43,468 bases of DNA from Polychytrium aggregatum (taxonomy: Eukaryota > Chytridiomycota > Chytridiomycetes > Polychytriales). Position 1 is the first letter of the stretch, and each line of letters opens with the position of its first letter. The stretch spans positions 1 through 43,468 of the forward strand of contig NW_026516437.1 of the NCBI RefSeq assembly GCF_025602895.1, read 5' to 3'. A program made the translations under genes and the position numbers. The notes under the pieces were generated by a model, which was not told where the DNA came from, ran no database searches, and saw only the letters and a program-made list of their open reading frames with translations. Below, in pieces: positions 1-43,468 of the stretch.

Positions 1-418
1 CATGGCCTTCAGTACATTCATATTTCGGCTGGCTGGCCAGTGGGGAGATCACACTCAGGGCAATTGACAGTCACAGCCATGGTGCTGGTCGTAATTGCGC
101 ATATCCGATAGCCGGGCGTTCTGCCTACGGTCGCCGGCACGGGCTCTAATGACTCGCTTCGTCTGTTATATATCATCCTCCGCGCCCAGGCTATTTCGGT
201 AGACCTTCCCGAGCTCATCAAACGCTTCCCTCAGAACACACCCACGGTCCCACAAATCTTCCAGAATCCTTTCGAGAACTTTGCCAGCGTCGAAGGGACA
301 CATGGAAACCCTAGCGACTCCGTCTCCTGAGCAACTGTGGAATTGGGGTGGGTTCGGTCGGTCGGCCAGTGCGGAGTCATTGCTCCTTCCATTCCAAACT
401 CGCTTGCACAGCGCTTGA
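1..418. other. Left-edge stretch without a recognisable gene
   Basis: No convincing coding sequence is seen. One plus-strand frame near 190-290 contains DLPELIKRF followed by PFENFASVEG. This could faintly echo the helical region that precedes the EH domain in EHD proteins, but it is broken by stops and too weak to call. A minus-strand reading at 166-519 looks helical but has no family resemblance. Confidence 0.3.
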
Positions 419-841
419 CGCTGCATCACTGCCTCGCTAACGTGGTCGCTGCGGATAGAGTCGATCGACCGCAAAGCGTTGTTGAATCGATTCGCTGCCC
501 TTAGTCCCGTGGATGGCAAGCTCTCCGGGGCTGTGGTGCGTCCGGTACTCCAGGCGTCTCAGCTCGACAATGGCACACTCGCCAGATTTGGAAGCTCGCC
601 GACTGGACTCAAGGTGAAGCTGCTACGATATTGATGGATTGCTGGCTCACCACCTTGAACGAGCTGATAAAGCCAGAGCGACACGCTGACGCACTTTCCA
701 TATCGCTTGGGACACCAGATGGATATTTGGATTCAGACGAGTTCATCGTTGCAATGTGGCTCGCCGAAATCAAGACCAAGGGCTGGGCCAGAGATCCCCG
801 ATGCCCTTCCACCGACCCTGGTCCCGCATCGGCGCTTCTAG
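419..841 (+). pseudogene. EH-domain remnant, EHD-family-like C-terminus, frameshifted
   Basis: Read across frames, the stretch reproduces a C-terminal EH domain, a module that binds NPF peptides in endocytic proteins. The first piece (about 480-585) reads RFAALSPVDGKLSGA then SQLDNGTLA. The second, one frame away (about 581-613), reads IWKLADWTQ. After a possible intron starting GTGAAG at 614 comes DGYLDSDEFIVAMWLAEIK (about 720-775). The last, again in another frame, is PEIPDALPPTLVP and ends in a stop at 841. In EHD proteins the EH domain is also C-terminal and ends in a similar LPxxLVPP stretch, so an EHD ATPase relative is the best guess. At least two frameshifts are needed, near 580 and near 778. 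No GTPase-like dynamin module is visible upstream. Either this is a decayed fragment or the assembly has local indels; the cleanly spliced neighbours favour decay. Confidence 0.55.
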
Positions 842-1249
842 CACCAACCGACATGGGGTGCTTTGCTCGAAAGCTTGCCGATGTGAACAGTGCGCGTGTG
901 TTCCCATGTATCGGGGTTGGGTATAGGTCAAGAGCAGCGATCGGAATGACATGGTCGAGTCGACAAAGAATTCTATTTGCGATTACTTCCGCGGGATACC
1001 TGGCAACCAGGACGACTCAGCAGCGATGGAGGGATCATAGATTGAGGAGTATGGTGGGATGTCTTGGAGGAGGGCAACGGGTGGGGTGAGAGTGAGTTCA
1101 GGAGAGACGGATGGATGGAAATGAATAGATGGGAGCCGGTGCAGGGGCAAAGATGGCGAAGTGGATGTAGATGTGCATGAGGACCAGCAAAGGGTTCCGG
1201 TAGCTGCGATGGATTGGGCGATCTTGTGCGCCGACTGACTACGGCACGC
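842..1249. other. Intergenic stretch
   Basis: This lies between the EH-domain remnant and the 3' end of the minus-strand phosphodiesterase gene. It is G-rich on the plus strand with short ggatgg-type repeats around 1106-1130. I see no coding or RNA gene. Confidence 0.5.
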
Positions 1250-4018
1250 TTAGGCCCGGCACTTGTGGGTGTGGTTGCTGGGACCAGGGGGCCAGTTGAA
1301 GTTGTCGCTGGCGGCGTTCTTGAGGTAGTTCTCGCGGCACTTGAGCAGCAGGATGCTGGGATCGTGAAGGAATTTCATACCATGGTTAGTATTTTGTGGC
1401 ATGTTGACTGCACAGCAATCTGACCAGGGCTATCGACCAGCTCTAGATCATCGCAGAGGGGGACCTTGTTGTCTTCCAAAAATGCAACTTACGTGTTGTA
1501 CTCGTCGCGGAGCTGGTTGGCCTCGGCCTGGTTCTCGATGAACATGGCGTCAGTGCCCATGGCGTAGTGCTGGAAGAACTCGTCACGCTTGTTCTGGGGG
1601 CAGGGGACAGGCTTGTAGTGGAGCGAGTTCATGTCAAAGTCCTTGGGGATGGAGGACATGCAGCCTAGAGCGGGCATGGAGGAGAGTAAAGAGATGTGTT
1701 GGTAACTTGAGCGACAGAGATCGAGGTCGCGCCGACGGAATGCGAGCAGACTTACTGTAGGAGAGCGACTGGCGAGAGTCGTAGTAGGTGTAGGGGTAGT
1801 AGTAGAGGCCGCGCTGGTGGATAGCCGCAACGAGGCTCTGCGAGAGTGAAAAGCGGAATTAGCCCGATGGACAAGATTTGATGGAGCGGACGTCAAACTC
1901 AGCCAGGCAAGCATTGCATCTAATTCGGCTTGGGCTACTCACGGCGGGCTCAATGATATCGCGGGCTGAATAGGAGCAAGGGTAGATTGCGAGAGAGATG
2001 TTAGTTTGAGGCCATGAAAGAGCTGATGCTCGGATGGACGCTGCAGCTCATCTGTCTGTCCCGCTCGACACTCCCGATCGACACTCACGGTCGTAGCCGG
2101 GGTAGACGAGGGCGGTGCGGGACTCATCGTAGATGTTGATGTTGTAGGACTGGAGGATATACAGAGGCTCGCCGTCGTCTGCGCAAGAAGAAAAATTAAG
2201 ACCAGATGTCAGCAATTCAAAATGTTGGTCGGCATCAATGGGCCCGAGGGATCAGCCCGCCACCAAGGCAACATGGAGCTGTCGGCAAGATCGCGATAGT
2301 GCAAGATTGAAACTGGGACTCACAGGTGGCATCCTTCCAGGGGCCAACGTAGATCCTGGTAAAGGAGAGACTCGATGGTCAGCCGGTGTGTTGTACGGAT
2401 TGGTTTGAGATGTACCTCTGATTTGCACAGCACCACACTTACTGGTTGCCGGTTTCCTTGGCGACGGCGGCAACAGCATCCAGGCCCTTGTTGGTGAGAG
2501 CCCACCAGTTGGCATCGACGAGGAAGAGCAGGCCGCGGAACATGCTCTGGTTGGGGTAGGTGCGGGCGAGGTACTCGATGGTGGCCCACTCTGTGGACAG
2601 CCGATTGCGCTGTTAGGATCGAGTCTGGATCGAGTCTGGCTGAGTGGCGATCGTCAACAGCCAGCCGACAAAGATACTCACCGAAGCACTGGATGATGAC
2701 AGGGTGGTTCTTGGTGGGGAGACCGAGCTTCTTCAGAGTGGCGATGGTGGACTCTTCGGCGCGGAACTCGTAGTTGCTGGGCCACTTGCCGCCAGGGACA
2801 GCATTGTCAAAGTAGTTGATGGCGGAGAGGTCGGTTTTGTTGAGGACCTGGGTGTCTGGCGGGGTGATATCGGCGAACACGTCAGTTGCGGTGTGCACCC
2901 GCAGAAGCCCCGGGCCGACCGCGATCAATGAGGGGGAGAGGTTGCAAGATGTGCATGTGACTTACTGTGGTAGAAGGACGACTTGATCTCGGGAATGAGT
3001 CCAGTCATGGTGTTGGTCAGGGCCGAGACGTTCATGACGGTCTGGTAGTACTCTTCGATGGTGAGCATGGGGAAGAGGTGGTTGTAGAACTTGGGGCGGT
3101 CTGCACAAAGGAATCAACATCAACATCAACATCTGCAATCCCATCCATAGTGCTGCCATCTGTCGGGGGCAACGGATCCAAAGTCGGGGTCGACAGTGGG
3201 CAGAGCGACTCACAGGTCATGGCGGCGTTCTGGATGATGAAGGCGTGATCCTTGATCTCCTTGGCGGTAAAGTCGCTGACCCAGTAGGAGGCGTTGATCT
3301 GCTGGTACTGATCCTCCTTGGTGACCCACTGCAAGCCAACGCAATGACAGGAAATGGCAGCTAGTGAGCAGGTGCCAACAGCGATCGCGGGACTGTCGAC
3401 GGCGAGACGAGATGAAGCAGATACAAGGAACCACACTTACGCGGCTTCGGTCCTTGCCGGTGAAGAAAGGGTCCGAGATATCAAGGCCAGGGTTGAGGAA
3501 GAGGTCGTGGTTGGCCATGGCGACGCCGTCCTTGGAGAAGGTAATATCGGGCTCGGTGTACTGGCGGTAGCGAGTGATGGATCAGCATACAGCTTCGCGT
3601 CTGGCTGGCTGGGCAGTTATCCAGCGAGCATGGGCTGATGGAAGCCGATCGGGTCGGGCGATACTCACGTCGCAGTTCTGGAGGACAGACTCCCAGTAGG
3701 CGCCAGCACTTTCCTCGGGGAGGTGGAAGCGAGAACCACGATGGCAGACGTTCAGGGTGGGCTTGCCATCGAGGGTTTTCCAGCACTTGCTGGGGATGGG
3801 CCAGACCTGGCGGGGCAGTATGCAATGGCATCGTCCTATGAGAATCTCGGGTGGCAATAGCAGCAGAGCCGGGCCGAGCGAAACACATTGCAGACACGAT
3901 GGAATCGACAGGACTGTACCTTGCCTTCGGCTCCAACCTGAGGGCCAGAGACAACCCAGGCAGAGACGCTGGTGGCAGCAACGAGGGCGGCAGCGGCGGC
4001 AGAGAGAATCAGCTTCAT
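1250..4018 (-). CDS. Secreted glycerophosphodiester phosphodiesterase family protein
   Basis: Predicted extracellular or cell-surface phosphodiesterase of the GDPD (PI-PLC-like TIM barrel) family, which hydrolyses glycerophosphodiesters. Exon 1 (3920-4018) starts MKLILSAAAAALVAATSVSA, a typical signal peptide. Exon 2 carries NVCHRGSRFHLPEES, the HRG...PE signature. Exon 3 carries YTEPDITFSKDG and ANHD, supplying the metal-binding Glu/Asp and second catalytic His. Later exons contain EEYYQTVMNVSAL, KWPSNYEFRAEES, LLFLVDANWWALTNKG and a Cys-containing tail ending HTHKCRA. I count about 13 exons in 2.8 kb, approximately: 3668-3807, 3443-3562, 3217-3330, 2966-3100, 2682-2857, 2443-2592, 2323-2352, 2090-2178, 1944-1965, 1755-1836, 1493-1664 and 1250-1352. 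The last junction checks in phase (donor GTAAGT at 1492, acceptor after TACTAAC). Substrate is not predictable. All key GDPD motif residues are visible. Confidence 0.85.
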
Positions 4019-4082
4019 TTCGATGCAGATGGCGGCGGAAGAGCTGGGCGTGAAGAGACTTTTCCCCCCGAGCAGAATGCCA

Positions 4083-4092
4083 CCTTTTATCT
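4083..4092 (-). promoter_or_regulatory. TATA-like element upstream of the GDPD gene
   Basis: On the minus strand this reads AGATAAAAGG, about 65 bases upstream of the start codon at 4018. Spacing and sequence fit a TATA box, but this is a short motif and no transcript start is known. Confidence 0.35.
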
Positions 4093-4625
4093 ACTTGCAG
4101 TCTCGGAGGCGGCAAACAGGTACTCGACAGCACGCGCCGGCTGATCGAACCTTGGGTTTCAAGCAGGACTGCGTGCTGGTGGCCTGCCCGCCCTGTCCCG
4201 AACCTGTTCGCTGGCATGTGGAAGCAGCGCGCTCGCCCACCAGGCCCACCAGGCCCACCAAGTCGACCAAGCCCACTCGCAGAAGTGTTTGCGCTGTGGG
4301 CTGGCTGCGCTGGCCCACTCACCCCACCACCACAAAGATACTCGGCGAACGACCTTCTGTGATGGAGACGCCTCGGCTGGCATCGATTCGCACGCCCTCC
4401 TCTGTTTGTCTCGGCCGACCAGCCCATCCATCGCGTCGGCGCAATTGGACATACATCCCCATTCCAAACAAGGCAGACAAAGAAGCACGCAGATTGCATC
4501 TCGCATCCACGCGCCCTCGCAACAGCCGGTTTCTTTGTCGGTGTGACAACCAAAGGCGCGCGTGCTCCCGTGGAGGCTGTGCTTACAGTCTATCCAGAAA
4601 AAAACGGGACAGTTCCTTTCTGGCT
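4093..4625. other. Intergenic stretch with a short CAGGCCCAC repeat
   Basis: This lies between the GDPD promoter side and the 3' end of the Fanzor remnant. Around 4237-4262 the plus strand repeats CAGGCCCAC about 2.5 times. Long open frames here have no family features and look like chance readings of GC-rich DNA. If the Fanzor once had a guide-RNA region, its 3' flank would fall near 4500-4625. I cannot recognise one by eye. Confidence 0.4.
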
Positions 4626-5290
4626 TCAGATGCCCGCTGACTGACTTGTAGGCCCAGCGGGTAGGCCATGGCATTGCACTCCTGTCTTCGTTGGCAATCG
4701 CTTTGTTTTTGTTGGTTTGGGAAGCACAGTCTTGAATACACTCGGTCGATCTCCTGTGGCGATGATCGACTGGCATACCGAGATCATGTTCCTGGCTGCA
4801 TTGATGTCTCGATCCCACAGCGTATGGCAGCTTGCACAGCTCCGGACAAAGTGTGGTTTCTCGATATCAAGATACTCGGGTGACTCGAGTCGTTTGGCTT
4901 CCCGACAATGTGAGCATACCTGGGATGTGTTGAACTCGTTCACCGAGCACACATGGATCTTGGAGACGGATGGGTCTGGTGGTCGTCTCTGGTGGTGGTG
5001 GAATTGCTCGAAATACTTGGCAAACCTGAGTCTCCTGGGACTGGATGCCTATCCCTTCCCTTGCTTCCAGGAGGCATTCCCAAAGGCAATCACCACTTCG
5101 GTCTCCTTGGACATACTTGCTTGGCCATGAATGCGATGAGTGGGTGGGTGTATTCAGGTTCCAGAAAAAACACTGTCATGGCCCAAAACGGGGTGTTCCC
5201 ATTTCATTTTGGAAACGCTGTAGTCCACACCCCCACATTGCATCGACGAGGCCATGTATGGTCGTGTTTCAGACTCATGCTGGTGCTGCC
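4626..5290 (-). pseudogene. Fanzor (eukaryotic TnpB-like RNA-guided nuclease) remnant, 5'-truncated
   Basis: The open 3' part (4626-4970) reads VCSVNEFNTSQVCSHC, then RSCASCHTLW and DRDINAARNM. This is the RuvC-II Glu, a CxxC...CxxC zinc ribbon and the RuvC-III Asp in the order and spacing of TnpB and Fanzor. Just upstream (about 4970-5110) the same frame reads VVIAFGNASWKQGKG, an in-frame TAG, then RRLRFAKYFEQF. This matches the beta-strand plus GN-S segment before RuvC-II. Further up, in a shifted frame, is LEPEYTHPLIAFMAKQ (about 5107-5175), with a TGA before it. The first RuvC Asp and the N-terminal half are missing, because the PDE gene ends at 5345. It is therefore a dead 5'-truncated copy. 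The open C-terminal third might be expressed by chance, but would lack nuclease activity. Confidence 0.75.
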
Positions 5291-5344
5291 CAGATCCACA
5301 CGTCGTTTCCAGAGCATTTGCACTGGCAGGCTCGGCCCGCGGGC

Positions 5345-8300
5345 TCAGTGTGATGGCTGGTGGATCTCGTAGGGAACGTTGCTGTCCATCAGCACCTTCC
5401 ATCGGCTCTGGTTCGCCAAGACAGAGTCGTACAGCGGCTGGACCTCCGGCACCAGTTTCGCCAGCAGCGCAAAGGCCGGGGCGACTATGGCACCATAAAA
5501 CTCGAACTGCATCTTGGGAATCTTGCTCGTGTTGCTGCGGTCCATCAGCGGTGATGAGAACGGTAGCCCCAGGGCACGCTCTTTGTCGCCCTGTTCAAAG
5601 AACTCCGAGTATCTGCCGTGCGGAGAGGCAAGCACCATCGTCAGCCACACTGCAGTGCTCGAATCGGGTTGCTTGCCGGTGCAGAATCAATCGCGTGACA
5701 AACGACAGGCGGCGACGAGAAGGACGGTACCCACACTTGGTCTGCCGTGTGCTGGGAGCCCTCCCACCGCTTTGTCATTGACGATAGGTCTGAGCAGGTC
5801 ATTATGAGCCCCCGGAGCTGTGAATCATGAGGCTGTCAGTATCTCCGCGATGGACAGGAATCTCAACCCTTGCCCGTTTCACACCAAATACGACCGCCAC
5901 ACCATCCACTTCCGCCGCAGTTGCACTACTGCTCGCGAGCCGATGCCCTCTGAACAAACTCACGAGCTCGCGGTGCTGAGAGTCGGCTTTGTTGTAGCAA
6001 CCCTCGAGTGCCTCGGTCGGCTTTCGGTTCTTGAAGTACAGTGCCAAATCAGTCGCGAGGATGCCATGCTCAAAGGTCTTGAGACAGCGCTGATATTCGT
6101 TGGGGCTGAGCCGCTCAAAGATGTTGTGGTGCGGTGTGTTGAGAATCGTCATGGCGTGGTTGAAGTGATGACGCTCCATCGTCGAGGTCGAGTAAAAGTC
6201 GGCCAAGGCAGTATGCGCCGACTTCTGGAAGGCATTGTTGGTGCCGCGGTGGTCAATGTCGTGGTTGAAGGCCGCCAGCAACATCGAAAACTCTTCGATT
6301 TCCTCGAGGTACTTTCTGGAGATCCCTGTCTTGGCCAAGTAGTAGATCGCATGCGACACGGCAACGGCATGGGTAAAGTTGTGGTACGCATTGTCGCGGT
6401 AGTTGCGACGGATGGTCAGCGCATACGTCAGCAGCTTCTGGTCCGAGATTTCGTACTTTTGCGGGTATCCTAGGTCCTTGAACATCTGCAGCATGATGTA
6501 GACGAGGGCATCGTTGAGGTGGTAGTCGTGCGCATCAAAGAGCGGCGAGGCCAGATCATCGAACTGCATCTGCACTCCTTGGCGCTCCATCGACGCTTGA
6601 AAGGCGTGCACCTCCTCTGGCTTGGAAGTGACGTGGTAGGACATCAGCTCCATCGTGACGCTCAGCATGTTGCGGTGGTTCTTGAGGGAGCTCATGAGCA
6701 AACTCTTGTGGATCGCAAGGCCGCAAAACACCGAGAAGGCCATGAACACCTCTTCATCCTCCACCGTAAAGTAAGGCATTTCCAGCTTGTTGATGAGAGT
6801 GGTGACGCCGATGACTTTTTGGTTCTCGGGCCCGCAGATTGGCACGCAGAGCATGCTCTTTGTGCGATATCCCGTCTTGATGTCGATTGCGTTGTTGAAT
6901 CGCGGGTCGTCATAGACATCCTTGATGTTCATGATCTTCCCGCTCGTGGCAACGTACCCGGAGATGCCGCGGTTGATGGGAACCGCAAATCGGGATTTTG
7001 TTTCTTGTGAATCGAACACGGCAGAATAGAGCTGGAGAGGATCATGGCGGCCGTGAGCCATGGGATCACACTAAAGCCGCGTGGCTGGCGCAGGTTCGCA
7101 TCTGCTCCGACCAAATCGATGCGCTGCTGCTGCTGCTGGAGTGACTCTCATGCACCACCCCACGGGCTTGGTCTCATCGGCCACTCTCGATGCCAAAGTG
7201 AATACTAATGTCCGTGGCCCGTCCTTCTAGCTAGGTGCTTACCTCCTGCTTCTCCTCGTCGACTATGAACAGGCTTGCTTTGTCGGCCCCGACCAGATCG
7301 CGGCCATGCAAGATGATCTTGCCGGCGAGGGATTCGAGCTCGTCCTCGCCATAGAGGCTCTGGGCGAGCTCGAGCAGGACCTTGGCCTTCTTGGCCTCGG
7401 TCTGAGCGGTCTCATACAGCTTCTTGTTGGACTGGGCCATCTCACTGGCCTCCTTTTCTTTCTGCTCCATTCGCTGGTAAACCTGGGCATTGTTGACGGC
7501 AATGCCGACCAGAGCCAGAAAGTCCCGGAAGGCATCGCAGTCTTGGGTAGTAAAGCACTGCCACCGCTCGCCTGGCTTGAGCGGCACTGTGGGGTCTTCT
7601 TTGTTGATGAGCGAGGCCACACCCAGCAGCTCGGGCTTGCCAGAGGCGGGCGACCGGGCAGTGCCCCAGATGGGCATGCACAAGATAGTGTTGGTTTTGA
7701 AGCCGGTCATCCGGTCCGTTTCAGAGTTGAAGCGCGGACTGGTTGGAGCAGCGATAGTCGGGCCCAGAGGACAGTTGAGTCCCAGCAGCCAGTCCGATGC
7801 ATCTTCCATTCCACCATTCCACCATTCCACCATTCCACCATTCCACCATTCCACCATTCCACCACTCCACCATTCCACCATTCCACCATTCCACCATTCT
7901 ACAGGCCTGGTCAGGGTGTTGTCGGTCGACAGCTCGCCGCCTGCTTCCCCTTCTCTCCGCCTCGTTGTCTCTCACACCATCCTCGCGGACTCGACCACTT
8001 ACTCGCTGTAGGCGTCTTCAATATTGAGTCCCCTTCCAGTCTCAGCGACAATGCCCGCAATGCCCTTGCCGACGGGGAAGCGGATCTCGGGGTTCTTGAC
8101 GGTCATGTAGGTCGGAAAGGCCTCTTCGGTGCTCTCCGACCCATCCACGTCCGACCCAAGAAATACGCTCGAGCATGACTTGAGATAGATGGGCCTGACC
8201 GGGCTCGGAGCCAGGCTTGAGGCGGCAGTCGGGGTTCCGTTGATCGGGATATGCCGGTCAGAAAGACCCTTCTCAAGCGGTCTGCGACTCCCCTCGATGC

Positions 8301-8925
8301 TGCTGTTGGATTGGTGAGAGGGCAGCGAGCTGCGAGGCATTTCCGGGACCAAGATCTGCTCGCCCGCAGCCTCGGACAGCGCCATGCATGAGTTGGAAGG
8401 GTCATTGACCAGCCCCAGATCGAAGGCGGTCGAGTAAAGCTCGTTCCTCTCTTTATCCAGCAGAAACACGGAGCAGCGCTGGGCCTTGACGACGAGCAAG
8501 GCATACGAAAGCACCCGCTCGATGATGGTGGGCAGGTTCAGGGACGAGTACACCGTCCGAGCAATCTCAAAGAAGACGTCGGGCGAGTGCAGCGGCGAAG
8601 GCTTGACGTCGACCCCGTCGGCGGGGCCCAAGAGATTGAATGAAGATGCATGGCTGCGGATCTGCGACGGATTGATATCCTTTGGGCTGTTGACGCTGAG
8701 GCCAGACGAGCATCTGCCTACGAGCGGCGAGCTGGTGTATTGGGCATTGAGCTTGGGGGACGGGCATCCTGGCGGCTTGCCTTTCACCATGGGTTCCAAC
8801 TCGCGGACGATGGCCGCCGCCGACTGGGGATTGGAATACAGCCAAGCCCGAACGTCGCTCTCGGTGATGTTGGGGATGGGCTTGGCCGGCGGCCGCTTGA
8901 GATCGGGAGACGAGCCTCTATCCAT
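5345..8925 (-). CDS. GAF-GAF class I 3',5'-cyclic nucleotide phosphodiesterase
   Basis: Hydrolyses cAMP and/or cGMP; probably soluble and allosterically controlled by cyclic nucleotide binding to its GAF tandem. Five exons join in phase: 8003-8925, 7243-7738, 5964-7031, 5735-5817 and 5345-5612, giving 945 aa. The start is the ATG at 8925 (MDRGSSPDLK). GAF-A spans about residues 115-370; its NK...F...D motif ends in DC rather than DE. GAF-B spans about 427-580 and has an intact NKxxxxxFxxxDE motif (NKLEMPYFTVEDE). The HD catalytic domain (about 640-930) has YHNFTHAVAVSH, NHDIDHRGTNN, MTCSDLS and EFFEQGDKER. All metal ligands and the substrate Gln (KMQFEF) are therefore present. The plan matches animal PDE2/5/6/10/11-type enzymes. 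Exact nucleotide preference cannot be read from sequence. Confidence 0.93.
7805..7900. repeat. 9-bp minisatellite (CCATTCCAC)n within PDE intron 1
   Basis: About ten tandem copies of CCATTCCAC, with one CCACTCCAC variant near 7861, lie inside the 264-bp intron 7739-8002. The intron is supported by GTAAGT and CCAACCAG signals and by an in-phase GA/T join giving AYSDPRFN, the expected GAF sequence. The unit is a multiple of three, so the intron looks open on the minus strand (repeated WWNGGMVEW), which could mislead gene finders. Confidence 0.9.
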
Positions 8926-9623
8926 GACTGCAGAATGAGAGCCGGTTCTGAGCGCGGAGATGAGTCGGGAACGGCAAATCCAGACCGACAAGGCCAAGAT
9001 CGAATGAACCGATGGGGGCAAATGTTCCAGTGGAGAAGGAAAGAGCGGCCGAAAGTGCCAGCATCCAAGAGCGGCCCTCGCCGGCCCGACAGAGGCAGCA
9101 TTCAATCAGATACTGGCACCGACCCAGACGAGTCGAGCTCCTACAGCGTGCCGAGCGAAATGGTGTGTCCTATTGCTGTAAAGGACCGATTGTTACGTTG
9201 CCGTCAGGCTCCTACCATTGTGCGGCTGATTGGCCGGCGAGCGCCGATTCGCTCGGCTCACTCCACATCCTTGCGATGGAAACCTGTTGCCCAAGCCGCC
9301 CCACACAGCTTGGACATGGTAACGATGGGCGGCGCGTGAGTATTAAGGACGGGAAAAGAGCCAACCCTGGTGCAAACGAGGGTTTCTCGCTTCATTTTCG
9401 GAAGCTCATTGACTGAGCGCACTCGGATGGATCCATGCCAGCCGCTCATGCTAGATTACCACTATGGGCGATAGACAAGTGTGTATTCTGGCAAAGACAG
9501 CGGCGATCAGCGACCTCATATTCGGGGAGTGGTGTGCGTCCCGTTTCATTGTGAAGACGCATTAGTGCTCGCTCTTGACACGGGCCCCTCTTTGGCCGTG
9601 GCCCGAGGCAATATCTGTGTTGG
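8926..9623. other. Intergenic and promoter side of the PDE gene
   Basis: No gene is recognised. On the minus strand a CCAAT pentamer occurs near 9228 and could serve the PDE promoter, but single pentamers are common by chance. The 3' end of the neighbouring Gln-rich gene may reach into the right end. Confidence 0.4.
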
Positions 9624-11747
9624 TCAGCGGTTTGAATAGTTCTGATTTGGTGAGATGCCGGTGAAGAAGTGGCCCATGTGGTCTGTGGTTGTCGCAAGGC
9701 AAGCCGGTACGGGTAATGAGTGAGGGGTTCGGGTACCAGTCGATGAGACAAAAGAATATAGAGGCCGTAAACATCGTGCAGAGGGAATGCCAGCAAGGTG
9801 AAGGTCGGATCGTGGCGCTGTTATGAGCCAGGAACTGGACATCTGGCTGCAGAGTCGTCCGTCTTGCAAGCCATTCCCGACGAGCCCCCGGCAGTTTGCA
9901 GCCTCACCTTTTCCTCCGTTGAACTCTCGCACAGTTCCAGGAAGGGGTCGCAATACCAGCCGGGCAGCAAGCGATGCGGCCATGGGCGGTTCTCCAAAGT
10001 CTGCTCCGTATGAAGTCTGATGGCGGCGCTTGTCCCAGCGAATCTGCTGAAGATACGCAGCCGGCGTTTGTTCGGGACGAGACTTTTGCACCGTGATCCG
10101 AGTGGCTGGAGCCTTGCCGCTCGCGCTGATGCCACCGTTGTTTGCGGCGACGCCTCCGTTGACAGCCTTGGCAGCCGTTTCAGGCCTCTTCGCCGCCACG
10201 GAGGCCGATGTTGGCTTGTCTTCGCTAACTGTTGAAGCCGCGGTCGATGGGCGAGAGCTCCTGGACGACAGCGACGACTCTGTGGAAACACATGATGCTG
10301 CTGAACTCGGGCGGGACTGGTTGCCGAACTGGGCATCGCCCGAGGTTTTCTTGATACCCTCGAAGCCCTGGAAGGTCATTGGCCCGAACGCAGGGGGCAG
10401 CTGAGTGAACGGATAGACGGGCGGGAGACCAATGACCGAGGCAGAAGTGTCGCGAGCGTGCTGTTGGTAGTATTGCTCCAGTTGTCGCTTCAGCGCTTGA
10501 TTTCGCAGGAAGAGCTCGGCCGTGGGTGGGTCGATCAAGGGCTCGACAGCATCGGACGGGTTGTCGGCTTTGCCGGGACTCAGAGCCCGTGGATGGTGGT
10601 GGTGCTGCTGCTGGTGCAGTTGCTGCATCTTCAGATGGTGGGCTTTGATGTCTTGGATCTGTTGCTGCTGCAACTGCTGGAGCTGCTGCTTCTGGAACTT
10701 TTGCTGGCGCTGGATGGTGCTCTGCTGCTGGGTTTGGTTCTCGAGTTGTGGCGGCTTGGGTTTTCTCTGGATCTCGGATGCCACCAACTTGATTTGTGGA
10801 GATGACGGTTTGGTGGGGTCGATAGACGGCCGCACAAACGGCTTGGAGTGTGGGATCGTATGTGGCAGGGTATGGGGGCGTGGGAATCGCTCTGAAGGGC
10901 CCAACTCGTAACCCTTGCGTGAGCGCTCCTTGGCCGACTGAGGCAAGAGGCTGACGGGATGCTTTCTCTCGGGCGACCCGAGCTCCTCGTCGCCTGTCGA
11001 ATACGGCATGCCCGGGATGGAGTATCCGTGCCGCTTGCCCCGGCCGAGATTGACGCTCGTGTGTTCGTTTGGGTTGCCGCCGGGCCAGCGAGGAAGCATG
11101 GTGGGCTCATCGCGGTGGGTGGCGAGCTGCCCGGTTCCATGGCCCGGGAGTGCCTGGGCCGAGTTTGGAATGTACATGCCCTTCTCGGTCACAACCCGGG
11201 CACAGAGCGTCTGGGGGCGGGCCAGCAGCGGCTGGGTTGCGAGAGCCTTGAAGTTCACTTCGGCATCGACCATCCGTCTGTTGACCTCGATCTGCTGCTG
11301 GACATACTCGGGGATGGCAGGGGCAAAGGCAGACTTGACGAGATTGGCGCCCTTGCGACCCGGGGCAGGCAGCTCTGCATCAGTCGGGCGGGGATATCCC
11401 ATCCGCCAGGCTTGTTCGTGCGAGATGCCAGGAGGCAGGTTGGGTTGTCCAGGGATGTGCACAGTCCGGTGGGTGTGCGCCCAGTCGGTATTATTGAGGT
11501 GGGTGTCGATGGTGTTGTGGCTCTCGGAAACGGGCTGGAGTGACGACCGAGGCAGCGGATCGGATGCCGGTACAACAACGACGGCGCCGACATATCCTGG
11601 TCGCCCGTCTCGCAGGTGATGGTGGTGGTCGGCAGCGCCTCCACCCCGAGTGGTAGCATTGAGTGGGAAGGTCTTGTGTGGATTTCGCAGACTACTCAGC
11701 TCCTGCTTCTGTCGGCTCGGCAGGGCGGGTGTGGGCTGTGTGAGCAT
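9624..11747 (-). CDS. Gln/His-rich protein of unknown function
   Basis: A 2.1-kb open frame begins at ATG 11747 (MLTQPTPALPSRQKQ). I do not recognise a family. Visible features are an N-terminal Pro/His-rich region, a segment EYVQQQIEVNRRMVDAEVNF, a long Gln-rich coiled-coil-like stretch about 10600-10740 (QLQQLQQQQIQDIK, then HQQQHHHHH), a second short helix NQALKRQLEQYYQQH, Ser/Thr/Ala-rich low complexity, and a conserved-looking motif AAYLQQIRWDKRRHQTSYGA (near 10010-10070). Beyond about 9990 the frame becomes compositionally random. The true stop or a last intron therefore probably lies upstream of 9624 and the 3' boundary is unreliable. The long Gln tract with conserved flanks suggests a scaffold or regulatory protein, but no function is claimed. 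Confidence 0.6.
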   Translation of the reverse strand: MLTQPTPALPSRQKQELSSLRNPHKTFPLNATTRGGGAADHHHHLRDGRPGYVGAVVVVPASDPLPRSSLQPVSESHNTIDTHLNNTDWAHTHRTVHIPGQPNLPPGISHEQAWRMGYPRPTDAELPAPGRKGANLVKSAFAPAIPEYVQQQIEVNRRMVDAEVNFKALATQPLLARPQTLCARVVTEKGMYIPNSAQALPGHGTGQLATHRDEPTMLPRWPGGNPNEHTSVNLGRGKRHGYSIPGMPYSTGDEELGSPERKHPVSLLPQSAKERSRKGYELGPSERFPRPHTLPHTIPHSKPFVRPSIDPTKPSSPQIKLVASEIQRKPKPPQLENQTQQQSTIQRQQKFQKQQLQQLQQQQIQDIKAHHLKMQQLHQQQHHHHPRALSPGKADNPSDAVEPLIDPPTAELFLRNQALKRQLEQYYQQHARDTSASVIGLPPVYPFTQLPPAFGPMTFQGFEGIKKTSGDAQFGNQSRPSSAASCVSTESSLSSRSSRPSTAASTVSEDKPTSASVAAKRPETAAKAVNGGVAANNGGISASGKAPATRITVQKSRPEQTPAAYLQQIRWDKRRHQTSYGADFGEPPMAASLAARLVLRPLPGTVREFNGGKGEAANCRGLVGNGLQDGRLCSQMSSSWLITAPRSDLHLAGIPSARCLRPLYSFVSSTGTRTPHSLPVPACLATTTDHMGHFFTGISPNQNYSNR

Positions 11748-13050
11748 TTTGGACGAGAATGGTAACGGTGCGGGCTGCTGAACGGCGAGCTGGTCGGTGT
11801 AGCAAATGGAGCGATAGTGGTATGGAGGGCAAGGGCTTGCGGAGGCTCAATATGAGTGCTGAATACAGAGTCTTGATGGAGGGAAGGGACTGGCAGTGAG
11901 CAGCTGCTGAATGGCAACCAGTCCAATTCCTAGGGCGGGGGATCGCCGAGCGGGAGATATACCGATGCCGCCACTGAGACAGATGTGCTGGAAGCAGACA
12001 GGTGGGAGCGGCCAAGGACAAGCAGGTTGGGTGATGGCGGCCGCTGGAACACAAGGAGAGCTAGTAGTGGGAGCAATCGAATACCAAGACAGCCACGGCA
12101 AACTTGGAACAGCACTGGGCGAGCCTGGCGAAATCCAAGCCAAAGATTGTTGGTCGGGTTGGGAACGGAGCGCCTGCTGGCAGTGGGATTCTGCAGACAC
12201 TCGAGGCGCTGATGCAGGACCAAGCAGGCTCACCCGAGAGAAAAGAGGTCACGGATGTCATCCTGGGCGGGCCGGCGCCGGTGGCCAAAGCGCACAAAGG
12301 TCCAGGGGTGATTGAGGGTGTGGGGAGGTGGTATCGTCGACGTTCCCGGATTGATTCGAGGCAACCACATATGAGCGATTTCTGTTCTGCGCACGGTGCT
12401 GTGATTGGCGCTGTTGAGGAAGTGCTTGCTGCAAGCCGCGGGGCACTTGCGACGACAGCAACTCTACCGCACGGGAACCCGAAGGGCGAGCAGACGGGGC
12501 GATGCGCCGTGCCGAAGTCGAAGTCAAAGCCATATCGCATCAATGTCAGTGCAATGTTACTTGAACATCAGTGCAATGTTACTTTAACATCAGTGCAATG
12601 TTACTTTAACACCAGTGCAATATCGCATCAATACCACATCATCATCCAACGTGCGCCGGGTCTTCATGCCGGTGTCTCTCCGTCGCTTCGTTGTGTGCCT
12701 GGCCATGGTGCCGGCCATGCCCCGCCGATAGGAGGACGGTGCCCTTTCAGCGTCCGCCTGGTGCGCGCTGCCGCCTCGATGCTGATTGCTCGCCGCTTCC
12801 GGGCCGGCCTTGCCAATGAAACGTTTCCCGAAAGCGCTTGTGCGTCCTTGCCGGAACGAGCTCGCCAGCCCGGCCGTCCGCAACTCTCACGCCATCGAGC
12901 CCATAAAGCCTGCCCCAATCCTCCCGCCCGAGCGACAGTACTTCTCCAGTACTGGCATCCATCATCGACTCTCTGGCCCTGCGTCGCTGCCGAGCGAATT
13001 CCACCCGTCTGCCTCCCCCTGAGCCTTCCAAAGAACATCCGCCCTGCCAG
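11748..13050. other. Long intergenic stretch
   Basis: This lies between the divergent starts of the Gln-rich gene (minus) and the cytochrome b5 gene (plus), so it should hold both promoters. A 457-aa plus-strand frame crosses it but has no protein-like features and reads through the 22-bp tandem repeat. I see no RNA gene. Confidence 0.45.
12547..12634. repeat. 22-bp tandem repeat, about 4 copies
   Basis: Copies begin at 12547, 12569, 12591 and 12613 with unit CAGTGCAATGTTACTTTAAC plus two bases. The fourth copy is degenerate (CAGTGCAATATCGCATCAAT). It lies about 420 bp upstream of the cytochrome b5 start codon. Confidence 0.9.
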
Positions 13051-13826
13051 ATGGATTCACTGCGACCACATCTCCTCCTTCCCCGCCCTCACCGGACCGC
13101 ACCGCAACCCGCCAGCCCGGCCATCATTCGCTCCAGCAGCGCCGAGCCGACGCACTCCTCCAGTCCGGAACACCCATCCCTCCGCAAGTGCTCCTCAAGT
13201 ACCCCTGCCGAACTGGAGGATTCAAGTCGGGTCATCTCCCTCGAGGAGTTGGCACAGCACAACACCCCCGAGTCCCTCTGGCTCGCATATCGGGGAACCG
13301 TTTACGACGCCACAGGTACTGGCGAATCGCTGGTGCTGCAAGGGATTCGGCCGAATCGCATTGCCCTGGCGCTGCTCCATCGGTGCGGCGAGTGGGAAGG
13401 GTGAATCTGTTGCCAGCGCTCGTATCTGTGCCATGAAACCAACGCCTCTGTCTATCTGGCTCCATTTGCTGCCCTGATTCGCCGGCGCACCTCCTCGGCT
13501 CCTCTGGTGTCCGTCACCCAACCACTTTGCTGATGCTCCGTCCTGCTCCATGGATTCATCCGCCCCTTGGCATTGCATGGCTTTGCTCGGCACTCCACAT
13601 CCGACATGGCCATTCCACTCCTGGTCGAATTGCGGATCTTGCAGCCTATCTTGGCCGACACCCAGGTGGCAAGAAGATGCTGCTGCTCGGAGCCGGCAAG
13701 GATGCCACCGACCTGATAAACAGCCGCCATCCCTGGGTCAATGTCGACAAGGTTCTATCCCGCTACGGCCGCAAGGTCGGCGTTCTGAAGCGCCGGGGCT
13801 TTGGCGCCTTTCTGTCGATTGTGTAG
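13051..13826 (+). CDS. Small cytochrome b5 domain protein (Ncb5or-type b5 fold)
   Basis: Electron-carrier haem protein. Exon 1 is 13051-13315 and exon 2 is 13645-13826. Donor GTACTG and acceptor CTTGCAG join a G to CC in phase, giving VYDATAYLGRHPGGKKM and a protein of 148 aa. Residues 1-60 are Ser/Pro-rich and probably disordered. The b5 domain runs from ISLEELAQHNTPESLW to the end. The first haem ligand is the His of HPGG and the second is probably the His of INSRHPWVNVDKVL. Following WVN with a Val-Asp-Lys-Val-Leu helix is typical of the b5 domain of cytochrome b5 reductase 4 (CYB5R4), not of microsomal b5. There is no membrane tail and no reductase domain, so it would be a soluble donor or acceptor. 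Partner unknown. Confidence 0.85.
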
Positions 13827-14903
13827 ATTTGCTGGCTGCTGTCCGCTCCAGGAATCGCACTCTCCAGTAACCAAACGACCCCCCATCACATATGCATCTG
13901 CACGTCTCCCATCTCCAGTTCATGCATCTGCCGGCAGCCCCGCTATCTGTTCCCACATGTTGTTTATCGTCGTCTTGTCCATGTCTGACCTTGTGGATCG
14001 AAGCTGAAGCTCCATCCGCCTGGCCCACTTCTCCCAGCCTTACACTCGTCCATCCATGTCCTGACCAGCACCATCCTTGTTTTACCGCATATATCCCAGC
14101 CCTCGCTCCCAATGCACTGTCTTGCGACCGGGTCGATGTCCAGACATCCGACGGGTCTCTGATGTATCAATAGAATCCTCACGCGAATACTTCGGTGACC
14201 GTGGATATCCAAGGGGAGGGAGCGCTGACCCCTAGAGCTCGAATGCCAATTCGAACTGCGATAGCCATCACCTGCCGGCGGCTGCTATGAGACATGAGCT
14301 GGTCTCCAGCGCACCCTGTATTGTTCTTGAGCACTCGTCGACTGCAAGGGGCGAGCGAGGAAGCAAACATACAGCATGCAAACTCCTGCACAGGGGTGTA
14401 CGTGTCGATACATCGGCCAAGCCAAGAGGGCTAGTACGTTTGATGCCCATCGAACCGAGTATCAAGATGGTGCCCCGCTCATGTAGGCGCACATGGAGAA
14501 GAAATAAAAGGAGAGTTCTAGGCTCAATATGGGGGACTCCGAGATGTAGATGCAAGAATCAAGGATTAGAATGAGTTGCAGTTTGAAAAAAAGCAGATTT
14601 GATGCTCGCGACATGGAAGGAAAGTGCTTGCAGAGTGTGTGAAGAGTCGGAGGTGGTTGAAATAGGACGACGGGGCAGATTACGTTGTGCACGGGCGGCA
14701 GCGGAAGTTGTGGGAAATCAGGGCGAAACTCACAACCGATTATCAAGCTGCCGTTCACCAAGAAGCCCCAGTGGACAAGCGATGGAAACGACGCCGATCG
14801 ACAGGGACTTGCAGACCGACCAGATGCCGGCCAAACCGATTCTGGCTGCATCGGCCCTCCTTGGCGGCGATTTGGTCGCTGACTCTTTGGTGTCGGGGAT
14901 GTC
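13827..14903. other. Intergenic stretch between convergent genes
   Basis: This holds the 3' flanks of the cytochrome b5 gene (plus) and the Ca2+-ATPase (minus). Open frames here lack any family signal, and no RNA gene or repeat array was recognised. Confidence 0.5.
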
Positions 14904-17900
14904 TCACTCGACCGCCAATGACTTCTTCCGCACCAGGCCGCGGCTTGACTGCCGCTGCACAGGTTCAGGACGTTTGCCCGAGCCGGTGTCTTTGGAGGAT
15001 GCGTCCTGGCGGGACCTCGATCTCTCCGAGTAGCTCCCCGACTTGCCGAGCTCCGTGGGACGATCTTCATTCAGCATGTAGCGCGAGATGCGTCTGTTTC
15101 CGCCGCGCAGGTTGCTGGAGCTGCCTTGCCGACTGCCGGCCTTTTTGTTTTGCATGTAGTGGTAGAATTTGGTGAGGGCACGGACGACAAAGGTGAAGGG
15201 CATGTTGCCGAGGCCGAACCCGATGCAGAGTCCCCACTCGGCCGCGTCGAGCGACACTGTCGAGACAAAGGTGGAGCCAAAGGTCACAACGATGATCTGG
15301 ACGACGATGATGACGCTCAGGATGATCAGGAAGTAGTGGTTGCGCAGGAATCCCTTGAAGACGTTGAGCTCGCCATTGATCTGCCGAGCCATGACAATGT
15401 TGGTGCACTGCATAAAGATGAACGTGGCAAAGCACAGCGTCTTGGTGTGCATGTCCGGGTGGTCGGTGTCGGTTGGATCGACCGTGGCAAGAACAAAGAT
15501 GTAGTCGCCCTGGAGAAGAATCACCAGCAGCACCACCGTTTGGTAGACCACTTGGGTGATGATGTACAGCTTCATCTCGGTCGAGAGCAGATGGGCATCT
15601 CGGGCATGTGGAGGATGGTCCAGGATGTCGGGCTCGGGCTCGTCTGTCGCCAAGGCCAGGGCACCGAGAGAGTCCATGATGAGATTGACCCACAGCAGCT
15701 GGACGGTGCTCAAGGGGGGCTCTCCCACGGTCACCGACCCGACAAAGGTGAGAATGATGGCGGTCAGGTTGACACACAGCTGAAACTGTAAGAACTTGCG
15801 CACGCAGTTGAGGACGTTGCGGCCCCACTTGATCGACTGGACGAGCGACACAAAGTTGTCATCCAGAAGCACAATGTCCGAGGCATTCATGGCGATCTGT
15901 GTTCCTGAGATACCCATTGCAAAGCCCACGTCGGCCTCTTTGAGGGCGGGGGCGTCGTTGGTGCCGTCGCCAGTGACCGCCACGACTTCGCCCATTTTCT
16001 TCAGCAGACTAACGAGCCTGTGCTTGTCCGACGGCGAAGACCGGGCAAGCACCTGCAGGCGAGGAATGATGGCGAGCTGTTCCTCTTCGGCCATGGCCCG
16101 AAACACCGGGCCTTCCAAGGCCACGCCGTCGCTGAAGAGGATGCCGCACTCGGTGGCGATTTTGCAGGCCGTGAGAATGTTGTCGCCGGTGACCATTCGG
16201 ATCTTGAGCCCGGCGTTCTGGCAGAGTTCGACAGCTCCAGGGACCTCGCGGCGGACAGGATCCTTGATGCCGATGAGCCCTATCCACACGAGGTCGTGCT
16301 CAGGATCGTCCTTGACGGTCTGGCCCTCGATTGTGGTCAAGTGCTGGTCGGTGTCCCGGTAGGCAAGGGCAAGCGTGCGCAGGCCCTCGGAGGCCCATTT
16401 CTTGATGTTGCGCTGGATCTTGGAGACGTCGGCGGATCCCATCTCGTGCAGGTCGGTGCCATCCGAGTTCATGACGTGGGTGCACAGGCCCAAGATGATC
16501 TCAGAGGCGCCCTTGGTGTAGAGGCGATACTTGAATCGGTTGGAGGCGGTGGGAGACTGGGAGTTGGCCTTGACGAGCGTGGACATTCTCTTTCGCTCTG
16601 ACGAAAAGTTCCAGATGCCATTGTCGATCTTTTTGGTCTGCTCTCGGATGTGGGCATAGTCTATGCCAAGCTTTGAAAGAAAGATGAGGAGGGCGCCTGC
16701 CATATTGCGGTGCAACAAGAGGGCGCACCAAGATTGTCAATATAGGCGACGAGACTGCTGGTCTGGGGAGCGGCACTGCCGATGCGGATAGTTGCGCTGC
16801 CAGTCCGAGGCAGCGCTCAAACAGCTCACCTTCCGTCGCCGGTCCCACAAAGATGGGCTGTCCTGTGCCCTCGTTGTATTTGATAAAGCACGTCGAGTTG
16901 GTTGAGATTGCTTCGGCCAAAAATGATCGGAGTCGGAATGAAAAGGTTGACTTTGTGAACGGTGCGGCGCTGGCGTCGCCCGAGCCCTCGCCGTTGATGG
17001 TGTAGTCTCCGATCATGACCTTGACGACTGTCATGCGATTTTCGGTGAGGGTTCCGGTTTTGTCGGTGCAGATGCAAGTGGCTTCGCCCATGGTCTCTGA
17101 TGCGTCCAGGTGGCGCACGAAGCACTTGTCCTGCATCATCTTGAACATGGAGAATGCAAGCGAGATCGTTACGGCCATCGGCAAGCCCTCGGGCACGGCA
17201 ACGACGACGACCGTGATGCCAATAACAAAGTACTCGGCCAGGCTTTGGATGCGGGCGATGGTCGCATAACTCGTTGAAGCCGACCCGCAGGTCCCGTGGG
17301 TGGGCAGGCCGGTTGCCCAGTTGATCGCCCAGCGGGTAGTTAGCCCAAGAAAGGTCAGGATGCCGGCAGCAACGCCGATCTTGCCGATCAGGATGGCGAC
17401 GACCTTGAGCTTCTCCTGCAGAACGGTTTCTTGATTCTGAGCCTCGCTAAGCAGCTCCTGGATCTGCCCGCCGCTCGAGCGCGGACCAACAAGAGCAACG
17501 AGCATCAAGCCAGAGCCCTCGCTCACTTGGCAACCAGAGAACAGGAATGGCGCAAGGGGCCCTTTCTTGACGGGTGCCGATTCGCCTGTCAGCGGCGATT
17601 CGTCCACGACGAGCCGGTTGCCACTCACAAAGAATCCGTCGGCGGGAATCTCATCTCCGGTCTGGATTTCCACCAGGTCGCCTACGACAATGTCCCAGGA
17701 CGATATTTGGTCTTTGACCCCGCCGCGGATGACTTTGACTTTCTTGTCAGATTGGATCAGCAGCAGCTTCTTGAACTTGCGGTCCTTGCTGTAGTCGTTG
17801 CCGGCGGTGACAGAGAGGACGATGACGACGGCTATGAGGATGGCCAGGCCCTCGCCCCAACCGGTGCTGGGACACATGGATGTGCCGAGCGATAGAACCA

Positions 17901-18591
17901 CGACGGCGCCAACAAGAAGGATCTTGAGGATGGGGTCCTCTTTGACCGTCTCCCACACAATCTCGAGGATGCTGGCCGAGGCGGGCGGCGGCGAGATGTT
18001 CTTGCCATACAGGATCTTTCTGGCCTCGTCATCGACCGGGGTAAGGTCGACTTTGCCGGCCCGCGCCTCATCATCCGGGGTGATTTTGGCGTAGTGGCCG
18101 GGCTTGGTGTCTTCATGGCCCATGCGCAGACGCGTTTCGTGGGAGCTCTTGATGGGCAATCCGGTCTCGACGTTGGATTTCAGAAGATAGGCGATGCCCT
18201 CGACGCCTCCATATTCTTCGTTGAGAAGCTCGATCTGAGAGGCGGCTTCGCGGTTGTCAAAGTTGCAGATCCGAGCCAGGTCGTCGTTTCCAAGGCCGAA
18301 CTCTTCAGGGCCGAAACGCGGGTACATTTGCACGATGCGTTCAAAGCGCAGCCGGGTTGCCTCGCTCAGGTACTTTTGGGGCTCTTTGGACGGGGTCGGC
18401 TTTGCATCGGAGATGATATCGCCCTTTGAGGCTGCTACCAACGCAGGGGTGGATGCGCCGCCGAGGCCGTCCACGATGGAACGGGTGTCTGCTGAGGCCG
18501 TCGGCAACAGCCCTCCTGGACCCAGGGGCGCGATTGCTGGCGGGTCGTGATGCTCCTGCGCGTCTTCCACGTCGATTAGTTGCTGCGACAT
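14904..18591 (-). CDS. P2B-type Ca2+-transporting ATPase (PMCA/PMC1-like)
   Basis: ATP-driven Ca2+ export pump, in fungi usually on the vacuole or plasma membrane. Exons 16830-18591 and 14904-16696 join in phase across a 133-bp intron, giving TEGALLIFLSKLG and a protein of 1184 aa. Motifs in order: first membrane pair (KILLVGAVVVLSLG and LAILIAVVIVLS), actuator TGES near residue 335, EGLP in the calcium-binding fourth helix, phosphorylation motif DKTGTLT near 510, KGASE in the nucleotide domain, GDGTNDAPALK near 830, then the C-terminal membrane helices. The first 130 residues form an unusual hydrophilic N-terminal extension. The tail after the last helix is short, basic and Ser-rich (SGSYSERSRSRQD, SRGLVRKKSLAVE). 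This could be a regulatory or calmodulin-type segment, but no classical site is obvious. Confidence 0.95.
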
Positions 18592-19330
18592 GGTGACAAA
18601 ACTCGGGCGGCGCGGTGCTCACGGCTGGGGGATGGCGTGACGTGGATAGATGGAGTTCAGCCGGCACCGACGGGTTGAGCGTGCCGACGCGATTCAGTGT
18701 TCGGCGTAAGGGACTGCGATAGAAGGGAGGTGCGCTGATGGCCAGGGGGAGCTGAACGCGGCAGGAACAAAGTGCCGAACAGGAAGGCGCGATACACCGG
18801 GCAGGGGTGGTGCAATGCGTCCAGGGACAAAGAACGAGACGAAGAGCGGGGCGGTGACGACTCAAAGGACGGCGATCGAGGGATGAAGAGGTGCAAGCGG
18901 AGGACACGACCCAGACGAGGCGGTGGGAAGGCCTCCCGGCCGACATTGGGGTCAAGGGGCAGCTTGCGGGCGATCAGGCAGCCGGTGTTCATAGGGCGCC
19001 GAGGCACGGGCCGGGCCGCAGCTGATTGTACATTGCGGTCAACGGGAGTGCCCCATCATGGAGACGGCCAGGCGGGCAGCTCAGGAGAGCGGCGCACCGG
19101 GTGATTGGGCATGGGAGGTCGGCGAAACCGGGCAGGAGTGCACCTAGCAAAGATGTTCCGGCGGATGTCGAGGCGCACTATCACCACGCACAAAATGAGA
19201 GCAGAGCATTCAACCCAAGACGGCAGCAGCAGATGATCATGTGGGCCGGATGTGTGAGGGCAAAACTGAGGCGTATCAACTGTATATTTCAACAGACACA
19301 TCTGCATCGGTCAGCAATAGGAGGTGGTGC
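18592..19330. other. Intergenic stretch (Ca2+-ATPase upstream, eL36 downstream)
   Basis: GC-rich DNA with no recognisable coding region. The left part should contain the ATPase promoter and 5' untranslated region, the right part the eL36 3' untranslated region. Confidence 0.5.
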
Positions 19331-20352
19331 TTAGTGCTGGCGACGAGATTCAGCAATGACGTTGCTGAGCTCCTCAACCTTTCTCTTGGCACGGCCAAAG
19401 GTACCGAGCTGTGGATGGGATGGGCAGACACGAGATACAGACACACGGTTAGAAGGCAGCGATCGCCATGCGCATCAATACACGTCGACTTGATGGAGAT
19501 GAGCTGGTCACGACCGAGGAGGCACTTACTCTCTTCTTGGCAAGGCGACGAGCACGCTTGTCCTTGGAGTTCTTGAGCAGTTCCATGACACGCTTCTCGT
19601 AGGGAGCGAAGCCGACAACTTCGCGGACCAGTTCACGGACGAACTTGGTGCGCTTGCTGAGGCGCTGTAGACAGCAAGAGGCATGGTTGAGTATCGAGAG
19701 CGTTCAAACAAGCGATAGCACAGGCGACAGAGGCTTGATGACACAGATTATTGGCTCGATGGCCCGCCGCGGATCCACAGCCGGGCGCCATATTGTAGGC
19801 GGGGCCAACACAGCGCCACTTGGACGAATGCCCATCGCCGCCGATACGATGCGCTTTCAATCAGAATATTCCTGCAGTTTGTCCATGCCTTGCAAGCATA
19901 TGCCGCTGATGTTGGAGGCCGCCAGCCGGACGCACCCGGTCGCATGTAACGCAGATGTGCGTGATACATCGATCGCCAAGCGCATGTCGAGAGCGTCAAC
20001 TATGCAGTCGCTCGTGACGCCGTCGCCTTCCGGATTGCATCGTCCCTCGGGATGCTGTGCTGAAGAGCCTGCCATACATCCAGAGCAGGAGGGATCGGCT
20101 CCTTGATCGATCCCGTTGCACATCCGTCCATTTCAGCGCCGATATCGATACCGCCGTCGATGGTGTCTTGATGGAGCAGAGTTCTGGGATGCCGGCTGCC
20201 GAAGCCTCTGCCCAAGTTGCTGCTCAATCGAGGCAGCAGAGAGTCAATGGACGGATACTCACACCCTTCTGGTTGGAGACCTTGGTGCGGGGAGCACGCT
20301 CGGTGGTGATGTGGCCCTTGTTGAGACCGACAGCGATACCAGACTTTGCCAT
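19331..20352 (-). CDS. RPL36: 60S ribosomal protein eL36
   Basis: Structural protein of the large cytosolic ribosomal subunit. Three exons, all joined at codon boundaries: 20263-20352 ([18 protein letters not shown]...), 19530-19664 ([20 protein letters not shown]...) and 19331-19408 ([17 protein letters not shown]...RRQH). Total 100 aa, the usual length. The diagnostic AVGLNKGH start, the KFVREL..EV.GFAPYE.R.MELLK core and the KRK.EELSN end are all present. Intron 1 (598 bp) is much longer than most introns in this window. I searched it by eye for C/D-box snoRNA motifs on the sense strand and saw none. Confidence 0.97.
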
Positions 20353-20952
20353 TTCGTATTGAGGTTTGTCCCGACTCTTAAAAGATAGGAGTATTGGGTG
20401 GGCCGTTGGTGGATGGGAAGGGAGGGAAAAGGAAAGAGTGCACACGGCCGCCAAGTTTTGACGGAGCCTCTCGGCGATCTCGCTGGGGAAGAGAGCAGCG
20501 GCGAGAGGCGGCGAGAGGAAGCGAGAGACGCCACTGTGTGGCGCACAGTGCTCTCGCGAGGAGCGAGACAGACCGAGAGCCCGGCGAGGAGAAAAAAAAC
20601 TCGCGTCGCACATGCGCGTGGCGCAGGTTTAATTTCCGACGGGTGCTGCGCGGCTGCGCGCAGCATTCCACGTGATGCTCCATGGGCGAATGCCGAGACG
20701 GATGCGGTGCTCACCCGCCGACCAGGGATGTGATTTCGACAGCGACGACAGAGAGTGTGGATGGGCGCGGCGGTTGGACGGTCGGTCGGGCCATTGATGT
20801 CGTTGCGGCGCAATGAGCGGTGCGGATCGGGTGATTGGCCCTGGGCACCACAGCCCGTGCGTCGAGCGGCCCTGGTGCTGGCGAGTGCATCGGGATCGCC
20901 AAGATGCTCCTGTCCACCATCAGATGTCGGGTACCAGTGAGCTCGCACAGAA
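20353..20952. promoter_or_regulatory. Divergent promoter region between eL36 and SEC5
   Basis: The two start codons face away from each other across 600 bp. The interval contains a perfect CACGTG E-box at 20669-20674 and a purine-rich GCGAGAG-repeat stretch about 20500-20590. In yeasts CACGTG is bound by Cbf1-type factors and occurs in some ribosomal protein promoters. Function here is inferred only from position. Confidence 0.4.
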
Positions 20953-23900
20953 ATGTCGTTTTCCGGGCCCTCTCCGTTGAAAAACCCCTCGCTTCTGCGT
21001 TCGTCCAAGACACGGGAGTCGTCCGTTGATTCGTCCAAGAAGCGAGCGCTTGAGCTTTCGATTCCAAACCTCAATGCCAGCCCTCAGGCCGAGTCGCCCG
21101 TCGGAACCAGTCCAGAGCGCGAGTCCGACGACTCCGACTCCGATGACTACGAGCACAGGCATATGAAGGGCTGGACCGACGACGAAGAAAAAACAAGTAC
21201 GCTCCGCATCGACGCTTCGTTGGATGGCATGGGTTTTTGTCGCGTGGGGACATGCTGAGGGCCAGTTACATTACTGTGATGCCGGCGGTTGGCTCAGTTG
21301 TGATGGGACTTTCAACAGCAGCTTTCTCACGAAGAGTGTTTCTCACTGCTTAAAGTCCGGAAGTATTATGCTCTCGAGACGCTTTTTCCGACAAAATGGT
21401 CGGACATGGACGAAGGCTACGGGGCCGTATCATCCGAGTCTCCGAACGCCTCCAGCCCGGGTGCCGCTAGCCCCGGAACAGGCTCTCCCATCAAGAGTAC
21501 ATTCCCGATGGGGCCCTTGATGGCCGGCACTGCCGACGGGAACGAGTTTTCGGATCCTCTGGGCATCCGCGATACCATTTTGACGTGAGTTGGCAAGCTC
21601 ACCCGTGTCCATCGACCGAGTGGCATGATTTGCAGCAGTGTAAACTGAAGGTGCAATTGATATGATGATGTAGGAAGGGGAGGAAACGACGCAATGCCCG
21701 TGGGGCCGTTGGGGTTAGCTTTGGTGAGTATGCACTGCGATGTATCTCGAACCACCGGCTCACGCCGGCGCGAGGAGGAAATACGAATGAGATAGGCAAT
21801 TGACTCGCTCGATGGTGTACTGTTACCTTCTGCGATATTCACCTTCACCCACATTCTGCTCATAGCCATCATGATATCCAACAAGGCATTCAGCCCCAGA
21901 ACATTTCTTCAGGAAGTTCACGGCACCACCTCCTTTCGCGACCTCGAGGCTGGCGTCGAGCGCTTGAAACTCTCGATCAGCCAGCGCGCCGAGGTTACAA
22001 AAGACTTGGTCAAGATGAACTTTTCAAAGTTTGTGAATGCCAAGGAGACCATCGACAGTAAGCAAGTGTAAGCACCGGCTCTCAACATGACATTGTTGTA
22101 TTAACAGCTGGATATCTTGCAGACTTTTACCAAGAAATGCGCGGGAAGAACCTTGTGTCATCCGACGACTATGGGGTCACGCCCCTATGCAAGCGGCTTG
22201 AAAGTAAGCCAGCCCCCTCGACGGGATCTAGAGCGATAAATGGTGATCGCGGCTGCTCAACCTATTCTCTCGTTCTCAGACATATCTCACGACTCCAAGG
22301 GTCTCTATGGGGTCATGCTTGAGCGTCGATCCAAGGCTGAGAAGATTCGACTGACCCTCAGCGTGCTCGAGCAATGGAAGTTCTTCTTTCAGCTTCCGAC
22401 AAGTCTGAAGGACTCGATGAAGAAGGTATTCTGTGGAAAGCCGGGGCGACTTTCTATGACTGCCGCCGCAAGGGAGACGTGTTTGTGGTCTGGCATCGGC
22501 GCATGCTCGTATCTGGAGCATTCGGCAGCGACGTATACCAATGTCATGGATCCATTCCAGGGCCGTTATGATGCTGCTGTTCGCGACTTCAAAAAGGGAA
22601 AGTACATTGTGATGTCATGCTTCAGAACACTTCCCGCGAACTTTGTGCCCTTGGCTACGGGCACCAACGTCGATCGCGAGTTCATGGTCAGCGAAGGAAG
22701 CACTCTATTGCCGCCGGGCCAGCAGGCGGTGTTCGAGAAGGTTTGGCTCGAGGTCGAGAGCATAATCAGGAATCTCCAAAAGGACATCCAGAAGCAGCTG
22801 AGTGACCCATGGGTTCCCTTGGAAGTTCAGGAGAGAAACGTCAAGTGAGCTATCTGCTGCCGAATCGCACCGCGTGCTGTTGACTCCACAGATGCACGGC
22901 CAGCTGGACATCGATATGGTCACAATGCTGCATCTTGCTTGTCGAGGGTGACTGCCACTGGAAGAGGTTTTTAAACTCGCCCAGGGCTGGACCTGCACCG
23001 GACAGATGCCCATGTCCGCAATCCAGCATCATCTGACCAGCGTCCCCGATCGATGCCGGGCATCAGCTACTTGCTCGAGTTTGATTCTGTGATCGATCCA
23101 GGTCGATTTTATCTCGAGAGCCAGTACAAGTGGATCATATCTCAGCTCAAGGAGGCATATGTCAAACATGAAAGGCTCGTCAAGCGTAAGCATGTCCACC
23201 GGACACCATGAAACACCCACCGGCCAGAGGCCTTGGATGTCTTTGCGCCTGTGTCCGTCGGTACTGATTCGACCTCGTGTCATCGATGTTCAGATCTCTT
23301 CAGCTGCACCAGCGAATTTCAGCAAAAATTCTCGCCATTTTACCAGGCTTCTACACTCACTTACCTGTCACTGAATGACTTTTCAAAGCCTCAATCGACT
23401 GCTCTGCCGCTTGGTCTCGACGATCGTGTATACATCAAGTGGTCCAAGCGGTGGAACCTCGAGCAATTCCGCAAAGCTCTCGGGAGTGTCGGCACAAAGG
23501 GCTTCGAGAAGATCTTTGGTACGGCGGATGGTGTGCTGTGCATTGTGTTGCTACAAGTGCCTCAGGCAATGGTGCTCCACCTGTGCACGAAGCGTACAAC
23601 CCCACAGAGTTGCTAACCCTGCCCAACCTCTAGCGGACGACCTAAACACACAGCTATGGGCGGCCTTGCTTGCTGTGGTTCAATCAATGTGTAACACTCT
23701 ACGCGAATGCCTTCCGGACTTTTGGAGACTGTGTCGATCGTTTTGCGAGGGCAAGTTTCAGAAGGCGAGTGTTGACCTGATGAAACGCTTGGAAGCTCAG
23801 GAGGGCAGAGCATGCCCGTATCTCAAGGGGGCTTTCTCCATCGGTGCTGCCTTTCTGCAGACTAAGACTTTACATTGTTGATGGCATCCGCTGCTGCAGG

Positions 23901-26096
23901 CCAAGGCTGGTGACGCGCCGCAGGAGACCAGCCAGAAGCAGAAGAAGCGCATCGACCCTAAGCGTCTGGAAACCTGCGAGCAGATGCTTCGTGACATTTT
24001 CGATATGAACTCGTATCTGTGCGGAATGTGTTTCTTTCTGTCGACACCCTTCCAGGGACTGATCGCCTCGGATGGGCAGGCTGTGCTGGCAACTTCCACG
24101 GATCTTTCGGGCCGAGGCGATCCAAAGTCGCCAACCTCCAGCGCAACAGACTCGGCGACCAAAGTCTCTCCTATTTCGTCCATCAACTCGACCGGGCCTA
24201 TCAGCGCATCCACATCCGACACTGAATTGTCACGGATGGTTTACGAATGTGTGGGCGATCTGGCATCATTGCCGGCAGAGGCTTCGGTATTTCTGACCCT
24301 GAACTCGCTGACAGGCTGCCACTTTATGACCAAAATCATGGGCCACATGGAGCACTGCTTTCGCGAGATACGAGGATTGAAGATCAGCTGTGAGGACAGT
24401 ATCGTCAAATCCCTTGGCGGTGTTTTTGAGAAAATGAGGCTGCGGGCACTCGAGTCTATGACTTGGTGCTTTCTTGAAGGTACACGATTGGAACCGATGA
24501 GGCTGCCGACGCTCCTGCTCAAACTACTCACCATGCCTGTTGATATGACTTGATCGCCGCAACAGAGTCCCGGCAGTTCCATAGCTACGAAACATGGCTG
24601 CGCGAGGGAACAAATCGTACCGACCAAGACGCCGCCTGCACCGTCTCTGAAACCACAGCGCTCCCGCTGATGATCTATCGCTATCAGCGGATCGCCTTGA
24701 GTGCCCTCTATCAGATTGCCTCTCCATTTTTCCCAACGGAGCTCTTTGCAGAACCGCCAAGCGTATCTCCTCATCTTGATCTGATCAAGCATTGCATTTT
24801 GCATGGAATATTTGGTGTCCTCGATGGATTCTACTTCTTGGTTGCCCATTGGAAGCGGGGCATGAACGGAACTGATGCTGAGTCTCGGGGTGAAGGCGGA
24901 ACTGGAAAAAATATGGAACTAGACCACCCTAAGCTGTCCTTGAAGAGGCTTCAGGTTGTTGATGATCGGGGCGTTGGACAGTATCTTGGGGTTGAGTTCA
25001 AGGAAGTCGACTTTAACGATATGGTATGGATGGCATGATCGGTGTGCTGCCGTGGTGAATCGAGTGCTACTGTGGATCACAACTCTTCCTGGATATGCGT
25101 GTGCTCGTGTCTTTTGATCAGTTGCCTATGCGGTGCCGTCAAGCCCAGAAAATACAGCTAATCATCTGTGCCCACGTCTCTTGGAACACAATCGCAAACA
25201 CATCAGGATGTCAGGACATTAGTTACCCTCTCCAACCTGCAATACCTGCGAGACACGGTACTGCCTGGGATACTCAAGCTGTTCGAGACCCGATTCAAGG
25301 CTCACCTAGCTGCCGAAAGTCGGGTACATACAGTCCGATGAGATCCCTTCTGATGATCGTTTGCCTGCAATTGCGGGTCGTGATGAGACTCGAGGAGCTC
25401 AACCGTTTCTTACTCCATACAGATTATCCTGAGCACTATCGGCCATTTGGACAATATGCTGTTTCAGAACTACGTGTGCCGGCGAAACAGGGTTCTTGAG
25501 TCGCTGATCTACGACGGAGTACTGCTTTCGGGCATGGATTGGTCCAGCCTGCAGCGGCCTCAGGAAGTTCGTCCGTACTGTCATCGGGTCCTACTGGAGC
25601 TCGTCGCGGCTCACTCACAAGTAAAGAATCTAGCTCCAAATCTCGTCAGTCGAGTCCTGGAGACGATGGCTTCACACATTAGTTCGTCACTGCTGGTGGC
25701 ATGGCGAAGCGTCGATCTCATTGGATATGCTGGAATGCTTCAGGTACTGAATGTGGTGTAGGACGATGCCATTCGATCGAATGTGCTGCACAGGCAGATG
25801 TGCCCAAGGTCGATGCTGGTTGCATGGTCTTTGATTGATCCTATGCCACTCCCTCTGGTATTGCCCAACAGGCGACGCTGGAGATTGATCACATAGAAGC
25901 GGTGCTCGCAACCTTTGAGACACCAGTTTCCAAGGCACTCTTCAGTTGCGCACGCAAGGTCATAGAGCATATGTGCGATGGAAGGGTGGAAAAGTCAGAA
26001 TACACTCCAGAGGAGCTCGCCGAACACGTCAAGACTGCTCTCCGCAACGCCGAGGAATCAACGGCCGTTCAGTTCTCGTGCTTCCTGAAGAAATGA
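20953..26096 (+). CDS. SEC5: Exocyst complex subunit Sec5
   Basis: Component of the octameric exocyst tether that docks secretory vesicles at growth sites. Start ATG at 20953 (MSFSGPSPLKNPS). The first intron joins EEKT to IRKYYALETLFPTKW in phase. Family signature is strongest at 21440-22070: SDPLGIRDTIL spliced to NKAFSPRTFLQEVHGTTSFR and LVKMNFSKFVNAKETIDS, as in Sec5/EXOC2. Later exons give DFYQEMRGKNL, GLYGVMLERRSKAEKIR, GRYDAAVRDFKKGKYIV, FYLESQYKWIISQLKEAYV, LRECLPDFWRLCRSFCEGKF, LQYLRDTVLPGILKLF and the C-terminal helix AEESTAVQFSCFLKK with stop at 26096. There are at least a dozen introns, many short. One near 22428-22559 has a length divisible by three, so its retention would not shift the frame. 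No IPT/TIG domain is seen, as expected outside animals. Confidence 0.88.
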
Positions 26097-26634
26097 AAGT
26101 GCAAGTCAGGAATGCTCGCTTTGGCATCAACAAATGGCCTCGACAGAGCCCCACCGAGCCTCGTCGAGCCTGAGTAAATGCTCTGAAAGATATGGTATTT
26201 GAACAGCTGAATTGAGATATCGCCGCTGGAGCAGTCTTCATTCATAATACAACTGTGGCAGCAACCGCGTTGTCACCTCGAGATGCACAAGCCCCAAAGA
26301 AAGCACTTGTACATATCGCTTCTAGTGCATTCAAAATCATAGTTCCGCGTCTATCGGGTCCAGTTATGGGAGCCAATCTATTTTGGATCGTGACTATGGG
26401 TAGCAGCCGACCGCTGCTCAAGGAGATCGAGCGACGCGATCCAGGATGAGATTGGTATCCAAATTTGCCCATGGCAGCCTAAAGCTGAGGCGGCGAGAGA
26501 TGAGGGCTCGCATGGGCGAATAATCAGAATGAATACGTGGTATTATGAGATCAATACACCGCTTTGGTATCTACGAGCATTGCGGTTTCCCAGAAATCTG
26601 TCGAACATATGCGACCGAATGATGCCGTCGTCGT
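26097..26634. other. Intergenic stretch between convergent genes
   Basis: 3' flanks of SEC5 (plus) and of the mannosyltransferase (minus). AT content is higher than in the coding regions. No gene recognised. Confidence 0.5.
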
Positions 26635-28286
26635 TCAGCGATCGAGCTCTGGCACAAGTCGTAGATAGTGCTTCAAAGCCTCGTCCCACCACGAGTCTGT
26701 GAGATATGCATCAGGGTTTGTCTGGCAGGGAGAAATGGCTGCGGTTAGTGTCGACGAAATCCGGCTGTAAAGCTTGCAAGAGCCACCGGTCGATCGACTG
26801 CTCCTGATCATCACCTTGGGCATTAGATCGCGGCAATTGCAGTTGTCAAAGGTGACCTTGTACTTTGGGATATCCACAGGACAGTGGACATGCCGTCCAT
26901 GGCGGTAGCCTGCGCCAGGTGCGCACGGTGGAGGCTCATCCGAGTCAGTTCACATGGCTGACTGACACATTCGCGTGAACATATTCAAGCTATGGCGACC
27001 ATAATATTGGGTCTACGATGTCGCACCCGGCGAGCCATCCCATTCCCTGGGTCGCATATACCTCATCATGCATCGGTCAAGGTTTAGCAGAAACCGGAAA
27101 GTGTGCTCACCGATGTCATTGAAATAGTGGATTTGACTCGGCTTTAGGAACATGGCAACGCCAAGGGTATGGACGGCGGCATCACCCCACCTCTCAAAAT
27201 AGAATCCACCCCGATCGTCGAGAAACCGAAAGTAATCCTGGTACTCATCTGACCGGAAAAAGTCAAGGTCGGCAATCTCGAAGTTGTCGAAAAAATAGTG
27301 GTAGTTGAAAGCGCTCAACACATCTGGCGACTCGCCAGATTTCCGATCAAAGGCTCGCAAGTGCTCGGGATATGTCCGATTGCGAGTCGAGAGGTACTCC
27401 AGGACTGTGCTCCAGAGAGTCGGCACGGTCCACAGGGCCTCGATGCCGACGACGTTGAAGCCATAGGTTTTGTTCCATCTCCTCATGAGCGCAAATGGGT
27501 CATATGCGAGTGTGCAAAAGTACGTAACGTCGGGCTCGATCTGGAAGAGACCGCGAGTTGATGGATCAGAAGCTGCGTCGAGGCGGATCTGGAGCAATGG
27601 TGGCCCTGCTGTGCGATTCATACGAGGATCCGAGTCGCTCGAGACCGACATTGCGAAAGATGCACGGTATAGAAAGGCGCATCCGACAGCAACGCCAATA
27701 TTACCCTCCAGTAATACTTGAACCGTTTCAGGGCATGGTGAGTTGCAAAATAGCCCGAGTAGTAGCGACACATATGATGGTAATTTTCAAACTCGGCTTT
27801 GAGTCCAGGCCGCTCCTGACCTTGCTTCTTGAAGGAATTCAGCACCGCCGTTTGGTTGTAGTGAGGCGGGATGGACCATTGTTCTGGCGGGATCAGCTCA
27901 AAGTAGACTACCGCTTGGGTGGCATTGGTAACGGCGTCCCTGAAGGCGGTATCGAAAGGCTCTTGGTTGAAGAAGACATACGGATACCGATAGCGGGCGT
28001 TGAAGGTTGGATCGAAGGTCTGGAGCGTTCGAAGGACGTCGCTCCTGTCCGAGTTCCGCGCCAGCATGATGATACAGGCGTTTTCTCGGCCAGGGTGGTC
28101 TCCGTATTGTGGGCCTTTGAATTGCAGCGACGGGGCTATTTCTGAAGCGATATGGTGGCCAAAGGACCAGTCAGCGACAGCCACCCCATCAACTGGATTT
28201 GTGTTTCCTGTGCGCTTGGCGACGAAATAGACCAAAGCCAGGAAGCCTGCAAGAAGCGAGGCTTTCAAGCGGCGCTTCGCCAACAT
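26635..28286 (-). CDS. Golgi alpha-1,2-mannosyltransferase, KRE2/MNT1 family (GT15)
   Basis: Adds alpha-1,2-mannose to O- or N-linked glycans of secreted and wall proteins in the Golgi. Four exons join in phase: 27705-28286, 27111-27540, 26815-26909 and 26635-26721, giving 397 aa. It is a type II membrane protein with anchor LLAGFLALVYFVAK near residue 10. Family motifs: NACIIMLARNSDRSDVL, PYVFFNQEPF, YHHMCRYYSG, KYYWRIEPDVTYFC (the metal/nucleotide-sugar EPDV motif), NFEIADLDFFRS, GGFYFERWGDAAVH, HYFNDIGYRHG and HCPVDIP..NC.C. The whole GT15 core is intact and the family is essentially fungal, which supports the taxonomic call. Confidence 0.95.
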
Positions 28287-29104
28287 GGTGAAGTGTGGCA
28301 ATTGGCGCGATGATGGGTGCGGCAAACGTTATGATGTAAAGTAATAGGTGCTGTGACTTGATCTTTGCATATGCGCGGTGATGTCCACCTCGAGTGTCGT
28401 GGTATGAAGAAGATCGATTCGTTCGCGAGGAACGTAGTTAGGCCGCCATCGCCGCGACGAGGGATGGGGCGGTAATCGAGCGCGATTTTGGCGGGCGGAG
28501 GACCTGGCCAGGCGCCTTTTGGCGGGTTCGCAATACCCCGAACATCCCCATAACGAAACGAGGGATGGCGTTGTTTTCTTGATCCTGAATGCAACCCCCC
28601 AAACGCTACCATGAACAAACATCGTGTTCAAAGAGACTGGTGGGGGGGGGGAGTGACTCATTCAACCCAATTATCTTGATATCGAGATGGTCAAATCCAC
28701 TCACAACACTCCAGTGTCACAACATCAATCCCAGTTGATCGTCGCCACAGGAGATCGACCAATGCAGCTCTGTAATCCCAATGCTCAGTTTTCTGAAAAT
28801 GAAAGCTAAAACACCGAACAGGTGACCGTGCTATTATCTTCACAAATTGAACACATTTGGGGGAAACCTTTACGATCTCTAAGTCTGAACGGAAGTCCAG
28901 CGATGGTGAGAACTTTGTGCCGACTCGATTCGGATCGGGAAGCGACTACCAACACAACCACAGCAGGAGAGCCAGGTGGTCGGGTCGCCTGAGTGCGCAA
29001 TCCTTGTCTTGTTTTGGCAAGATGATATCCATTGTCGATGATGGGTGGGCATATCCAGATCCATAGCAGTGGCAAGAGAAAGCAAAGCGTCTCCCTGCTT
29101 GAGG
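28287..29104. other. Intergenic stretch
   Basis: This holds the mannosyltransferase promoter on the left and the 3' flank of the peroxidase fusion gene on the right. A G-homopolymer of about ten bases lies near 28642. No coding region or RNA gene recognised. Confidence 0.5.
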
Positions 29105-32100
29105 TTAGATCAGTACGATCATTTCATCTATGTAGCCTGCCTCATCGAGCCTGCTGTTGATTGATTCGTTCATGGCAGGCGGTCTGCAGTCATAGCAAGC
29201 GGGGATGGGAATCTGGTAAGTTGACTGACTCGTGAGGTGGTCGAGAACCAATACAGATATCTCAGCGCTACTGACCCACAGACAATGATTCTTGTGCTGA
29301 TGATCTGGGATGTCCTTTGACCCCCGTCGTCCGTCGCCCCAGAGCGATTGGTCACCGAGGTCTTTCCAGCCTCTCGGTTTTCGGGCCCACTGATCGACGT
29401 TACAGCACTGTAGTCGTGCTCGATAGTTGTGTGGGAGCGCTTGACTTCTTTGGAAGGGCTCGGCCGCTTCGCTTTCTCGACCTTCCGTATCAAGCGCTGC
29501 TCCTCCAGCGTTGGCGCAGGAGGAAGCTGCTGTATGATCGAGTCGATGACATCAATCGGCTCTCCTGTGAGCGGGTTGACACTGGAGCTGTTGAAACGAA
29601 CGATCTTGACTCCTCCGCGCGAGTCCTTTTCAATCTGCTCCAGCTCTATCTTGCCGAACTCGTCTGCACTGGTTGAGTTGATGATGAACAGCTTTACGGG
29701 GACGGAGAATCCTCCGTCGGATTGTCGTGATGAGTGTTGCAAGTAGTAGTCCACCAAGAGCAGCATCGGAGTCAGGCCCGATCCTCCCGCAATGAGGGCG
29801 AGCTGGGTGAAGCAGCCCTGTGGTGATGCGGGGTTCATGATCCGCTTGGTCCGGGCGTCGTCGATTGGACCCCTCATACGAACGAACTTGGCGCTCTCAA
29901 GATAGGTTGCCATCTGGAGCATGGTGTCCCGATGGTTCAGTCGAGTGCATGTGGCGATTCAGCCGGGCTCAAACTGGGTCTCTATTATATCGACACGAGC
30001 CAACATAAGCCTACCTTTCCGTTCGGATAAAACTTGATGTAAAACACAATCTGTCCGGTATTAAGTGACTTGGTCGGAGTGTATGCTCTCGTAACTGCCT
30101 CTCCCTTTTCGTTGATAAACTGAAGCCAGACGTATTGATACGGCAGAAACCAGATCTGCTCGCCGGGGGAACTCAGCGCGACGACGATTCGATACACGGG
30201 GTTCCTGGCCCCAGATCCTGTGACGAGCTCGCGTTCGGTAATGATGTAAAAGTCGTATTGGCAGGCGGACAGGCCTGGCACTGGCGGGCTGCAGTGCTTC
30301 TCGAGATCAACGGCTTTTGATTCAAGAAGTTTTGTACTCTGAAAGTCGCGACCTCGCTTGAGTCTGCCCACTGCAGCTTCGTATAAAACAACCTTTGCCA
30401 GCTTCGAGTGGCTGTGCACAGGCAGGGAGGGCAGCTCTGGTCTTGCCTTTCTTCCGTGATAGGGGCCAGTGGCATCCATTCCCAAATAGCAATAAAGCAC
30501 CTGGATGCCGGCTGGGTGGGTGGACTCGATCATTTTGATGTCATATACGATGCCCTCGACAACGAGCCACTTTTCGCCCATGGCGATCCGCTTGTGAAAC
30601 TCCTCCCAAGCAAATTCTGGGAGTGTGAGCCATTTTTCAGCGTCGAACGAGGGTGGCCGCTCAGTGGGTTGGACAAACTTGAATATTATGGGGCCAGCTG
30701 AGATGACTGTGCATCGCTCAGGGCATGTAGATTGATACAATTGAATTAATGAAGGAGTTGTATCACCGAAACGGGAACCAGAGCATCGTTAACAGAGTGG
30801 TGATCACCACCGGCCACCGACCACAGGCTACAAAGCCAGCCGAAAGTGGGATGGCTGTGACTGTGTGCCCAGGAGCACCGTCGAGTCTGCATAGTGCCCG
30901 TTGAGTTCTTACCGAGAGTCACCAGAACCAGCCATGCTCCAGCAATCCAAGCCAAGTAGTTCATGTTTGTGATGTTGTTGACCGACAGAAACTGCTGGAT
31001 GCCCAGGATGCAATTGATTGCTCCCAAGAGATACGTTGTCGACCCCGACACTCGGTGGGCCATGCGAATCGAACCTGAGCACCGAACCGCTTTGGGGTTC
31101 TTCTTGGTGTAGACAATGGTGGCACCCAGGACTTGGACGAAAATAACGAGTCCCGTCAGGATGAAGCCAAGGATGACGTGTGGGTTCATTATGACAGCTG
31201 AGGTGGCGCTCAAGATAGCCGTCAGAGCGGTATGCAGAACCTGGCAAGGAAAGCATCGCGCGATAGTTTAGCTGTTGCCAGCAATCGCTATAGCAAGATT
31301 GAGGGCGAAACAGCAACGCATACAAATGCCGAAATGATTTCCATCGTCTCCTTGTGGAGTCGAAGCCCTCGACTGATGTTGGGATCGTGCTTGACGATGA
31401 GGACACCGATGGGATCTGATCGTCGATAGGCGATTGCCGACACATCGAATATATGGTTTAGCAATCGATACAGAATGCAAGCGTTATTGCTGCCGTTGGA
31501 AAGGCATACTCACATATTACTGCAAAAGACAGAAACATCACAATCGCATGGATCACCAGCAGCAAAAATGAGGGTAGAGAGGTGGGGCTTGGACCAGAAG
31601 CCTGCGAGCTGAAAAAGTTGACAACAGTTGCTCCGCGATTGACGCCATGGCTGTTGTGTGAATGAAGGGCAGCTTTCAGTCGGGTACGACGCTGCTTGCT
31701 GCGCGGAACATAGTTGTAGCTTTTTCAACGGAATCCATTCAAAGATAACCACATGTCAACCGAAACACATACTAGGAAAATGTTGGGGAGTTTGAATACG
31801 CAAAAATGACCGACATGTCTTCGTCCGCGATAGTTCCTCCATCAGAGCTGTCGTTCGACTGAAGCGCTCGACTGAAGGTCACCGAGGCAGAGTCGTTGGA
31901 GACAAATGTGATGATGTTGAAAATACGACTATATCCAAGTGCTTGTGTGGCCGGAGTTGGCATCAAAAAGTCACGAGAGATGGCGTCGACCACAGAGATG
32001 TTTCCGTGAATATCGTACGATGCATAGTAGATATCGGCGTTGCGCATGGTTTCTCCGAGGCCAAACGCAAACCAGCCCGCGCCAGTATATTCCATAGTGA

Positions 32101-34654
32101 AGGTGATTTGGCTACCGGATATGCTCCAGGATAGAGTGAGCTGAGACGACAGACTGATGGAGTTGAGTGAACCCGATGTCGTTGATGTCGAAGGAGCGGT
32201 GTATACGCAGGGGTTGTACGGAACACTGGTTAGATTGAAGTTGAGCTGCAGGAGCTTGCCTAAACTCATGTTTTGAACTTGGGCCATCTGAAAGGCGTCG
32301 AGAACACCGGGGTTTCGGTAGAAGAAGCGATCTCCATCCCTCAGCCTCGTGAACTGATCCAAAATGGATGCGCGCGCCAGTGCACCGACAACACCGTTCT
32401 TGTACGGGATTTCCAGCAAGGCACCGACGATTGCGTCGATGTCGCTGATGTTTGGAAACAAAGAAGCTAATGTCGCTGCCGGGGCAATGCTATTGTTGAA
32501 GGCTGTGTAGGATGATGCCATTGAGAGATTGAAGAACTGCCTCGCTGTATTATAGTCCGGAATGCCGAGTTCGCGGCCGCTGTGAGTAGTCATGGAGATC
32601 AAGAGCATGATGTGTGGGATTGTGAGTGCGACAGCGTGTGATGGCGTGTGTATGTCGATGCACCCGAGCGCGCCAAGGGTACTCTCAACGAGCCACAAAA
32701 AATGGTTTGGGCAGGGCTCCTGGATCCTGAGAAGCACCCAGCGCTTCACACGAGTTGATACTGCAGATAAGTGATCTGTGAGAGCCCAGTTCACCCACCG
32801 CTGAATATCAATCGCTGCCAAGTCGTATCCCTGGTTTCCGTTGAGAGGCAGACTGTTGCGGAGATCGTCTGTGTACTGAGCACCTGATTTTGCCTCGGGC
32901 TGGTTCATGAGTCCTCGGATATAGCCCTCCGGTCCTGAAGATAGCAGCCAATCCAAGTTGAAGAAAGTCTTTCTCATCTGCAAACATATACCCGCAGGCC
33001 AGCGAGATGTCAGTTATGGATCGATGCCATTCGACATTGGTCAGGTACTGAAATAAAGCGTGTGACTCGATTTGCACGGATTACAAGCCCATTCGTGTAG
33101 CTGATGTTCAAGAATCAATGCGAATTCCACATACCTCGACCATGCCGACGATTTGCCCAGATTCTTCAACGCTTAGAGTCGTGTCTCCGACGACCGAGTG
33201 CCCGTATCGAAAAGTGACGGCCATGAAGAAAACGTCGATTGCCGGATTTACGGAGCTGTTGTAGCCACTATACAGGGGAAGTGGCCCGCTCAACAACGGA
33301 GGAAGATATTGGGCATAGGTGATTTGCTGTCGAGAGCACGGTCAAAGAATAGTGTGAGTGGAAACATTGCATACGGTCAGAGCGCGACGGGGACGATTTC
33401 CTCTAGAGGAGTCGTGTGAATCCGTATCACATATCAAAGGGATTCGGTGTGTGCCGAGAACCATGGATTTGAGCAGACCTGGATAAGAGCAATGACATAG
33501 CGGCGGGTATACTGGAACAAATCTTCATCTGACCAGCTCTGGTTGAGTGTTTTGGCAAAGCGGTTGTGCTCGCGCCACACGGCCACATGCACCAGGACAG
33601 AGTGGAGCGCGATATTGGACGCAGCATGGGCAAATCGGAGTAGGTTCGTTGAGGTGTCCTGGCGTCAAGAGAGTCAAATGAACATTAGGTCAGAATCGCG
33701 CACAACGACCGATTTGGCCAAGCTTCAAGTAAGATGCCAAAAACTTGGGCTGCAATGCAAGAGGAGTCGGATAAGGTGTCGTATCCACCATGGTAATCCA
33801 TGTTCGGAGCCACACGCATTCGCGGCTAACAGCACTGCACAATCGCCGTGCATTCAAACAATCAGCAATTGATCCGTGAAACCATCGAGACCCACAATCA
33901 AGGGAATTTCGCCAGCGACTGGGTGGAGAAAGGTTTTGAGCAGGCCTCCAGTTCCGGTACGAATTGACTCCGATTCGGCTGGATTTTGACCGTATATCGA
34001 TGAGCCATCGATAAAGGATGAATAGACATTGATGGGGGCTGTAGCTCCGGCTTGGCGAGGATCGGCCGCCCCAGCCACGGCACGGGCCATTGGGATGTTC
34101 TGAGCACCGCTAAAGTAACGGTCAAAGTATAGATCGCCTGCTGGCACTGAGATGTTGAAGAAGGCATTGCTTTGATGGCCGATCGATGCAATATCTTGGG
34201 TGATGAGGGTTCCCCACGCGGTCAGCCACGCTGTCGCCGACCCACCGAGTTGGTTGGGCTGGTTCGCTGACAGGAGGAGGTTGGAAACGTTGCGTGCGTT
34301 CGGACGGGCACTTCCAGCAGGCTGACCTGTAGGTCCAACGATATACACGGCGCCATATGAGTAGTCGCGGCGCGTGCGATTGCTTGGGTGCCCGAGATGA
34401 GTTCACTCGCAATTTGGTGGCGTCGATGGCGGTGCTGTTGGAGCCATGCATCGCCAGCCATTTTCACTCTCACCGTTTGTGCCTCCAAAGGCCGGGCTCA
34501 TGAGCCGGAGCATAGTTGAGTTGGTCGCCCCCCACCATGGGTTCACCAGATTGTTGTTGGTGCCATCGAGCGATTGGATTTCCAGGCAGGTCGTCTGCAG
34601 GCACCAAAGCTGGGCCAGTAGAATGACCGCTATCAGACGGCAACTGGGGCTCAT
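29105..34654 (-). CDS. Peroxidase-DOMON-cytochrome b561-cytochrome b5-NAD(P)H reductase fusion
   Basis: Multi-exon gene of roughly 1,300 residues. Exon 1 starts at ATG 34654 with a signal peptide (MSPSCRLIAVILLAQLWCL). Animal-type haem peroxidase motifs follow: SLDGTNNNLVNPWWGA, ARNVSNLLLSAN, AWGTLITQDIA, INVYSSFIDGSSIYG, WREHNRFA, TFRYGHSVVG (proximal His), DIQRGRELGIPDYNTAR. The DOMON domain (about 31772-32200) ends FAYSNSPTFSYHGVNRGA after an in-phase splice. The b561 core has five helices with four candidate haem His: LLVIHAIVM, GLRLHKETM, MNPHVILG, RMAHRVSG. A donor at 30912 joins in phase to an acceptor at 30707 (or 30698), leading to cytochrome b5 (KWLTLPEFAWEEF, STHPAGIQVL), then FAD (RAYTPTK) and NAD (LIAGGSGLTPML, IIVCGPPAMNES) modules. 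Stop TAA at 29105. The downstream part has no ATG of its own before the b5 domain, so a fusion is favoured. Likely role: electron transfer from cytosolic NAD(P)H to an extracellular acceptor. Confidence 0.8.
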
Positions 34655-34938
34655 TGTTCACGATACCAGCGACACTTTTAGAGCGTCTTCGACACGCACC
34701 TCTGGCTGCGCGGCCGATATCGATTTGAGCGAGCGCACGTCCAGCACCAACCGCCTTCGGAGGATTTGCGAGAGGCCCTTGTTGCCATGAACCAATCAGG
34801 GACAGGTGCCTGGTGCAGCCACGTGAGTCCTGCAGGCCGACCACACCGTGGCTGCCTTGGGCTTGACGTGTTCCTTCCGCCAGCATCCCCCGCCCAACGA
34901 CCTCTGCCCTCCGTCTCGCCCCTGGTCAAGTCCGTACC
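34655..34938. promoter_or_regulatory. Head-to-head intergenic region, possible bidirectional promoter
   Basis: Only 284 bp separate the start codons of the peroxidase fusion (minus) and the 831-aa Sel1 protein (plus). Promoters and 5' untranslated regions of both must share this space. I see no clear TATA box. Confidence 0.5.
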
Positions 34939-37434
34939 ATGAGTTCGTGCGTCGAGATCGAGGCTGTAGCTGCAGCTGTTGCGGATATTGCCAGAGAAAT
35001 GCCAGGTTTGCCAATAGCCGGGGCACTTGGCGCTGCCCGCATCCTCTTTGGCTACATGCGACACGTCACCCACAACCGGCGCTCCTGGACGTTTTTCGCT
35101 CGCCGTGCGCTTGTGCTTCTCAAAGCGCTTTCGCAGCAGAATCCGCAGCACTTGGAGGATGCCCAAGTCGACGACGGCTATGCCGCCCTGTACTCTAACA
35201 TCGAAATATTCCTCACGCTTGAGACCAGCAAGACCGGTTCTTTGATCGAGCTGTGTTACATCCGCGAGCGCATCCATCGATTTTGCATGGACCAAGAGCG
35301 ACTATGGGAGTGCTTCTCCTCCACTCAAGACATCAGTGTACCGAAGCCCAATGGCTTCAACATTGATGCCTTTCAGCTGTGTCTCTCGAACGATGAAAAA
35401 GTGGCACGAAACCAGCCAGGTACAGAGCCTGACAAAGTCGACCTCGATAACAGAGTCAGCCACCGGCTTTCGGTCTCGACGACAAAGCGACCGGCTTCGG
35501 ATCCTGGTATGAGTGAAGATGCCCTCCCCGCGGCCAAAAAACGGTCTGTCGTCCGTACCGCGACAGAGAACTACACTCACGAGGCCACACTCGAGTCTTC
35601 AACCAGTCCTGAGCCAGAACCAGAGACTCAGCAGGCACAAGAATATGGACAACGGCCCGACGCTGCGTCAGAGCCAGTGGAAGTTCAGATTATCACAACT
35701 GTATCTGCACCGGAAGCGATATTGGAATCACAAGCAGATATCGAACAGTCAAAACCAGAAGGAATGAAACGAACAGAATCACCAAGGTCAGTCCCAGAGC
35801 AAGAGAATGTCTCAATGACAATCCACCGCTCTGCGAACCCTCGCCGTGAGGGAATTTCCAGTATTCGGCCATTGGAAATGCAGCGGGAGGATTCCGAAGC
35901 TACTGAAACGGTAGCGGCTGCTGAAGCTGTGCCAGAGCCGCCATGGCCACAAGTAACGACCGCTCAAGCTGATGAACTCGACCACCTGATGATCCAACCG
36001 ATACACAAGCCTTTCCCGATGCATATCCAACAAGATGGCTCAATCGACACCGAATGTCGGCCCTCTGATCCTTCATCCGACGATCCGACTTGCGAGCCTC
36101 GTGCTGAGAACCATCAGCCAACAAATCACCTTGCGACTGCCGGCGCAGCAACCCCTCCAGAATCAATGTCTTCTGCCGAGATCGTCGCGACACCAGAGAT
36201 CCAGACGGACCAAGTGCCAACCATGTTGTCCGAGGAAAGATCTTCGAAATTGACATCGTGTCGACGTTCCCGAGATTCCGTTTCGTCAGCCTCACCCCCT
36301 CAAGGTCGGTCAACACGATTTCGCGGAGTGAAGGAGATTGCCAAAGTGAAAGCGGAAAGCCCCGCTTCATCCCTTGAAGATCTCACAAGCGGTGACTTTG
36401 ATCGGTACATGGACGCTGTCGAGAACTTGATTCTAAGCCTTCCACACACTCATCCAGCGTGGGTGCAAGGCGCACAAGTCTTCCAGGATCAAGCCGCAGC
36501 CGGATCGCATATGGCACTCTTTTTCCTTGGGTGGATACAATTCCTTGGTCTCGGCGTCCCCAAGAGCGACGCCAGCGCTTTTGAAACATGGAAGAAACTT
36601 CTCCGTGACGAGCCTCTGGTGGAAACCGCGTCTCCACATGCTGCTCCAAGCTCGGAAAAAGATCTGTCGCCCCTGAAGAAACTTGTTATTCTATTGATAA
36701 AATGGGGCGCAGTGGGCGATCGGTGCACAGACAGCCCCAAGATCAAGCTCGCTGAATATGGAGATCCGCAAGGCACACGGACTCGAGCCTTCAAGTATCT
36801 TTACTATTGGGCGATTGCAGGATCAGACAGCGACTGGTTCTGCGAGCTTCTGATTGCCATTTGCTATTCATATGGCTTGGGAACCCCAAGAAACAAACCG
36901 GAATTTCGCAAGGTGTGGGCCGACTTTGAAAAGATCAAGGACATGAATGCGCAGTACGTCATCGGTTATTGTTACGAGCACGGAACCTTTGTTGAAGTTG
37001 ATCACACCAAAGCAGCTAGACACTATGACATCGCAAGTCAACAGCTGAATCTCAAGGCCCAGTACAGATCGGGACTCTGCCATCTGGCGAGAAAGGACAT
37101 CAAGCAAAATTATGACACTGCGTTCAAACTGATATCAAAGGCTGCCAAGAGAGGGCTCCCGTGTGCCATGAACAAGCTCGGAGAGCTCTACGAGGCCAGA
37201 AAAAATGTGAAAAATCATATGACCCGTGCCGCCAAATACTACAAAAAAGCTGCCGAGGCCGGTGATGCACGCGGACAGTATCAGCTCGGAAGATGCTACT
37301 CGACGGGAAGCGGCTTAAAGCGGTGCCCCAAGAGCGCTTTAGAGTGGTATCGCCGAGCGGCTGCGGCAGGGTATCCGGAGGCCCAGGTTGCTCTTGGACA
37401 AATTCATTCGACGGCCAAGGCACTTCCAATTTGA
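34939..37434 (+). CDS. Sel1-repeat protein with a helical MLKL/HeLo-like N-terminus
   Basis: Single-exon gene of 831 aa. Residues 1-130 are predicted helical with a Gly/Pro-containing hydrophobic start (EMPGLPIAGALGAARILFGY) followed by RRALVLLKALSQQ and a helix with YSNIEIFLTLE. This layout resembles the four-helix bundle of MLKL-type and fungal HeLo-like cell-death domains; the call is by eye and tentative. Residues about 150-480 are Ser/Pro/Glu-rich and probably disordered. From about 480 on are Sel1 repeats: MALFFLGWIQFLGLGVPKSD, WFCELLIAICYSYGLGTP, YVIGYCYEHGTFVEVDHTKA, GQYQLGRCYSTGSGLKRCPK, ALEWYRRAAAAGYPEAQVAL. Sel1 arrays are protein-interaction scaffolds. Lysine-, arginine- and hydrophobic-rich N-terminal helices would suit membrane contact, but no activity is shown. 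Confidence 0.85.
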   Translation: MSSCVEIEAVAAAVADIAREMPGLPIAGALGAARILFGYMRHVTHNRRSWTFFARRALVLLKALSQQNPQHLEDAQVDDGYAALYSNIEIFLTLETSKTGSLIELCYIRERIHRFCMDQERLWECFSSTQDISVPKPNGFNIDAFQLCLSNDEKVARNQPGTEPDKVDLDNRVSHRLSVSTTKRPASDPGMSEDALPAAKKRSVVRTATENYTHEATLESSTSPEPEPETQQAQEYGQRPDAASEPVEVQIITTVSAPEAILESQADIEQSKPEGMKRTESPRSVPEQENVSMTIHRSANPRREGISSIRPLEMQREDSEATETVAAAEAVPEPPWPQVTTAQADELDHLMIQPIHKPFPMHIQQDGSIDTECRPSDPSSDDPTCEPRAENHQPTNHLATAGAATPPESMSSAEIVATPEIQTDQVPTMLSEERSSKLTSCRRSRDSVSSASPPQGRSTRFRGVKEIAKVKAESPASSLEDLTSGDFDRYMDAVENLILSLPHTHPAWVQGAQVFQDQAAAGSHMALFFLGWIQFLGLGVPKSDASAFETWKKLLRDEPLVETASPHAAPSSEKDLSPLKKLVILLIKWGAVGDRCTDSPKIKLAEYGDPQGTRTRAFKYLYYWAIAGSDSDWFCELLIAICYSYGLGTPRNKPEFRKVWADFEKIKDMNAQYVIGYCYEHGTFVEVDHTKAARHYDIASQQLNLKAQYRSGLCHLARKDIKQNYDTAFKLISKAAKRGLPCAMNKLGELYEARKNVKNHMTRAAKYYKKAAEAGDARGQYQLGRCYSTGSGLKRCPKSALEWYRRAAAAGYPEAQVALGQIHSTAKALPI

Positions 37435-38008
37435 CGACGTGAGATCACGAGACGTTCCTTGTTCTGGCTATCGTGATAGATGTAACATGCCGCTCCGATA
37501 TTCCGTGAAATGCAACTACATGCGACACAATTCGAGTTGCTGGCAGGCTCTCACCAATTGAACCGATCAGCGATGGCCCTTACCAATGGCCACCAAATAT
37601 ATGTAATTTTTGTTGTAACAAATGCTCCCTTTCTTGTCTGATGCGAAACTCCAAATATCTGGTGAGGAGGATGGGTGAGCCGGAATATTGATGCTTGCGA
37701 GGACGCACTACCGCTCATGCCTGCACATTCGACCACCAACACTTGCACAAGGAGACTCAATATTGTTCCTCATGTTGGCCAATCTCGGGTCATTCGATGT
37801 TCTCTCATCGAGCAACATCAACAGAAGCTGAGGCGTAGCACTGATTTGTATGGCGGATGTATTGAATGTCAAATACTCCATCCAATTCCGTATATATCAC
37901 CTTGGTAATTCACTCAATGATGGCTCACGCCTGCATGGCTGCTCAGGCTACTTGATGGTGAGTGTTTCGTGTTAATTGCTTGGGGTGGTACTAAGGAGGA
38001 CTCGGGCA
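37435..38008. other. Intergenic stretch between convergent Sel1 genes
   Basis: Shared 3' flank of two tail-to-tail Sel1-repeat genes. It is AT-richer than the genes, with no coding or RNA feature recognised. Confidence 0.5.
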
Positions 38009-39586
38009 TCACAACCGAATCCCCAGCAGCTGGAGTCTGTTGATGGCGCCTTCGAAACCCTGGTCAGCAGCCTTGCGGTACCAGGAGACGGCGGTGTCAA
38101 TGTCGAGAGGCACGCCTTCGCCATACTCGTAGCAGTTGCCAAGGTTGTTTTGGGCGTATCGATTGCCTCGCTCGCCTGAAATGGAATACCACTCGACTGC
38201 CTTGACTCGGTCCTGGGTGACTCCGATTGCTCGATAGCTGCATTCACCAACCCTCCACTGCCCGTACAAGTTGCCTTGGTTGGCCGACTTGCTGAACCAC
38301 TCGAAGGACTTCTTGTGGTCAATTGCGACGCCCATGACACATCGATAGCACACCCCTGCCCAGAACTGGCTGTCGCTGTGGCCGTCGTTGGCGAGTTGTT
38401 CAAAGATGCCCGCTGCCTTGGTCTGGTTCTTCAGGGTCCCTAATCCATGGAACAAACACACAGCCATGAGGTGACTGCACAGCCAGTCACGGTCCGATCC
38501 AAACCGGCACAGCTCAAAGAGCTTGCGGGCAGCCAGTGAGTCACTTGGGGAAGAGATCCACCACGCCAAGCACTCATCTTCTCCGAGCTTAAACACATCC
38601 GACTTGTTCTCTCGGATGATCTTGATGCCGTTCTGCTGGTCTTGGGGTGTTCCCCGGCCGAGGTAATGCATCCAGCCAATCATGTGAGTGGCGATGGGTT
38701 TGAGGACTTGATCGGTGGACTTGCTGCTGACTTCCTGCCAGCGGTTGAGAGCATCGACATCGCTCTGTTCGACACCGTGGCCGATGAACGAGAACCAAGC
38801 TTGCAAGAACACGATGTGGAGTCGGCCGTCTTCGTTGCCCTGGTCGGCAGCCTTGGAATACCACTCGATGGCTGTGTTGTAATCTTGGTCGACACCTTCA
38901 CCACTTTCGTAGCAACCTCCAAGGGCGACTTGGGCCTGAAGGATTCCACGTTCTGCAAGACTGCGGTACAACTCGACAGCCTTTGCGTGGTCTTGGTCAA
39001 CCCCGAGCCCGTTGCGATAGCATGACGCAAGCTGGAATTGAGCCATTGAATGATCAGCTTGGGCTGCCTTCTCCAAATGGTGAAAGATTCGCTGGTGCAT
39101 GCTTTGCTGCTCGGATTTCTCCAAAGACTGCTGGCCAGCGAGATCGACTTGTAGGATCATTGCCAGGAAATACGACGCGACAACATTGCTCTGATATGCT
39201 TGGACAACGAGCCAGGATTGGTCGGCTGTGCCTGGATCCTTGCAGTGCAGCGAGAGTGCAATCTTGTCGCTCGGTGTGAGGCCGATCCGCATCTGTCCGT
39301 CTGGACGGCACAGGCTTGCCTTCTGGCACCATTTGTTGAAACGAGGCAACCTGAAGCTCAGGAAAAGACGGGCACGCCTGCACACTCGGAGGAGGGTCTT
39401 GATGGTGGCAAGGTCGAGGGCGAGTTGGAAGCTGTCGTTGCAGCAAATGATGGTGAAGATATCAGGGTTGTGGTCGGGCGAGGGCTGGGTGATATCGGGC
39501 ATCGACGAGGTTGTGCTGGCTTCAGCTTGGCTTTGGTGGGTGGCAAATGATGCCGTGGTTGAAGCAGGCTCGCTCATGCTGGCCAT
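38009..39586 (-). CDS. Sel1-repeat protein
   Basis: Single-exon gene. I choose the ATG at 39586 (MASMSEPASTT), giving 525 aa, because the open frame upstream to 39715 is Cys-rich and repetitive and looks like 5' untranslated sequence. The N-terminal 150 residues (DIFTIICCNDSFQLALDLAT, RLFLSFRLPRFNKWCQ) are not recognised; they show a hydrophobic alpha/beta pattern. Then come Sel1 repeats: MAQFQLASCYRNGLGVDQDH, AQVALGGCYESGEGVDQDYN, TAIEWYSKAADQGNEDG, AQNNLGNCYEYGEGVPLDID, TAVSWYRKAADQGFEGA. Between repeat blocks is a module GWMHYLGRGTP...GSDRDWLCSHLMAVCLFHGLGT that is also present in the gene at 34939-37434, so the two are paralogues. Role probably scaffolding. Confidence 0.88.
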   Translation of the reverse strand: MASMSEPASTTASFATHQSQAEASTTSSMPDITQPSPDHNPDIFTIICCNDSFQLALDLATIKTLLRVCRRARLFLSFRLPRFNKWCQKASLCRPDGQMRIGLTPSDKIALSLHCKDPGTADQSWLVVQAYQSNVVASYFLAMILQVDLAGQQSLEKSEQQSMHQRIFHHLEKAAQADHSMAQFQLASCYRNGLGVDQDHAKAVELYRSLAERGILQAQVALGGCYESGEGVDQDYNTAIEWYSKAADQGNEDGRLHIVFLQAWFSFIGHGVEQSDVDALNRWQEVSSKSTDQVLKPIATHMIGWMHYLGRGTPQDQQNGIKIIRENKSDVFKLGEDECLAWWISSPSDSLAARKLFELCRFGSDRDWLCSHLMAVCLFHGLGTLKNQTKAAGIFEQLANDGHSDSQFWAGVCYRCVMGVAIDHKKSFEWFSKSANQGNLYGQWRVGECSYRAIGVTQDRVKAVEWYSISGERGNRYAQNNLGNCYEYGEGVPLDIDTAVSWYRKAADQGFEGAINRLQLLGIRL

Positions 39587-40297
39587 GTTGACGGAGACTG
39601 GAGGGAGGAAAGTGGGTGGCGATGGACAGAGGACAGAGGGGGAAGTGGCGAAGCAAGGCAAACCATGGCAAGCCATACCCTGGCAAGCCAAGCACTGGCC
39701 ATCCAACACACACACACCTGGCTCGATCCGATGGCTTGTTGGCTGGAGTCGGTGTTACCATGCACTGCCACAGGTACTGCCACATTCATCGAACATGAAA
39801 TTGAACATGAAATCGAGCCTTCCTATTCACAGCACAGAGTCGACCAGACTCGGTCATGAAATGTAGGCATGGACTGATATTTGTGTTGCAGTGTGAGGGA
39901 GGATCGACTCAAGGATCAACAATACTGGCCACATCACAACCAGGCACGCACGAGATGATTGAGCGGAGTTGCGTCGTTCATTGGTGGGATGGAAGGCACA
40001 GATGTCAGTCGGGCTGTGAGGCGCGGTTGTGAGAACATGGTGCAAGCATGGCAAGAGGAATGCAATGGAGTCAATGAGAGACAGGGACCATTGGAAAAAG
40101 AGTGGGTTCGCAAATCGCCCATATTCTCCACTTCTTGGCCCCAGAGTGGGCAACAGCCTCTCTGTGCATACTGCTGCGTTGCCACAACCAAACCATATCA
40201 TCATCATCCAGCCCATCGGTCGAATTCGAGTGCTGCCCTGAAAGCCCCGGTGGCTTCGCTATGGGTGCGCTGCATCAGTACAGCCATTTGTCAAGGT
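39587..40297. other. Intergenic stretch
   Basis: Upstream flank of the Sel1 gene. It contains short direct repeats (GGCAAGCCA near 39665-39690; GAACATGAAAT repeated near 39788-39812). No gene recognised. Confidence 0.45.
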
Positions 40298-40453
40298 TCA
40301 CCTGATGTGCTTTCGTGGTGGCCTCGTTGTTCCCACTCCCTCTACATCCTCTGAATCGTCGTCAGTGGCCATATTTTTGGGGGCAAACCGCTCGAGCATT
40401 GCCTGAGCGAGCGTGAATCCTTGGGCAGCAGCCTTTGAGAACCAGAGCTTTCA
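40298..40453 (-). pseudogene. C-terminal stub of a third Sel1-repeat gene, cut by the LINE
   Basis: The minus strand reads WFSKAAAQGFTLAQAMLERF followed by an acidic tail DDDSEDVEG and ends HIR-stop at 40298. The first part is a perfect end of a Sel1 repeat (compare the WYRKAADQGFEGA terminus of the neighbouring gene). The frame is stopped just upstream of WFSK, where the LINE 5' region begins, so the rest of the gene is missing or displaced to the other side of the insertion beyond the window. Confidence 0.6.
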
Positions 40454-40588
40454 CCTGATCTCGATTTTTCGGGAATCTTGAGAGAGCGAGACGTGATAGT
40501 AAACCTCACACTACCCCCAACGACCGCCCCCTCCCCGAGAGGGACTGGTCCTAGACCCCCCCCCATTCAACCAGCTCGCCGAAGAGCC

Positions 40589-42796
40589 ATGCCAGCGGCG
40601 ACTCCTGCGGTGCCCCAACCCCCCGGAGGCGCAGTCCCTATAGAGGGCCAGCTCGCCATCTTTCTGCCCCCTGACCTCGAAACCCTCACCGACAAGGCCC
40701 TCAAACAGGCCTGCAAGGAACGAGGTCTCGCTGTCACTGGGTCCAAGAAAGACCGAGAGAACCGCCTCAACCAATGGAGGTTGAGCCAAGGGGCCGATCC
40801 GGCCCAAGATCACACCGCTCCTGAAGTGGCTGACCAGCCTCCAGCCGAAGACGAAACCGCCGACTTCGAAGACATGGCCGAGCCTCCCGGCCTTGAACAG
40901 ACCGTCGCCCGTCCATCCGCCCTGACCACTCCAACCCTCGTAGAGAGAAGGCGTGAAGCGGCTGGGGACCGAAGTGGGCTGTCCATGCGAAACAGCCTCA
41001 ACTACCTTGCTGCCGAGATCTTGGCGGAATCTCGAGAATCCCCCCGCGATCAGGCCAAGACCGCGAGGGAGCTCTTCAACGCAGCATGGCGACTGGCCAG
41101 CACCGTTGGCGAACTTAGATATGCCGCTCAACACATCCCGGTTGAGAAGATGTCCCCCGAGCTCTGGAGGACAGTGTTCCCCGAGCTCCAGCACACTGTG
41201 GAATGCCAAGTGTGCAAGTCCAACGCCACCTCGACCTGGACGCCCATCAAGAATGGCCAAGAGGTCCAGCTTCGGTGCCCCAACGTCCTCGACGGCACTC
41301 CCTGCCGCGGACAGATGCCAGCCCTGGTGTTCTGGGGCAGAATGACCCGCTCATCCAACCAAGATAGAGCGAGATACCTCGTAGCAGCCGAGTCGGTTCT
41401 AGGATCGAAAAAAGCCACCTTCTACCAACGCTGTGGCCTCAAGATCCAAGAGCATACACAGGCGAGGATCGAAGCCCAGCACAGACCAGCAGCTATCAAC
41501 GGGATAGGGAAGATCTCCTATGCCCAGGCGGTGGCGGGCAAGGCAAACAACGCCGAGCCAGCCGCTCGGCGAGACGAGGATGCACGCCCAGACCCCCCAG
41601 AAAAGCTAGCCAAGCAAAACCACATCGCCCTCCTGGAGAACATCATGGGCAAGTTCGTGGCCCAGCTCCAAAACGCCCTGAATGTGGCCCTGGCCGAGAA
41701 GCACAACCCTCCCACGGCAGAAGAAACCAGACACACGGAGGGTGCGCTCAACGCCCTCATCAAAGAAGGACTGGAGCTCTCGAACTCGAGCAAAGTCATC
41801 TTCAAGGCGGCCCGAGAGCAACAACGGGAGGCTGAGAAAACCAGAGAGAAAGCCTCCACTCCCCCTTCCCGCACATCACAGGACACCAAGCCTAAGCCGA
41901 TGGGACATGTACCCGCGGCCAAACCAAAGCCGCAAGAAATTGCCACACGCATCGCCCTGCAGCCCCAGATCAAGCAGCCAAAGCTGTGGATAGGCATGCT
42001 CCAAGGTGCGCGCCAGAAAACGAGACCCGCGGCCATCAGTGGTAGCATCGAGAATGCTGACCTCGAAAGCCCAATGCTGAGAGATAAGTTCTCAAGAACC
42101 AAACGGTTGTACTTCAAGGGAATCCAGGCCATGAGCCTGAAGCTCATCCGAACGGCCCTCAAGGGATGCGGCATCGACGACAGAAAGATCGCCGACATCT
42201 CATTCCACGGACGAGACATTATCGATCTCCTCCTCTGGGACAGCCGAGACGCAGACGCAATCATCAAGTCCCTCTGCAAACCCCCAGGACGACGGCCGGT
42301 GGTGACCCACCTCCCGAACTTCAACCCTGCAGCTCCACCGGTCAAAATGACATCGCCCCAAGACAAGCGCAACCATATGCGCAGGTTCCTGTATGCCTCG
42401 GTGACCCAAGCAGCCCGTGCACGCGGAATGACGGTCGTCCGAGACATCCAGATGCGAGTGCCCAGAGAACATCGGCCCGAGTTCGATCGGCTTCTGGCGC
42501 TGGTCCGACGAGGACTGACGATCGACAAGGACAGCGTCAGGGTCGACCCACGGGAATACCCCGTGGCGGAGAACATCCGCAACAGCCCCCGCCTACGCGA
42601 AGAAGCACAGACCACCCCAAGCCAACGAGCTATAGAGGTGGAAGCGGAGCCTGAGACGCTGCAACAGGCAGACCTACCGGCCGAGACGGTACCCGAAGCG
42701 CTTCGGAGCTCGTCAGACCTGGTCGAGGGGGTGATCGAAAGGTCATACCAGATTCATACTGAGGCCGAAGCGGCGGGGGCCGCAGAGCGATTATGA
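40589..42796 (+). CDS. LINE ORF1 (gag-like nucleic-acid-binding protein)
   Basis: The first in-frame ATG is at 40589 (MPAATPAVPQPPGG), giving 735 aa; the frame is open a little further upstream. Near residue 30 is a SAP-like motif (LETLTDKALKQACKERG and GSKKDRENRLNQW), probably DNA binding. Around residue 210 is a Cys cluster CQVCKSN...LRCPNVLDGTPC, a possible zinc ribbon rather than CCHC knuckles. A C-terminal unit about residue 510-620 (RLYFKGIQAMSLKLIRTALK and IADISFHGRDIIDLLLW) has the beta-alpha-beta look of RRM-like domains found in fungal LINE ORF1 proteins. It is Gln/Lys/Pro-rich between domains. Confidence 0.8.
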   Translation: MPAATPAVPQPPGGAVPIEGQLAIFLPPDLETLTDKALKQACKERGLAVTGSKKDRENRLNQWRLSQGADPAQDHTAPEVADQPPAEDETADFEDMAEPPGLEQTVARPSALTTPTLVERRREAAGDRSGLSMRNSLNYLAAEILAESRESPRDQAKTARELFNAAWRLASTVGELRYAAQHIPVEKMSPELWRTVFPELQHTVECQVCKSNATSTWTPIKNGQEVQLRCPNVLDGTPCRGQMPALVFWGRMTRSSNQDRARYLVAAESVLGSKKATFYQRCGLKIQEHTQARIEAQHRPAAINGIGKISYAQAVAGKANNAEPAARRDEDARPDPPEKLAKQNHIALLENIMGKFVAQLQNALNVALAEKHNPPTAEETRHTEGALNALIKEGLELSNSSKVIFKAAREQQREAEKTREKASTPPSRTSQDTKPKPMGHVPAAKPKPQEIATRIALQPQIKQPKLWIGMLQGARQKTRPAAISGSIENADLESPMLRDKFSRTKRLYFKGIQAMSLKLIRTALKGCGIDDRKIADISFHGRDIIDLLLWDSRDADAIIKSLCKPPGRRPVVTHLPNFNPAAPPVKMTSPQDKRNHMRRFLYASVTQAARARGMTVVRDIQMRVPREHRPEFDRLLALVRRGLTIDKDSVRVDPREYPVAENIRNSPRLREEAQTTPSQRAIEVEAEPETLQQADLPAETVPEALRSSSDLVEGVIERSYQIHTEAEAAGAAERL

Positions 42797-43468
42797 ATCA
42801 GCCCCACGACGAAGGAGACGCTGAGGTCAAGACCAACCTCACCGTCGCATCCTTTAACGTAAATGGTCAAAGCACCGAGGATGGTGTCTCCACGGAGCAC
42901 ACCATCCGAGAGATCCTGAAGAACGAAGGAGTAGACTTCATCGCAATTCAGGAAACGAAACTGGCACCGGAAGCGCGGAACCCCTTGGCCAAGGTCACAG
43001 CCCATGAGGCCCGTCGAACAGACAGCCTGGGCGGTGGACTGGCGCTGGTGTTCAACCCCGAGACAATCGATCCCGACGACCTGAACATCGAAGAGACCGA
43101 CGAGGGAAAGCTGTACACGTGGACCAGGTACGGCACCAGAACATACATCGGAAACTTTTATATCCCCCACCCGGTGAAGACCGAAGAGTTTGCGCAAGCG
43201 GTACAGTCGATTGAAAAGTATGCGCGGATGCCCAATGCCCAAGTCATCGTGATGGGAGACTTCAACCTGTCGCTGAGCGACCTCAACGGCGGAAGGGTGA
43301 TAAACAGAGCCAAGGAGACCGCCCTCACGACCACCCTGCGGAGAGCCAGGATGAAAATCATCCCACCGGCAGCGATCCCGACCCCAACTCGGATCCGGGG
43401 TAACCGAAGATCGACCATCGACTATATCTTTGTGTCGGAAGCGGAAGCCAACAACGACCCGCTCCTCA
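42793..43468 (+). CDS. LINE ORF2, APE-type endonuclease domain (partial)
   Basis: The start ATG at 42793 overlaps the ORF1 stop (ATGA). The visible 225 residues form the endonuclease that nicks target DNA to prime reverse transcription. They contain LTVASFNVNGQ, FIAIQETK (catalytic Glu), GGGLALVFNP, YIGNFYIPHP, VIVMGDFN and NRRSTIDYIFVS. The last SDH-type motif, reverse transcriptase and any zinc knuckle are beyond the window edge. No stop or frameshift is seen. Confidence 0.93.
   Translation, partial: MNQPHDEGDAEVKTNLTVASFNVNGQSTEDGVSTEHTIREILKNEGVDFIAIQETKLAPEARNPLAKVTAHEARRTDSLGGGLALVFNPETIDPDDLNIEETDEGKLYTWTRYGTRTYIGNFYIPHPVKTEEFAQAVQSIEKYARMPNAQVIVMGDFNLSLSDLNGGRVINRAKETALTTTLRRARMKIIPPAAIPTPTRIRGNRRSTIDYIFVSEAEANNDPLL

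Follow-up and report, generated by a model that had tools for sequence, protein, structure and literature searches.

We think it fairly probable that a gene of Polychytrium aggregatum encodes a single-chain electron exporter, probably of the plasma membrane: a flavo-multihaem protein with an altered haem head, best described as an extended CYBDOM protein that carries its own b5-type reductase. The gene lies on the minus strand of the stretch of DNA that we analysed (43,468 nucleotides, hereafter the window). In the spliced model, the minus strand from 34654 to 29105 holds the whole coding sequence, with 12 exons and 1311 amino acids, and Pfam places six modules in the order peroxidase, DOMON, cytochrome b561, b5, FAD and NAD. 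We found no description of a protein with this architecture in open-licence PubMed Central papers, judged by the titles and starts of abstracts that were listed. The features of the gene are as follows.

29105..34654, minus strand: whole coding region, from the spliced model; near-twin of the deposited protein P0001, which threads exactly on the C364 copy
34586..34654, minus strand: N-terminal hydrophobic stretch (aa 1-23), probable signal peptide from a reading of the sequence, under the hydropathy threshold
32225..34576, minus strand: animal haem peroxidase head (aa 27-506, exons 1-6), from Pfam
31796..32149, minus strand: DOMON domain (aa 532-649), from PF03351; a genome search matches the same place
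30660..31571, minus strand: cytochrome b561 core, predicted to have five helices (aa 684-858), from PF03188 (below cut-off), hydropathy, the P0009 model and K/R loop bias
30384..30608, minus strand: cytochrome b5 module (aa 876-950) with His906 and His942, from PF00173 and the conserved His pair
29863..30191, minus strand: FAD module (aa 1015-1090) with RAYTP, split by intron 10, from PF00970
29518..29796, minus strand: NAD module (aa 1113-1205) with GGSGLTP, from PF00175
29105..29183, minus strand: last exon, which finishes the VCGPP motif and the C-terminus; its intron lies at the matching place in the paralogue

The preliminary description had predicted that six Pfam families would be matched, and all six were. 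An_peroxidase (PF03098) scored 361.8 bits over aa 27-506, and the matches to DOMON (PF03351, aa 532-649, 56.7 bits), Cyt-b5 (PF00173, aa 876-927, 30.6 bits), FAD_binding_6 (PF00970, aa 1015-1090, 38.4 bits) and NAD_binding_1 (PF00175, aa 1113-1205, 27.4 bits) were over their cut-offs, but Cytochrom_B561 (PF03188, aa 690-816) reached 21.0 bits, under its cut-off of 23. Ferric_reduct (PF01794), FAD_binding_8 (PF08022) and EF-hand gave no match to the window protein at E values up to 1, and NAD_binding_6 (PF08030) gave 14.2 bits only, against a cut-off of 22.2. Among solved structures the window sequence matched DUOX1 at 123.3 bits, while the best structure matches of the reductase half were NADH-cytochrome b5 reductases. 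The earlier statement that the membrane core and reductase are unlike those of dual oxidases is thus borne out.

The claim that all modules belong to one gene and one protein also held, in the order first proposed. All of the splice joins singled out in the preliminary description (exon 1/2, IQR|GREL, YHGVNRG, b561, helix 5 to b5, and VCGPP) hold, and all introns at these joins are GT-AG. A side-by-side reading shows our model and the P. aggregatum protein deposited as P0001 to be identical except at residues 8 and 1309. A second contig (C364) carries a copy of the gene that differs from the window at 2 of 5550 bases, and on this copy P0001 threads exactly, with 11 introns of identical lengths. 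In the paralogue P0002 (contig C323), 11 of 11 introns occur at the matching alignment column and phase.

A splice model can wrongly fuse two or more neighbouring genes, and two Powellomyces proteins might be taken to suggest this here, since P0126 (889 aa) begins inside DOMON and P0128 (750 aa) begins inside b561. Starts in the middle of a domain are, however, what one expects of truncated models. According to the spliced model and Pfam, exons cross every module border of the window gene: exon 6 spans the peroxidase to DOMON border, exon 7 joins the YHG end of DOMON to helix 1, exon 10 covers the second half of helix 5 and all of b5 and continues into FAD, and exon 11 spans the FAD to NAD border. 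Together with the introns shared with P0002 and the same-order proteins deposited from other species, this argues against reading the window gene as several genes run together; we rejected an artefact of that kind, and consider wrongly fused neighbours highly improbable.

Pfam and alignment identified the same module order in at least 14 deposited proteins, some of them truncated, from at least eight species in three fungal phyla (Chytridiomycota, Blastocladiomycota and Glomeromycota). The lack of a full-length homologue, which the preliminary description had named as evidence against itself, is contradicted by these proteins. The protein searches each scored about 8000 candidates sharing most words, and one listing held the best 120 of 375 matches, so relatives may have been missed. 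P. aggregatum itself has three such genes, the third of which was read only in pieces. Some modules are weakly matched among the homologues. The b561 domain also fell under the Pfam cut-off in P0002, P0010 and P0011 and was not found in P0003, P0004 and P0008 at E values up to 0.5; DOMON was under its cut-off in P0012 and P0013 and was not found by Pfam in P0008 and P0011. P0008 and P0010-P0013 have an altered nucleotide motif, and the truncated P0009 has none. An SH3 domain is located in the reductase half of P0011-P0013.

A profile search with the DOMON-b561-b5-reductase half returned 10 proteins, none of which was a standalone form of that half. Five carried the head, two were the Powellomyces models, one was a head-DOMON fragment of 406 aa, and two had dopamine-monooxygenase domains with DOMON. 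Outside the fungi, the Tetradesmus obliquus proteins P0062 and P0070 share the order of head, DOMON and b561, and their heads fall on the fungal side of the tree, grouping with P0008 and P0009 with support of 99/92; an AU test did not reject a fungal-head clade apart from the algal heads (p 0.22). The algal proteins differ in having no b5 or reductase match, and their models are without the N-terminal part of the head.

Haem ligands of the membrane wire were assessed in an alignment of 12 rows, 11 of them fungal. Assignments and pairings follow by analogy from excerpts of the report on HYP1 (PMC10784544).

32045..32047, minus strand: Met566, probable DOMON haem ligand; same column in 11/12 rows, with P0010 one column off; analogous to HYP1 M90
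31647..31649, minus strand: His658 (YHG), probable DOMON haem ligand; 12/12 rows; analogous to HYP1 H174
31548..31550, minus strand: His691, putative outer b561 haem ligand, pairing with His754; 12/12 rows
31354..31356, minus strand: His723, putative inner b561 haem ligand, pairing with His795; 12/12 rows
31178..31180, minus strand: His754, putative outer b561 haem ligand; 12/12 rows
31055..31057, minus strand: His795, putative inner b561 haem ligand; 11/12 rows, P0011 being gapped at the site

The b5 His pair and RxYTP were present in 11/11 fungal rows, and the P0001 row carries the His pair, RxYTP, GGSGxTP and CGPP that mark b5-reductase fusions. Across the 12 rows, with loop limits that we set from P0001, lysine and arginine accounted for 88 of the 582 residues of both presumed inner loops versus 10 of the 263 of both presumed outer loops. 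A structure was modelled for the homologue P0009 as a stand-in for the window protein. The model has five helices, with a mean pLDDT of 77.7 and a pTM of 0.50, values at which we drew nothing from how the modules are placed relative to one another. In the structure comparison the region tested was chiefly residues 25-524 of this model, and we considered the best 50 rows. Rows for DUOX1 extend to residue 1147 at an rmsd of 13 to 23, so only the match to the head counts; no DOMON, b561, b5 or reductase entry was among these 50 rows, which cover mainly the head.

Three sites of the head, placed by alignment with related peroxidases, are listed below.

34196..34198, minus strand: Gln104, at the place of the distal catalytic His
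33620..33622, minus strand: Ala217, at the place of the distal Arg
33198..33200, minus strand: His307 (FRYGH), proximal haem ligand, retained

The proximal His is present in 17/17 fusion heads, as it is in 110/110 related peroxidases. The distal His, in contrast, is kept in only 1 of the 13 fusion heads that cover the site, versus 104/104 related peroxidases, and the distal Arg in 2 of the 14 fungal rows with a letter at the site, versus 110/110. Gln takes the place of the distal His in 5/13 heads. The window head also has Thr100 at the place of the distal Gln and Ile220 at that of the distal Glu, and so retains the FRYGH-type proximal motif of a functional animal-type haem peroxidase without GQxxDHD and RxxE, the distal motifs of peroxidases (PMC4420034, excerpts). 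In P0001 an Arg sits five residues ahead of the distal Arg place, where a different alignment register is less likely but conceivable. The third P. aggregatum gene, as far as its pieces could be read, also has no distal His; the Sorochytrium protein P0008 retains the distal Gln, His, Arg and Glu. The head otherwise keeps 39 of 61 near-invariant peroxidase columns. Between the P. aggregatum paralogues, identity was 66% in the head, 51% in DOMON, 49% in b561, 70% in b5 and 65% in FAD plus NAD. The head had the lowest dN of the four parts compared (0.28) with a dS of 2.8, near saturation, and was the only part with a computable dS. We therefore rejected a decaying head, given its dN, its dS and an identity above that of DOMON and b561. 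Strong conservation despite the distal loss points to a role other than ordinary peroxidase chemistry, and, judging from sequence, it is to such a use that the head is put.

The preliminary description likened the protein to a dual oxidase. That comparison stands for the layout of modules, an N-terminal peroxidase-fold head (the peroxidase homology domain of DUOX), a haem membrane core and C-terminal flavin and nucleotide modules in one chain, as in DUOX1 (PMC7794343, PMC4420034, excerpts). It had overlooked that the head keeps its proximal ligand and loses the distal His, Arg and Glu, whereas in those same excerpts DUOX heads are without the proximal His. The membrane core and reductase come from other families, with neither a NOX-type core nor EF hands, and on these three points membership of the dual oxidases is ruled out. 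Members of the peroxidase-cyclooxygenase superfamily (8s6c, DdPoxA 6erc, lactoperoxidase) share the fold and the proximal haem site, but GQxxDHD and RxxE are gone in most fusion heads, which are joined to a membrane wire. The C-terminal half resembles NADH-cytochrome b5 reductases and b5 fusions in its motifs and best structure matches; it differs in being attached to a b561 membrane protein, at the end predicted to face the cytosol. The closest likeness is to CYBDOM proteins such as HYP1 of Arabidopsis, an ascorbate-driven ferric and cupric reductase with five helices (PMC10784544, excerpts). DOMON precedes b561, whose four His are in place despite the low Pfam score, and the DOMON Met/His and the two b561 His pairs occur in matching order, with five helices in the P0009 model. 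The window protein adds the outer head and the inner b5 plus FAD/NAD reductase, which would replace ascorbate as donor.

In the exporter that we favour, electrons would pass from cytosolic NAD(P)H to FAD, with NADH a likelier donor than NADPH for a reductase of the b5-reductase type, then to the b5 haem and the inner b561 haem (His723/His795). From there they would cross to the outer b561 haem (His691/His754), continue to the DOMON haem (Met566/His658) and reach an extracellular acceptor, which could be a metal, O2 or another compound. The head would supply a fifth haem site, its proximal ligand kept and its peroxide-splitting residues gone, and would form the terminal module, or the one that binds the acceptor, instead of consuming H2O2 as a peroxidase.

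Three readings of the acceptor are each compatible with such an exporter. By analogy with HYP1, it may be a metal and not O2 that accepts the electrons (PMC10784544, excerpts). DOMON would then reduce ferric or cupric chelates beside a non-catalytic pseudo-peroxidase that binds substrate or partner, a real possibility in our estimation, if short of a likely one. It agrees with the missing distal residues, with HYP1 as the closest functional analogue and with the extracellular-DOMON ferric reductases of Naegleria and oomycetes (PMC3591440, excerpts), but a non-catalytic head has no obvious need of an invariant proximal His and a conserved scaffold. A proximal His without distal His and Arg might leave the haem side open to O2, and the Gln at the distal place in some heads and the layout of head, haem wire and flavin reductase fit a convergent equivalent of dual oxidases, in which electrons reach O2 at the head or outer haems and superoxide or H2O2 forms outside, independently of NADPH oxidases. 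This is rather unlikely, given the metal reduction reported for HYP1 (PMC10784544, excerpts) and a genome in which FAD_binding_8 already matches at 12 places and Ferric_reduct at 16, marking genes of NOX or ferric-reductase type (NOX and FRE pooled and second contig copies counted). Slightly more doubtful again is the wider claim that early fungi, independently of animals, evolved an oxidase complete in itself and laid out like a dual oxidase, a five-haem, one-flavin chain with an NADH-driven b561 wire and, as its O2-reducing head, a former peroxidase that has given up its peroxide-splitting side and retained its haem ligand, and that this chain makes superoxide or H2O2 without an NADPH oxidase. 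Lastly, the head's Compound I and II might draw electrons from the wire, with external H2O2 reduced at the expense of cytosolic NAD(P)H. P0008, with its full distal set, could do peroxidase chemistry; the distal His is missing in the other 12 of 13 heads, including both joined P. aggregatum proteins, and from the third gene, and we regard a wired peroxidase as improbable.

If true, the exporter would be a further route of electron export in fungi, additional to NADPH oxidases and ferric reductases, and would unite donor, wire and head in a single chain open to testing. Such a protein would also provide a natural experiment, in which a peroxidase fold wired to a reductase has lost its distal side here and its proximal side in dual oxidases. 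The comparison is relevant to what the altered peroxidase domain does in dual oxidases, a function called obscure in 2015 (PMC4420034, excerpts).

The gene occupies positions 34654 to 29105 of the minus strand, and its spliced model has 12 exons, GT-AG introns of 83 to 237 bases each and a product of 1311 residues. All splice joins quoted in the preliminary description were right, and Pfam returned the domains it had predicted, An_peroxidase, DOMON, Cytochrom_B561, Cyt-b5, FAD_binding_6 and NAD_binding_1, in that order; Cytochrom_B561 (21.0 bits against a curated cut-off of 23) was the sole module under its cut-off. A deposited P. aggregatum protein labelled heme peroxidase, P0001, mismatches the product at residues 8 and 1309 only. 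The assembly holds near-identical copies of the gene on the window contig, C152, and on C364 (5548 of 5550 bases, 99.96%), and the two base differences fit the two residue differences. These copies are either haplotypes or one locus assembled in duplicate. Other genes in the window are:

14904-18618, minus strand, P-type cation ATPase gene, in two reading-frame pieces
27013-28328, minus strand, Glyco_transf_15 (alpha-mannosyltransferase) gene, in two reading-frame pieces, adjoining the 3' end of the fusion gene
34867-37434, plus strand, Sel1-repeat protein, past the 5' end of the fusion gene
38009-39754, minus strand, Sel1-repeat protein, past the 5' end of the fusion gene

We rejected an array of several separate genes because an exon of the spliced model spans each border between Pfam modules and because the introns of a paralogue match. 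Exact threading of this paralogue, P0002, on contig C323 gave 11 introns, every one of which shares its alignment column and phase with an intron of P0001. The single chain and its module order are direct observations. On contig C365 a third, more distant P. aggregatum gene could be read in pieces: its head, DOMON, b5, FAD and NAD modules follow one another as in the window gene, and stretches resembling b561 lie between them. In an exon-by-exon search, which an intron-split DOMON could escape, DOMON exceeded the cut-off at 4 places in the genome, belonging to these three fusion genes only (the window gene being counted twice, once per contig), and 4 more places fell under it.

The preliminary description had proposed looking for the same order in other chytrids, and we found it in three fungal phyla, Chytridiomycota, Blastocladiomycota and Glomeromycota (looked up for all species but G. 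michiganensis). Protein database searches gave at least 14 proteins of this order, some of them truncated at one end; the number is a lower bound, as each search scored about 8000 candidates and one gives the best 120 of 375.

Fusion proteins by species
Polychytrium aggregatum: 2
Geranomyces variabilis: 5, among which P0127 also ends early
G. michiganensis: 1, without N-terminus
Thoreauomyces humboldtii: 1
Rhizophlyctis rosea: 1
Sorochytrium milnesiophthora: 2
Paraphysoderma sedebokerense: 1, without C-terminus
Paraglomus occultum: 1, flagged partial

Order was called from Pfam plus alignment, with Pfam run on the window protein, P0002 and the deposited fungal proteins P0003-P0005 and P0008-P0013, and from precomputed domains for P0124, P0125 and P0127. 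Pfam found no DOMON in P0008 and P0011 and no b561 in P0003, P0004 and P0008, and the DOMON or b561 of several other fusion proteins fell under cut-off. Two Powellomyces hirtus proteins begin in mid-domain. Two green algal proteins (Tetradesmus obliquus P0062 and P0070) join head, DOMON and b561, with no Pfam match to b5 or reductase; they lie on contigs of more than 5.6 Mb. Pfam also placed an SH3 domain in the NAD half of P0011, P0012 and P0013 (Rhizophlyctis rosea and Geranomyces variabilis), a second fusion sub-type. By analogy with NADPH oxidase complexes, which are controlled in this way, the SH3 domain suggests control by partner proteins.

The head departs from its superfamily, whose hallmarks are two motifs: GQxxDHD, which holds the distal His, and RxxE, which holds the distal Arg and haem-linked Glu (PMC4420034, in excerpt). 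We aligned heads to a profile made from ten fusion heads. All 17 fusion heads, fungal and algal, carry the proximal His. Of the 13 heads that extend over the distal site, one has the distal His, that of P0008 (Sorochytrium milnesiophthora); the other 12 show Gln (5), Leu (2) and, once each, Ser, Thr, Tyr, Phe and Met. In the third P. aggregatum gene, outside the 13, the site reads IHLD, that is, Leu. In this gene and in P0003, P0124, P0125 and P0127 a His stands one residue earlier, and a different alignment register is possible in those five. Among the 14 fungal rows that are not gapped at the distal Arg, two have it (P0008 and P0009); algal P0070, whose model is cut at the N-terminus, has Thr. 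P0008 alone of the 13 keeps distal Gln, His, Arg and Glu, and its peroxidase-like head offers a natural control.

As controls we took every other protein from the searches that matched the head profile (n = 110), a set chosen by similarity, not at random, and composed mostly of unnamed metagenome proteins, the named ones mainly bacterial. All kept the Arg, Glu and proximal His (110/110 each), and the distal His was present in 104/104 with the region (6 lack it). Of 61 columns at least 95% conserved in controls, 39 also hold in 80% or more of 11 fusion heads; among 15 columns listed as lost, six are positions of the distal motifs and another two stand no more than four residues from them. Because most conserved columns are kept and the losses gather at the distal motifs, the loss is selective. 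Asp295 (33234-33236, minus strand), twelve residues before the proximal His, occurs in 17/17 fusion heads versus 3/110 controls, and is a mark of the fused heads.

A decaying head was rejected on comparison of P0001 with P0002, whose heads are 66% identical with dN of 0.28 against dS of 2.8; identity was 51% for DOMON, 49% for b561, 70% for b5 and 65% for FAD plus NAD. Both the alteration of the head and the constraint on it were observed directly. In a tree of 68 heads, which has long branches for P0005 and P0010 and includes no known dual oxidase, a branch with support 100/97 divides 16 fusion heads (14 fungal, 2 algal) from 52 others. Since the fusion heads fall on one side, they would have a single origin, provided that the root lies among the other 52. 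On this tree the distal His requires two changes, which would be either two losses or a loss that P0008 later reversed. The algal heads adjoin those of P0008 and P0009, two Blastocladiomycota heads (support 99/92), perhaps through shared ancestry or transfer, but a single fungal clade was not rejected (AU test, p 0.22).

The haem ligands, likewise observed directly, were compared in 11 fungal rows and one algal row. The DOMON His is present in all 12 and the Met in the same column in 11, with P0010 shifted by one; the first three of the four b561 His occur in 12 rows each and the last in 11, P0011 having a gap at that place. The pair of b5 His and RxYTP are kept in 11/11 fungal rows. The nucleotide motif is less well kept: 5 rows read GGSG(L/I)TP, P0008 and P0010-P0013 carry variants, truncated P0009 lacks it, and none is expected in the algal row. 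The predicted model of P0009 has five b561 helices, and five separate hydropathy peaks appear in P0008, P0012, P0013, P0062 and P0070; in the remaining rows some helices are merged or below threshold. Lys and Arg make up 88/582 residues in two presumed inner loops versus 10/263 in two presumed outer ones, with loop limits chosen by us from P0001 and the tail after helix 5 (81/519) left out. The best structure matches of the reductase half were to NADH-cytochrome b5 reductase. In the plant CYBDOM protein (DOMON plus cytochrome b561) HYP1, the excerpt of PMC10784544 describes five helices, an outer haem at H211-H278, an inner haem at H245-H314, DOMON ligands M90 and H174, and reduction of ferric and cupric substrates with ascorbate as donor. 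The wire layout is the same, and the fungal fusion adds a fused reductase.

The proposed likeness to dual oxidases (DUOX) held for the overall plan and for the head fold, common to both by sequence and structure comparison, but the membrane core and reductase come from different families, and Pfam found no EF hand in the window protein. According to excerpts, the human DUOX1 head lacks the haem ligand His, with no haem seen (PMC7794343), Drosophila Duox misses both histidines (PMC4654585), and the family misses the proximal His, the function of its head being called obscure (PMC4420034). Most fungal fusion heads lost the opposite, distal side. We rejected a stand-in for an absent NOX family because NOX- or FRE-type genes are present in P. 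aggregatum too and NOX is reported in chytrids (PMC9421330, in excerpt).

The preliminary description knew of no protein with this architecture, and among the open-licence matches listed we found no paper on one, most subscription literature lying outside that coverage; database names are heme peroxidase, DOMON domain-containing protein or hypothetical. We rate the fusion as a CYBDOM lengthened at both ends. Going by the known families, the N-terminus would be outside the cell and the reductase inside, and electrons from NAD(P)H would leave the cell by way of FAD, b5, the pair of b561 haems and then the DOMON haem. It is established for the superfamily that the distal His and Arg act in splitting peroxide, and an ordinary peroxidase is therefore unlikely, judging from the residues present. 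Since the haem ligand, the proximal His, is kept, the head, whose job is the least certain part, would carry haem and serve either as the terminal module or to bind the acceptor. This acceptor may be a metal, by analogy with HYP1; it may be O2, which would make the protein a convergent dual oxidase; or, in P0008, it may be H2O2.
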